IMG/VR virus record: IMGVR_UViG_3300009788_000147
Span: 1 to 47,069 of that record
From: a virus
DNA: 47,069 nt
Direction: 5' to 3' (one strand)
Shown here in pieces: positions 1-47,069 of this stretch. Every line of letters begins with the position of its first letter. Position 1 is the first letter of the stretch. Below the pieces are notes generated by a model. That model was not told where the DNA came from. It searched no databases and saw only the letters and a list, made by a program, of their open reading frames with translations. The position numbers were made by a program, and so were the translations under genes.

Positions 1-466
1 CACCAAAGGCTTGGCTAAGGTACCCTTCCCGATAAGCTACTAAGCCGTCCCCTACTACGATCTCTGTAACGACATCTTCCCCACCGCCTTTCTTCTCTTT
101 GATGAGGTTGACGATATTCCCTTGAAAGATCTGCTCTGGCACGAGACCATAGCCTGCGAAAACTCGAACTTTGAAGGTCTCTTCTAAGGCGAATAGCAGG
201 CCCGCTCTAACAGCATCGTCTACCACCAAAGGGTTAGAGAGAATGAAGGCACGTGCTGTCTTCACTTCCTCAAACATCGACTGTAGGATGCCACGAGCCT
301 CCTTAGACAGATTGTAAATCTGAATAATGCCTTGATCCGGTGTGCTCCTACTGTCTCGTGTAAACTCAAAGGTGACCCGCAAGCCTTCACCCCGGGTATG
401 GAAGAGCTGAAACAGAGGGCCAACTATGATGTTGATAGAGCGCTTGTATGTACGGCTACTAGGCAT
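1..466 (-). CDS. Baseplate hub protein, N-terminal part (runs off left edge)
   Basis: The frame is open from an ATG at 464-466 to the window edge (155 codons, no stop). The N-terminus has beta-rich stretches such as GLRVTFEFTRD, IIQIYNLSKEA and VFAGYGLVPEQIFQGNIV, the usual pattern of the first domain of gp27/XkdQ-like tail hub proteins, which cap the tail tube and carry the spike. The start overlaps the stop of the baseplate plug gene by 8 bases, so the two are co-translated. The C-terminal half of the same protein enters at the other end of the window (46484-47069), so the contig is broken inside this gene. Confidence 0.75.
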   Translation of the reverse strand, partial: MPSSRTYKRSINIIVGPLFQLFHTRGEGLRVTFEFTRDSRSTPDQGIIQIYNLSKEARGILQSMFEEVKTARAFILSNPLVVDDAVRAGLLFALEETFKVRVFAGYGLVPEQIFQGNIVNLIKEKKGGGEDVVTEIVVGDGLVAYREGYLSQAFG

Positions 467-788
467 CGACCTGCGTGTATCTGAACTTGACGCGATCGCC
501 TAGTTCGTCCTTTAAAGGTTGCAAATTTTCCCCTGTAGTATCCACCAAAGAGAAGACGCCTTGCGGAATGGCTAGGTGGCGGGATTGTGCGAGCATGTCG
601 ACGCCCAGGACGAGACGACGGTTACGGACTAAGGCTATGCCTGCATCGGAAGCGAGGTCAAAATACCAAGTGCCGTCGCGTCCACTATACCGATAGATGA
701 TACGCCAAAAGATGTTAGGCTCTAGGTCGACTCTAACGAAGTGCTTTCCCACGCCTGGAGCAGGTGTGGGTATGTTTAGAGTTGCCAT
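459..788 (-). CDS. Baseplate plug protein (DUF6983-like)
   Basis: This 109-residue protein has a beta-rich middle (NIFWRIIYRYSGRDGTWYFDL) and the ending GVFSLVDTTGENLQPLKDEL. That matches my memory of the small OB-like plug family described for cyanophage Pam3-type baseplates, which sits inside the hub/tube lumen. Its place between a Dit-like protein and the hub supports the call. It follows the Dit-like gene by a few bases and overlaps the hub gene start. Family assignment is from pattern memory, not from a search. Confidence 0.65.
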   Translation of the reverse strand: MATLNIPTPAPGVGKHFVRVDLEPNIFWRIIYRYSGRDGTWYFDLASDAGIALVRNRRLVLGVDMLAQSRHLAIPQGVFSLVDTTGENLQPLKDELGDRVKFRYTQVDA

Positions 789-1442
789 TTAGATAGGTAC
801 TGCGGCTTGCGTGCCCGCGTTAGAGCCTACGCCCGCACCAAGGTTTAGAGCATCATCGTCTATTAAGGAAGCAACAGTAGTACGGCTGCCTATCTGAATC
901 TCCTGGAGCACCAGGTTAAACTCTAGGGCCTGACCTGAGTTGCTGTCTCTGGTGATTGAGTATTTCTTAATCAGCATTTCCCGATAGTTACCGATAGACG
1001 TAGCCACGAATAAAGGTTCACCATCATCGTACCATCTATCTAGCTTCTCTTTGGCTAGTAACGCACGGCTTTGTAGAACGGCTTGAGTTACGGCTTGGAC
1101 AATCAAGCCAACGCCCGTAATAGGCGTGTCGGAAATGATGCCAGTAAAAGATAAGACAGTAGGCAGGCGTCGGCTGCTGTCTGTAATGCGGAACCCGTTC
1201 TCAACCGGGTGCGAGGTTACTGTGCGCTCTTTACTATGAGTCTGCGTAACGGCTACATCGGCCCGCCACTTCCCCGGAAAAGGGATATCAGTACGGACTA
1301 GCGCAACGGCTTTAATAAAGGAGGCAAGACGAGCCGCCGCGGCAGCGCTTGGCGGCAAGTCTGGAAAAGGGTCTAGCTGTACCAAAGTAATCGAGGTAGG
1401 GCTAGCGATATTGCTTACACCTGAGAATCCACCAAGGGACAT
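789..1442 (-). CDS. Dit-like baseplate/tail protein
   Basis: The protein has 217 residues. The segment around residues 70-110 (SKERTVTSHPVENG..ITDSSRRLPTVLSFTGIISD) is the typical N-terminal signature of Dit-like phage tail proteins, which form the ring joining tail tube and baseplate. The C-terminal part (REMLIKKYSITRD..ALEFNLVLQEIQIG) is also common in this family. It lies directly downstream of the tape measure gene (4-base gap), the normal position for a distal tail protein. Confidence 0.7.
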   Translation of the reverse strand: MSLGGFSGVSNIASPTSITLVQLDPFPDLPPSAAAAARLASFIKAVALVRTDIPFPGKWRADVAVTQTHSKERTVTSHPVENGFRITDSSRRLPTVLSFTGIISDTPITGVGLIVQAVTQAVLQSRALLAKEKLDRWYDDGEPLFVATSIGNYREMLIKKYSITRDSNSGQALEFNLVLQEIQIGSRTTVASLIDDDALNLGAGVGSNAGTQAAVPI

Positions 1443-1445
1443 TGC

Positions 1446-3272
1446 TTAGATTCCTTCCTGCGGAGCCAAGTTATCCTTGGCGTCCTTGATAATAGCGAGC
1501 AGTTCCTCGCTCACGCGCTCGGCTGCGATGTTGCCTACTTCTTCCGCCGAAGTACCAGGCACGCCATTCACTTGGATATCAATGTCCATGTCTACATCCT
1601 GCTGGAAAATGGTAACAGTGATAACAGGCGGTACGCCTCCCGGCGTTTTCCTATCACCGATAAGACCTGTGAGCGATTCGCCGGACTGCCCGGCTTGATT
1701 GATTAAGCCGAGCAACTCTGCGTCGGTTAAAGGGCCTTCGCCCTTCTTCTTGCCTCCGCCCTTCCTACCTTTGAGGTTCTTAGCAAGCTCTTTACGCCTT
1801 GCGGCTCCTGCTTTCGCAGCGGCCTGGCGGTCTAGAGCGGTCTGCGTTTTCTCGTCAAAGATACCGAACTGTGAGCCAAGGAAGCTCTTAGCAGCGTTCG
1901 CTAACTCTTTGCCTTCCTTCTTATCCCTCGCCGCTTTCGCCTTGGCACGGGCGTTCCGTGTCTCTACAACAGTCTTCTGCTCGCCCGCAGCGGCTCTGAC
2001 AGCCGCAGATGTTTGGTGGTCATCCGCGATAGCCTGTAGCTGATTGGCCGATAACTTCCCGCTAGAGATACGGTCCATAGCAGCAGCATTCTTGGTAGCT
2101 CCAGGCCCTCGTGCCTCACGTGTGAACGTCTGGACTTGCCGAGCGCCCTGACCTCGAACCGCTACAGTCTCATTAGTACCAGGGACTAACCCTAGGAAGC
2201 CTTTAACATCATCAATCAAGCCCCGAACTTCAGGTCTTAACTTGAGACCTAACAAGTCTCCTAGGCCTTCAAACTTATCAACTAGCGCACCTAGAGGGTT
2301 GAGGGTAAAGGACATAGTGTCCTTTAGAAGGTTCCACAGAGTAGAGCTTTCAGAGAGTCTCTCATCTAAGTTCTTTAGCTCTGTTACTAAGAGGACAGTC
2401 TCTTCTGAGATCTCAGCAAGCCAGCCTGGAAACTCAACTAGTATCTCGCCTATCGCTTGGAGCGTAGGCTTGAGTGTCTCAAAGGCAGAGGTGATTTTTG
2501 CTATCTGCTCTTCTAGCTTTTGCTTGATTACCTCATCATTTTCGCCAAGCCATTCACGTGTGCCATCAATAATATCCATTACGATGGGCATAAGGCCCGT
2601 GGCAAGGGTGATTTTGAAGGACTCTACTACTTTATCAAGCCTAAGCTGCGCGTCTACTAGGGCTTCACTCGCAGCAGCCTGCTCGTTAGTGAAAATTCCA
2701 AGCTTTCGAGCCTCTTCACGCTGTTTTCTGATACCTTCAGAGCCTTCATTGAGTAGAGGGATAAGCTCTTTACCCGCACGGCCTAAGATTTGCTGCGCAA
2801 ATGCAGTTTTTTCAAGCTCATTTGGCAGGCCTTTGATAACATCGGCGTACTTCTCAAACGCTTCATCCGCATCTAGCCCATCAAACTCTGAAATATTGAT
2901 ATTCAGAGCTTTAAGCTGGTCTGCGAAAGGGCCCGTACCCTTCACTCGCGCCTCTACCAAGTTACGGTTAAGGGATTGAATACCCTTAGCCATGACTTTA
3001 CCGCTAGAGCCTGCAAGCTCCGCGGCAAAAGACAACTCTTGGAAACCCTCCGCAGTTAGAGCAGCATTCTTGGCGGTTTTGGCGATTTCGTCGCCTTGCG
3101 CCGCTACCTCTGTAGTGAAATCAAAGAGGATCTTTTTAGCGAGCTTGAAACCATCGGTTAAAAGACCGATTCCGGCCTTTACACCATTGACTGCTAGGCC
3201 AAACTTACCTAGTGAGTCGGCTGCGTTCCCTGTCAGAGACAAGGATGCAGTTAACTTGCGGATTTCTACCAT
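1446..3272 (-). CDS. Tail tape measure protein
   Basis: At 608 residues this is the longest tail gene. It is rich in alpha-helix and alanine/lysine, with an N-terminal glycine-containing hydrophobic stretch and a segment resembling the tape-measure core (VMAKGIQSLNRNL, FAQQILGRAGKELIPLLNEG). Tape measure proteins set tail length during tube polymerisation; about 600 residues would suit a tail of roughly 90 nm. The ATG (3270-3272) shares one base with the TAA that ends the -1 frame extension of the chaperone gene, a coupling usual for chaperone/tape-measure pairs. The lysine-rich C-terminal region (about 455-505) is probably flexible. Confidence 0.9.
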   Translation of the reverse strand: MVEIRKLTASLSLTGNAADSLGKFGLAVNGVKAGIGLLTDGFKLAKKILFDFTTEVAAQGDEIAKTAKNAALTAEGFQELSFAAELAGSSGKVMAKGIQSLNRNLVEARVKGTGPFADQLKALNINISEFDGLDADEAFEKYADVIKGLPNELEKTAFAQQILGRAGKELIPLLNEGSEGIRKQREEARKLGIFTNEQAAASEALVDAQLRLDKVVESFKITLATGLMPIVMDIIDGTREWLGENDEVIKQKLEEQIAKITSAFETLKPTLQAIGEILVEFPGWLAEISEETVLLVTELKNLDERLSESSTLWNLLKDTMSFTLNPLGALVDKFEGLGDLLGLKLRPEVRGLIDDVKGFLGLVPGTNETVAVRGQGARQVQTFTREARGPGATKNAAAMDRISSGKLSANQLQAIADDHQTSAAVRAAAGEQKTVVETRNARAKAKAARDKKEGKELANAAKSFLGSQFGIFDEKTQTALDRQAAAKAGAARRKELAKNLKGRKGGGKKKGEGPLTDAELLGLINQAGQSGESLTGLIGDRKTPGGVPPVITVTIFQQDVDMDIDIQVNGVPGTSAEEVGNIAAERVSEELLAIIKDAKDNLAPQEGI

Positions 3273-3547
3273 TATCTCTTAGGCTTTTTAGGGGCAGGGA
3301 ATGCATGCTTGTTCACGACACCAAGGTAAGTGTTCTCTACTTGGAGGATCTCATAAGCATCGTAGAGATCGTTAATCGTTAGGTGGTTTTTTAGGTGGTA
3401 GAGGTTTCCAAGGTCGACTCCGCTTCGTCCGTTGTGGATGACTCGCCCGATGACTGCATCGACGTTTTCATATTCGAGAGTACATCTAGGCCGGCCACCT
3501 TTACCAGGTCGGCGACTGGAGACGAGCGGGCGGCGTTGATAAAATCC
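3272..3547 (-). CDS. Tail assembly chaperone -1 frame extension (gpGT-like)
   Basis: The -1 frame relative to the chaperone gene is open from just after a TAA at 3548-3550 down to the TAA at 3272-3274. It lacks ATG, GTG or TTG before its protein-like part. Its translation is far more protein-like than the zero frame over the same bases: TLEYENVDAVIGRVIHNG, then LKNHLTINDLYDAYEILQVE, ending APKKPKR. About 40 codons lie beyond the zero-frame stop. I infer programmed -1 frameshifting, giving a fusion of chaperone plus this domain. I did not find a canonical X-XXY-YYZ heptamer in the correct phase, so the exact slip site is open. Confidence 0.7.
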   Translation of the reverse strand, partial: GFYQRRPLVSSRRPGKGGRPRCTLEYENVDAVIGRVIHNGRSGVDLGNLYHLKNHLTINDLYDAYEILQVENTYLGVVNKHAFPAPKKPKR

Positions 3548-3969
3548 TTATAGTTGACCTCCAAAGCCCACGCCCAAACCTTGTAGGCAGACGCGAGCTT
3601 GCCCCGAAAGTGCTGGCTAAAGAGAGCCTCATTACTAAGGTCTTTGTCCAGGTCACATCCTTTGAAGCGTACGCCGTCCATAACCGCCAGGAGAACGAAG
3701 TTGGCTTCGTCCGCTGTCAGGTTGGACAGCATTTCGTCTACTCCGATTTTTAAGAGTGACCCTAGCGCCACATCGAAGTTACTACTAGCAGCTTCTTTGC
3801 CATCGCTAGACAGCATGACTGTAACCGCGTTAGCAAGGGTGACCAAAACCGGCCTACCTACTAACTTGGTGAGTTGAATCAGTGTGGTGTTTGCCAGCAA
3901 AGCCGGCATCATTTCACACGTGTATTCAACCTCATCAATTTTCTTAAACGATCTTTCTTCTGTACTCAT
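3391..3969 (-). CDS. Tail assembly chaperone, zero-frame product
   Basis: The 192-residue protein lies between tube and tape measure. It has the acidic helical character of tail assembly chaperones (for example YTCEMMPALLANTTLIQLTKL) and a Ser/Thr-rich, low-complexity C-terminus. Such proteins, like lambda gpG, bind the tape measure and recruit tube subunits. The gene overlaps a long -1 open frame that has no start codon of its own and ends exactly at the tape measure ATG, so a second longer product made by ribosomal frameshifting is likely. Confidence 0.75.
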   Translation of the reverse strand: MSTEERSFKKIDEVEYTCEMMPALLANTTLIQLTKLVGRPVLVTLANAVTVMLSSDGKEAASSNFDVALGSLLKIGVDEMLSNLTADEANFVLLAVMDGVRFKGCDLDKDLSNEALFSQHFRGKLASAYKVWAWALEVNYKDFINAARSSPVADLVKVAGLDVLSNMKTSMQSSGESSTTDEAESTLETSTT

Positions 3970-3996
3970 TGTTTGGCCCCAATGTGACTTTCTTTA

Positions 3997-4464
3997 CTAG
4001 GTTCCTAGAGCCTTGTTAGACCCGTGATTCATGAAGAGTTTCGGGCATTCAAAGATCCACACGATATCGTCTTCTGCATCTGAAGAGTTAGACTTAGGTT
4101 CCCACCCTTGGATGAAAGCGTTAGGGCAGGCGTAGATACTGGTGCCGCTAAAGTCCTGTACCATTAACCCGCCTACGTTCCCTAGCCCAGTTCCTTCATA
4201 GACGCTCAGGACAGTAGACATCTGTTGATTAGCATCCGCCCCTGCCCTAAGAGTAACAGTAACCAAGCCCGATTGGTTATTCGCTTTGATGCGTGTCGAC
4301 TCCCCATCGCCCCCCATACGCAAGATGTTAACAGGCACATTGCGAGCGACGTTCACAAAGGTACCGTCCACAATACCCTTATTGAGAGTGATAGGCCCGG
4401 GTGCAAAGTTTACGGGGTTCCAACTAATGATGACCGATTTAGGGTCGTAATCTTTATCTGCCAT
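3997..4464 (-). CDS. Tail tube protein (DUF3277-like)
   Basis: The 155-residue protein has an opening (DPKSVIISWNPVNFAPGPI) and middle (LVTVTLRAGADANQQMSTVLS) that match the small tube protein found beside DUF3383 sheaths. Tube subunits stack as hexamers inside the sheath. It is preceded by the sheath gene and followed by the chaperone gene, the standard order in this type of myophage. Confidence 0.75.
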   Translation of the reverse strand: MADKDYDPKSVIISWNPVNFAPGPITLNKGIVDGTFVNVARNVPVNILRMGGDGESTRIKANNQSGLVTVTLRAGADANQQMSTVLSVYEGTGLGNVGGLMVQDFSGTSIYACPNAFIQGWEPKSNSSDAEDDIVWIFECPKLFMNHGSNKALGT

Positions 4465-4472
4465 TTTGCTCC

Positions 4473-5822
4473 TTAGACCGTAAGGTCAACTTGAATGAAC
4501 ACCTTGCGGATAGCCTGTGCAAACTTGGCGATGCCTACAAGGTTACGCAAAATACCTGCGTTCTTATCAGCTTCGTCAATATCTTCAGGATTAGGACCCG
4601 TCGCCACAGGGTCAAAGTCACTTGTAAAGTGTCCATTGGTGACACCGATATCTAACCGATTCTTTACGATGGCGATAAAGGTACCGATTCCTGTGGTATC
4701 CAGATTGATCTTAGTAGGTGTGCCACCAAGAGCACCAAAGGCGTCCTCTTGCATGCGCGCGCTAGTCCAATCAATCGTGGTCTGTGTACGCATAAACTCA
4801 CCTTCAACAGATTGAGTTTGTGTGTGCCCACTACCTCCAATCTCGATATACGTGGAAGCACCAGCGAGTAATAGATTGGCCTTGGAAGATGTATCCAAAT
4901 CGTCTGTAACTACGCCTACCAGTGCTTTATTATTCCAGGTAATCTGCCCGTTAGCAGCATCTAGGTTAGCTGCCGCGGCGACGCCTGCCATAGCGGCGTC
5001 CGCTAGTGAGAGATCGTCCGACTTATAGAAGAGCATGACCCGCTTATACCCTAGCGTTTTCAAATCATCGCCAAGGTTGGGCGTCGTGCCTGTGAGCATG
5101 TCTGCATCGCTCGACTGGAAGATGCCAATCTTCTCATCTGTAGTAACTTGAGCCGCGGCGAGCTTGATTGTAGCGTCGTCACGATCCTCAATGTTCAGAT
5201 AGAACCATTGCTTAGCGGTGGTCGCTGTACTGATTGCAGCATAAGCCGTAGCCCACGCTTCTGCGGGCGTCTCTGCTGTATTGACAGTGGTAGAAGCACC
5301 ACTACCGGGCTCTGCAATAGAGAGTGTGTAGGACCCGCCCCCTGTAATGTGCGTGATATCAAACTTCTCTTCATTGGGAGACGCTTGCTGTACTGCTACC
5401 ACGGGCAAGTCTGCGAGGGTGATAGCCGTAGCAAGCCCTGCTGAGATAGTTTCATTGGTGTCAACACCAGACGCTACAAAGGTAACAGGAGTACCGTTGA
5501 TTGTTGCAACCCAACTACCAGCATCGGGCGTAGTAATCTCTACTTCATCGCTCTCTGGTGTGCCGGGGATGCGCCGTCCGATCGCAAAGGTGCTAGGCTT
5601 GATATCGCCAGACTTATGGATAGTTGCCCACAATACGGCAGGATGCGTAGTAGGGAATCCAGCATCCGTTAAATCAGTAGCCGTAGAGTAGAGCTTAAAG
5701 CGCTCCGATTGAAGGGTGTCAGAAACCTGCCCTATCCACATAGTAACACCAAAGCCGGCGCGTGAAATGCTTACGCTAGTCTTTGATACTACAATGATAA
5801 TAACGTCATCAATGTTTGCCAT
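4473..5822 (-). CDS. Contractile tail sheath protein (DUF3383)
   Basis: At 449 residues it is within the usual size of DUF3383 sheath proteins. The N-terminus (IDDVIIIVVSKTSVSISRAGFG) and the late segment (RKVFIQVDLTV, beta strand at the extreme C-terminus) fit sheath subunits that exchange strands with neighbours. An inserted region near residues 90-170 (SWVATINGTPVTFVAS..YTLSIAEPG) looks like an extra beta domain on the sheath surface. The gene sits between tail terminator and tube and shows that the tail contracts. Confidence 0.88.
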   Translation of the reverse strand: MANIDDVIIIVVSKTSVSISRAGFGVTMWIGQVSDTLQSERFKLYSTATDLTDAGFPTTHPAVLWATIHKSGDIKPSTFAIGRRIPGTPESDEVEITTPDAGSWVATINGTPVTFVASGVDTNETISAGLATAITLADLPVVAVQQASPNEEKFDITHITGGGSYTLSIAEPGSGASTTVNTAETPAEAWATAYAAISTATTAKQWFYLNIEDRDDATIKLAAAQVTTDEKIGIFQSSDADMLTGTTPNLGDDLKTLGYKRVMLFYKSDDLSLADAAMAGVAAAANLDAANGQITWNNKALVGVVTDDLDTSSKANLLLAGASTYIEIGGSGHTQTQSVEGEFMRTQTTIDWTSARMQEDAFGALGGTPTKINLDTTGIGTFIAIVKNRLDIGVTNGHFTSDFDPVATGPNPEDIDEADKNAGILRNLVGIAKFAQAIRKVFIQVDLTV

Positions 5823-5834
5823 TTGAAATGTCCT

Positions 5835-6716
5835 TTACGGGAGAGTGATAAGAGTTGTTTGGCTATCAGTTTCAAGCGACACGGTAGCTGTCTCAATCGG
5901 GTAGCGTGTATGCACAGACATAGCCGTTAGGTCTAGCGAGATATCGAAGCTAGCCCTTTGTTCATTGCTGGCACCGTCGACTGATAACCCTGTCAGATTC
6001 ACAGGGTCACTAATCGGCCTAATGAATGTTCGGAAGTCTCGCAGAATCAACTGATTTCTAGGGATGTCCAGAGCATCATAGCAGAGTGTGCACATAGCAT
6101 GAGCACCTTGGCTAGCTGTGCGCTCAGGCTCTGAATAGAAAGTAACCCTAGCGGTGAACCGACGCCGCCCTAACTTATACTCCACTGGAATGTCAGACAC
6201 TGGCGGTGTAATCACCAGGGACATGGCGTCTGTGGGCGTAGGAGTTGTTAGGGTATAGATCTCCCCTACATTATCTGGCGTCGCCGAAATAGCGTCAGTG
6301 CTGACAGCCGCAAAGGTAGCACGTTCCTCTAAATCATTTAGCACTATCAATAATGCGTCCCTGATTACTGTGATACTATCGCCCGCTTCCGCTGTGTAGT
6401 TAGCAGGGAACCCATTCAACCGGAGCTTATACCCGCGGGAAGTGACAGCGGTTAGGATAGTTATCGTGGCTCCCTCAATAGCTATCGCATTATCGCTGTC
6501 GTCCGTGAAAGCCCCAATCATGTGGGGCAGAGTAATAGGACGGACGAACACGAAAGGTCTATCGACTCGCGGCACACTAGGAGCCCCACCTATTTGCGAG
6601 CCCGTGCCTAAGACAACCTTATTAGCATCTAGGATAATCCCGTCTAACGCTTCCGCGAAGATGAGACGGAGAACCTTTAGAGATAGGTCAACTCTGTTGG
6701 TAGCGAGCAAGGCCAT
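5835..6716 (-). CDS. Tail terminator / neck protein (gp12-like, LIC_12616 type)
   Basis: The 293-residue protein has an N-terminal inserted domain with repeats of Val/Ile-rich beta strands. It ends in a part (YKLGRRRFTARVTFYSEPE.. and CYDALDIPRNQLILRDF) typical of tail terminator proteins that cap the sheath and tube beneath the neck. It directly precedes the sheath gene. The ATG shares one base with the upstream gene stop at 6716, so translation is coupled. Assignment is by pattern and position. Confidence 0.6.
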   Translation of the reverse strand: MALLATNRVDLSLKVLRLIFAEALDGIILDANKVVLGTGSQIGGAPSVPRVDRPFVFVRPITLPHMIGAFTDDSDNAIAIEGATITILTAVTSRGYKLRLNGFPANYTAEAGDSITVIRDALLIVLNDLEERATFAAVSTDAISATPDNVGEIYTLTTPTPTDAMSLVITPPVSDIPVEYKLGRRRFTARVTFYSEPERTASQGAHAMCTLCYDALDIPRNQLILRDFRTFIRPISDPVNLTGLSVDGASNEQRASFDISLDLTAMSVHTRYPIETATVSLETDSQTTLITLP

Positions 6717-7111
6717 TACTGTTCACCTAGTCTTACGCACCATACAGTGTAGTGGCCAGACTGTGAGATAAGGTCTTCAGACTTCTTAGTGACATATCGG
6801 ATAGTCCCACCTTCGCCGCCCGGGATATATCGGACAATATCCGCCTGCTCTGTGGTGCCTGCCTTGGCGGTTCTGATTACTACTTTGCAGGACACACGAA
6901 TAACCTCTTTAGTCCTATCACCTTCCTCTAGCACCAAGAGGTCGCGGCCTTCTACTATCTGCACACTGGCGATAGGTACCGGGATTAGGGTAGGGGAGCC
7001 GTCCCCGCTAGGGTAACCGTCCACTATCGTAGACGTATGTCGCTCTATGACTATCCCGCCCGGGTGAGCGAAAACATCAATCACACTTTCAAGCCCTGCT
7101 AGTACACCCAT
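6716..7111 (-). CDS. Putative neck / head-closure protein
   Basis: This 131-residue beta-rich protein (SVIDVFAHPGGIVIERHTS.. VIRVSCKVVIRTAKAG.. GHYTVWCVRLGEQ) has no firm family that I recognise. Small beta-barrel proteins at this place, between HK97 gp10-like neck protein and tail terminator, are commonly stopper or head-closure proteins. The function is inferred from location only. Confidence 0.45.
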   Translation of the reverse strand: MGVLAGLESVIDVFAHPGGIVIERHTSTIVDGYPSGDGSPTLIPVPIASVQIVEGRDLLVLEEGDRTKEVIRVSCKVVIRTAKAGTTEQADIVRYIPGGEGGTIRYVTKKSEDLISQSGHYTVWCVRLGEQ

Positions 7112-7114
7112 AAC

Positions 7115-8203
7115 TTAGACGATCGTAACAGTTTTCCAGCTTACGCCGTTGTGAAAGTGGAGCGTGCCTGCGGAGTTGCAATACATGTCACCCAACGCGC
7201 CAGTGGGTGCTGACCCTTGTGGATCAAGGTTCAGTACGTCGTCAACTGTAACCGTCCCACTAAAGTCACCGTCCACGGCTATTATGCCAGCTTCAAAAGT
7301 TGCACGACCGTCCGCGTTAGAGATTACAAGCGAGTCCGCTTGGAAAACGTCTGCGATATAACGCTTAATCTCAAAGTTCTCGCTGTTGTCATTCTGGATA
7401 TCCCACGTCTTGTTGCCGTCTGTGAGGAGGCGCAGTGTGCCGAAGTTTCCTCCTCCTTTGTTAACCTCCAGAGTGTTTGACCCGGTCCCTGCTAAAGCGA
7501 AAGTCCGGTTTGAGCCGTTTATGTCTACGTCTCCGTTGAACGATCCGCCCACGTCAAACGTTACTAGGCCCCCCACGTCCAGCGTGCCGCTCGTGACATC
7601 GACGTTGCCCGAGAACGTTCCGTCGACTGCCGAAATGTCATGGAGAAATGCGAAGTTGCCGGTCGCTTGCGAGATAGTTAACGGGATGTCAACGAACGAT
7701 CCCGTTCCTGCGGCGTACCGGTTGATCGCAAGATCTTCGCCGGTGGTCATGTACCAGTACCATCGGCGAACGCCCGCATTGTGGAACTGTAGAGTCGCTA
7801 TATCTACGTCTGCTTTGTCGAGGACAAGGTCGGCGCTAGAGCTGCCGTCTCCGACCCCAAGGTCCCCATCGATCGTAACAGCTTGATTGAAAGTTGCGTT
7901 CCCTGTAACAGCGCGTGTACCATCAATTAAATACGCGTAGGGATGATCAGCAGTATCAGCGAGACCAGACAAAGACCCATGGTCCGTGATACCTAGGTCA
8001 CCATCCTCAATAGCCTGGATAAGCGCAAGGGTCACATTGTCAGTTTGGTTCCCCCAACCTGCCGTTACTTTCCCCGTACTATCAGAAGGTGCGTTAGACG
8101 AGCCTGCCTTATCTTGCTTCTCTTGATAGAGATCACCGAACTGTGTAATAAAGTCTGCGACCCCTAGGAAGAGGATAGTTTTGTCGATTGAGCCTGAAGC
8201 CAT
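7115..8203 (-). CDS. Fiber-like structural protein in the neck gene cluster
   Basis: The 362-residue protein has many short beta repeats rich in Gly, Asp, Val and Thr (VDGTFSGNVDVTSGTLDVGG, SFNGDVDINGS, VDGDFSGTVTVDDVLNLD) and a C-terminal tip GDMYCNSAGTLHFHNGVSW of the kind seen at the ends of phage fibers. The N-terminus (residues 1-60) is helical and may be the attachment domain. It sits between neck genes, so whisker or collar fiber is as plausible as tail fiber. Confidence 0.6.
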   Translation of the reverse strand: MASGSIDKTILFLGVADFITQFGDLYQEKQDKAGSSNAPSDSTGKVTAGWGNQTDNVTLALIQAIEDGDLGITDHGSLSGLADTADHPYAYLIDGTRAVTGNATFNQAVTIDGDLGVGDGSSSADLVLDKADVDIATLQFHNAGVRRWYWYMTTGEDLAINRYAAGTGSFVDIPLTISQATGNFAFLHDISAVDGTFSGNVDVTSGTLDVGGLVTFDVGGSFNGDVDINGSNRTFALAGTGSNTLEVNKGGGNFGTLRLLTDGNKTWDIQNDNSENFEIKRYIADVFQADSLVISNADGRATFEAGIIAVDGDFSGTVTVDDVLNLDPQGSAPTGALGDMYCNSAGTLHFHNGVSWKTVTIV

Positions 8204-8212
8204 ACTATATAC

Positions 8213-8671
8213 CTAACCTGATTCTACAACGGTGCCGCCTTTGAGGACAGCCCATGTGACGGCGCCAAGCATTTCGCCTGTATCCACCAAGGGTTTGGAG
8301 CTGCCCTTCTTGTCGATTGTTGCGTCGGCGTTCTCTTCCGCCCATTTCTGAGAGTCCCGAATACGCTTCTTTACAATCGTAGCTCCAAAGATTCCGAGTC
8401 TTCTGGCGGCTTGGATGGCAGTCCTATTACCCTCCAAGATCTCGCCCATTTCATCCTCAAACCGTGAGGCGATTTCCTTACGTGCCTCATCTAATGCGGT
8501 TGATAGAAAAGGCCTAGCCGGGATATCTTCTGTACCAAACTCGTTATACGCCGCGATAGTGGCGATAGATAAACCTTCATCGCTAGATTCGTCGTTCTGA
8601 AACCCTACACGAATATCGTAGGAGCTAAACTCAGTCACCTCGCGTAGAAGGTCTGCAAAATCGACGGCCAT
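8213..8671 (-). CDS. HK97 gp10-like neck / tail completion protein
   Basis: The 152-residue protein contains AAYNEFGTEDIPARPFLSTA (about residues 38-57) and PLVDTGEMLGAVTW (about 129-142), the two hallmark stretches of the HK97 gp10 / Mu gpG-like family that joins the head connector to the tail. It lies within the head-to-tail joining cluster, between a DUF4054 protein and a fiber-like gene. Confidence 0.72.
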   Translation of the reverse strand: MAVDFADLLREVTEFSSYDIRVGFQNDESSDEGLSIATIAAYNEFGTEDIPARPFLSTALDEARKEIASRFEDEMGEILEGNRTAIQAARRLGIFGATIVKKRIRDSQKWAEENADATIDKKGSSKPLVDTGEMLGAVTWAVLKGGTVVESG

Positions 8672-8677
8672 AAAAGC

Positions 8678-9064
8678 CTAGCAGCGAAGCACCAAAGGCA
8701 CGGCGCCGCACGTCATGATATCCCGCAACATGATATAGGTCATTCCATACGACGTAGTTCTCAGCCAGTCGTCCGCGTCACCTTGCATAGCGCTTGCGTA
8801 GCTCTGTGCAAGCCTGCCGTCGGAGTGAGCCACTACTTGCCCAACTGAAGCGGCACCACTTTGATTCTTCTTAGTAGCGAAGTGTGCGGCTAAAGCACAC
8901 TCCGCTTGCTTAGCTACATCGGCGTCTCCGCAAGTAGCGTCAACGAATAGTGTCGCCGTGTCTAAGATAGACTGTAGAACGGGATCCGTAAAAGGCGGAT
9001 CAGGGAAGTCCGTACCTAGAACATCTAAGGCTCGGACTTCCGCGGGCGTACATAGCGACGCCAT
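8678..9064 (-). CDS. Head-tail adaptor (DUF4054-like)
   Basis: The 128-residue helical protein starts CTPAEVRALDVLGTDFPDPPF, continues LQSILDTATLFVDATCGD.. AECALAAHFATKK, and has a Gly/Ser linker with QVVAHSDGRLAQSYA. This matches DUF4054 adaptors, which dock on the portal. Such genes follow the major capsid gene in DUF2184-type phages, as here. Confidence 0.7.
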   Translation of the reverse strand: MASLCTPAEVRALDVLGTDFPDPPFTDPVLQSILDTATLFVDATCGDADVAKQAECALAAHFATKKNQSGAASVGQVVAHSDGRLAQSYASAMQGDADDWLRTTSYGMTYIMLRDIMTCGAVPLVLRC

Positions 9065-9066
9065 CG

Positions 9067-9489
9067 CTATTCGCCCTTAGTGTTGTCGGCAGCCTTTTGC
9101 TTGAGCTTATCAAGAGCGCTAAGCTGTACATTGCCAACACCAAGCAGATCGTCACTAGCAAGGCTGGCAGCCAGAACGCCAGCAGCTTCACCTTCGGCCT
9201 GTTGCTCTTTCTGTGCATCGGTCTTTGCCAAGTCATCTAATAGATTAAGCTGCCGTTGTGCATGGCGGTCGGGCTCGGAGTCTTTCCGAGTCACGAGAAC
9301 TTCGACCCAACCATTCTGTACCATTGAATCAAAGTTCTTACCGTAAGCGCGGCGCATAGTAGCAACATCCGACATACCCACCATGTTATCGCCAGGCATA
9401 AGCTGTAGCTTAAGGGGCGGGTTATGGCGAGGGACATTGAGCGGAATAAGGTGATCCCGCGTACTGAATAAGTTTACCTGTGTAATCAT
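9067..9489 (-). CDS. Hypothetical protein of the head region
   Basis: This 140-residue protein of unknown family sits between capsid and adaptor genes. The first half is compact (LIPLNVPRHNPPLKLQLMPGD, NGWVEVLVTRK). The second half (about 70-140) is helical, charged and Ala/Gln-rich, probably a coiled coil or flexible tail. Its position suggests a head-completion or connector accessory role, but nothing in the sequence fixes it. Confidence 0.6.
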   Translation of the reverse strand: MITQVNLFSTRDHLIPLNVPRHNPPLKLQLMPGDNMVGMSDVATMRRAYGKNFDSMVQNGWVEVLVTRKDSEPDRHAQRQLNLLDDLAKTDAQKEQQAEGEAAGVLAASLASDDLLGVGNVQLSALDKLKQKAADNTKGE

Positions 9490-9506
9490 TGTGGCCCCTT
9501 GTTTTC

Positions 9507-10469
9507 CTAGATACCGTACTTCATGTTGAGCGAGAGCGGACGGCGAACCGTGATACCGCCTTGGCGCATATGGTAGATAACAGAGGTCTCCAACCCATTA
9601 CGCTCAGGAGGAAGTTGCTCTAAGTCCAATGGTACATTCAACTGAATCTTGCGCTTATTGAACTCATAGGCTACCATGACATCCTCACCGCCTGGACCTT
9701 TACCAGCTAGCTCACGATGGCGAGTAAGGCGTTTGATGTATGGGCTATTATCCATGAAGTAACGAGCGATAGTCTTATCGGTACCGTTCCCCATATTCGT
9801 TTGGTGGATGTAATCAAACTGCTCGATTGGAAGCGCCAAGGTGTCCGGTGCTTCGTTATCCCCTGTATTGATTACGATCTCCTTAGCGTTGTCGGCCATG
9901 TCAGTGACAACAGCGATCGGAGTCTTACTAGTCCAGATACCACCAGTAACGGCGGCGAACGGAATAGACGTACCACTAGAGAAGAGACCTACTAGACCGT
10001 GCTTAGTATCACCGTTGAAAGCGATATTACCTTCCTGCCGCATGTGAGCTTCACGGGCTGCGATAGCATCTTCACGGTCAAGAGGTTTACCAGTCGCCTT
10101 ACTAGCACGGATTTCCTGCAAGTTCCAAACAGCTTGGATAGCCTGCGAGCGAACCGAACTAGACTTCTCTTCAGTGAACACATTCACCGTAGGAATCTCG
10201 TCACCATAGTTGGCGATGATTTTCGCTAAGCCAGTGCGCGTAATCTGACGCCAAGTGATTGTTTCTGCGGTCGGGCCTGCGCTAGTATCGACAGGGAAAA
10301 ACTCCCGGTGTGTAATACGAGCTTGCTTGAACTCGGTAAGCTCGACTAGAATATGCTCTAGCTCACGCGCGTAGAAAATATTCTCATCAGAGTCGAGCCG
10401 GTCAAGAGGTTCAAACTGACACATTTGTGCCAAAGGAACATGAGGGTTAGTGTTAACGTATGCGTTCAT
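9507..10469 (-). CDS. Major capsid protein (DUF2184)
   Basis: The 320-residue protein has features of the DUF2184 HK97-fold capsid family. These are an N-arm, then ARELEHILVELTEFKQARI (about 35-53), the helix NLQEIRASKATGKPLD, the short loop EGNIAFNGDTKHGLVGLF (about 147-164), and a late FMDNSPYIKRLTRHREL segment. It is preceded by a cement protein and protease/scaffold and followed by adaptor genes. The stop codon is TAG, which argues against genome-wide TAG recoding. Confidence 0.85.
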   Translation of the reverse strand: MNAYVNTNPHVPLAQMCQFEPLDRLDSDENIFYARELEHILVELTEFKQARITHREFFPVDTSAGPTAETITWRQITRTGLAKIIANYGDEIPTVNVFTEEKSSSVRSQAIQAVWNLQEIRASKATGKPLDREDAIAAREAHMRQEGNIAFNGDTKHGLVGLFSSGTSIPFAAVTGGIWTSKTPIAVVTDMADNAKEIVINTGDNEAPDTLALPIEQFDYIHQTNMGNGTDKTIARYFMDNSPYIKRLTRHRELAGKGPGGEDVMVAYEFNKRKIQLNVPLDLEQLPPERNGLETSVIYHMRQGGITVRRPLSLNMKYGI

Positions 10470-10500
10470 ATCGTTGGTTTCCTAAATTTTTGTGCAGGTC

Positions 10501-11307
10501 TTACGGGAGGTTAAGCTCAAGCACAGCAATCTCGCCCGCGCTTGCAGAGGTAACCCACTGAATCGAGTGTACATCATCCAAACGAACGGTGTCACCAGTA
10601 GCGGCTGCGATAGTGTCCGTGATACTCGCCCAATCACCGGGGCCGGAATCATTAACTAAGAAGTCTTCACCAACTAACTGGCCTGTAAGAATCAGAGTTG
10701 TAGTTCCAGTCGCCACTACGCGGGCAGTAAATCCAGCGTCGGCTGCCATCTTTGTACGGAAATCATCATTGATCTCCGTGGCCGTCGCACTTGCATCGCC
10801 CGTAACATCATACACAAACTCTTCATTATCCGGGAAGTGGATAGTAAGCTGGTAGTCCGTGTCATTGACAGCGGTAACGGTTGCCGTGACAACCTTAGCA
10901 ACAGCAGCATCTTCTGTACCAGTAAACCGGCCAATGCCTTCAGGCGATGCGCCAGCGTTCTGATAACGCATGAAGACCTGACTAGCAGGCGTGACAGCTT
11001 CCTCTGCGATAACTCGGATACGGCCTTTGGTGAGGATGCTTGCAGGCATATTCTGCGGGATACCTGTGGCCGTAGTACTGCCTGAACCGGTATGGCTAAA
11101 GCGGGTGATACCGCGGAAGGCAGTGGCAACGCCAGTGGGTAGCAAGACTTCATCGTCGGCAGCGCCAACAGAGACGCCTCGACCGAAGTTCATATCAGCC
11201 GCAATGTTTACACGGGTTCGGGAATGAGCGTCTCGGCCTCCGTCGGCGATGTCGCCTTCTAGACCTACAGCTTGATTCTCAGGGTATACAATTTGTGGGA
11301 TAGCCAT
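10501..11307 (-). CDS. Capsid cement / decoration protein
   Basis: The 268-residue protein lies between protease and capsid genes. The N-terminal half (VGLEGDIADGGRDAHSRTR.. EEAVTPASQVFMRY) resembles structural cement proteins of this phage type. A middle insertion (about 135-225: VTAVNDTDYQLTIHFPDNEEF .. TTTLILTGQLVGEDFLV) looks like an extra beta-domain of the sort found inserted into several virion proteins of this phage. It is predicted to bind the capsid surface. Confidence 0.65.
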   Translation of the reverse strand: MAIPQIVYPENQAVGLEGDIADGGRDAHSRTRVNIAADMNFGRGVSVGAADDEVLLPTGVATAFRGITRFSHTGSGSTTATGIPQNMPASILTKGRIRVIAEEAVTPASQVFMRYQNAGASPEGIGRFTGTEDAAVAKVVTATVTAVNDTDYQLTIHFPDNEEFVYDVTGDASATATEINDDFRTKMAADAGFTARVVATGTTTLILTGQLVGEDFLVNDSGPGDWASITDTIAAATGDTVRLDDVHSIQWVTSASAGEIAVLELNLP

Positions 11308-11318
11308 GGTATTTATCC

Positions 11319-12548
11319 TTAGTCCTTAGTAACGTGGTGCGGATTGTCTCGGCTAAACTGCGCTTTCTTCAGACGCTCGTTTAACCCTTTCTGCTCTTCA
11401 CTATCCGTTGTAAACTCAGAGCGCCCATGAGTAGGCGTGGCGCCTACGACAAGGCTTAGCTTAGTATGACCCTGACCTTTTGGAGGATCAGCCACCAAGG
11501 AATCAAAGCGCGCGCCCGCGTACACGGTAAGCTGGTCTTCAGACAATCCAGTAGGAAGCTCGACCTTATGCGCCTCTAAAGCAGCAGCAATAACCTGGGC
11601 TTCAAAGTCATCGGCAGCACTATCAAGCGCATTCAACTTCTCTTCACCAAGCAACTTGGTAGCCTTGGCGTTGAACTTGATACGTGCGGCCACAAGCTCT
11701 CCAACACTCGGAGCATCCTTGCTATCAGTGACGAGCTTCTCAGCATCGGCTTTTAGCTTGGTGATCTCCGTATCCTTTTCGGCGAGCTTCTTAGTCGACT
11801 CAGTAATAGCCGTACCTTGCTCCGTGATTTTGGAATCAAGGGTATTGAGCTTGTCTTGCAGTAAGGGTGCATGGGCAGCGAGCACGCTAACCTGAACACC
11901 GCCAACGAGTACATTAACGAATTTTTCGTCCATAGTGGGTCTGTCTTTTGTGGGGGTTAGTTGCTCGTTACCTAACGAGTCAAGGTGCATAACCGTCCCT
12001 TCGTTCTTGTCTAGCCCTGCGCGGGGAACGATGGTAACGGATAAGTGATTAGGTTCTACGCTAGTGCGTATAAAGTCGTAAGGCTTTGGGCCGCTTGGAC
12101 TCTGCCAAACACCAGGGCTTCTTACACTCTTCTGTCGATAGCCTAAGCTAAGCCCTGTGGGTAAGCCTTGTGAGCGTCTAGCCAACGTGCGCTGCGTGAC
12201 TGCGGAATCCGTAATCACCAGGGAGCCGTTTGCCTGGATCCCCTTTAGCTGTGTGCCACTACCTGTGGAGCCAATCTGTAGGCGCTTCACGTTGCGGATA
12301 GTGACTGGCGTTCCCCGCGGTGCAGGGTGCTCATCAGTAATCACTAGCCCGTTCATTTTCTTTAGGGCCTTTTGAATAACGTCGGGCGGTGTAAACTCGC
12401 GTCGGGTAGAGCCATCCGCGTTACGATATTCATTCACACCTACAGTAAGGAAGGTAGCTTCTTTTACGTGGAGAAAGCCTTGCGCGTCAATAGTGAAGGC
12501 ATCCCCCGCTACTGCATGCGAATCGTATCGCCAGGTCTCTACTACCAT
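11319..12548 (-). CDS. Prohead protease with scaffold-like C-terminus (DUF2213)
   Basis: In this 409-residue protein, residues 1-190 show the DUF2213 pattern (GFLHVKEATFLTVGVNEYRN, MNGLVITDEHPAPRG, LSLGYRQKSVRSPGVW, LSVTIVPRAG). DUF2213 proteins are capsid maturation proteases of phages. Residues about 225-290 form a long charged helix (KLNTLDSKITEQGTAITES..), expected of an internal scaffold. The place just before cement and capsid genes is the usual one. The catalytic residues cannot be assigned by eye. Confidence 0.72.
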   Translation of the reverse strand: MVVETWRYDSHAVAGDAFTIDAQGFLHVKEATFLTVGVNEYRNADGSTRREFTPPDVIQKALKKMNGLVITDEHPAPRGTPVTIRNVKRLQIGSTGSGTQLKGIQANGSLVITDSAVTQRTLARRSQGLPTGLSLGYRQKSVRSPGVWQSPSGPKPYDFIRTSVEPNHLSVTIVPRAGLDKNEGTVMHLDSLGNEQLTPTKDRPTMDEKFVNVLVGGVQVSVLAAHAPLLQDKLNTLDSKITEQGTAITESTKKLAEKDTEITKLKADAEKLVTDSKDAPSVGELVAARIKFNAKATKLLGEEKLNALDSAADDFEAQVIAAALEAHKVELPTGLSEDQLTVYAGARFDSLVADPPKGQGHTKLSLVVGATPTHGRSEFTTDSEEQKGLNERLKKAQFSRDNPHHVTKD

Positions 12549-12637
12549 AGTCCTAATCCCGCCCCAATAGCGTGGCCAAAGAAGGGGAGAGCACAGAGCA
12601 CTAAGGCCACACTACACTTTTCTAATAGCGTCTCCAT
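12542..12637 (-). CDS. Very small membrane protein (31 aa)
   Basis: A 31-codon frame starts at ATG 12635-12637, one base after the stop of the upstream gene, and its TAG overlaps the start of the protease gene. The product METLLEKCSVALVLCALPFF.. has a single hydrophobic span of about 20 residues. The tight coupling on both sides suggests it is translated. A small holin-like or head-associated role is possible but unproven. Confidence 0.5.
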   Translation of the reverse strand: METLLEKCSVALVLCALPFFGHAIGAGLGLW

Positions 12638-12638
12638 C

Positions 12639-12899
12639 CTACCCGGTATCATCGTCTCTGTTGCGGGCTCTGGCTTTTGATTTAGCAACACTCTGGCGGC
12701 CTTCCGTGAAAGATTTCCATTGATTCAAATCCGTGATACTTTTGTCGGTAGCAACTTGCTCGCGTTCTAATCGCAAGATAGTCTCACCAAGGTTTGTGAC
12801 TTTGGCCCTTAGTGTTCCGTAGCCTATTGCGAATCCGACTAAGGTAGCAACAGCGCCGATACTAAATGTAAGCGTGTCTGGGGAGGATGCCAATAGCAT
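12639..12899 (-). CDS. Small membrane protein with coiled coil
   Basis: The 86-residue protein has one N-terminal transmembrane span (about 10-30, FSIGAVATLVGFAIGYG) followed by a coiled coil (about 35-62) and a basic-acidic tail. This layout is seen in inner-membrane spanins and in phage membrane proteins of unknown role. It sits between the minor head gene and the 31-aa membrane protein gene. With no recognised lysis cassette in the window, this pair is the best holin/spanin-like candidate by topology, though the location inside the head cluster is unusual. Confidence 0.6.
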   Translation of the reverse strand: MLLASSPDTLTFSIGAVATLVGFAIGYGTLRAKVTNLGETILRLEREQVATDKSITDLNQWKSFTEGRQSVAKSKARARNRDDDTG

Positions 12900-12907
12900 G
12901 AGCTTTC

Positions 12908-14092
12908 TTAGTTCAGCTTATCTACACTAGGCCGGATACCCGCCTTAGTGAGGATAGATTTAGTAGCCGTGCGAGTGTCCTTCAACTCTTTCTCCAGCCT
13001 GGCTATCTCTGCCCTTTGCTCTTTAGCCTCTTCTGCCTGCTTAGTCAAGCGGGCTAGTTCAGCTTTATCTTTCTTGATCTTCGCGCGCTTAGTGGCTAGG
13101 CGTTTCCGGGCTCGCTTGTTCTCTACCCTAAGATTCTCTAGCTCTTCCGCTAAGTCTTCCGTCTTGGCTTGCGCTTTAGCAACCCGCTTCTGGACAGGCT
13201 TAGGGGCTTTTGCAAGGGTAGTAGGAGCGCGTCCCTTCTTGCCTTTCCCCTTGCCTAAGAAAGGCTCAGGGAAACAGCGACATTGAATAGGGTCACCGGG
13301 AAAGCCTTCACCGGGAGCGCCTTTGGCGACCGTGAACACTTGCCCGTCTAATCGCTCATGCTCTTCCCGTGTACGCTCATCATCTACAGTTCGCCAAGTA
13401 AACTGTGTGATATCATTCTCGGCGTAGCGCTGCTTAGTGAAGTTCGCATTCAGGCTTGCGGTCTGGTCCCTGGCGATTACGGCCGCTCGCCGTTGCGTAA
13501 CACCAGAGATAGCGATTAACTCTTTCTTCAGAGTCTTGCTACTGGCGCCTCTAGCAAAGCCTTCACGCACAGCTTTCTCTACGCTATTGAAATGCTGTGG
13601 CCCAATCGTCTTGATTAGTGCAACGTTCTGCTTAGTGAATGTCGCCCGCGTGCGCGCGGTGGAAGGGTCTTCTACTTTGCTAACCCCTAGCGCTCTCTTC
13701 ATCTGCTTGGTAACTTGCTGCTTATTGAGCTTGTCAGTCCTAGTAGCAGCACGGCTAGCAATACGCCGCATGTCCGAAGTCTCTACAGTGTTAGAGTACT
13801 TGCTCTCCTGTGAGCGGATAGAAGCTAACACCTTATTCAGCTGGGCCCTCTGTGTTCTATCTAGCCCGTCTTCTGCATCCGTCGTTACCACATCGGAGAT
13901 AGTGGAACCTATGCGCCTTGTCATAACCGCCAAGAGATCGGTTATCTGTTTCAGGCTACGGAAGTAATCGAGGGCTCCTGCTTGAGTGCTTAGCTCATTC
14001 GGTTTCCGGAACCTTTTCGCCCCCTGCTTCAGGTCCGTTTTTACCGCCGTCTCCCTCTGCTGGATTACTTGGTTCTGTTTTTGGGTTGGCAT
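12908..14092 (-). CDS. Minor head protein, SPP1 gp7 / Mu gpF-like
   Basis: The 394-residue protein has, at about residues 185-280, the family core RAAVIARDQTASLNANFTKQ, then FTWRTVDDERTREEHERLDG and DPIQCRCFPEP. These are the hallmark motifs of the SPP1 gp7 head morphogenesis domain, which associates with the portal. The C-terminal 110 residues form a long charged coiled coil. It overlaps the portal gene by 98 bases; an AGGAG about 10 bases upstream supports the ATG at 14092. Confidence 0.85.
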   Translation of the reverse strand: MPTQKQNQVIQQRETAVKTDLKQGAKRFRKPNELSTQAGALDYFRSLKQITDLLAVMTRRIGSTISDVVTTDAEDGLDRTQRAQLNKVLASIRSQESKYSNTVETSDMRRIASRAATRTDKLNKQQVTKQMKRALGVSKVEDPSTARTRATFTKQNVALIKTIGPQHFNSVEKAVREGFARGASSKTLKKELIAISGVTQRRAAVIARDQTASLNANFTKQRYAENDITQFTWRTVDDERTREEHERLDGQVFTVAKGAPGEGFPGDPIQCRCFPEPFLGKGKGKKGRAPTTLAKAPKPVQKRVAKAQAKTEDLAEELENLRVENKRARKRLATKRAKIKKDKAELARLTKQAEEAKEQRAEIARLEKELKDTRTATKSILTKAGIRPSVDKLN

Positions 14093-15815
14093 TAGGCGGC
14101 GCTCCTGGTGCTAAAGGCTCTGGCGCAGGAGGTGCGTTGGGGTCGAAGCCTTCCCCTGAATCTCCTACGATAGCGGTAGCCTCTTCTTCACTAAGCTGAT
14201 AAGCTGCTTGAATGATAGCGATAGCAGAGTCGCGGGGCAACTCAGAGGCAGCGACTAACGTGACAATCTCTACTAACGATGCGACCTGCGCACCGTTCAT
14301 AGCCGTCTTAGCTACATCTTCCTCTGCTGAGCCGCCTGTGCTGCCCTGTGGAGCTGTGAGGTCATCGTCCTCGCCTCCGTCTCCAGGCTCTCCACTACCC
14401 TCTGCAAAGGCAATCCTAGTCTTCATGTCCAGTTCAGTATGAAGGCTAAACTCGCCCTTACCATACCGCGACATGGCTATCTCTTCCTGAGTTAGGATAC
14501 CCGCCTCGATAGACATAAGGTCTGTTTCGGTTTGGGTTTTCTGAATAGTGGCTTGATCTAACTCAGACTTCTGCTTAAGCGGCGTGAAGACGATTGTCCA
14601 CCCGCCAGGAATCTTACCCTTGAAAGCCTTAGTCTCAAAGAGGATAGAGTAGACTCGCTCCAGGAAGGGGCGTAGGTGAGCGTCTTGCTCTCCCTCTACA
14701 GTACTATCCCAATCGTCTGATTCTGAGTCACCCGTTCCGAAACCGCCAGGGCTGACGCCGATTAACCGGGTTAGTGCCATCCCGCTTGCAGCAGATAAGT
14801 GCTGCGCAAAGCGGTCCATGATTTCAGGCAGGCCCGCAGTGCTGGTAGTCTTACGCTCGTAGTTGTCCTTAGCATCGACGACAGTAGCATTGAACATGCT
14901 ACGGAACTCTTCCATTACCTGGAATTGTTTCAGCATCAGTGTGCGGCCGCCCTTAGCTCGGAGCAACTGCCTAAGCATGTTAACGCTATAGACCGCTTGA
15001 CTGAAGTCCTGGATAATGTGCCCTGCACCTTGCATGGCGGAATTCCAGTTTTTCAGAGGTATCCACGTACGCTCAAATACGGAATCACCAAAGGAGTCGC
15101 CGCTCCCGATTGAGGTAGTAGAGATAAGCGGATCGTCTACCTGAACGCCTTCATACCGATGTGTACGGCTAGCGTGCACGAAGCCTTGGGATAAAGAGTC
15201 GTTTACCGTACGTGGGTGCAGGCGATAGGCGATAGGGAGACTAAAGGTAAGTGGGTCTTTAGGGTCGACCCCAATATCATCCGCCGAAACCTCATGCCTG
15301 GTGAATACGCGAATCCAATCAAACTCACCACCAGGGCGCAAGGGTTCTAGAGTATCTTCTACCCCATCCTCTACACCGAACACCGCAAGACTTCCACCTT
15401 GTGCACGTCCACGTTTCCACCACTTCTCAGCCCAACCCTTTAGGTCAACGTGCTTTTCCCATTCCTGGATCTGCGTGTGGAGCTGTGCAGCCTCCTTAGG
15501 GTCGAGGTCAATCGTAGCCCCGTCATCATCGACGGTACTAAACTTGATTGTCCAACCCTTACGTAGCGCGCTGTTTACAACCTCATCAACGATACGCCCG
15601 GCAATAGCGTCGCCAGCATATAGATCGTTAACCGTTTGCGCATCAACGAAGCGCCTATCATGACAGAAGTCGATCCCGACAGACTTATCCTTGGTGCCTC
15701 CTAAGCCAGTCTTCAGGCTAAAGTAAGAGTCTAGACGGATCTGCTCTAAGGCTTCATCGCTGACTTCAACCCCTGATACAGGAGGGTATAAGTCTGTTAC
15801 GTTGTCGTCCGGCAT
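13995..15815 (-). CDS. Portal protein (DUF1073-like)
   Basis: The 606-residue protein has the DUF1073 N-terminal pattern (VNDLYAGDAIAGRIVDEVVN .. ALRKGWTIKF, about 55-95) and a later RLIGVSPGGFGTGDSESDDW (about 350-370). The latter corresponds to the conserved loop before the helix that lines the DNA channel. The last about 120 residues are acidic and proline-rich, probably disordered. It begins two bases after the large terminase stop. Portals form the dodecameric DNA entry ring of the capsid. Confidence 0.85.
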   Translation of the reverse strand: MPDDNVTDLYPPVSGVEVSDEALEQIRLDSYFSLKTGLGGTKDKSVGIDFCHDRRFVDAQTVNDLYAGDAIAGRIVDEVVNSALRKGWTIKFSTVDDDGATIDLDPKEAAQLHTQIQEWEKHVDLKGWAEKWWKRGRAQGGSLAVFGVEDGVEDTLEPLRPGGEFDWIRVFTRHEVSADDIGVDPKDPLTFSLPIAYRLHPRTVNDSLSQGFVHASRTHRYEGVQVDDPLISTTSIGSGDSFGDSVFERTWIPLKNWNSAMQGAGHIIQDFSQAVYSVNMLRQLLRAKGGRTLMLKQFQVMEEFRSMFNATVVDAKDNYERKTTSTAGLPEIMDRFAQHLSAASGMALTRLIGVSPGGFGTGDSESDDWDSTVEGEQDAHLRPFLERVYSILFETKAFKGKIPGGWTIVFTPLKQKSELDQATIQKTQTETDLMSIEAGILTQEEIAMSRYGKGEFSLHTELDMKTRIAFAEGSGEPGDGGEDDDLTAPQGSTGGSAEEDVAKTAMNGAQVASLVEIVTLVAASELPRDSAIAIIQAAYQLSEEEATAIVGDSGEGFDPNAPPAPEPLAPGAPPNANPKTEPSNPAEGDGGKNGPEAGGEKVPETE

Positions 15816-15816
15816 T

Positions 15817-17322
15817 CTATACTTTCATTAGGGCAAGCGGATCTTGAATATACTCGCCGAGGCCTTGGCTCGTGCAATCGACTTGATCGTCGTAAGCGCC
15901 ATTGGGGAAGATGGTGTGTTCTTTGATGAACTCTTCTACCCATTCAAATAACCCATCTTCTGGGATGTAGACGTGGCCGCTCTTGACGGTGGGCGTGATA
16001 GCGTGGGCTCTAGCTTCCTTACTACCACTAGGCAGCAGAGGTATTAACCCATCAATCGTGTTTTCAAACTGCGAGATAATGGCTGCCCCATTAGCCTTTT
16101 CCTCAATGTACTTAGCGAAAGCTTCGGGCCATTCGTTACACATGTGAGCAAAAGCTGCACAAGTCTCAATAAAGGAAGCACGTTCTCTATACTGATCTAA
16201 TAGGTAGAAGTCAAGGCCTGTCTTGCCCCACACTTGACCCACCACGTAGGACCCTTGCTTAGTCTTCTTGAAGCTCATATCCCATGACATGAACACTTCA
16301 TCGAAGGAGCCAGGTAAGCTAGTGAAGTCCCACCTTTTCCACCACTCCTTTTTGAAGATACCGCCTCCCGCGGGCGCGGGTACCTGCTGAGCTTGAGAAG
16401 CGAAAGCCCATGGCCCTAACGCTGTCTTCATTTCCTCAATAGCCTTAGCGTCATACCTGTTAGGGCACAGCAGCTCTCCTACTTCGGTACGTGGGTCCTC
16501 AAAGCCTAAAGGGTTCACACTACCGGGGGGTAACGTGGAAACCTCTTTAGGGTTGTACTCTGCTTGAATGCAAAGATGCACATAGCCACCCTCTTTCAAC
16601 ATAGCGCCGGTTACATCATCCTCATGCAACCGCTGCGCCATAAGAACCTTCTTAGGTTTTTGCGGATTGTTGATGCGTGTGTGCATCGTCTCCCGCCAGA
16701 ATATCTTTGCCGTGTTACGCGCATTCTCGCTATGCGCGTCCTTAGCTTTTAGGAGGTCATCGCCAACGATGCAGTCTCCGCCTTCACCAGTAGCGCTTCC
16801 GTCAACACTGGTAGCAATGCGATAACCTTCTCGCGTATTGGTGAATTTAGTTTTAAGATTCTCGTCGCGCTTGAGTGTAAACAGTTCGCCCCAGTGGAGC
16901 TGATACCATGCTGACTGGAGTATGTTACGGCACTTGAGAGAGTCACGGGTTGAGAGATTTTGTGCATAGCTACTGAAAATCCATTTGAAGCAGGGGTCTT
17001 TAGTCCACACCCAACACGGCCACATGACAGCCACAAGCAGACTCTTCATATGGCGGGGCGGCATGCTGATTAGCAACCGCTCAATATCCCCATAATAGAC
17101 AGCCTCTAAGTGGTCACAGATAGCGTCAATGTGCCAGTTGTCTAGAAAGGGCGTACCAGGCTCGACTATCTTCCAAGCCTCTTTAGCGAAGTCCTTTAGA
17201 CTGATATCCCTCGTTACTACATCCCTAGGCATCGCAGCGGTACTGCTTTGCAGAGCGTCACTTAGTGTAGTGTGCAAGCTAGGCAGGAAGTCGCCTGGCT
17301 CGAAGTAGAGGGAAGGGGGCAT
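15817..17322 (-). CDS. terL: Terminase large subunit
   Basis: The 501-residue protein has an ATPase domain with a P-loop-like MPPRHMKS (about 87-94) and a Walker B-like DCIVGDDL (about 190). The RNase H-fold nuclease has VFMSWDMSFKK (about 345) and a late acidic YDDQVDCTSQ. These are normal for TerL, the motor that packages DNA through the portal and cuts the concatemer. It directly precedes the portal gene. The stop codon is TAG. Confidence 0.93.
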   Translation of the reverse strand: MPPSLYFEPGDFLPSLHTTLSDALQSSTAAMPRDVVTRDISLKDFAKEAWKIVEPGTPFLDNWHIDAICDHLEAVYYGDIERLLISMPPRHMKSLLVAVMWPCWVWTKDPCFKWIFSSYAQNLSTRDSLKCRNILQSAWYQLHWGELFTLKRDENLKTKFTNTREGYRIATSVDGSATGEGGDCIVGDDLLKAKDAHSENARNTAKIFWRETMHTRINNPQKPKKVLMAQRLHEDDVTGAMLKEGGYVHLCIQAEYNPKEVSTLPPGSVNPLGFEDPRTEVGELLCPNRYDAKAIEEMKTALGPWAFASQAQQVPAPAGGGIFKKEWWKRWDFTSLPGSFDEVFMSWDMSFKKTKQGSYVVGQVWGKTGLDFYLLDQYRERASFIETCAAFAHMCNEWPEAFAKYIEEKANGAAIISQFENTIDGLIPLLPSGSKEARAHAITPTVKSGHVYIPEDGLFEWVEEFIKEHTIFPNGAYDDQVDCTSQGLGEYIQDPLALMKV

Positions 17323-17544
17323 CTAACTGGATAAACAATCTGCCACAGCTACACTGTCGAGGTAAGCACGCGCGCCTAATCGCCAAGGGTTGAGAGTCCA
17401 AACGCTGCGCACGAAGCCGGTCATAGGACTAAAGTAGATACGATCCTGCTGTGCCTGCGTTAGCGTGACAGGGCCAAGCTCTATAGCTTCAGGGGTTGCG
17501 TATAGGTGAGGATTCTGGTCACGATGGTTGATTGCCTTATTCAT
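17323..17544 (-). CDS. Small hypothetical protein upstream of terL
   Basis: This 73-residue protein is not recognised. It starts MNKAINHRDQNPHLYATPEA, contains FSPMTGFVRSVWTLNPWRLG, and ends one base before the terL start. Its own ATG overlaps the stop of the previous gene at 17544. The tight packing supports real expression. Confidence 0.55.
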   Translation of the reverse strand: MNKAINHRDQNPHLYATPEAIELGPVTLTQAQQDRIYFSPMTGFVRSVWTLNPWRLGARAYLDSVAVADCLSS

Positions 17545-18527
17545 TAGGTCCCCGAAAATCCATTCTCTGGCTCACAACGTATCTCAACTTCAGACACGTC
17601 GGTGAAGTCAGTATTACCTACCTTAGCTATGACTCGTGCTCTAACAGGTACAGCACGGATATTGGGATTCACTTCAATGGTGAGGGGCAGAGCAAGTAAA
17701 GCGTCTGACAAGGTGGCATAAGTATCCTGGCCTAGTGTCACCACAGTAAGCCCAATCTCACCCACTAACCTAATCTCTTTGATGGAGAAACGATTAGGTG
17801 AAATCGTGGCAGGCGTCCCACTGTTATCATCATACACATCGGGATCCAGTGAAGTGATGATGCTTGTGGTGAACCCGCCTACGCCATCCCTAAATGAGCG
17901 AAGATACACGGTGATATCGGTATCCGCGGCCACATTCAAGAAGTTCGGATTGTTCAAATCCGTACCACTGTTAGCACCGATGCTATAGACAACACCCGCG
18001 GTCCTAGCGAGCTTAGTGTTCACTCCCTGTGCCGAGTAAGCGTTACCACTGATATTCTGCTCGCCCGTCTCAACCAACGCATCTTGATTGGTGTTCTCTT
18101 TCCCGAACGCGAGGATCGGGTTATTGGCAATACCTGTAATGGTAGCGTTGTCAGTATGTTGGACAACACCAATCGTTAGCTTCTCGCGCCGCAAGTTCGG
18201 CGTGGCGGAAGGGCTCGTCTGCGTTAGCGTAGTACCGCTGGGGTCCACAAACACCGTACTAGCTAAGCCTGCGGCGATATGCGGTAACGAGACATCCGTG
18301 AACGCGTTCCACGAGACGAATGTGATAAGGGGGTTAGTTGGGTCTGTCTTATAATCGTAGACAACACCTGTACCCGGGGCTACGTCAAATAGAGCAGGCC
18401 CAGAGCCTACTGTCATCGCGCCACCTTGGATAACGCCCGTTGAGCCTGCCCAACCTACGAACCTAGTAAGCTGATTGAAGTCACCTTGTGAAACGCCTCC
18501 GGTAGTTGATCTTCCTGCTACTTCCAT
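17544..18527 (-). CDS. Putative virion fiber / decoration protein
   Basis: The 327-residue beta-rich protein is rich in Gly, Thr, Val and Asn. It has an N-terminal segment of a kind often seen in virion appendage proteins (GVSQGDFNQLTRFVGWAG, then VVYDYKTDPTNPLITFVSWN) and a C-terminal strand pattern (VRARVIAKVGNTDFTDVSEV). No enzymatic motif is visible. It lies with two other putative surface proteins between small and large terminase genes. Confidence 0.5.
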   Translation of the reverse strand: MEVAGRSTTGGVSQGDFNQLTRFVGWAGSTGVIQGGAMTVGSGPALFDVAPGTGVVYDYKTDPTNPLITFVSWNAFTDVSLPHIAAGLASTVFVDPSGTTLTQTSPSATPNLRREKLTIGVVQHTDNATITGIANNPILAFGKENTNQDALVETGEQNISGNAYSAQGVNTKLARTAGVVYSIGANSGTDLNNPNFLNVAADTDITVYLRSFRDGVGGFTTSIITSLDPDVYDDNSGTPATISPNRFSIKEIRLVGEIGLTVVTLGQDTYATLSDALLALPLTIEVNPNIRAVPVRARVIAKVGNTDFTDVSEVEIRCEPENGFSGT

Positions 18528-18528
18528 A

Positions 18529-19263
18529 CTATGTAACTACCCCAACCTGTTGAGCGACGGCGAGAACTTCGGTGGGCGTCTGCTCTTCCTCTGAGATAAC
18601 TAGACCGCCGATGAATCCCATAAACTCCATTATCTGAACTTCGGCAGTTGTTCCGCCAGTCGCTACCGCGGCAACCGTTTGATTACCAAGAAGCTGGCCA
18701 TCCCAATACACATTGACATCCGTTCCAGCGCTATCCTTTGTTACTGATAGCAGGCTCCACCTGCCAACAGGCGGAGTGAACTCCACATTAAACTCCCGGT
18801 TAGTGCCGACCCCAGACTCATGAAGATAGTTCAGCAAGCCGCTTGGCTCAATCTCTAACGAATACAGAAAGTTGATAGCTTCACTGGCATCCGATACGGG
18901 CCCACCGTAGATGAAGACATATCCGCCACCGCTCCCTGGCTCCTGGTCCTGAAAGAACATAAGCGAGTGAACCGTTACCGCGGTCGTTATCTGCAAAAGC
19001 GTTGAACTTCCGGCTGCCGCCACTTCATCTATTAGGGTGGCTTCCCGGCTGAATAAACCTTTCTTGCCATCGAGCGTTGCATACGTTTCATCCTGATTCG
19101 ATTTCAAGTGATAGTCGTTACCACTTGCATCGGTCATTACGCCATCGAAATCGTAATGCGCTCGGACCTGAGTGAAACCGCTGGAGTCAATAGCGTTGAT
19201 GCTGATCGCTCCGTCTCCCCCACCTCCAACACTCGCAGGAACGCTACTACCCGCCCCACGCAT
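18529..19263 (-). CDS. LamG / concanavalin A-like domain protein
   Basis: This 244-residue protein carries a jelly-roll pattern. It begins AHYDFDGVMTDASGNDYHLK and ends with the signature NVEFTPPVGRWSLLSVTKDS, VNVYWDGQLLGNQTV and FIGGLVISEEEQTP. LamG-like folds in phages usually bind sugars and decorate capsids or fibers. A Gly-rich N-terminal linker (about 10-22) may connect to an anchor. It lies between two other putative surface proteins. Confidence 0.6.
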   Translation of the reverse strand: MRGAGSSVPASVGGGGDGAISINAIDSSGFTQVRAHYDFDGVMTDASGNDYHLKSNQDETYATLDGKKGLFSREATLIDEVAAAGSSTLLQITTAVTVHSLMFFQDQEPGSGGGYVFIYGGPVSDASEAINFLYSLEIEPSGLLNYLHESGVGTNREFNVEFTPPVGRWSLLSVTKDSAGTDVNVYWDGQLLGNQTVAAVATGGTTAEVQIMEFMGFIGGLVISEEEQTPTEVLAVAQQVGVVT

Positions 19264-19680
19264 TTAGAGGCCTTGGCCTTCTGCCCAGATCTCTAGACGG
19301 CGTAAGGAAGCGGGGACAGAAGCACCAGCAGACGCGATGCGTGGGTACACATTAGTAGCATAAGCAGGTAAGTCGACTTCGAGCGCCAACGAAGAACCTT
19401 TGAAGGCGGACGCTACTACGAGCTGTGCTAGATGGTCATCCGTTATCCCGTCGAGCCGCATACCGGCCACTACAGCAAAGTCGAAGTTCAAAGCGACAAG
19501 CCCTATCTGATTGCCGAGGGTAGCAGCATCATAGCCACGGAAGATAAAGAGCGCCTTAGCTACGTTGCTAGGCTTAGCCCACGCAGCGAAGCCAGGCGCG
19601 GATAGGGTACCCGCCCAATCTGTGTCAATGGGTAAGGTCCCTACGGAAGGTGTGATAGTTCTAATCAGTTGGAGGGCCAT
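19264..19680 (-). CDS. Putative small virion protein
   Basis: I choose the ATG at 19678-19680 (138 residues, MALQLIRTITPS..) because an AAAGGA lies about 8 bases upstream. A farther in-frame ATG at 19716 is less well placed. The product is beta-rich and compact (AWAKPSNVAKALFIFRGYDA, SSLALEVDLPAYATNVYPRI) with no family I know. It overlaps the end of the Acb2-like gene by 20 bases and is followed immediately by the LamG protein. A decoration role is a guess from context. Confidence 0.5.
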   Translation of the reverse strand: MALQLIRTITPSVGTLPIDTDWAGTLSAPGFAAWAKPSNVAKALFIFRGYDAATLGNQIGLVALNFDFAVVAGMRLDGITDDHLAQLVVASAFKGSSLALEVDLPAYATNVYPRIASAGASVPASLRRLEIWAEGQGL

Positions 19681-19918
19681 TGGTGGTATCCTTTGAGAAT
19701 CCTGGCCAGTGCTCATTCCTGGCGATAGATGCGTTAGCCCACATAGTCGACTGCTCTAGATTAGTCATAGCCAGGGCTAGCTCTCTAGAGGGTGGGCACA
19801 TAAACTGCATAAGCAATGCGAGTTCTTTACCTTTAGCCCGGATAGCTTCATACCGTTCAACCTGTGTTTTGGTTGGAGGATGATGCGTAAAGTTGTTCTC
19901 TATGGTCGAAGTAGGCAT
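19661..19918 (-). CDS. acb2: Acb2-like anti-CBASS cyclic-nucleotide sponge
   Basis: The 85-residue helical protein shows the conserved pattern of the Acb2 (T4 Vs.4 / DUF7681) family: IENNFTHHPP near the N-terminus, VERYEAIRAKGKELALLM, then CPPSRELALAMTNLEQ and TMWANASIARNE. Acb2 proteins form hexamers that bind and sequester the cyclic di- and trinucleotides made by CBASS immune cyclases, so the effector is not triggered. In homologues, as I recall, an N-terminal aromatic residue stacks on the ligand; here that region reads FTHH. The location between small terminase and virion genes predicts late expression. Identity is from motif memory, strong but unsearched. Confidence 0.85.
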   Translation of the reverse strand: MPTSTIENNFTHHPPTKTQVERYEAIRAKGKELALLMQFMCPPSRELALAMTNLEQSTMWANASIARNEHWPGFSKDTTNGPPTD

Positions 19919-19921
19919 GTC

Positions 19922-20716
19922 TCAACCCGTCACATTCTTTGGAAAGCGGATAGTAAGCATTTCTTCACGGATAGCCTTAAGCGTATCTTCATCCGTTACA
20001 TGCTTACCAATAACAGCACCTATCTCGTTAACGATACGGAATAGATGGATTTGCGAAACAGCGGTGTTCTGTCTGCGCTTGTACTCGGTGCCTACCATCT
20101 TGGCAAGCGCCGCGAGCAACACGTTACCCTCTGTAATCGCCAGGATATTGGGCGGCTTGTATGCGCCTATGTTGCCTTCAGCGTTGCTCTCATGCCAAGC
20201 ACTGATTATCTCATACCACTTATCATAATCGCTAACCCACTTCTCTAGTAGGCCACGCATAAGCGCAATATCGGGCTCTAGGTTGAGCGGATCGTTATCG
20301 CTACTGAAATGGTCGACTAAGGTGCCAAGCTCATCTGTTAGCAGGCCACTATAGCGGCCGTGCTTCATGTTGATGCTTTGGCCTGCGCCCCCATGATACT
20401 TACAGTTGCCTTGACCGAAGTGGTCTGTGCCGTGGCCTGCTTGTAAGCGGCAAGGCTTAGGCTCTTGTGTCTCGTAACGCGGTTGCGTCATACCGGAACA
20501 CTTAGGGATAAGGTCTCCCGATATGCCTAACGCTCTTGACCTTGCTCGACCGGGCGGACCGGAAGCGGGTCTATTAGCGCGCGCTGTTGCGATAGCGTCA
20601 ACGCGTTGGGCCTGTGCCTTGTCGGCTACCTCTATCTCAATATCGTATTCTTGCTCACCTTGGCTAGTCAATGCTGCTAGCTCGGCTTCTAACTCTTCTT
20701 TGGTTTTCCTTGGCAT
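19922..20716 (-). CDS. terS: Putative terminase small subunit
   Basis: The 264-residue protein has a basic N-terminal half with GPPGRARSRALGISGD and the Cys/His segment CRLQAGHGTDHFGQGNCKYH, followed by GGAGQSINMKHGRYSG (about 92-130). The Cys/His plus KHGRYS pattern recurs in phage small-terminase-like proteins. The C-terminal half is helical with an acidic face, suitable for oligomerisation. It lies at the head of the packaging and virion genes. TerS recognises the packaging site and activates TerL. Confidence 0.65.
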   Translation of the reverse strand: MPRKTKEELEAELAALTSQGEQEYDIEIEVADKAQAQRVDAIATARANRPASGPPGRARSRALGISGDLIPKCSGMTQPRYETQEPKPCRLQAGHGTDHFGQGNCKYHGGAGQSINMKHGRYSGLLTDELGTLVDHFSSDNDPLNLEPDIALMRGLLEKWVSDYDKWYEIISAWHESNAEGNIGAYKPPNILAITEGNVLLAALAKMVGTEYKRRQNTAVSQIHLFRIVNEIGAVIGKHVTDEDTLKAIREEMLTIRFPKNVTG

Positions 20717-20825
20717 CGGGCGGCCCTTTCCCTGTGCTAGTTATTTGAATAAGCTCTACAAACCCAGCAGAGTAGGACCCTTGAGGCAGGCCAACCACAT
20801 CTGGTACACGTATACCGTATCAACA

Positions 20826-21290
20826 TTACCAAGCCTCACTAACTAAGTGTTCGTATTTCCGTAACAGCCACCCGCGTATTTCCACAAGGGTTCGTGGGTT
20901 AGCGTAATCGTATAAGGGAGCGTCACAGCTTGTACCTGCATATTTGTCTCCTCCACCCTTCCCTGGCGGCATGATTGCATCGACGTAACCCTTAGAGGTG
21001 TTTTGAGGGTCGCAGTGTACTTTAGAGGAGTAAAACGCACTTGTGTGTACGTATACGGGGTAGGCACTGTCAGCAAATACTGGGCAGTCAAGTCCGAATC
21101 CTTCAGTAGCGATAACACAGTCGTCTTTCCATTTTCGATAGTCACGTAGGCCCTTATTCCACTGTCCACGCTTAGTAGCTACTCGAAACCCTTTAGGCTC
21201 GCCAGGGACGACTATCCGAATCGCCGAGGGTGCGTGGTCTCGCAGGAGTCGACTATAGAAATCGTTGGGCGTGCGTTCGATTTTCGACAT
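20826..21290 (-). CDS. RusA-like Holliday junction resolvase
   Basis: The 154-residue protein has an N-terminus SAIRIVVPGEPKGFRVATK and a central CDPQNTSKGYVDAIMP (about 93-108), which correspond to the PDxDN..K..DAL motif of the RusA family. Later C-terminal residues (DAPLYDYANPRTLVEIRGWL) complete the fold. The family's aspartates are mostly conserved, but the second Asp-Asn pair reads QNT. RusA proteins cut branched DNA, useful before packaging. It overlaps the upstream gene by 38 bases. A 109-base stretch without a gene separates it from terS. Confidence 0.72.
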   Translation of the reverse strand: MSKIERTPNDFYSRLLRDHAPSAIRIVVPGEPKGFRVATKRGQWNKGLRDYRKWKDDCVIATEGFGLDCPVFADSAYPVYVHTSAFYSSKVHCDPQNTSKGYVDAIMPPGKGGGDKYAGTSCDAPLYDYANPRTLVEIRGWLLRKYEHLVSEAW

Positions 21291-21555
21291 CGGACTCTAT
21301 AGGCCATTCAGTGGGAACCCATATGGTGCGAACCATGAAACCGATATCTAAGTCAACACGTTTGAAATGTCGGCCATTAACGCCCTTTTGAGTTAATACA
21401 TCAACTCCAGCATGGGCAGCAAGCTCAATATACTGCATCCCACGCTCATCAAACTGAAGCTCATACCAGTGAGTGTAACGGTCCCTATTGCTTTTCTCGG
21501 CTTCATAGAAAGCACGAGCCATAGCTAGGACCATGTTAGGCGTTACATTCATCAA
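21253..21555 (-). CDS. Hypothetical protein
   Basis: This 100-residue protein of unknown family starts with MMNVTPNMVLAMARAFYEAE and has AELAAHAGVD-like helical parts (reads ELAAHAGVDVLTQKG). The opening resembles small phage proteins with a helix-turn-rich N-terminus often found near replication genes. It overlaps the upstream gene by 4 bases and the RusA-like gene by 38, which indicates co-translation. Confidence 0.55.
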   Translation of the reverse strand: MMNVTPNMVLAMARAFYEAEKSNRDRYTHWYELQFDERGMQYIELAAHAGVDVLTQKGVNGRHFKRVDLDIGFMVRTIWVPTEWPIESDVENRTHAQRFL

Positions 21556-21740
21556 AACACCAAATAAGCGGCAAGTTCTAACTCGCGCTCCCGTTCACTC
21601 TCATCAACCCACTTAGGCTCAAACGGCCTAGCACCAAGGGTGTAGTGTGACGCGGCCTTATCCTCATCAACCGGCCTAGCCTCTTGCTCAGCAACAGACA
21701 GGGGAACGAGACGCTTAGGATAGTGCTTCTTGCGTGGCAT
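21552..21740 (-). CDS. Small basic/acidic hypothetical protein, first gene of the late block
   Basis: This 62-residue protein has a basic N-terminus (MPRKKHYPKRLVPLS) and an acidic C-terminus. No family is recognised. It lies 12 bases downstream of a tRNA-like element on the same strand and overlaps the next gene by 4 bases. It is the first protein gene of the late transcript. Confidence 0.5.
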   Translation of the reverse strand: MPRKKHYPKRLVPLSVAEQEARPVDEDKAASHYTLGARPFEPKWVDESERERELELAAYLVF

Positions 21741-21752
21741 GATAAAAATTAG

Positions 21753-21826
21753 CGCGGTGGGTAGGGCTTGAACCTACGTCGTCGAGTCGGGTTCCGATGC
21801 TCTAAACCAAGTTGAGCTACCTCCGC
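21753..21826 (-). tRNA. tRNA-like element A (abnormal anticodon loop)
   Basis: On the minus strand GCGGAGG pairs with CCACCGC except for an A-A mismatch, the D arm is GCTC/GAGC with a GG-containing loop, and the T arm GTAGG-TTCAAGC-CCTAC is perfect. The anticodon arm is one base short: TCGG pairs with TCGA, leaving either a 6- or 8-base loop without the usual U33. I cannot assign an anticodon or amino acid. It may be a diverged tRNA, a pseudo-tRNA or a tRNA mimic. Confidence 0.5.
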
Positions 21827-21938
21827 ATAGTGTAGGGCACACCTTTTCCCTACTAGGTGCCGGCTTACGTTAGACACTCACGTCACATGATTTGGTTTGT
21901 TTAAATGTCGGCTTCGCATGTGAAACACTTCCGACCGG

Positions 21939-22013
21939 CGTGGTGGGTAGGGACTTGCACCCTACACTCACGGGGGCGATGCCCCGATGCTCTACTTGTT
22001 GAGCTACCTCCCC
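21939..22013 (-). tRNA. tRNA-like element B (abnormal anticodon loop)
   Basis: It shares GGAGGTAGCTCAAC and GAGCATCGG with element A, so the two are related. GGGGAGG pairs imperfectly with CCACCAC, D stem GCTC/GAGC is intact but the D loop lacks GG, and the T hairpin is GTAGGG-TGCAAGT-CCCTAC. A GC-rich anticodon stem CGGGG/CCCCG encloses CATCGC, six bases with no U33. No amino acid can be assigned. Confidence 0.45.
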
Positions 22014-22029
22014 GTATGACAGTATAAGG

Positions 22030-22094
22030 TGGGAATGCGAGCCTCGAAAGGCTATGCGGAGAACGTCGATTCAGTCATAACAACCCGCATTCCC
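22030..22094 (-). ncRNA. Short tRNA-like or stem-loop RNA I (65 nt)
   Basis: A perfect 9-bp terminal stem GGGAATGCG/CGCATTCCC encloses a possible D-like stem GGTT/AATC, and a hairpin AGCCT-TTCG-AGGCT in the T-arm position. Only about 14 bases remain where an anticodon arm should be. An A followed by CC comes after the terminal stem, as in a tRNA 3' end. It lies two bases from element C and in line with A and B, so it belongs to the same array. Confidence 0.4.
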
Positions 22095-22096
22095 GG

Positions 22097-22191
22097 TAGC
22101 GCCAAAGGGAATCGAACCCTTAGAGTGCATTGCCTCTTTCCTGTAGAGACCATCTACCGCCGCAGGAAGCAGATGGCGTACTACTGGCGCC
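22097..22191 (-). tRNA. tRNA-like element C (95 nt, enlarged D region)
   Basis: The acceptor stem GGCGCCA/TGGCGCT and T arm AAGGG-TTCGATT-CCCTT are perfect. Between them are a 6-bp stem CCATCT/AGATGG with a 15-base loop and a hairpin GTCTCT-ACAGGAA-AGAGGC in the anticodon position, with C instead of U at position 33 and triplet AGG. The variable region is about 10 bases. The element is longer than a class I tRNA and its D region does not fit a normal cloverleaf. Confidence 0.45.
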
Positions 22192-22460
22192 ATGTAAGAA
22201 AATAAGAATAGTGGGCGAAAATAAACCCAGCAGAAAAAGTCTAAAGCTACCGCCGTCGCGCGGCCCGGCTGTCCAGCCCGACGGTCCGCGTTGGTCGACG
22301 GAGTCGCCCGGAGCGGGCCCGGCTGGCAGGCCAGCTGGTCCTTATAGGGTACATGAGTCGGGACTGCATATCAAGGGAAACCTGAAGAAAAATAATGTGC
22401 CGATATCGGGCAGCTACCACCCCATAGCACCCTGTTTTCGTTTGGTGATTCAGAAATGCA

Positions 22461-22470
22461 GGATTCTGCA
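22461..22470 (+). repeat. GGATTCTGCA repeat, copy 1 (possible operator)
   Basis: Identical 10-base word to 22602-22611. Here it is flanked on the left by AAATGCA, and the second copy is followed by TTTCC, so the flanks also resemble each other in inverted form. It may be a binding site for a phage regulator. Confidence 0.4.
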
Positions 22471-22601
22471 AGGGGCGCGCGGTGCGCACCACTAAACCTT
22501 TACATTTCGTATTTAGCATGCTACACACCTATACGAAGCCGATATCGATGACTTTTCCATATCGCTGCATTTACCAGCGTGCGCATCGGCCGCAAACCCC
22601 G

Positions 22602-22632
22602 GGATTCTGCATTTCCCTTAAATCACTATAAA
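22602..22632 (+). promoter_or_regulatory. Putative early promoter overlapping GGATTCTGCA copy 2
   Basis: TATAAA at 22627-22632 is a good -10 element. The -35 position falls in the GGATTCTGCA repeat rather than in a TTGACA-like sequence, so an activator or phage factor may be needed. Only four bases separate the -10 from the ATG at 22637 and there is no ribosome binding site, so the mRNA is probably leaderless. Confidence 0.45.
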
Positions 22633-22636
22633 AATC

Positions 22637-23548
22637 ATGAACAAGCACACAATACCTCTTTTAGTCTGGATTCTTGAGCAATCCGAGCCCTTCCCTCTCA
22701 AAGCCATGCCAGAAACCTTTGGTGCTTCTGCTAGAACGCACAGCCTTTGGTTAGATGCTTTGGTGGAAGGTAAGTATGTGGAGGTCTGCAAGGTAGCCGG
22801 GAAGGGTAAGACACACCACTACCAGGCTACAGCTAAGCTACACGATGATTTGCAGCTCGCTCTCTTCTCTGGACCTCCAGAAAGAAACGACTATAAGACG
22901 GTTCCCGTGGGGACAGGGGAGGATGGGGAGATTGCCTATATGCCTAAGGGCACGCCTAAAACATCCGTTGAAGACACCTGGAGAGCTACAGCAGCCACCC
23001 ACAACTTCACAAGCCTCCTACACAAGGTCCACGGCAAAGAGTGCCTCAAGCCTCCTTTCTTGCAAAACACGCTCACAGAGAAAGGCTTGAAGGGTCACAC
23101 GGACTTCTATATGGAAGCAGCTCCCTTCCTGCTAGTCGCCCCCACAGCAATCCTAGAAGGAATGGCAATCACTGGTGATAACCTACTCGCTATGCCCTTC
23201 GTCCACAGGCACAAGAACACTCTACGCCTGCTCTCCATCTTTCAGATAGCCAAGTGTCCTAAGTGCAAGGAAGTCAAAGAGCGGCACTCCTTTAGCTTCC
23301 TGAGTCAATCAGATAAGACACAGTGGGCCTGCGGCACTTGTACACCCTTGGTGAGTATGGCGCATGAAGCCTTCATCGCGTGTGCTAAGGAGCTGAACGC
23401 CTTGGTGCGTAACGGAATCTGGCAGGGCGACCACGACGCTATAGCGAAGGCTCGCGCCATTATAGAGGAAGTCTACTGCGGAGGACGCATCCCTGCGCGC
23501 TATTTCACCGAGGAAGAACGTAACAAACGAAATAACCGCCAAAGCTAA
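22637..23548 (+). CDS. First early gene: winged-helix-like / zinc-ribbon protein
   Basis: The 303-residue protein has an N-terminal 70 residues (TIPLLVWILEQSEPFPLKAM.. ARTHSLWLDALVEGKYVEVC) that look like a small winged-helix fold. Near residue 210, CPKCKE.. and WACGTC form a four-cysteine zinc ribbon. I know no named family. As the first early gene, transcribed from the divergent control region with no visible Shine-Dalgarno, it is a good candidate for a regulator or host take-over protein. Confidence 0.6.
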   Translation: MNKHTIPLLVWILEQSEPFPLKAMPETFGASARTHSLWLDALVEGKYVEVCKVAGKGKTHHYQATAKLHDDLQLALFSGPPERNDYKTVPVGTGEDGEIAYMPKGTPKTSVEDTWRATAATHNFTSLLHKVHGKECLKPPFLQNTLTEKGLKGHTDFYMEAAPFLLVAPTAILEGMAITGDNLLAMPFVHRHKNTLRLLSIFQIAKCPKCKEVKERHSFSFLSQSDKTQWACGTCTPLVSMAHEAFIACAKELNALVRNGIWQGDHDAIAKARAIIEEVYCGGRIPARYFTEEERNKRNNRQS

Positions 23549-23638
23549 CAAACCTAAAGGCGCGAAAATAGCCCCAAAGAAAGTTCTTGCAAGACGCCCA
23601 GAAGTGCGATAAGGACTTAGACAAGGAAAGAGAACGAC

Positions 23639-23914
23639 ATGCCCGATCAAGACTCTATTAGACTTCCTTCTGAACATGCAAGATGCGTTATCGCCCTAGT
23701 TCGTAAAGACGCGGAGAAACGCAAAATTGATGCGGCCTATGGAGGCGAGTACAATGATGGAGGGGCAAGTCAAATCCTTAGAGAGCTTGAAGCCTTTGAG
23801 GCTGGTCTAAGAGGCCAGATCCCCTCACAGTGGCGCGAGTTCAGCGTCTTGGTAGACAGAGAAGCAGACCCCGAATACACCGAGTATGAGCGGCTGAGAA
23901 AGAAGTTCGAGTAG
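23639..23914 (+). CDS. Small hypothetical early protein
   Basis: This 91-residue acidic helical protein starts MPDQDSIRLPSEHARCVIAL after a good AAGGAAAGAG ribosome binding site. The middle has YGGEYNDGGASQILRELEAF. Family not recognised. It begins a run of about ten overlapping small genes. Confidence 0.55.
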   Translation: MPDQDSIRLPSEHARCVIALVRKDAEKRKIDAAYGGEYNDGGASQILRELEAFEAGLRGQIPSQWREFSVLVDREADPEYTEYERLRKKFE

Positions 23915-24106
23915 ATGACCGATGAAGAGACAATCGCGGAAGGCATCCGCATAGCAAAGGCGCCTCTTAATCTCGCCAACCCGCCTCTCATGTCAGTTAT
24001 TGCCCTGGTGAATGCCCTCCTAATCATCGACAAACAACGCAAGGATAGCGCTTGGACAGCGGAGGACGATAAGCCTATCCCCTACGGAGTACGGCATCAT
24101 GAGTAG
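23915..24106 (+). CDS. Small hypothetical early protein
   Basis: The 63-residue protein starts directly after the preceding stop and overlaps the next gene by 8 bases. It contains a helical and hydrophobic PPLMSVIALVNALLIIDKQ stretch and an acidic C-terminal half. Unknown function. Confidence 0.5.
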   Translation: MTDEETIAEGIRIAKAPLNLANPPLMSVIALVNALLIIDKQRKDSAWTAEDDKPIPYGVRHHE

Positions 24107-24353
24107 CACAGAAATCGCCCCAGCACGTAAACCCCGCCTACTGACGCGCCTTCTAGATTCGTCCTACGAGAATCCTCATATCCTTCGCCGCGTCAATCTA
24201 GGCTTGGGAGTGTTCAACCTTACCCTGGCCTGCACTATCTCTGCTGTCCCTTTATTGGGCGGTGCTGTGGGGGTAGCTCTGATTCTATGCGTCTTGCTCC
24301 TGCCATCTGACAAGGCTCGGGCCGCTCTCAAAGAGGGAGACAGCAATGAGTAG
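24099..24353 (+). CDS. Small membrane protein, two hydrophobic spans
   Basis: The 84-residue protein has a basic N-terminal 30 residues, then two hydrophobic segments (GLGVFNLTLACTISAVPLLG, GAVGVALILCVLLLPS) and a charged C-tail. The layout suits an inner-membrane hairpin. An early phage membrane protein could act in superinfection exclusion or as a holin-like protein; nothing specific shows which. Confidence 0.55.
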   Translation: MSSTEIAPARKPRLLTRLLDSSYENPHILRRVNLGLGVFNLTLACTISAVPLLGGAVGVALILCVLLLPSDKARAALKEGDSNE

Positions 24354-24591
24354 CCCTACCAAGCTAAAACCCGGCAACAGGGTCAAACTATTGTCCCTAC
24401 CCAGCATGCACACGGGGTGTCTTCATGTGGGCGATATAGGTACTCACGCTCTCAAGAGTGCATGTGGCCCGGATTTACACCTTATCCTCTTCAAACACGG
24501 GGAGGGGCAGCAACAGTGGTATTTCACAGGCGCCCGTCTAGAGCTTATCCACCCACCCTACTGCGCAGGCTACCCAAAAGGACAACGGTAA
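24346..24591 (+). CDS. Small hypothetical protein, SH3-like
   Basis: The 81-residue protein reads KLKPGNRVKLLSLPSMHTGC.. VGDIGTHAL.. WYFTGARLELI, a beta pattern typical of small SH3-like barrels (KOW-type spacing) often found in phage accessory proteins. It overlaps both neighbours by a few bases. Confidence 0.5.
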   Translation: MSSPTKLKPGNRVKLLSLPSMHTGCLHVGDIGTHALKSACGPDLHLILFKHGEGQQQWYFTGARLELIHPPYCAGYPKGQR

Positions 24592-24833
24592 TGGCAAGCA
24601 TCCCGAAAGGCTACATCAACACGCCAGGCGGAGGCTTTATGTTCGCCGGGAACATCACCCGCGCGTCTATCCACGTTGTTGAGGGGACTACATATGTGAA
24701 TCTGCATGGGCGCAGCCATGAGACCTTCACCTTCACGGACCCTCTAGAAGCTCTCGAAATGATCAACGCTGTACGCGTGATTAGAGGCTTTGAACCTTAC
24801 GTGCCGCCCACTATAAGGATAGGTGTAGGATGA
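24591..24833 (+). CDS. Small hypothetical protein
   Basis: I place the start at the ATG overlapping the upstream TAA at 24591 (MASIPKGYINTPGGGFMFAG, 80 residues), although the frame is open farther upstream inside another gene. The product is beta-rich with STVHVVEGTTYVNLHG-like strands (reads ASIHVVEGTTYVNLHG). Family unknown. Confidence 0.5.
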   Translation: MASIPKGYINTPGGGFMFAGNITRASIHVVEGTTYVNLHGRSHETFTFTDPLEALEMINAVRVIRGFEPYVPPTIRIGVG

Positions 24834-25003
24834 GCGAGGAGAAACGAAAGAAGAGTGTCATCGGTGAGATTGCCGAAATGTGGGAGGACCTCAAAGAAGG
24901 TTGGCGCGAGCTTGTTGCGATATTGTCCGTCGTTTTCGGCTTATGGCTAGTTTTCGTTATGCTACCCTTGGCGGCTTTGTATTTCATGGGAGTGCTAACA
25001 TGA
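24830..25003 (+). CDS. Small membrane protein (57 aa)
   Basis: The ATG at 24830 overlaps the preceding TGA and the stop at 25001-25003 overlaps the next ATG. The product MSEEKRKKSVIGEIAEMWED.. has an amphipathic N-terminal half and one transmembrane span near residues 30-55 (AILSVVFGLWLVFVMLPLAA). Four-base overlaps on both sides support it as a real gene. Confidence 0.6.
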   Translation: MSEEKRKKSVIGEIAEMWEDLKEGWRELVAILSVVFGLWLVFVMLPLAALYFMGVLT

Positions 25004-25293
25004 GCGGCCTGAAGCCTTCTGTCCCTAAACCCCGGATTTGCCTGGAGTGTAAGCACTCACGTATAAGCGCTTCAGAGCGGTGGCCGGTGATGATAGGTGC
25101 TACCACGGCTTCACCGCCTCTCTATCCCAACCTAGAGGCGATGTTCTGCGCTATTGGTGAGGAGAGAGAGCCTTCCACAACGTGCTTCGTTACCGGCCAA
25201 GTTACCAGCGGTGAGGTAATGCGCCATAGATGCTCTACCGTAAACACCAAAGGCCTGTGCACTGATTGGGAGCCTAGGGAGGATACGTCATGA
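25000..25293 (+). CDS. Cysteine-rich small protein
   Basis: I choose the ATG at 25000 that overlaps the previous stop (97 residues). It begins MSGLKPSVPKPRICLECKHS and has further cysteines (AMFCAIG, TTCFVTG, HRCSTVN, GLCTDW), in a pattern suited to zinc binding. Similar short CxxC proteins occur in many phages as unknowns. Confidence 0.55.
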   Translation: MSGLKPSVPKPRICLECKHSRISASERWPVMIGATTASPPLYPNLEAMFCAIGEEREPSTTCFVTGQVTSGEVMRHRCSTVNTKGLCTDWEPREDTS

Positions 25294-25496
25294 AGTATGT
25301 CACGATCAATAATAACAATGAGCTGGAGGCCATGGGGTTCACGGCCCACGGGCTACAGGTTTGGTTACAGCAAAACCTTACGGTGACTCTATACTATCAA
25401 GGCTCTCCAGCACCTCACATCATCCACCATGAAACGCGAGAGCGGGCTTCTGCCCTCATGAAAAATATCGAGACGCTAGTAAGGCTTGCCCCATGA
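25290..25496 (+). CDS. Small hypothetical protein
   Basis: This 68-residue protein (MKYVTINNNNELEAMGFTAH.., then LQVWLQQNLTVTLYYQGS) overlaps both neighbours by four bases. No recognised domain; a short alpha/beta fold is likely. Confidence 0.5.
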   Translation: MKYVTINNNNELEAMGFTAHGLQVWLQQNLTVTLYYQGSPAPHIIHHETRERASALMKNIETLVRLAP

Positions 25497-25999
25497 CCGG
25501 CAATCACAACCGCGGGCCTTACAAAACTCGTGCACAACAGTCTGTAGCTTCAACCGACCACTGTGTGCACCGAATCATCGGGATAATCGCCAGAGCACAC
25601 AAGTTTACGCCCACGGAACGCAGGTTAGCAGTCATGATGGTACAAGGCATATCGCCCAACATGCTGCACACCCACCTTGGTGGTAAGCGTTCCACTACGA
25701 AGTGGCACTGTGGCAATCTCTATCGTAAGCTAGGGGCATCGGCACTAGGAGCTAAAGGACGTGGAGGTCTTATCCGACTGTGTATGGCCCACATCATCCC
25801 TAACTATGATGAAGTGTTCGCTAGGCTCACGCCTTGCCAAAAGCGTGTTGCTATCTATGCAGTCCTCGGGCACACTTCCAAAGAGACTGCCGCACTCACA
25901 CAGTCGTCCGTCCCAACTATCAAATCGCACAGAATGGCGATAATGCAGCGATTTGATGTGGTTGACATCCTCCAACTATCAGGCGAGTTTTTCGAGTAA
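25493..25999 (+). CDS. Tandem LuxR-type HTH protein
   Basis: The 168-residue protein has two copies of a LuxR/GerE-like DNA-binding helix-turn-helix. The first is about residues 38-82 (FTPTERRLAVMMVQGISPNM.. TTKWHCGNLYRKLG) and the second about 111-160 (LTPCQKRVAIYAVLGHTSKE.. TIKSHRMAIMQRF). Each shows the family order Thr-Pro, Glu/Gln-Arg, Gly-.Ser/Thr, Val/Thr..Lys..H..+. No receiver or sensor domain is present. A single chain could bind a repeated or palindromic site. Likely a phage transcription factor for early-to-late switching. Confidence 0.7.
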   Translation: MTGNHNRGPYKTRAQQSVASTDHCVHRIIGIIARAHKFTPTERRLAVMMVQGISPNMLHTHLGGKRSTTKWHCGNLYRKLGASALGAKGRGGLIRLCMAHIIPNYDEVFARLTPCQKRVAIYAVLGHTSKETAALTQSSVPTIKSHRMAIMQRFDVVDILQLSGEFFE

Positions 26000-26018
26000 G
26001 GAAAGAAGAGAAGAGATA

Positions 26019-26438
26019 ATGTCAACAAGTACAGAGAAGACCATTGGTGATTTGTCTAGCGCTATCAGCACCGCGTTAGGCGAGATTAATCGGCTACAGA
26101 CCGCCCTCATATACGCCGGAAAGCAGAACGAAGACGCGATAAGGCGAATAAGGGTAGAGCAAGGTAAAGCTGAAAACTGGAAAATAGACTATAACAGGAT
26201 AAGCGAGACCCTGACCCAACGCAGCGACGAGCTTTTCAATCACAAAGAAAACTCAAGAGCCTCTATCGAAGTCCACCAAGCCACTATTAGCACGCAAGAG
26301 AAGCGAATCGAGCGGGATAAGGCTTGGATCGAGAGTGCTCTTAGGCACTTGGAAGATACAGTGCGGGGAGACGATCATCTCAACTCTATTGAAGCCTTCT
26401 TAACCGCAGCCCGAAAGGACTTCCCGAAAAATGGCTAA
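26019..26438 (+). CDS. Coiled-coil protein
   Basis: I choose the ATG at 26019 (139 residues) after AAGAGAAGAGAT; an upstream in-frame ATG lies inside the previous gene. The product is nearly all helix with heptad patterns (INRLQTALIYAGKQNEDAIR, IEVHQATISTQEKRIERDK), so a long coiled coil is likely. Function unknown. Confidence 0.55.
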   Translation: MSTSTEKTIGDLSSAISTALGEINRLQTALIYAGKQNEDAIRRIRVEQGKAENWKIDYNRISETLTQRSDELFNHKENSRASIEVHQATISTQEKRIERDKAWIESALRHLEDTVRGDDHLNSIEAFLTAARKDFPKNG

Positions 26439-26673
26439 GAAAGTAACAGTAATCGACAAACGCTCTACTACCGCGATTGAAGCAGCAGGTGTTAGGGTGG
26501 GCGAATATTTTATGTCGAACGCTACCGGCAGGCTCTTCCTTCGCTTGAGTGAGAAACTAATAGATAACGAGGTTCAAGCCTTTTGTGTGGGAGACCGGAC
26601 ACGCACAAACGTCGTCGCAATACAGTTGGTGCTTCCCGTCAACGTAGTGATAACGATTGTGGGAGACGAGTAG
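26431..26673 (+). CDS. Small hypothetical protein
   Basis: This 80-residue beta-rich protein (VRVGEYFMSNATGRLFLRLS, NVVAIQLVLPVNVVITIVGD) overlaps the upstream gene by 8 bases and is followed without a gap by the next. Unknown family. Confidence 0.5.
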   Translation: MAKKVTVIDKRSTTAIEAAGVRVGEYFMSNATGRLFLRLSEKLIDNEVQAFCVGDRTRTNVVAIQLVLPVNVVITIVGDE

Positions 26674-26967
26674 ATGACACCAAAATCAGAAGAGGAATTG
26701 TGTTTGGACGCCGCTGCCGAAGTAGCGCGGACGCGGGTAGCCGCGCAAGAGCAGCTCGGTTATACCTTTAGGCAGATGGAGTCTCTTGAAGAGCATATAA
26801 CAAGCCTAATAGGATGCGCTTCTTTTTTGAATGCTTTAGGGCCTCTTATGCAGAATGCGGTACTAGCCAGCCGCCAGGCATTCGCAGACCTCCCTGTTGA
26901 GGAAAGGGAACGCACAGCACATGAAATGCAGGGGATGTTGCTCAGCCGAAAGGGCGAGGACGAATAG
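26674..26967 (+). CDS. Small helical hypothetical protein
   Basis: This 97-residue, largely helical protein is acidic at both ends, with a hydrophobic middle (LIGCASFLNALGPLMQNAVL). It starts directly after the previous stop. Family not recognised. Confidence 0.5.
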   Translation: MTPKSEEELCLDAAAEVARTRVAAQEQLGYTFRQMESLEEHITSLIGCASFLNALGPLMQNAVLASRQAFADLPVEERERTAHEMQGMLLSRKGEDE

Positions 26968-26970
26968 ATC

Positions 26971-27246
26971 ATGCCACGTGGAGTACATCCAAACATTGAG
27001 ACCCAACAGCATGACCACGTGCGCCACACCCTGAGATACGGTAACAGGTCCTTCGGTTTCACCATAGACGTGTGCTTAGGTTGCGGCCTTGTCTCCGATG
27101 ATATGGAGATTCTATCGGCAGGGCTCACAAATGGGACGGATTCCTATAAGATGGGCGAATTTGAGGACGCGATTCGCCAAGGTGAAGGCTCCTTTCGCCA
27201 TGTCTTGCGAGCCTTCTATGAGGTAGAGGATGAAGCCCCGAACTAG
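26971..27246 (+). CDS. Small hypothetical protein with His/Cys cluster
   Basis: The 91-residue protein has histidines near the N-terminus (QQHDHVRHTLRYG) and a CLGCGLVSDD motif, which together could bind zinc. It ends the overlapping run of genes that starts at 23.6 kb. Two hairpins follow it. Confidence 0.5.
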   Translation: MPRGVHPNIETQQHDHVRHTLRYGNRSFGFTIDVCLGCGLVSDDMEILSAGLTNGTDSYKMGEFEDAIRQGEGSFRHVLRAFYEVEDEAPN

Positions 27247-27256
27247 GGCCAAGAAA

Positions 27257-27308
27257 GCGTCAGCTTTTTGACGCAAAAATAATCGCAAAATAGAGGGTTT
27301 CCCCTCTA
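27257..27308 (+). terminator. Two hairpins closing the first early run
   Basis: GCGTCA/TGACGC (27257-27274) and TAGAGGG/CCCCTCTA (27291-27308) form two short stems after the stop of the 26971-27246 gene and before a new promoter. Neither is followed by a clear U-run on this strand, so termination is possible but weak; they could also be regulator sites. Confidence 0.35.
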
Positions 27309-27329
27309 GCGCGTGGGAAGATAAGGGAC

Positions 27330-27335
27330 TAAGGT
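27330..27335 (+). promoter_or_regulatory. Putative -10 element 1 (leaderless GTG gene)
   Basis: TAAGGT lies exactly six bases before the GTG at 27342, the same spacing as in two related promoters downstream. No good -35 is visible 17 bases upstream, so this one is the weakest of the group. Confidence 0.35.
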
Positions 27336-27341
27336 CTCTGT

Positions 27342-27626
27342 GTGGCCGACACAGAGAATCTCACTGAACTACAGATCTCAACTCTTCTCTCGACTATTCC
27401 GGTCAACTACCGGGCGATTGATGGGGAGTGTGATAGCCGATTCATGGCTAAAGGCCGAGTAGCTTCTGCGCTTGCTCGTAAAGGCTTCGCTGAGAAGACC
27501 GTCCGGTATGACTATGTAGGCCCTAAGTGCCCACTGAGGCGCGTACACACAGGCTGGGTGCTTACTGATCCAGGGCTTGCCGCTTTTGCTGAGATAGCTA
27601 AGAGTCAAAAATCTGACGAAAAATAA
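27342..27626 (+). CDS. Small winged-helix-like protein, GTG start, paralogue 1
   Basis: The 94-residue protein starts GTGGCCGAC like two nearby genes. The order ELQISTLLST.. VASALARKGFAEK.. HTGWVLTDPGLAAF is that of a small winged helix (ALxRKG turn, then Thr-..-Gly-..-A). It aligns in layout with 28484-28750. No ribosome binding site precedes it; the -10 is six bases upstream. Confidence 0.55.
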   Translation: MADTENLTELQISTLLSTIPVNYRAIDGECDSRFMAKGRVASALARKGFAEKTVRYDYVGPKCPLRRVHTGWVLTDPGLAAFAEIAKSQKSDEK

Positions 27627-27650
27627 GCTAAAAATAAATAAAGAAAATGC

Positions 27651-27679
27651 TTGACCTTGCTTAGCTTATCCCGTAGTAT
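27651..27679 (+). promoter_or_regulatory. Sigma-70-like promoter 2 (leaderless)
   Basis: TTGACC (27651-27656), a 17-base spacer and TAGTAT (27674-27679) form a good promoter. The GTG start at 27686 lies six bases after the -10, at or next to the expected transcription start, so the mRNA should be leaderless. Confidence 0.65.
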
Positions 27680-27685
27680 TCTTCT

Positions 27686-27901
27686 GTGGCCGACACGAAC
27701 AACACCGACTCCCTTCGCTCCTTCCGCACCGCACTCAAGGCCGCCAAGATGGTCAAGGCCTACGTGAAAATGGGTGAGCATGACGGGGTGTACGTGAGGG
27801 TGTCTAAGACCGCCATCGCCGAGGGGTTGTCGGCCATGTCAGGCCGCGAGTACTGCGAGCACGACTTCAGGGTCGACGGCGACGTGCTATACATCGGCTA
27901 G
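27686..27901 (+). CDS. Small hypothetical protein, GTG start
   Basis: This 71-residue protein begins MADTNNTDSLRSFRTALKAA. Its start region matches those at 27342 and 28484, but the rest differs (VSKTAIAEGLSAMSGREYCE). It is driven by its own promoter. Function unknown; a DNA-binding role is possible. Confidence 0.55.
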   Translation: MADTNNTDSLRSFRTALKAAKMVKAYVKMGEHDGVYVRVSKTAIAEGLSAMSGREYCEHDFRVDGDVLYIG

Positions 27902-27922
27902 GAAAATAATCTAAGAAAGTTC

Positions 27923-27951
27923 TTGACTCTCTACCTAAGCCGCGCTAAGCC
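27923..27951 (+). promoter_or_regulatory. Sigma-70-like promoter for the lipoprotein gene
   Basis: TTGACT (27923-27928), a 17-base spacer and TAAGCC (27946-27951). Unlike its neighbours, it leaves a leader of about 18 bases containing GGAAAGAA before the ATG at 27976. Confidence 0.55.
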
Positions 27952-27975
27952 TTACTCACACCCGGAAAGAACACC

Positions 27976-28398
27976 ATGAAGATAATCAAATACGCTCTCC
28001 TTATAGCCCTAGCGCTCCCTGCCTGCGACGAAACAGAGCCTAACGGCCCTGATACAACCGAAATGCGCGATGGCGAGGCGGGACTTCCCAACACCGCAGG
28101 GGGCTTATGGGAGCCTTGCCTATTCGAGGACGAGCCAGGAGGCTTAGAGCTGGACGGGTGGGGCTGTAACACTACAGCGCTAGCCTGTCAGAAGCCTGTA
28201 GGCGACTCTGTTACCTCTATCTGTGTGCCCTACACTGCCGATGGGTGCCCCGATGACATCGAATACGACGGCGAACCCTTCGGACTCGGCTATGTAGAGG
28301 AGAAATCCTACTGCCAGCCGCTCTGCCTTGGCGATTCCGATTGCTTGGACGGTATGCAGTGCTCGGCTTATAGCATGTGTGCGTGGGTGCACGGGTAA
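27976..28398 (+). CDS. Phage-encoded cysteine-rich lipoprotein
   Basis: The 140-residue protein has a signal peptide MKIIKYALLIALALPAC with a lipobox-like LPAC at about residue 17, followed by Asp-Glu and a disordered acidic stretch. The mature part has about ten cysteines, closing with CQPLCLGDSDCLDGMQCSA. That C-x-D-x-DC-x-x-G-x-x-C rhythm is common in surface proteins of Myxococcota and related lineages. It is a moron-like gene with its own promoter; in other phages such lipoproteins block receptors against superinfection. Function and host are inferred. Confidence 0.65.
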   Translation: MKIIKYALLIALALPACDETEPNGPDTTEMRDGEAGLPNTAGGLWEPCLFEDEPGGLELDGWGCNTTALACQKPVGDSVTSICVPYTADGCPDDIEYDGEPFGLGYVEEKSYCQPLCLGDSDCLDGMQCSAYSMCAWVHG

Positions 28399-28448
28399 TG
28401 GCTAGCCAAGAGAAGCTAAGAATCGGCCTATTTTTCACACGGCTGCGC

Positions 28449-28477
28449 TTGACTATCCGCACCGCATCATTTAGACT
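28449..28477 (+). promoter_or_regulatory. Sigma-70-like promoter 3 (leaderless)
   Basis: TTGACT (28449-28454), a 17-base spacer and TAGACT (28472-28477), followed after six bases by the GTG at 28484, the same geometry as promoter 2. Confidence 0.65.
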
Positions 28478-28483
28478 TCAGAT

Positions 28484-28750
28484 GTGGCCGATTTAAACAA
28501 CACCAACGGGCTTAGTTCTCACCAAATAAACGCGATTCGCTCCGCTGTGCAAGAGAAACGGCCAGGGTTTTGGTACGCTGGAAAGCTCACAGGGGCTGGC
28601 ACCTATCGCCGAGTGACCTGTTGCAGAGAGACAGCCAAGGCTCTACACCGCAAAGGATTATCCACCCAGCCCCAGAGGCATGGCGTAGACCACTACTCTT
28701 GCACGCTCACAATGCGAGGCATCAAAGCGCGCCGGACTCTTGAGGCGTAA
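28484..28750 (+). CDS. Small winged-helix-like protein, GTG start, paralogue 2
   Basis: This 88-residue protein begins MADLNNTNGLSSHQINAIRS and shares layout with 27342-27626: an N-terminal helix with HQIxAI/LQISTL, then ETAKALHRKGLST (ALxRKG) and CTLTMRGIKARRTL. I read it as a diverged tandem paralogue. It is transcribed from its own leaderless promoter. Confidence 0.55.
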   Translation: MADLNNTNGLSSHQINAIRSAVQEKRPGFWYAGKLTGAGTYRRVTCCRETAKALHRKGLSTQPQRHGVDHYSCTLTMRGIKARRTLEA

Positions 28751-28768
28751 CACCAAAGGAAGAAGACC

Positions 28769-29092
28769 ATGCAACCCAAAGACTCCAGAAACTTTCGCCA
28801 ATACGCACGACGCGTAACCCGTAAATCATCCCTACAACAGCAGAGCACAGGAGGAGAGCTTAGGCGTATGCACGAAGCGCGTGTGGCTTCATCTGACCGT
28901 AAGTGCCGCCCCTGGAACGCCAAAGAAGACGCGCGCCGGGCTAAGCAGGCAGGGCACGCGAATAGAATGAGTAACTCGTCTATCCGTGAGGAAGCCGCGA
29001 TTATTTTCCTAATCGAGAAAGCCGAACGTAACGAGCAGGTTTTCCATATACCCGAGCACGTGCAAGCCTCTATCGCTCGATTCGCGGACTGA
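28769..29092 (+). CDS. Basic hypothetical protein
   Basis: This 107-residue, strongly basic protein (FRQYARRVTRKSSLQQQSTG, WNAKEDARRAKQAG) has a helical C-terminal part (EEAAIIFLIEKAERNEQVF). The charge suggests nucleic acid binding, but no family is recognised. Preceded by AAGGAAGAAG. Confidence 0.5.
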   Translation: MQPKDSRNFRQYARRVTRKSSLQQQSTGGELRRMHEARVASSDRKCRPWNAKEDARRAKQAGHANRMSNSSIREEAAIIFLIEKAERNEQVFHIPEHVQASIARFAD

Positions 29093-29105
29093 TAGGCTCT
29101 AAGCC

Positions 29106-29600
29106 ATGGCAAAGCAGACCAGAGCCGAGGAGATAGCCGAGCTAGAGGCCTTGATAGCCGGCATGGGGGACGGCACAGAGCCACCTCCTGCGGCCTCTAC
29201 AGTCGAGCCCATAGCCATCCCTCACCCGCTGGACGGAGAGCCATATCCGACGTGTGACGAGTGCGGAGTGCAGATTAGGCGCGACTTCAAATACTACGGG
29301 CGCTATGAAGGTAGGCTTTGTGGCTCTGCTTGCGCCGAGGATGCTCTGCTAAGCGCTCGTGAGTTGCTTGGTACGGCACATGCCGCGGCTTCCTTCGCAC
29401 TTGAGCTGTCAGCCCTCCCTATGTGGAAACTCCTTCCAGAAGCCATCAAAGACCCTCTGGTGCTTTGGGCTCACACCCTAGACATCCCCGAATCCCTGAA
29501 AATAAACGAGGCAAAGGCCTTGAAAACCAAAGAAATGCTTGATAAGGTAGAAGCACACGAGGCGGAGATTACCGCCCGTAGAAAGAAACGAATCCCATGA
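29106..29600 (+). CDS. Hypothetical protein with zinc finger
   Basis: The 164-residue protein has an N-terminal helix, a Pro-rich linker, then YPTCDECGVQIRRDFKYYGR and LCGSACAEDALL, giving a CxxC..CxxxC zinc-binding finger (about 58-84). The C-terminal half is helical. Unknown role. Confidence 0.55.
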   Translation: MAKQTRAEEIAELEALIAGMGDGTEPPPAASTVEPIAIPHPLDGEPYPTCDECGVQIRRDFKYYGRYEGRLCGSACAEDALLSARELLGTAHAAASFALELSALPMWKLLPEAIKDPLVLWAHTLDIPESLKINEAKALKTKEMLDKVEAHEAEITARRKKRIP

Positions 29601-29899
29601 CCGATACAGCAGCAGCCCCCGTAAAGCGCACCCGTAAGACCCTGAGCTTCGCCGAGAAGAAAGCGGAGCTGGTACAGAAGCTCGCAGACCTCCAGGCCAA
29701 GGAAGCCAAGAAGGCCCTCGCAGAGAAGATTAAGGCCGGTGAGTGTGAGGACCCCAAGGCCGCCCAACTGATTGTGACGGAGACGCGCTATCTGGCAGCC
29801 GCCCGCTCCACTATCGAAAAGTACGGCATTGCTACTCCTGCAAAGATGAATGAAGTTATGGCAGCGCTTGATGAAGCGCTTACCGCCGCGGTCGGCTAA
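29597..29899 (+). CDS. Lys/Ala-rich helical protein
   Basis: The 100-residue protein is basic and Ala-rich at the start (APVKRTRKTLSFAEKKAELV), then forms a long helix. It overlaps the previous stop by four bases. Its composition resembles histone-like nucleic-acid-binding proteins, but no family is identified. It is the last protein gene before the tRNA-like array. Confidence 0.55.
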   Translation: MTDTAAAPVKRTRKTLSFAEKKAELVQKLADLQAKEAKKALAEKIKAGECEDPKAAQLIVTETRYLAAARSTIEKYGIATPAKMNEVMAALDEALTAAVG

Positions 29900-30015
29900 G
29901 ACTCCGTGCGCAAATCAGAACGGGTAGCAGCCTTTATCGGTGTCCCTGCCTAGCCCTGCTGTCCCCGCGCTATATAAGCTGTGGAATAGAGGGAAGTCCC
30001 GGAAACGGGGCGTAT

Positions 30016-30083
30016 GTGAGGGAGTAGTGTAATCCAGTTGCACAGGTCATCCCTAGTCCAGGTGCAAGTCCTGGCCCCTCACA
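30016..30083 (+). tRNA. tRNA-like element D (truncated anticodon arm)
   Basis: The acceptor stem GTGAGGG/CCCTCAC is perfect, the T arm CCAGG-TGCAAGT-CCTGG is perfect, and a D-like stem GTGT/GCAC is present. Only 13 bases (GGTCATCCCTAGT) lie between D stem and T stem, where a normal tRNA has about 22. The anticodon arm is therefore missing or reduced to a two-pair stub. The discriminator A is followed by CC. Confidence 0.45.
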
Positions 30084-30087
30084 CCTT

Positions 30088-30161
30088 GTCCAGAAAGCTA
30101 AAGTGGTACAGCAGCGGATTGCGCAATCCGTGAGGTGTGAGTTCAAATCTCACTCTGGACG
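30088..30161 (+). tRNA. tRNA-like element E (8-base anticodon loop)
   Basis: The acceptor stem GTCCAGA/TCTGGAC, T arm GTGAG-TTCAAAT-CTCAC and D arm are good. The anticodon stem GCGGA/TCCGT equals that of bacterial tRNA-Cys, but the loop TTGCGCAA has eight bases instead of seven; CGGATTGCGCAATCCG is a perfect palindrome. With U33 kept, triplet GCG would follow. Eight-base loops are known from +1 frameshift suppressor tRNAs. Amino acid not assigned. Confidence 0.6.
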
Positions 30162-30164
30162 CCT

Positions 30165-30272
30165 GCTTAGGTGGCGAAATCGGTAAACGCGGCGGGTCGC
30201 ACCCGCTTTACTTGAGGTGGGTCGCTCTCATCATTAGTTCAAGTTTTGTAGGTTCAACTCCTACCCTAAGCA
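30165..30272 (+). tRNA. tRNA-like element F (108 nt, oversized variable arm)
   Basis: The acceptor stem GCTTAGG/CCTAAGC and T arm GTAGG-TTCAACT-CCTAC are perfect, the D arm is of the leucine/serine type (GCG-AAATCGGTAAA-CGC), and CCA is encoded. The anticodon stem can pair as GGCGG/CCGCT around GTCGCAC, with position 26 missing. The variable region is about 40 bases with a 6-bp stem ACTTGA/TCAAGT, far longer than class II norms. The likely anticodon CGC is uncertain. Confidence 0.55.
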
Positions 30273-30278
30273 CCAATA

Positions 30279-30350
30279 AGCGCTGATAGTATAAATGGGA
30301 TTACACCGCGACGAACTGCGGAGATCCGGGTTCAACTCCCGCAAGCGCTC
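30279..30350 (+). tRNA. tRNA-like element G (abnormal anticodon loop)
   Basis: AGCGCT pairs with AGCGCT in the acceptor stem, D stem GTA/TAC is weak, and the T arm CCGGG-TTCAACT-CCCGC is nearly complete. The anticodon stem CCGCG/TGCGG (one G-U) encloses ACGAAC, six bases without U33. No anticodon can be assigned. It lies six bases after element F. Confidence 0.45.
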
Positions 30351-30380
30351 CAATCAACCGCCCCAAAGAAAGGGGAGAAA

Positions 30381-30506
30381 ATGGAAATGCGAATCACAAT
30401 GCTAAAAGAATTTTTACAGCTCGCGCAAATCGCTTTTGATGCCGGTAACACAGCCCTCGGGATGTTCTACCACGCCAAAGCAGAAGCGCTTACAGCAGCC
30501 GTATAG
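30381..30506 (+). CDS. Very small protein (41 aa) after the tRNA-like array
   Basis: ATG at 30381 follows an AGGGGAGAAA ribosome binding site. The 41-residue product MEMRITMLKEFLQLAQIAFD.. is a single amphipathic helix ending ALTAAV. The strong ribosome site supports expression. Unknown role. Confidence 0.5.
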   Translation: MEMRITMLKEFLQLAQIAFDAGNTALGMFYHAKAEALTAAV

Positions 30507-30844
30507 CTTTGGTGCTTAGAATGTCGTTACGTCGAAGTTGACTAATCGGTCATAAAATACAGTGACTTCGGTAGGGAAATCGACTTAACTACCGGCCTGA
30601 GTGTGCCAGGACTAGAGGGGAGCAGTTCCAGTCCTCCTTATAGCACATTAGCCACCCTGCGAAGGGCTGGCAACTGGGCACTTTTACCATGGACGCTTTC
30701 GACTTGCGTGCTGTAAGTGTAGCCGGAGCAACCCGGGGCTTATTCGCTTAGGCAGGTTGTCAGATAGGGTGCAACGCCCAACGTGTGACGGGGAGCCACG
30801 TACTCTCTCCCTGTGTCTGGTACACGCACCAACTGCTGTACCGC

Positions 30845-30887
30845 GGCTCCTACGTGGATTTTATATTCTTTCCGCCACGTAGGGGCC
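30845..30887. repeat. 13-bp inverted repeat with AT-rich loop
   Basis: GGCTCCTACGTGG (30845-30857) pairs with CCACGTAGGGGCC (30875-30887), twelve Watson-Crick pairs and one G-U. The loop ATTTTATATTCTTTCCG is AT-rich. The hairpin could act as a terminator for the tRNA transcript, an origin element or a protein site. Confidence 0.6.
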
Positions 30888-30954
30888 ACCTATTTATCTA
30901 CTGACATATACGCACAAACGACTGTGCGGCCTACTAGCTTAGAATCTTATACGA

Positions 30955-30970
30955 TGTGAGGAACCTCACA
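30955..30970. repeat. Palindromic operator-like site
   Basis: TGTGAGG-AA-CCTCACA is a 7-bp palindrome about 55 bases before the helicase start. Its size and symmetry are typical of an operator for a dimeric repressor. Confidence 0.4.
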
Positions 30971-31025
30971 ATGTGCACAATAACCCTTTACAGCCTAGCC
31001 CTCGCGTGATACAAGAGAAGTCCGA

Positions 31026-32759
31026 ATGAAGGCAGTTCCAAGAATCCGGGTCACCGCACACAGCGGGCGAGAGTTCGCCTACAAACTGGCTAGCGCGCAG
31101 ACCACCAAGAAAATACGGGACGACTTCCGCAAGGTAATCAGGGACTTCTGTAGGTGGGACCATCCAACCAAGAGCTATATTGGTGCTATTGATGACTTCC
31201 CACGGTTCGTAACGAGTGCCTCTAGCGACTTCCTACTTGATATCAATCACGCTATTCTGCTCGCTGTAGAGAAGCGTGTACTCGCCATACGGGAGCAAGC
31301 TCTATCCCTAGACCAATCTCTACGTTGCTCCGAGCTATTCGACTACCAGAAGGAAGGAGTTAGCTTCCTCGCTGGTAGGACGGCCGCAGGACTCTTTGAT
31401 GACATGGGTCTAGGCAAGACGGTCCAATCCATTATGGCGATTCCGTCTCACGCTACAGAGCCTTGCGCACCAACTATCATCGTGTGCCCTGCAAGTGTCA
31501 AAGGCGTATGGATTCGGGAAATCAAGAAGTGGCGCCCCGCAATCACCAAGGTATATGTGATTAGTGGTCGAGGGAACTTTGTGCCTCCCTCCCCTGGTGA
31601 GGTCATGATTCTCAACTATGAGATACAGCCAGACTTTGATGAGCTAGAGGCGATGCAAACTGAAAACGTTTGGTGCCCAGGCACTATCCTAATCGGGGAT
31701 GAAATCCACGCGTGCAAATCACCAAAGGCAAGGCGCACGAGGGACTTCAGGGCTTTGCGTGAGGCTATTACAAGCCACGGAGGACAGGTCTGGGGCCTAA
31801 GCGGTACTCCACTACTCAATCACGGTAAGGAGCTTAAGGAGGTCACTAAGACGCTTGGCATCTTTACCGAAGCATTCGGGACCGATAAGGACTTCGCATC
31901 CCTCTTTGATGGGTACTACACAGAGAACGGTAAATGGGTAGCCGACTACTACAGTCCTCAACCTGAGTTAGCCGAGTGCCTAAGCGCTGTGAGCCTACGT
32001 CGTCACAAGAAAGATGTGCTCAAGCAGCTACCAGATAAGATTTATGGTACTCCTATTATCGCTGACCCTCCAACTGGTGAGATTGCAGCTATCTGCGATG
32101 AAGCTCTAGAGAGTGACCTAGTACAGCAAGCACTCGAATCCCTCACATCGGATAAGCAAGAGTTTGGCATGGGCGCCTTGGCGATTGCCAGAAAGGCCCT
32201 AGCCACCTGCAAGATACCGAAACTCTTGGAGATTATCGAAGAAGAGTACGAGGCTACTGAGACGCCTGTGGTAATCTTCTCGGCTCACCGTGCTCCGATT
32301 GACATGCTCGCTAAGCGCCCTGGCTGGATTACCGTAACAGGCTCCACATCGCCTGCTAAGCGAGCACAGATAGAGGACGATTTCCAAGCCGGGAAGTACA
32401 AGGGGATTGCGGGCACTATTCGAGCTATGTCAGAAGGTATGACACTGACCTACGCGTCTCACGTGCTCTTTGTAGACCTCGACTGGACCCCCGCACGGAA
32501 CACACAAGCGAGCGATAGAGTTTGCAGGATTGGGCAAAAGAATGCTATCCTGATTCGCACTCTGATTGCAGACCACCCACTAGACATCAAAGTAATGGAG
32601 TGTCTGATTCGCAAACAAGCGGCCTTTGACAAGTCCGTGAATCAACTACCTCATTACCAGCAAGAGGAAACACTAACACCAACGGGCGGCGGAAGTCTCC
32701 TGTACAAACAAGCGGAAGAGCTGGCGATGATTGCCGGACTCTTGGAAGCCCACATCTAA
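31026..32759 (+). CDS. SNF2-type helicase / translocase
   Basis: The 577-residue superfamily 2 protein has motif I FDDMGLGKTVQS (about 124-135), motif Ia TIIVCPASVKGVWIREIK, motif II GDEIHACKS (about 220, DEIH instead of DEAH), motif III WGLSGTPLLN, and in the second half VIFSAHRAP, then VLFVDLDWTPARNTQASDRV and CRIGQK, the SNF2 motif VI. The N-terminal 100 residues are specific. Related phage proteins remodel replication forks (SMARCAL1/UvsW-like). First gene of the replication block; the next gene starts on the last base of its stop. Confidence 0.88.
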   Translation: MKAVPRIRVTAHSGREFAYKLASAQTTKKIRDDFRKVIRDFCRWDHPTKSYIGAIDDFPRFVTSASSDFLLDINHAILLAVEKRVLAIREQALSLDQSLRCSELFDYQKEGVSFLAGRTAAGLFDDMGLGKTVQSIMAIPSHATEPCAPTIIVCPASVKGVWIREIKKWRPAITKVYVISGRGNFVPPSPGEVMILNYEIQPDFDELEAMQTENVWCPGTILIGDEIHACKSPKARRTRDFRALREAITSHGGQVWGLSGTPLLNHGKELKEVTKTLGIFTEAFGTDKDFASLFDGYYTENGKWVADYYSPQPELAECLSAVSLRRHKKDVLKQLPDKIYGTPIIADPPTGEIAAICDEALESDLVQQALESLTSDKQEFGMGALAIARKALATCKIPKLLEIIEEEYEATETPVVIFSAHRAPIDMLAKRPGWITVTGSTSPAKRAQIEDDFQAGKYKGIAGTIRAMSEGMTLTYASHVLFVDLDWTPARNTQASDRVCRIGQKNAILIRTLIADHPLDIKVMECLIRKQAAFDKSVNQLPHYQQEETLTPTGGGSLLYKQAEELAMIAGLLEAHI

Positions 32760-33109
32760 TGCCTACTAACGCACCTATACAGCCAGACACTAACCCCTTT
32801 GCACGCCTCGCTATGGAGATGTACGATATCCCTGGTGAGATGGTAACAATAAAACGGGTCGACTTCGATGCTATTCACAACCGTATCAAGCAGGCTGCAC
32901 AGACTCTTGAGCAACTGAAGATTTCTGAGCAAGCCTTAGCGAAATCAGAAGACCATGCGCAAACCTTGGTGACTGCTAATGAGGCGCACCGATCAAAGGT
33001 TGATGAGCTAGAAGCACGAATCACAGAGCTGTGCAGGGCTTTGAAGGCAGCAGAGTCCGGTCAAATAGTATCGGCGCCTATGCCTGGAGATTCACACCCT
33101 AACCGATAA
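32759..33109 (+). CDS. Coiled-coil hypothetical protein
   Basis: The 116-residue protein has its central two thirds as a coiled coil (IHNRIKQAAQTLEQLKISEQ, then RSKVDELEARITELCRALKA). The N-terminus MPTNAPIQPDTNPFARLAME resembles many small phage proteins. The start overlaps the helicase stop by one base. Confidence 0.55.
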   Translation: MPTNAPIQPDTNPFARLAMEMYDIPGEMVTIKRVDFDAIHNRIKQAAQTLEQLKISEQALAKSEDHAQTLVTANEAHRSKVDELEARITELCRALKAAESGQIVSAPMPGDSHPNR

Positions 33110-33116
33110 GGTAATC

Positions 33117-33311
33117 ATGAAGAAAACTATAAAAGGTGTAGTAAGTGGTATCTTCTGGCTTCTAGCAGCGATGGCGGGTGTGTTCATTTTCTTCTCGCTT
33201 GCCGCGGACGGCTGGTATAACAAGGCAGCACAGCGTCAAGATTTGAGGGCCTACGATGCCGGAGTAGCAGCAGGCCAGATAATGGGCCGCTCAGAGTGCC
33301 GGCACGATTGA
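33117..33311 (+). CDS. Small single-pass membrane protein
   Basis: This 64-residue protein has a basic N-terminus and one transmembrane span (VSGIFWLLAAMAGVFIFFSL, about 9-28), then a periplasm-facing tail with an ending YDAGVAAGQIMGRSECRHD. It could be an inner-membrane accessory protein. Unknown function. Confidence 0.55.
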   Translation: MKKTIKGVVSGIFWLLAAMAGVFIFFSLAADGWYNKAAQRQDLRAYDAGVAAGQIMGRSECRHD

Positions 33312-33520
33312 TGTCCTACCAACTAGAGAAAAGGGTTGAGACGATAATGCACCAGACACGCGAGCAGGTCATGCTAGAGACCGGGTCCTTCAAACTAGGG
33401 CTACCAGAGACTACTCTAGAGAGCTTTGCACGCGCCCTTACCCTATCTTGGGATGCAGAAGTAGCAGAAGCGGCACGCGTCTTAGAGGAAAAGCGGAAAC
33501 GGACACCATGGCTAAAGTAA
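33311..33520 (+). CDS. Small hypothetical protein
   Basis: I choose the ATG at 33311 overlapping the preceding TGA (69 residues, MSYQLEKRVETIMHQTREQV). An ATG 15 bases upstream is also possible. Mostly helical. Overlaps the next gene by 13 bases. Confidence 0.45.
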   Translation: MSYQLEKRVETIMHQTREQVMLETGSFKLGLPETTLESFARALTLSWDAEVAEAARVLEEKRKRTPWLK

Positions 33521-33729
33521 TCAAGAGGACTAACAAGCTCTATGCGCAGCGGTACAAGAGCCGCTTAACCGTGCAAGAAGTTGCCAAGGTGCTAGGGGTA
33601 GATCACTCCACAATCACCAGGTGGGAGAACGGCGATAGGCCTATCCCGACACACCAAGTGGTAGCTCTTGCTAAACTCTTCAAAATCGAAACACACGAGT
33701 TATTCGATACAGGGAATCAGGTGGAATGA
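33508..33729 (+). CDS. Cro/C1-type HTH regulator
   Basis: The 73-residue protein shows the complete XRE helix-turn-helix: LTVQEVAKVLGVDHSTITRW, ENGDRPIPTHQVVALAKLFK, then ETHELF. I choose the ATG at 33508 as start because the frame upstream is not domain-like. Small Cro-like proteins repress early genes; the palindrome at 30955-30970 is a candidate target, which is only an inference. Confidence 0.8.
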   Translation: MAKVIKRTNKLYAQRYKSRLTVQEVAKVLGVDHSTITRWENGDRPIPTHQVVALAKLFKIETHELFDTGNQVE

Positions 33730-34217
33730 TGCTAAGACCAGAAAAGGGTACAGCTTGCTATGAGGAATGGCAAGAGTATGCGGACTATTTGGAGATAGAA
33801 GGAGCCAAACTAGAAGCACAGCTAGAGGAACGCACTAAGGCTGATTTCGTTTTCTCATTCTCACATGTCCAGCGGTGGGCCTACAGAATCGCCAGGATGA
33901 AAGGTTTTCACGATAAGGCGCGCTCACCGGGTGAGGCTATCGCCCTGATTCACTCCGAAGCCAGCGAGTTGCTAGAGGTCTTTCGTAAAGACCCCGATGC
34001 AATGAGCCCTCACATTGAAGACCATTTGTGGACTGTGGAGGAACTTGCAGACATCATCATCCGCGCTATGGATATGGCGGAAGAGTTCCTAGAGGCGAAC
34101 CCTGGTGATATGGAACGCGGGGAAGGCGTAGTAGCCACTAACCTCGGGATGGCAATCATGTCCAAGATTCAGTTCAACGCCAAGCGGCCAAAGAAGCATG
34201 GCGGGAAGAAGTTCTAG
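33726..34217 (+). CDS. MazG-like NTP pyrophosphohydrolase
   Basis: The 163-residue all-helical protein has the MazG-type metal-binding arrangement: IHSEASELLEVFRKD (about 78-92) and TVEELADIIIRAMDMAEE (about 103-120), equal to the ExxE and ExxD pairs. These enzymes hydrolyse NTPs or dNTPs, or lower ppGpp, and phages use them to keep host metabolism active. It overlaps the HTH gene by four bases. Confidence 0.75.
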   Translation: MMLRPEKGTACYEEWQEYADYLEIEGAKLEAQLEERTKADFVFSFSHVQRWAYRIARMKGFHDKARSPGEAIALIHSEASELLEVFRKDPDAMSPHIEDHLWTVEELADIIIRAMDMAEEFLEANPGDMERGEGVVATNLGMAIMSKIQFNAKRPKKHGGKKF

Positions 34218-34394
34218 ATGCGTAACAACAAAACACAGCAGGAGCACCGTAGTAAGATCTATTGCGAGATAAATGTGCTCAACTGGTCTAAGGCTTGGTT
34301 CCGTGCCAAAACACCAAAGAGCCGTAAGCATGCTAAGAAAATGCTTAGACATGCTGTCGAACATTTGGAGGCCAAAGGGCCGGACGCTAAGTAA
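34218..34394 (+). CDS. Small basic protein (58 aa)
   Basis: The ATG at 34218 follows the preceding TAG directly. The product MRNNKTQQEHRSKIYCEINV.. is rich in Lys, Arg and His (SRKHAKKMLRHAVEHLEA), so it may bind nucleic acid. It stops four bases before the primase gene. Confidence 0.55.
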   Translation: MRNNKTQQEHRSKIYCEINVLNWSKAWFRAKTPKSRKHAKKMLRHAVEHLEAKGPDAK

Positions 34395-34398
34395 GTGA

Positions 34399-36162
34399 AT
34401 GAATCCCAAACTGCTAGAGGCTCTTGCGTACCTAGACCAGGGATGGTCGATCTTCCCATGTAAGCCCAACCGTAAAGACCCTCTAGTCGATTGGGGGCAG
34501 TACAGTAAGGAGAGACCCACACGCGAACAAGTTACTAAATGGTGGACTGAGAACCCTGACGCAAATATCGGTATCGTAACAGGGAAGATATCGGGGCTAG
34601 TAGTAGTCGATGTAGATACCTACAAAGGTGGCATACCGGATAGCCTACCCTACACAGGCACGCGAGCTAAGACGGCACGCGGCGGGCTGCACTTCCTCTA
34701 CCGCTATCCCCCTGGCGTTTCCAGTGTCGGGAATACGACTAATGACACACGAGCACCTAACAGCAAAGGTGTAGACGTTAGGGGCGATGGGGGATACATC
34801 GTAGCCGCTCCTTCTGTTACTGAGGACGGAGCTTATGAATGGCTTGATACAAGTGGTCTAGGCCTCGCACCTAAGTGGGTCACGGAAGGTAAGACTACCA
34901 CCAAAGAGAAGCCAGACGAGCACGCAGGATGGCTCTCAGAGATATTCTCTACAGGGTTCAAGGAAGGTGAAAGGAACCAAACCGCCGCACGCCTAGCAGG
35001 TTATCTCTACGGTAAGCGAATCCCGATGGATATCGCTGTTACCATGGCCATAGGGGCCAATGAGAAGAGCGAGGAACCTCTAGAGCTTAGTGAGCTACGC
35101 CGCACAGTTGAGAGCGTCTATAAGACCAGCAAGGCGCGAGACAAGGGCAAGGGAGGACCAGAAGACGAAAGCACCAAAGGAGAGCCATTCAAGGTCATTC
35201 AGATGGCCGAATACATGGCCAAGCATGGGGACTATGTCGCCAAGTGGCAAATCAAGAACTGGCTCCCTGATAAGACTATCGCTTTCGCTGTTGCACCTCC
35301 TGAGCACTATAAGACGTGGATGCTCTTTGACCTCGCCGTCTCTATTGCTACTGGCTGTGACTTTATGGGCGAGAAAGTAGAAGACCCTGGCCCCGTTATC
35401 CTAGTACAGCAAGAGGACTTCCCCGGTCAGACCACTATGCGTCTAGAGGCTATTCTGTCCTCCAAGCTAGGGAAAGTCGAGCCCAATACCGATAGCGATA
35501 CCCTTGGTGCTTCCTTTCCTGCACTCGCTGATATCCCCATCTACTTACCCGACGGCGGACCTCTACGATTCGACAATCCCGATTGCATGGAAGCGCTAGA
35601 GGACTTGCTAAAAGAGCTAAAGCCATCTATGGTGATTCTCGATCCTCTGTATAGTGCAGTTCCGCATGACAACTTCATGGCCGATGCTGTGCCCCACCTA
35701 TTCAAGCTCAAGCAACTGCGCAACGAATATGGGTGCACATTCTTCCTCGCTCACCATACGAATAAAGGCGGCTCGGAAGATAGGCAAGGGCTCTGGGGCT
35801 CACAGTTCCTCAATGCTTTGCTTGAGACAGGGTGGCAGATTCGGGCTACATCCGACAATCCCAAGCACGATAAGGTGAAGCTGATTCGCCACTTCAAAAT
35901 GGGCGGCAGGCCCCCAGTGGTGCAAGTCGATTTCGATATCGACACCACGAATGAACAAGAATATATTTACTCGGCGATAGCCTACAACATCCACACACCA
36001 GAGAGCGCGAGGGAAGGCATGGAAGAGGAACTAAAGAAGACGGGGAAGGTTGATATTTCTAACTATATCTTGGATGTAGAGGACGCTGCGGAGGCTCTAG
36101 TAGGCCTGGCTATGGGGCTAGAGCTTGAGACACTGGACGGGGTTATTTATGAGCGACCGTAA
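34399..36162 (+). CDS. Primase-polymerase / RepA-like helicase fusion
   Basis: In this 587-residue protein the N-terminal domain (1-170) has the PrimPol pattern WSIFPCKPNRKDPLVDWGQY, the catalytic VVDVDTYK (about 70-77) and ARGGLHFLYRYP (about 93-104). The C-terminal RecA-like ATPase has P-loop APPEHYKTWM (about 294), Walker B SMVILDPLYSAVPHDN and FFLAHHTNKGGS, and an arginine-rich late strand. It probably primes and unwinds at the fork. The P-loop lacks the central glycines of GxxxxGKT, but a similar P-E-x-Y-K-T variant is known to me from phage helicases of this type. Confidence 0.82.
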   Translation: MNPKLLEALAYLDQGWSIFPCKPNRKDPLVDWGQYSKERPTREQVTKWWTENPDANIGIVTGKISGLVVVDVDTYKGGIPDSLPYTGTRAKTARGGLHFLYRYPPGVSSVGNTTNDTRAPNSKGVDVRGDGGYIVAAPSVTEDGAYEWLDTSGLGLAPKWVTEGKTTTKEKPDEHAGWLSEIFSTGFKEGERNQTAARLAGYLYGKRIPMDIAVTMAIGANEKSEEPLELSELRRTVESVYKTSKARDKGKGGPEDESTKGEPFKVIQMAEYMAKHGDYVAKWQIKNWLPDKTIAFAVAPPEHYKTWMLFDLAVSIATGCDFMGEKVEDPGPVILVQQEDFPGQTTMRLEAILSSKLGKVEPNTDSDTLGASFPALADIPIYLPDGGPLRFDNPDCMEALEDLLKELKPSMVILDPLYSAVPHDNFMADAVPHLFKLKQLRNEYGCTFFLAHHTNKGGSEDRQGLWGSQFLNALLETGWQIRATSDNPKHDKVKLIRHFKMGGRPPVVQVDFDIDTTNEQEYIYSAIAYNIHTPESAREGMEEELKKTGKVDISNYILDVEDAAEALVGLAMGLELETLDGVIYERP

Positions 36163-36499
36163 GACAAGAATCACTGTAGCTATTGAGAGCCCTTATGCAG
36201 GAGATATTGAGAAGAATGTTCGATATGCTCGCGCGTGCTTGTTCGACTGTCTCACGCGCGGGGAGGCGCCCTTCGCTTCTCACCTGCTATACACTCAACC
36301 CGGAGTATTAGACGACGCGATCCCTAGAGAACGGACGCATGGTATAGAGGCCGGCATAGACCTAGCTTTGGCGTTAGATAAACGCATCGTCTATACTGAC
36401 TTAGGAATCTCCTCTGGTATGGTGTGGGGTATTGAAGCAGCGGAAACCGCAAAGCAGCCTATTGAATATCGGCAACTTGGGACACCTTGGAATGAGTAA
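36149..36499 (+). CDS. DUF7768-type protein (nucleoside deoxyribosyltransferase-like fold)
   Basis: I choose the ATG at 36149 (116 residues, MSDRKTRITVAIESPYAG). The motifs ESPYAGDIEKNVRYARAC, PFASHLLYTQPGVLDD and GIDLALALDKRIVYTDLGIS resemble the Rossmann-like DUF7768 family found in many phages, related in fold to nucleoside 2-deoxyribosyltransferases. The substrate is not known. It overlaps the primase gene by 14 bases and the nuclease gene by 8. Confidence 0.62.
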   Translation: MSDRKTRITVAIESPYAGDIEKNVRYARACLFDCLTRGEAPFASHLLYTQPGVLDDAIPRERTHGIEAGIDLALALDKRIVYTDLGISSGMVWGIEAAETAKQPIEYRQLGTPWNE

Positions 36500-37565
36500 G
36501 AGCAACAATAAGCTCTCCTACTCGCGCATGTACAAGTATCTTCATTGTCGGTATGAGTACAAGCTACACTATCTGGACGGTTTGAGACGCCGGGGCAAGG
36601 TCGCTATCCCGCTTGAGTTTGGCACACTAGGGCATGCGGGTATGGAAGCGGCGTTCCTCTACAAAGCGAAGCACCAAACGGCTCCCGTGTCCGAGATTGT
36701 GAACGCCGGTAGGCAAGGCGTAGAAGCCAAGGTAAAGGAGAACTTCGACAAAGGTTGTGCGGAAACTAAGGAGCAAGTGCAGGATCTTTGGGAAGATGTA
36801 GAGAGCCAAGTAATCGGCGCGCTAGAATGGATTGACCTGGACAGGTGGGAAGTAGTCAAGCACCCTGATACCGGGGAGCCCCTAGTAGAGATTCACCTAG
36901 AGACCGAAGTAGGTGGAGGTTGGGACTGCTTACAGGCTTACGTTGACCTGGTATTGCGCAACAAAGCTAACGGTAACGTGTTCGTGGTGGACCACAAGTT
37001 TCGGAAGGCGTTTCAAGACTATGATAAAGAAGAGACGGCCGTCCAGTTCACTATCTATCAGAAGCTCTTGGAGACACTCGGACTCGACTTCTCTGGGGTT
37101 ATCACTTTCCAGATAAAGAGCAAACCGCCCTCGGTCCCAAAGACTACCAAAGCAGGCGGAATTAGCCGCGCCAAAGTGGCCTGCTCTTGGGAGAGCTACA
37201 AAGGCTTCGTTCTGGCGATGGGTCTAGATCCGGCCGATTATGCCGAAATGGAGTACAAGCTAGCCAATGTCGAGTTTTTCCGGCTCACCTATAGTCACCG
37301 CTCGATTGAGGAGATTGAAGGCACTTGGGAGAACGTGAGAAACATCGCGGCTGAAATGAAGTTCTTAGAGAGCGGACATCTTGGCCCTATCCGCAATCTC
37401 AAGCCCGGCCCTATGGGGTGCGCAAGCTGTAGCATGAAAGAGCTTTGCTTAGCCGAGCTTCGTGGAGAAGATGCCGACTATATCAGGAAATCTCGATATA
37501 GGCACTATGACGATGAAGATACTGTATTCCGTCCTGAAGACGTTATACTATTGGAGGATGAATAG
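36492..37565 (+). CDS. Cas4/RecB-like PD-(D/E)XK nuclease
   Basis: I place the start at ATG 36492 (357 residues, MSKSNNKLSYSRMYKYLHCR). It has the RecB-like layout: N-terminal Ser-..-YLHCRYEYKL, EFGTLGHAGMEAAF, the catalytic VDLVLRNK..VFVVDHKFRKAF (D..DxK) and QFTIYQKLL. At the C-terminus CASCSMKELCLAEL, with the Cys of YLHCR, gives the four-cysteine iron-sulfur cluster of Cas4-like nucleases. Such phage proteins resect DNA for recombination together with a Sak4/SSB pair, which follows here. Confidence 0.8.
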   Translation: MSKSNNKLSYSRMYKYLHCRYEYKLHYLDGLRRRGKVAIPLEFGTLGHAGMEAAFLYKAKHQTAPVSEIVNAGRQGVEAKVKENFDKGCAETKEQVQDLWEDVESQVIGALEWIDLDRWEVVKHPDTGEPLVEIHLETEVGGGWDCLQAYVDLVLRNKANGNVFVVDHKFRKAFQDYDKEETAVQFTIYQKLLETLGLDFSGVITFQIKSKPPSVPKTTKAGGISRAKVACSWESYKGFVLAMGLDPADYAEMEYKLANVEFFRLTYSHRSIEEIEGTWENVRNIAAEMKFLESGHLGPIRNLKPGPMGCASCSMKELCLAELRGEDADYIRKSRYRHYDDEDTVFRPEDVILLEDE

Positions 37566-37771
37566 TGTACACTTTTCTCGGTCCGCCTCCCGTATCCGAC
37601 ACGCAAGCTCGTTTAGCCAATAGATTAGGGATGCCGATACTAGCGTGTCGAATATGGAATCGCTTATATGCTCTTGAGACAACACAGATGAGCCCCGGGT
37701 CTGATATGTCTGTCAATGAATACCGGCGCAGAAACTGGCTACCGCTATGGCACTCAAAATCACCAAACTAG
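37565..37771 (+). CDS. Small hypothetical protein, GTG start
   Basis: This 68-residue protein begins at the GTG that shares a base with the upstream TAG and overlaps the next gene by 25 bases. Its sequence (TQARLANRLGMPILACRIWN) has an HTH-like helix pair, but the match is weak. Function unknown. Confidence 0.45.
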   Translation: MYTFLGPPPVSDTQARLANRLGMPILACRIWNRLYALETTQMSPGSDMSVNEYRRRNWLPLWHSKSPN

Positions 37772-38505
37772 AACCGACTAAGCCGCGAATCAAGGCACTG
37801 ATTTACGGTCCGCCAGGGAGCGGTAAGACAACTCTCGTGGCCACCGCGAATCAGCACGAGGACATGGCAAACCTGTTGATTGCTGATATCGACGATGGCC
37901 TACTCTCTATCCAAAGTGAGAAAGGTATCATTAAGGCCTCGATTGATTGCACTCAAGACTTAGAAGAGCTTCAACAGATGGCAGCGCGCGGGGCGGAAGA
38001 GTTCGAAGGTATTCAGACTATCGCCATTGATAGTATATCCGAGCTGAACGATAATCTCATGCGCGAGATTGCGATCAGGGAGGCTAAGAAAAGCTCGGAT
38101 AGGAAGCCAGACAAGAACGAGATTCAAGACTATGGAGAAGCTACTGCGAGACTCTCACGCGTCCTTAGGTTCTGCCGGTCCCTACCCTTCCATATCATCG
38201 CCACAGCTCATGACAAGACGGATAAGCGTATCGTAGACACGCGCAAGAAGTCCAAGCATGATGCGCAAGTCTTGGCGATTTATCCTAAGCTACCTGAGAA
38301 GTTGGGGACCGCCGTTAGAGGCATCTTCGATTTCGTTTGGTATCTCGATTCCGATGGGGAAGGCGGACGTAGGATGCTCACACAACCTAACGGAGTCATC
38401 GCAGCTAAGACCCGTGGAAACAAGTTCGCGCCCAAACTGGGCAACGTAGTTACTAATCCAAACCTTGCAGAGATCTACTCTCTGCTACTCGAAACAGAAG
38501 TATAG
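37747..38505 (+). CDS. Sak4-like RecA-fold ATPase
   Basis: The 252-residue protein has Walker A IYGPPGSGKTTLVA (about 19-32), the Walker B-like TIAIDSISELND (about 95-106), and FHIIATAHDKTDKR. Size and order match the Sak4 single-strand annealing / RecA-like proteins of phages, which act with an adjacent SSB and Cas4-type nuclease. All three are present here in order. Confidence 0.8.
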   Translation: MALKITKLEPTKPRIKALIYGPPGSGKTTLVATANQHEDMANLLIADIDDGLLSIQSEKGIIKASIDCTQDLEELQQMAARGAEEFEGIQTIAIDSISELNDNLMREIAIREAKKSSDRKPDKNEIQDYGEATARLSRVLRFCRSLPFHIIATAHDKTDKRIVDTRKKSKHDAQVLAIYPKLPEKLGTAVRGIFDFVWYLDSDGEGGRRMLTQPNGVIAAKTRGNKFAPKLGNVVTNPNLAEIYSLLLETEV

Positions 38506-38521
38506 GAAAGAGAACACAGCC

Positions 38522-38974
38522 ATGACACACGATCCATTTACCAACAGCGAAGAAGAAGAGTTTTCCTTTGAGGGTGAAAGCTCCAAGCTCGAAATCGGGG
38601 ATTTCATCCTAAAGGTTATCGATGTAGAAGACGGCACCAGCAATAAGAGCGGTAATCGTATGCTCACCTGGACCTACCAAGTTATTGAGACCGCAGATGG
38701 AAAGGAGGCACCGGGGGCGCATGAACTAAAGGATTATCTCCCGCTCACGGATAAGATGATGTGGAAGATTGAACACCTTTGTGGCGTGCTCAATCTCCCG
38801 CATTCCAAAGAAGGGAATCGCGTCAAGCTCAAGTTCAAGAAGTCTGACGTTATAGGCACATTGTGCCTCTGTACTACCAAGGAAGAAGAGTACGATGGTG
38901 TTATGCGTACCAAGATTGACAAACTCAAGCCGCATCCTAAGGGTGCAGGGTTCAAGGGTGGAGGGTCATTCTAG
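38522..38974 (+). CDS. OB-fold single-strand DNA-binding protein (DUF669-like)
   Basis: I place the start at the ATG at 38522 after AGGAAAGAG (150 residues). The pattern LEIGDFILKVIDVEDGTSNK, then NRMLTWTYQVIETADGKE and HELKDYLPLTDKMMWKIEHL, is that of DUF669-type OB-fold proteins, usually partners of Sak4. The C-terminus is Gly/Lys-rich (PKGAGFKGGGSF) rather than acidic. Confidence 0.7.
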   Translation: MTHDPFTNSEEEEFSFEGESSKLEIGDFILKVIDVEDGTSNKSGNRMLTWTYQVIETADGKEAPGAHELKDYLPLTDKMMWKIEHLCGVLNLPHSKEGNRVKLKFKKSDVIGTLCLCTTKEEEYDGVMRTKIDKLKPHPKGAGFKGGGSF

Positions 38975-39195
38975 TGGCTACGTCAACTAAGATCACTAAG
39001 AAACGCTCGTCACGTTTTACGTCTGTATGCTATAACACGGAAGAGTCCGCCTTGACCGTCGTTTTTCGACATGGCAAAGTGACAGGTTATCATTACCATG
39101 GTGTCCCGGCTTTCGTCTATGCCGAGTTCTTATCTGCGGAGTCCATGGGGCGATACTATGATGACTTTATCCAAGGTCGTTACTTGAACGAGTAG
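38974..39195 (+). CDS. KTSC-domain protein
   Basis: The 73-residue protein begins at a GTG overlapping the preceding TAG. The KTSC-type pattern is SSRFTSVCYNTEESALTVVF, GYHYHGVPAFVYAEFLSAES and GRYYDDFIQGRY. The KTSC domain occurs in lysyl-tRNA synthetase fusions and in small phage proteins. Its role in phages is not known. Confidence 0.72.
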   Translation: MATSTKITKKRSSRFTSVCYNTEESALTVVFRHGKVTGYHYHGVPAFVYAEFLSAESMGRYYDDFIQGRYLNE

Positions 39196-39228
39196 TCGAC
39201 CCTCGCGCGCATACACGTGCGCGCGTAT

Positions 39229-39302
39229 ACCCACGTAGCCCAATAGGAAGAGGCAGCAGACTTAAAATCTGTGCGTTGCGAGTTCGAGTCTCGTCGTGGG
39301 TA
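39229..39302 (+). tRNA. tRNA-Leu (anticodon UAA)
   Basis: This is a canonical cloverleaf: acceptor ACCCACG/CGTGGGT, D stem GCC/GGC with a GG-containing loop, anticodon stem GCAGA/TCTGT with loop CTTAAAA (U33, anticodon UAA), variable loop GCGTT and T arm GCGAG-TTCGAGT-CTCGT. The short variable loop differs from bacterial tRNA-Leu, which has a long arm, so the anticodon says Leu but charging may be unusual. A hairpin CGCGCGCA/TGCGCGCG lies just upstream at 39204-39225. Confidence 0.85.
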
Positions 39303-39304
39303 CT

Positions 39305-39424
39305 ATGGAAAAAAGAACAAAAGTCATTCTCACGCCTATGGAGTTTGTATTAGGGCTACTTGTGTTCGGAGGTGCTGTAACGATAATGGACAGGGTGATA
39401 ATGCACTTTGTAGGCCAGTGCTAG
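39305..39424 (+). CDS. Very small membrane protein (39 aa)
   Basis: ATG at 39305, three bases after the tRNA; the product MEKRTKVILTPMEFVLGLLV.. has a hydrophobic span LGLLVFGGAVTIM. No good ribosome site is seen because the tRNA lies directly upstream, so expression is doubtful. The stretch from here to the polymerase start at 39510 also holds a GTG-start frame (39418-39588) with a hydrophobic start, of low credibility. Confidence 0.35.
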   Translation: MEKRTKVILTPMEFVLGLLVFGGAVTIMDRVIMHFVGQC

Positions 39425-39509
39425 CTATCGGATTCATTCACACGTTGCAAGGTGCTAAGCCCTATGTAGCAATCGGTAATACCCTCTATTGGGTAGGGAA
39501 AGAGATAAA

Positions 39510-41327
39510 ATGGCGAGACATCTTATTGGGTCAATTCGAGACTACGATGAAGCAATGCGACACATCGAAGGGTCGCAGCTCCGAGTAGCTGACACGGAAA
39601 CAACCGGCCTTATTCACCATAGGGATTACATAGTAGGTGCGAGCGTGTGGGCGCGTGGGGAAAGCTTCTACTTTCCTTTCCGGCACTTTGAAGGGTACAA
39701 TATCCCGGGCGCAGATAGCAGGCTTTTCGATCTGGGCGAACTACTACACAACCCGTGCATGGCGAACGGCGAGCCTACTTCTTTAGGTGGCTTTAACTAT
39801 CAGTATGATGTCAAGATGTGGGCGCGGGATGGCGTAAGGAAGCCAGTACTATGGGAGGATCCTATCCTTATGGCACACCTGTGTAACGAAAATGAGGTGT
39901 CCTTCAAAATGGAGTCACTCGCTGAGAAGTACGTGAACGAAAGCGCGGGCGGTGACGAGCAAGAGTTGCTAGATGCTATCAGGGCCAAGTTCCCAAGCGC
40001 ACCAAAGAAGGGAATAAAGGGTTTGATGTGCTATCTTAGCGGCGCTGCCGTAGGCTCCTACGCTATGCAGGACGTGGAGACAGCGTTTGATCTCTATATG
40101 TTCTATATCCCATGGCTCAAGCGCCAAGGGCTTTGGGAACTGTACAAAGAGCAGAGGTATTTCGCTAAGCATGTCACCAATATGGAACTAAATGGGCTCC
40201 TGCTGGATAAAGAACGACTAGAGGTCAACTCTGTTGGCGCGGTCGCAGAGACAGCAAGGCTCAAGAAAATCCTATGTGATATGGCAGGTCACGAGGTTAA
40301 CCCTAACTCACCAAAGCAGATGCAGGCTTTGCTCAGGGTGCCAAGCACTGCGCGAGACAAACTAGAGATAGCCTATGAAGTAGCTAACCCTAAAATCAAG
40401 GGAGCCAAAGAGCTGCTATCTTGGAGACGGTACAAGAAAGCAGAAGGGACCTACTATCAGCCTTTTCGTGAGCTTGTCAGTGTTGAAGGGCGCGTACACC
40501 CTAATCTGCGTATCGTTGGAGGGTGGCAGCAAGAAGGAAGCGGGGGCGGCACGGTTGCAGGCCGCCTATCAGCACAACATCCTAACCTGCAAGCCGTGAC
40601 ACGAGGGACAGGCGAGAAGTACAGCTCACGCGATGTCTTCATTGCCTCGCCAGGTTACACACTACTAGAGTTTGACTTTTCGCAGGCAGAGCTTCGTGTC
40701 GCTTCTCACTATGCGAAAGAGAAGACCATGATTGAAATGTTCCGTGCGGGCATTGATATCCACCAAGGTGTGGCGGATGAGCTTGGCTTTCCTAGGTCGC
40801 TTGCCAAGAATGTGAACTTCTCATTCCTCTATGGTATCGGGCCTAAAGCGTTTGGGGAAAAGTATTTCATGTCATTCAAAGACGCGCGTGATACCCTGCG
40901 CGCTTACGATGCGCGCTTCCCCGGTTTCAAAAGGCTCTATCGTAAGTGTGAAGCATTCGCTAGGAAGCACCGTTACATTCAGATGTGGACGGGGAGACGG
41001 CGCCACTTTAACACTAGTAGAACACAGCCCCGCGACGCCATGAACAACCTTATCCAAGGGGCGGTGGGCGAAATGATTCGTCGCCTTTTGGTGGCTATTG
41101 GTGAAGATATCAAGTTTTTTGACCCTGAACTTTATCGGGCTTGCTTGACGGTGCACGATTCTGGTATGGCAGAGATTATCGCCAAACTAGAGTACATCTA
41201 TTCACGAATGCGAAGAATCAAGCAACTAGCCGAAGATCAACCTTGGTGTTCCGTCCCTATTAAACTGGATTTCAAAAAAGGTAACCGATGGGGTTCAATG
41301 AAAGAGATAGTGTTAACAGATGTCTAG
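39510..41327 (+). CDS. polA: Family A DNA polymerase with 3'-5' exonuclease
   Basis: I choose the ATG at 39510 after GGGAAAGAGAT (605 residues). The N-terminal exonuclease has VADTETTGLI (about 27-36), GGFNYQYDVKMW and the late YAMQDVETAF. The polymerase has motif A LEFDFSQAELRVASHY, motif B RSLAKNVNFSFLYGIG (Arg, Lys, Phe, Tyr in family spacing) and motif C CLTVHDSGMAE. All catalytic aspartates I expect are present. It replicates the phage genome with the PrimPol/helicase upstream. No 5'-3' exonuclease domain. Confidence 0.93.
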   Translation: MARHLIGSIRDYDEAMRHIEGSQLRVADTETTGLIHHRDYIVGASVWARGESFYFPFRHFEGYNIPGADSRLFDLGELLHNPCMANGEPTSLGGFNYQYDVKMWARDGVRKPVLWEDPILMAHLCNENEVSFKMESLAEKYVNESAGGDEQELLDAIRAKFPSAPKKGIKGLMCYLSGAAVGSYAMQDVETAFDLYMFYIPWLKRQGLWELYKEQRYFAKHVTNMELNGLLLDKERLEVNSVGAVAETARLKKILCDMAGHEVNPNSPKQMQALLRVPSTARDKLEIAYEVANPKIKGAKELLSWRRYKKAEGTYYQPFRELVSVEGRVHPNLRIVGGWQQEGSGGGTVAGRLSAQHPNLQAVTRGTGEKYSSRDVFIASPGYTLLEFDFSQAELRVASHYAKEKTMIEMFRAGIDIHQGVADELGFPRSLAKNVNFSFLYGIGPKAFGEKYFMSFKDARDTLRAYDARFPGFKRLYRKCEAFARKHRYIQMWTGRRRHFNTSRTQPRDAMNNLIQGAVGEMIRRLLVAIGEDIKFFDPELYRACLTVHDSGMAEIIAKLEYIYSRMRRIKQLAEDQPWCSVPIKLDFKKGNRWGSMKEIVLTDV

Positions 41328-41526
41328 TGATAAGTACAACAAAAGAGATATTGTAGAGTGTATCGATAAGAGGGCGGCATACAATGGCTTATTGTTAGAG
41401 GTCATGTATTCATTTGAGTTGACCACGCCCCTCGGAACATCCGAACAATACTATAGGCTAAAGGATAAGGAGGGGGTACATTATGAGTTTCCTGTGGCAA
41501 GTTTACAATCAAGGGGGAGAGGTTAA
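41320..41526 (+). CDS. Small hypothetical protein
   Basis: This 68-residue protein (MSSDKYNKRDIVECIDKRAA.., then YYRLKDKEGVHYEFPVASLQ) has a beta-rich, SH3-like look and overlaps the end of the polymerase gene by 8 bases. Unknown function. Confidence 0.55.
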   Translation: MSSDKYNKRDIVECIDKRAAYNGLLLEVMYSFELTTPLGTSEQYYRLKDKEGVHYEFPVASLQSRGRG

Positions 41527-41706
41527 GTGCCTAAGAACGTTTCTACACAGTTCATTTTAGACGTATACGCGAAAGCGTATGCCGATAGTCTTCTAGAGCA
41601 TGGGACAGACATCGTGATAAATCACACCGAAGCCTTACTAGCCGTAATCTCGGCAACTCAACCCGGGGAGATATACCCCAAAGCACACACATCGAGTACT
41701 GAATAA
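41527..41706 (+). CDS. Small hypothetical protein, GTG start
   Basis: The GTG at 41527 follows the preceding TAA directly; the TAA at 41704-41706 overlaps the next ATG. The product (59 residues) MPKNVSTQFILDVYAKAYAD.. is helical. The tight overlaps support it. Confidence 0.5.
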   Translation: MPKNVSTQFILDVYAKAYADSLLEHGTDIVINHTEALLAVISATQPGEIYPKAHTSSTE

Positions 41707-42038
41707 TGGCACTAATGAAATACATCGGACCCGACGGGCTTGTCTATGAGATTGATATACCTGACATATATGATACACCAGAGGAAGCGGCCGCCGCAAA
41801 ATCTAGTATGCCCGCAAAGCTCTCAGTGCCTTGTCATAACTGTGACCACGGCAACGGGCCGACGGGTCTCAATATGTGGAACATGATTTGCATAGTGTGC
41901 GACGGAGCTTTAGAGGTCAAAGTCGAGGCTAAGCCTGAAAAGCAGGGCGAAGCTGAAAGGGCTAATGAGGCGAGTAATAGAGCTGCCGAGGTTGCAGACG
42001 CTATAATGAGAGAGTACAATAGAATCGCGTTTTCGTGA
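41706..42038 (+). CDS. Last early gene: CxxC-pair protein
   Basis: The 110-residue protein has CHNCDHGNGPTG.. and CIVCDGALEVK, forming a four-cysteine zinc ribbon (about 43-67), followed by a charged helix. It ends just before the terminator facing it. Function unknown. Confidence 0.55.
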   Translation: MALMKYIGPDGLVYEIDIPDIYDTPEEAAAAKSSMPAKLSVPCHNCDHGNGPTGLNMWNMICIVCDGALEVKVEAKPEKQGEAERANEASNRAAEVADAIMREYNRIAFS

Positions 42039-42047
42039 ACGCAAGAA

Positions 42048-42091
42048 AGCCCCGCGTCAGTGTTGGGGGCCATCAACACCAGCGCGAGGCT
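42048..42091 (-). terminator. Strong hairpin terminator between converging blocks
   Basis: AGCCCCGCG (42048-42056) pairs with CGCGAGGCT (42083-42091), with an inner GTGTTG/CAACAC. Read on the minus strand the hairpin ends in TTTCTTG, fitting termination of the late transcript after the tail fiber gene. No U-run follows on the plus strand, but the hairpin may still slow early transcripts. Confidence 0.7.
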
Positions 42092-42112
42092 AGAAAGGAA
42101 GTCTATTTGCTC

Positions 42113-43516
42113 TTAGTAGACGCCGCGGACTTCAAGATGGAGATTAACCCATTCGGCTCCTGTGCCCCCACCAGTATCCGTAGCAATCTCAATACTGAAT
42201 GTTCTCGCTCCCGCGGAAGGGATCGTATACGCGTGGATAAATGAGATTGTTTTCTCGTATGCAGTCGATAAATCTGTAGTTACAAGCGCGTTAGTTTGGT
42301 CCAACCTAATATCATAGGTGGCGATTGTGACTGTGGCTGTTTTATCGATAATGCGTACACGCACAGTATTTAGGGCAGCAGCTTCATTCCTAAACTGTCC
42401 GGTTACCGTGAGAACTACGTCCCCTACGACCTTTGGATCGTGTGGGGACGCTAGACCTGCGGAAGCAAACTCGACGAAAGATACGCTATTGTGTGCCCCT
42501 GCGGCGTCCAGTCCGAAGCCGTAGCAGTAACCTTCATTGGATGCTAGGACGTGCTGGAATCCACTAGCCGTGCGAGCTTTAAGCGTAGTAGTAACGCTAT
42601 TGTAGTAGGCATCGCCCGTGGCGTGCGTAGTGGGGTCCGCATCCTGTGGAACTAGTCGGAGAGCCGCACGCTTAGGTGAAGAAGTGTCCGCGTGTGCTTG
42701 TACGGCGTAGCCACCGCCCGCATCGGACCTAGCATTAAGGGCCGTACCGTCCCCTGTCCCTGTGGTAGCCCGTACGGCCACGGCACTAACTGTAGCCGCC
42801 GCAGGAATAGTCCCCTGGACTCCTGTGCCGACCGTACTAGTAGATACACCAGCCATCGCGGCGCTAGTTGTGGCCGATTGGCCTTCAACACCGATACCGC
42901 TGGTGGCTCCACCGATACCTATAATACCCTTACCAGTAGCGCCGCCTATAGCTTCTAAGCCTGAGCCTGTAAGGAACCCAAAACCTTTTAGGCCTACACC
43001 TGCCGTAACAATCGCGCGTCCAACAACACCCGTACCACCAAGTAACGCCTGTCCTTCGATGGCGTCACCCGTGCCACTATTCCCTGCTAAGATAGCAGGA
43101 TTAGTGGCACTTGTGTTTTGGGCCTGGATAGCGCGCGTGGTGGTAGCAGTAGCAAGTATGCCATCGCCAGAAGCATTAGCAGTAGCCACCAGGGCGGCTA
43201 AGAAACTAGTTGCCGCAGTCCCTCCGATAGCTGCTTCTGAAATCTGGGCAAGACCAGCAGAGTCAGTCTCTATGATATGATCGTCTAAATCAGGAAGGTT
43301 GGAGCCCTCTCCTACCCATTTAGTCCACGTGGTGTACTGATTCCATAAGGAGTTATACTACTGCGCGGGCGGAGTCTCTAGACCTACGAAGCCTTCATCA
43401 ATCTGCGCATTACTGCGTGCGATCTTGGTAACTGTAGTCTGGAGTAGGACGGGCCCTGTGGTAAAGAGGGTATCCGACGCAAAGATGCGGACAGCAGGAA
43501 TAACTGGTCTAGCCAT
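42113..43516 (-). CDS. Tail fiber protein interrupted by an in-frame amber codon
   Basis: The reading frame from ATG 43514-43516 runs through one TAG (43358-43360) to the stop at 42113, 467 residues in all. The first 52 codons (MARPVIPAVRIFASDTLFTT.. GLETPPAQ) and the next (YNSLWNQYTTWTKWVGEG..) form a continuous pattern. PPAQ-x-YNSLWNQ equals the PPAQ-aromatic-x-N-x-L-x-N signature at the start of many tail fibers. The body is Gly/Ala/Thr repeats (ATANASGDGI, GIIGIGGATSGIGVEGQS) and a C-terminal beta domain. No good start codon follows the TAG, so readthrough, a nonsense mutation or a sequence error is implied. Confidence 0.75.
43358..43360 (-). other. In-frame TAG within tail fiber gene
   Basis: The stop lies at the position where related fibers carry a tyrosine or tryptophan, each one base from TAG. 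The context is CAG TAG TAT. Downstream there is no in-frame ATG before the conserved segment. Confidence 0.7.
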
Positions 43517-43528
43517 GGTGGAGACTTT

Positions 43529-44170
43529 CTAGAGGGGAACGATATAGGCAAGAGGTGAGACAATAACGATAGTACCGCTAGCGTCGCCGAAGCCAGTAGG
43601 AGGGGGAGACGGAGGCAACGTACCTGTTACATCGCTATTTCCGAATGAGTCCGGAGCCACTACAATGAACTTTCCAATATAGGTAGCAGGCTTGGCAAGC
43701 CTAAGGAAAGGGGAGAAAGCAACGATCTCAGCGTCCGTTAGGCTGGCTATCTCAATCTTGTACGCTTTAGGGAAGGTGTCGACTAGATTGATAGTTCGAA
43801 CACTGTCATTTAACAGTTGGCGGATAACCTGGATAAGGTCTTCTGAAGTCCTACGCCGTTTGATTATTTGCGCACGCGCACGAAGGAAGCGCCTATATTC
43901 AACGTCTAGTTGCGCTTGCCTTGGCTGATCTAAGATGCTGCCGATTGTGTCTTGCCAGAAACCGTAAGCCGTACGGATATCGTACAAGGCCGCGATGTTT
44001 ACTGCTACATCTTCATACGCCTGCGCGCGTGTGCCAAAGGTACCCACCAAGGATTGCAGGGCGGGCCTCTTGAAATAATCAATAAGCCTGTTGATACCTG
44101 CTAGCTTGTGGTCTTGGATTTCGGGGATTACGCCTCCCCATTCTTCCGCCCATTCGTCTGCCCATTCCAT
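43529..44170 (-). CDS. DUF2612 / Mu gp48-like baseplate protein
   Basis: The 213-residue protein begins MEWADEWAEEWGG. The core NIAALYDIRTAYGFWQDTIG, then RRFLRARAQIIKRRRTSEDL and IQVIRQLLNDS, is the typical DUF2612 pattern (gp48-like tail protein that joins the wedge to the fibers). It follows the J-like wedge and precedes the fiber gene, as expected. Confidence 0.78.
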   Translation of the reverse strand: MEWADEWAEEWGGVIPEIQDHKLAGINRLIDYFKRPALQSLVGTFGTRAQAYEDVAVNIAALYDIRTAYGFWQDTIGSILDQPRQAQLDVEYRRFLRARAQIIKRRRTSEDLIQVIRQLLNDSVRTINLVDTFPKAYKIEIASLTDAEIVAFSPFLRLAKPATYIGKFIVVAPDSFGNSDVTGTLPPSPPPTGFGDASGTIVIVSPLAYIVPL

Positions 44171-44181
44171 GGTATATGCCC

Positions 44182-45444
44182 TTATGTGATAGTAACGCCG
44201 ATTCGAGCAGAGTCGAAGTCTGCTCTTTCACGAATAGCGATAACCCTTGGCAATGCGTCATAAGGGTCGACGCCCGCGCCGGGGGCCGGGAAACCTACAG
44301 GGAAAGCAGGAGCCACACCAGCGCCATTATCATAGCTTAGTTGGACATCCACACTAGTGACTGAGTTTTTACCCTGTGCATCGCGTAGAGCGTCGAAGAT
44401 GTCGCCAACAAACGATTGCGGGATAACGTCGACACCGGGGTTGTTAAAGTTAAGATTTCCGTAGGCGAGCACCGCGTCTAATACAACTTGTTCCGGGTTA
44501 TCTGGCAACACACCTTCTGCGCCCACCGTCAAACAGGTCACCAGAATGAAGATATCAATATCTGCGGGACGCGTTAAGCCTATAGTAATGTTATCTAGTT
44601 CCGAGTTTTGGACGATTACGGTAGTCGTTCCAAACGCTTCCGCACCAGGAGGTCGACCGCTTTGGATGGCTACGGCGATCGCTGTATCATCGCCTCCGTC
44701 TACTACTACTTCAAAGGCTCCACCCGGTATACCGTCTACCTCTATGGCAGTCTGATTCTCAAACGTACGGACAGAGGTAACACCAGAGACGGCTAGGACG
44801 AGCGCTCGAATCCCATCGATATCATTACCATTGATAAGCAGCTCATCCTTGCGCCTAATCCGTAAGGGTCCGTCCTGCTCATCCGCGCGTCCAATCTCTT
44901 CCGGGTCAATGTCTGCGCTCGCCTCAACAGAAGTCCAGCCCGCGACACTCGTTAGGATAGTCCAGTTAGCAGGGCCCGATGTGACAAAGGTTAGAGCGCC
45001 AAACTCAGCGGCTTCTGCTGTAGCTGCGATAGTCCCACCGCCGCCGATAACATAAGGTCCATCTGCGATAACCCAAACGTCTTCTGTGGTCGCGTTCTTG
45101 AACTGTTTCCCGTTCGGGATATTCGTGGCAGGCGTTCCCGTTAAGAGGAAGTTCTCAGACTTACTCTTAGTCTCTTCCTGCCTCTCCGTATTGGTGATTC
45201 CGCTAAGGATATCCAAGAGAGCGCCCGTTGCATTATCCGGGTCTAGGACAGTAACGATATTGAGCAAGAGCTGTTGTAGAAGAGCCTCGCGCTCAGCAGC
45301 GATACCAATGACTTTCCCGGCTACGGACCCGCTGCCTACTTTGAATAGTACACCAAACTCGGCTTGCATAAGTGTGTTGTATTCACCTATGATCTCTTCC
45401 AAGTCCTGGATTTGTATTCCTGTTGCTGATATTTGCAGAGGCAT
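44182..45444 (-). CDS. Baseplate J-like wedge protein (Mu gp47 type)
   Basis: The 420-residue protein has the Baseplate_J layout: N-terminal LEEIIGEYNTLMQAEFG, VLDPDNATGALLDILSGITN, then ENFLLTGTPATNIPNGKQFK and EEIGRADEQDGPLRIRRKDE. It ends with VTSVDVQLSYDNGAG. These proteins form the wedge of contractile baseplates with gp25. One base is shared with the upstream gp25-like gene. Confidence 0.88.
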   Translation of the reverse strand: MPLQISATGIQIQDLEEIIGEYNTLMQAEFGVLFKVGSGSVAGKVIGIAAEREALLQQLLLNIVTVLDPDNATGALLDILSGITNTERQEETKSKSENFLLTGTPATNIPNGKQFKNATTEDVWVIADGPYVIGGGGTIAATAEAAEFGALTFVTSGPANWTILTSVAGWTSVEASADIDPEEIGRADEQDGPLRIRRKDELLINGNDIDGIRALVLAVSGVTSVRTFENQTAIEVDGIPGGAFEVVVDGGDDTAIAVAIQSGRPPGAEAFGTTTVIVQNSELDNITIGLTRPADIDIFILVTCLTVGAEGVLPDNPEQVVLDAVLAYGNLNFNNPGVDVIPQSFVGDIFDALRDAQGKNSVTSVDVQLSYDNGAGVAPAFPVGFPAPGAGVDPYDALPRVIAIRERADFDSARIGVTIT

Positions 45445-45809
45445 TATGAGAAGTCCAGAGTAGCAGCGGAGGTCAAGACACCGTCCGCGGTCTCGCCCTT
45501 GATATTAACGGTTAGTAAGCTATCCTGTACAGGTTCTAGCTCTAACTCAAAATTGGTCTTGAGAAGCCCGCGAGTTCTTAGGCACTCAGTGGTAAGAAGT
45601 TCGTAGATGTCCGCTTCGTTCGGGCTGTTGAGAAAGATTCTAGCGAAGTAGGGTAGGCCTTCATTGAGACCTAGAAACCAGTTACCTTGTACACTCTTCA
45701 GACGGATTATTAGTTCCTGTTGAGTGCCTTCTAGGCCGTCGTCAACTAGCTTAAAGCCTCCTGACGAGATATGAATGTCACCCGTAGACGTTAGTTTGAA
45801 GTCTGTCAC
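45444..45809 (-). CDS. gp25-like baseplate wedge protein (Mu gp46 type)
   Basis: The 121-residue protein contains DGLEGTQQELIIRLKSVQGN, FLGLNEGLPYF and the late C-terminal VNIKGETADG, the signature of gp25/W-like wedge proteins that initiate sheath assembly. It lies directly before the J-like gene. Despite the family name it has no lysis activity. Confidence 0.85.
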   Translation of the reverse strand: MTDFKLTSTGDIHISSGGFKLVDDGLEGTQQELIIRLKSVQGNWFLGLNEGLPYFARIFLNSPNEADIYELLTTECLRTRGLLKTNFELELEPVQDSLLTVNIKGETADGVLTSAATLDFS

Positions 45810-46484
45810 TATACTGTCTTCACTCTCGCACTATTGATAGTGGCTTTAGCCGCATCCCATGCGCCTTGAAAAGCCGCAAAGCTAGCGGCACCTCCATCAT
45901 TAGGGACTGTTGCAGCGGAAGCCGCGGCGAACATAGTATCCATTAAAGCAATGAACGTAGTAGCCTTTATCACGGGCTCGACCGCCGCGGCACCAAGGTT
46001 GATTAGCGGGCTTTCAATAACGGCGGCCGCTTGACTAGTAGGCGGAACGATAGGGGCTAAATCAGAGTGCAATCCCGGGTGAAAAATGCCATCAATCTCA
46101 CTATGTGTGTGACGCAAACCCGGGTCTGTAGGGACACCCAGTTCAAGCCACTTCTCCAGGCTTCTATCACTAATGAGAACATACCCAGTGTCCAACGGTG
46201 CTAACGGGAGTGTTACATAGGAGGCAACTGTGCGCGTCCAGTGGACCGGAACAAATACAGGCAAAGGAAGATTAGGTAACTCTCCCGAAGCAGTGATACG
46301 CGTTTTCAAAGCCCCTAGTAAGACCTCTGCTTTCTGCGTCGCAGGATCATAAAACACTACAGTTGCAGGGATGCACGTTCTGATACCGAGCTTATGCGCG
46401 TAGGACTACATTGAATAGCTCTGTTAGAGGGTTGACATCCGTCCCGCGTTTGAACTGGTGTGCGCCTTCATTGTCTAAGCCCAT
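45809..46484 (-). CDS. Baseplate spike protein, Gp138 N-terminal type, apparent +1 frameshift
   Basis: A start ATG at 46482-46484 overlaps the hub stop and has GGAG upstream. Its frame (MGLDNEGAHQFKRGTDVNPL.. TELFNVVLRA) stops after 30 codons. The +1 frame continues without interruption as AHKLGIRTCIPATVVFYDP and then to the stop at 45809. Joining the two near 46388-46396 gives the normal Gp138_N layout (helix, then IPATVVFYDP.., then a TxHSEIDGIFHPG His-rich strand region). The annotated GTG at 46357 would cut off the N-terminus. I suspect an indel or a programmed shift. Confidence 0.6.
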
Positions 46485-47069
46485 TATCCAAGAATCTCCA
46501 GAAGCTCGCCAAAAGCGGGGTCTGCAAAGGCCAGTTGAGGGCCTGCGATAGCAAAGGTAGCGGAGCGCGCTTCAAAGTCCGTGTACCAGGCCTGCCCATG
46601 TGTATCACCAAAGTGCCTAACGTACTCACACCGTAGGCCCGTGGAGCTTCCTAGGTGCTCTCCTGGCAGGCCCGTGATAGGGTTAAGTACAAACTCGGCT
46701 AAGCCTACAGGCTGCTTTACAACGAACATCCCGCGACCGGGGTGGAGACCCGGGTCTAAGAGGCTTCTCCCCTTTACGTCGCCGAAACCCTCTGGTGTTG
46801 TGTAGTCGAGCAGGTTAACACCGTCCTGTAGGAGTACGCTAAAGTCGAGGGTAACAGCGCCCTGTGGAACATAGTAGATTTGACCGTCCCTAATCCACCA
46901 TTGCAAGCCATACAGTGCTGCGATTTCATCTAGGGCGGTCGACGCTTTGCCTACTACTACTGCACCGTTCTTAGTCTGAGTAACTACAGCTAAAGGTGCG
47001 ACGGCTGCTACGTTGATTTCCCCGTCCGCGGAAACCTTCATACCCATAGCTAGTTCGATGGTCTTACGG
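46484..47069 (-). CDS. Baseplate hub protein, C-terminal part (enters from right edge)
   Basis: The frame is open from the window edge (RKTIELAMGMKVSADGEI..) to TAA at 46484-46486, about 195 codons. ALDEIAALYGLQWWIRDGQI and YYVPQGAVTLDF match the second domain of gp27/XkdQ-like hubs, and the end (AWYTDFEARSA) the third. It continues the 1-466 half: the two ends lie in phases that require 1+3n missing bases between 47069 and 1. Its stop overlaps the spike ATG. Confidence 0.75.
   Translation of the reverse strand, partial: RKTIELAMGMKVSADGEINVAAVAPLAVVTQTKNGAVVVGKASTALDEIAALYGLQWWIRDGQIYYVPQGAVTLDFSVLLQDGVNLLDYTTPEGFGDVKGRSLLDPGLHPGRGMFVVKQPVGLAEFVLNPITGLPGEHLGSSTGLRCEYVRHFGDTHGQAWYTDFEARSATFAIAGPQLAFADPAFGELLEILG

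Follow-up and report, generated by a model that had tools for sequence, protein, structure and literature searches.

The window analysed here is an IMG/VR virus record of 47,069 bases. Near its right-hand end, directly downstream of a baseplate J gene and a DUF2612-like gene, lies a tail-fibre frame on the minus strand. It runs from an ATG at 43516 to a stop at 42113-42115 and comprises 467 codons plus stop, interrupted by a single internal TAG (Table 1). A preliminary description had reported an in-frame amber codon which splits a frame of this length, and this is what the window contains. It had also been stated that both sides of the TAG carry typical fibre sequence; codon-usage scores favour the same frame ahead of the TAG, across the next 56 codons and over the remainder.

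Table 1. Features of the fibre locus and positions at which the window departs from its near-identical contig
Feature	Position	Strand	Remarks
Tail-fibre gene	42113..43516	-	467 codons, interrupted at codon 53 (TAG); the N-terminal domain shares homology with fibre N-termini of Vequintavirinae/Stephanstirmvirinae
In-frame TAG	43358..43360	-	Codon 53; Glu codon in near-identical IMGVR_UViG_3300024265_000430
Difference to IMGVR_UViG_3300024265_000430	41571	.	Outside listed ORFs
Missense in gp25-like baseplate gene	45773	-	Residue 13: His in window, Asp in IMGVR_UViG_3300024265_000430
2-bp (GC) loss	46396	-	Versus IMGVR_UViG_3300024265_000430; frameshifts spike (xxxxx_N) gene, expected at ~46485..45809

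A TAG at this position would cut the fibre to 52 residues, i.e., nearly the whole protein would be lost. The first in-frame ATG, GTG or TTG past the TAG is a GTG at 43189 (codon 110). It has no convincing ribosome-binding site, in agreement with the earlier statement that no usable start lies between the stop and the conserved part. Promoter-like matches occur at chance level only. On these grounds two separate genes divided by the TAG were considered and rejected.

To which family does the fibre belong? A tblastn comparison of the N-terminal ~85 aa with the tail-fibre proteins of two Vequintavirinae, Acinetobacter phage ABPH49 (AXN57965.1) and Serratia phage Kashira (URC22638.1), yields 27% identity at E values of 0.07-0.08, which alone is weak. 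We accept the homology nevertheless because the alignment and the gene order agree. The window fibre has its N-terminal ~85 aa in common with fibres of Vequintavirinae and related phages. The alignment to ABPH49 and Kashira extends across codon 53, and in both phages the genes follow each other as in the window (baseplate J - DUF2612-like - fibre). In an alignment of 17 fibre N-termini M1, P4, G42 and N55 are invariant, and A2, K31 and W64 are nearly so. The window fibre carries the motif [QE]-x-[aromatic/hydrophobic]-N and the conserved W of the Vequintavirinae-type N-terminal domain. From the gene position and from general knowledge about fibres we infer that this domain serves baseplate attachment. 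The similarity detected to the fibres of ABPH49 and Kashira is limited to the N-terminal part. Pfam and PHROGs returned no match for the window fibre, and neither did a search of solved structures.

The residue which the family uses at codon 53 is evident from the alignment. Homologous N-termini were compared from 15 fibres of annotated phages: 12 have Glu at this position, two have Ala and one has Gly; the uninterrupted fibres of ABPH49 and Kashira have Ala. The TAG had been placed at a conserved aromatic position. This does not hold: the aromatic or hydrophobic position is the adjacent codon 54 (Y54 in the window), and the column of the TAG itself is occupied by E, A or G, with Glu also in the near-identical contig.

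This contig, IMGVR_UViG_3300024265_000430 (10,191 bases), matches the window from 36912 to 47069 with 99.95% identity over ~10 kb. Only five bases differ, i.e., substitutions at 41571, 43360 and 45773 and a 2-bp indel at 46396. All three substitutions are transversions. The one that generates the TAG (43360) is a G-to-T change on the coding strand, and G-to-T is a change typical of oxidative damage. In the near-identical contig the fibre frame is open across 467 codons, and the encoded 467-aa protein is identical to that of the window except for the sense codon which replaces the TAG. Thus the comparison with relatives, which the preliminary description had proposed as a check, yields a sense codon at this position in the near-identical contig as well as in the 15 homologues. 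The site of the TAG is covered by one contig besides the window, i.e., by two known sequences. Searches for close relatives by protein, using the fibre, the baseplate J protein and the DUF2612-like protein, recovered this contig only; a search of genome contigs with the fibre N-terminus and a DNA search of annotated phages for close relatives gave no match, and no relatives were found for the protein at 31026-32759.

Is the TAG read as an amino acid? Phages which have recoded TAG (genetic code 15), crAss-like phages among them (PMC9523058, PMC10607447), have TAG inside many genes; for phAss-1, 41 such ORFs are given (PMC10607447). An in-frame TAG within a gene is what these phages and the window have in common; the window differs in that its internal TAG is a lone one, TAG is a normal stop and an amber-reading tRNA was not found. 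General recoding is excluded because TAG terminates 24 of the 56 ORFs in the window, terL included, and the earlier conclusion that the genome is not globally recoded therefore stands. A search of the window with ARAGORN and Rfam for a tRNA with a CTA anticodon detected none among up to four tRNA-like genes. A phage of the code 15 type was thus rejected on both counts, the use of TAG as terminator and the tRNA complement.

The only clear tRNA in the window is a Leu(TAA) at 39229; the remaining tRNA-like genes have odd loops, none with CTA. They are located at 30088-30161 (+), 30165-30272 (+) and 21826-21753 (-), score above the Rfam threshold and have non-standard anticodon loops. Read by eye, one loop has 8 nt (TTGCGCAA), another is a class II loop that is short or distorted, and the last is distorted (AACCCGAC). 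Real tRNAs with modifications, remnants and additional sequence errors are all conceivable readings of these three genes. A second copy of the anticodon arm of the gene at 30088-30161 was not found in viral contigs.

Natural readthrough or suppression of the TAG, by which a minor amount of full-length fibre is produced or the codon is decoded by a suppressing tRNA of host or phage, would fit the coding-like frame on both sides of the TAG and the lack of a good restart codon. Yet the near-identical contig has Glu and the 15 homologues have sense codons at this site, so readthrough would be private to the window sequence, and since the stop is not conserved a programmed readthrough was rejected. 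The tRNA-like genes without CTA and the use of TAG as ordinary terminator argue in the same direction, and the spike frameshift described below would require a separate explanation. We regard readthrough as very improbable. Variation often targets fibre genes, and a host-range or phase switch, in which the TAG turns the fibre off reversibly, might be considered for this reason. Against it stands that the change is a lone substitution within the N-terminal domain, that only one of the two known sequences has it, and that it removes nearly the entire protein. A truncation to 52 residues eliminates the fibre and does not change its specificity; consequently such a switch is implausible, and among the readings considered here we give it the least credence. 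It is likewise highly doubtful that the TAG is a real polymorphism maintained in the population, where part of the genomes would have a fibre-off allele and either suppression in the host or complementation by fibre-on siblings would rescue it, with fibre produced at a low level.

The fibre is not the only gene that is broken in the window. In the near-identical contig an intact spike gene, located upstream of the gp25-like gene, encodes 225 aa with a full-length match to Pfam xxxxx_N (PF18352, profile positions 1-98, E 7e-12). The GC loss in the window shifts this frame after ~30 codons. What remains is an ORF of 182 aa with an internal start which matches profile positions 8-98. The fibre TAG and the spike frameshift are ~3 kb apart, and both affect genes of the baseplate module near the contig end. 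The third coding difference follows suit. At residue 13 of the gp25-like protein four homologues have D, I, E or V, and the His of the window is absent from all four. Hence, three of the four right-hand differences are coding, and in all three (nonsense, spike frameshift and missense) it is the window that holds the unusual or broken state.

The left part of the window serves as a control. Here IMGVR_UViG_3300028610_000481 (21,585 bases) covers positions 1-21585 with five substitutions, four of them synonymous and one a Thr/Ala exchange; four are transitions and none is disruptive. Judged from the sequences, these differences are of the kind expected of natural variation under selection. The right-hand differences, i.e., transversions, a nonsense codon and a frameshift, are not of this kind, although the numbers are small. 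By computation a random substitution in these genes generates a stop in ~3.4% of cases, and therefore a nonsense codon together with a frameshift among four differences would be unusual for selected variation. Disruptive differences amount to two of four on the right and to none of five on the left. These counts are too small to convince alone, and therefore the argument for an error rests on the intact copy and on the residue of the family.

A real nonsense mutation must be weighed at this point, i.e., a null or near-null fibre allele in the genome or the sampled strain, for example in a defective or complemented particle or in a decaying provirus. Codon 53 is a single base away from a sense codon, and the broken spike gene would suit a genome in decay. 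However, the large head and tail genes in the rest of the window have open frames, and none of the differences between the left 21.6 kb and the contig nearly identical to it is disruptive. The stop is not found in any relative, and the lesions in spike and fibre together would be expected to abolish infectivity. A genuine null allele thus appears unlikely, albeit worth keeping in mind.

From these comparisons we consider it probable (about 0.72) that the TAG arose as an error in the local consensus, through sequencing, amplification or low-coverage assembly, in an ordinary tail-fibre gene with a sense codon at position 53. This reading is favoured because two breaks ~3 kb apart near the contig end hit baseplate-module genes which are expected to be needed for infection. 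It is further supported because the Glu of the near-identical contig is the commonest residue in this column. We infer that the base of the window at codon 53 is in error and is not a real allele. The fibre of this phage would then be normal, 467 aa long and attached to the baseplate through its N-terminal domain, and the TAG most likely is not a biological feature. Of the options initially offered, a sequence error, or else a private null mutation, is backed by the comparison; readthrough or suppression is not, and a switch of host range is unlikely.

One potential case of stop-codon readthrough or of host-range switching among phage fibres is thereby removed. Further, the right-hand part of the window should not be relied upon base by base, as fibre and spike are broken here and intact in the near-identical contig. 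Gene callers applied to the window will list truncated fibre and spike products and miss both true starts.

The ends of the contigs deserve mention. The window and IMGVR_UViG_3300028610_000481 begin at the same base (CACCAAAGG). At the other end IMGVR_UViG_3300024265_000430 (10161-10191) extends 22 bases beyond the end of the window (47069) and then finishes with the same 9 bases. This overrun and the shared 9 bases suggest that the two ends of the window adjoin, save for 22 bases which it lacks. Their common boundary could represent a terminus of the genome, or else a break in the assembly within the baseplate-hub gene.
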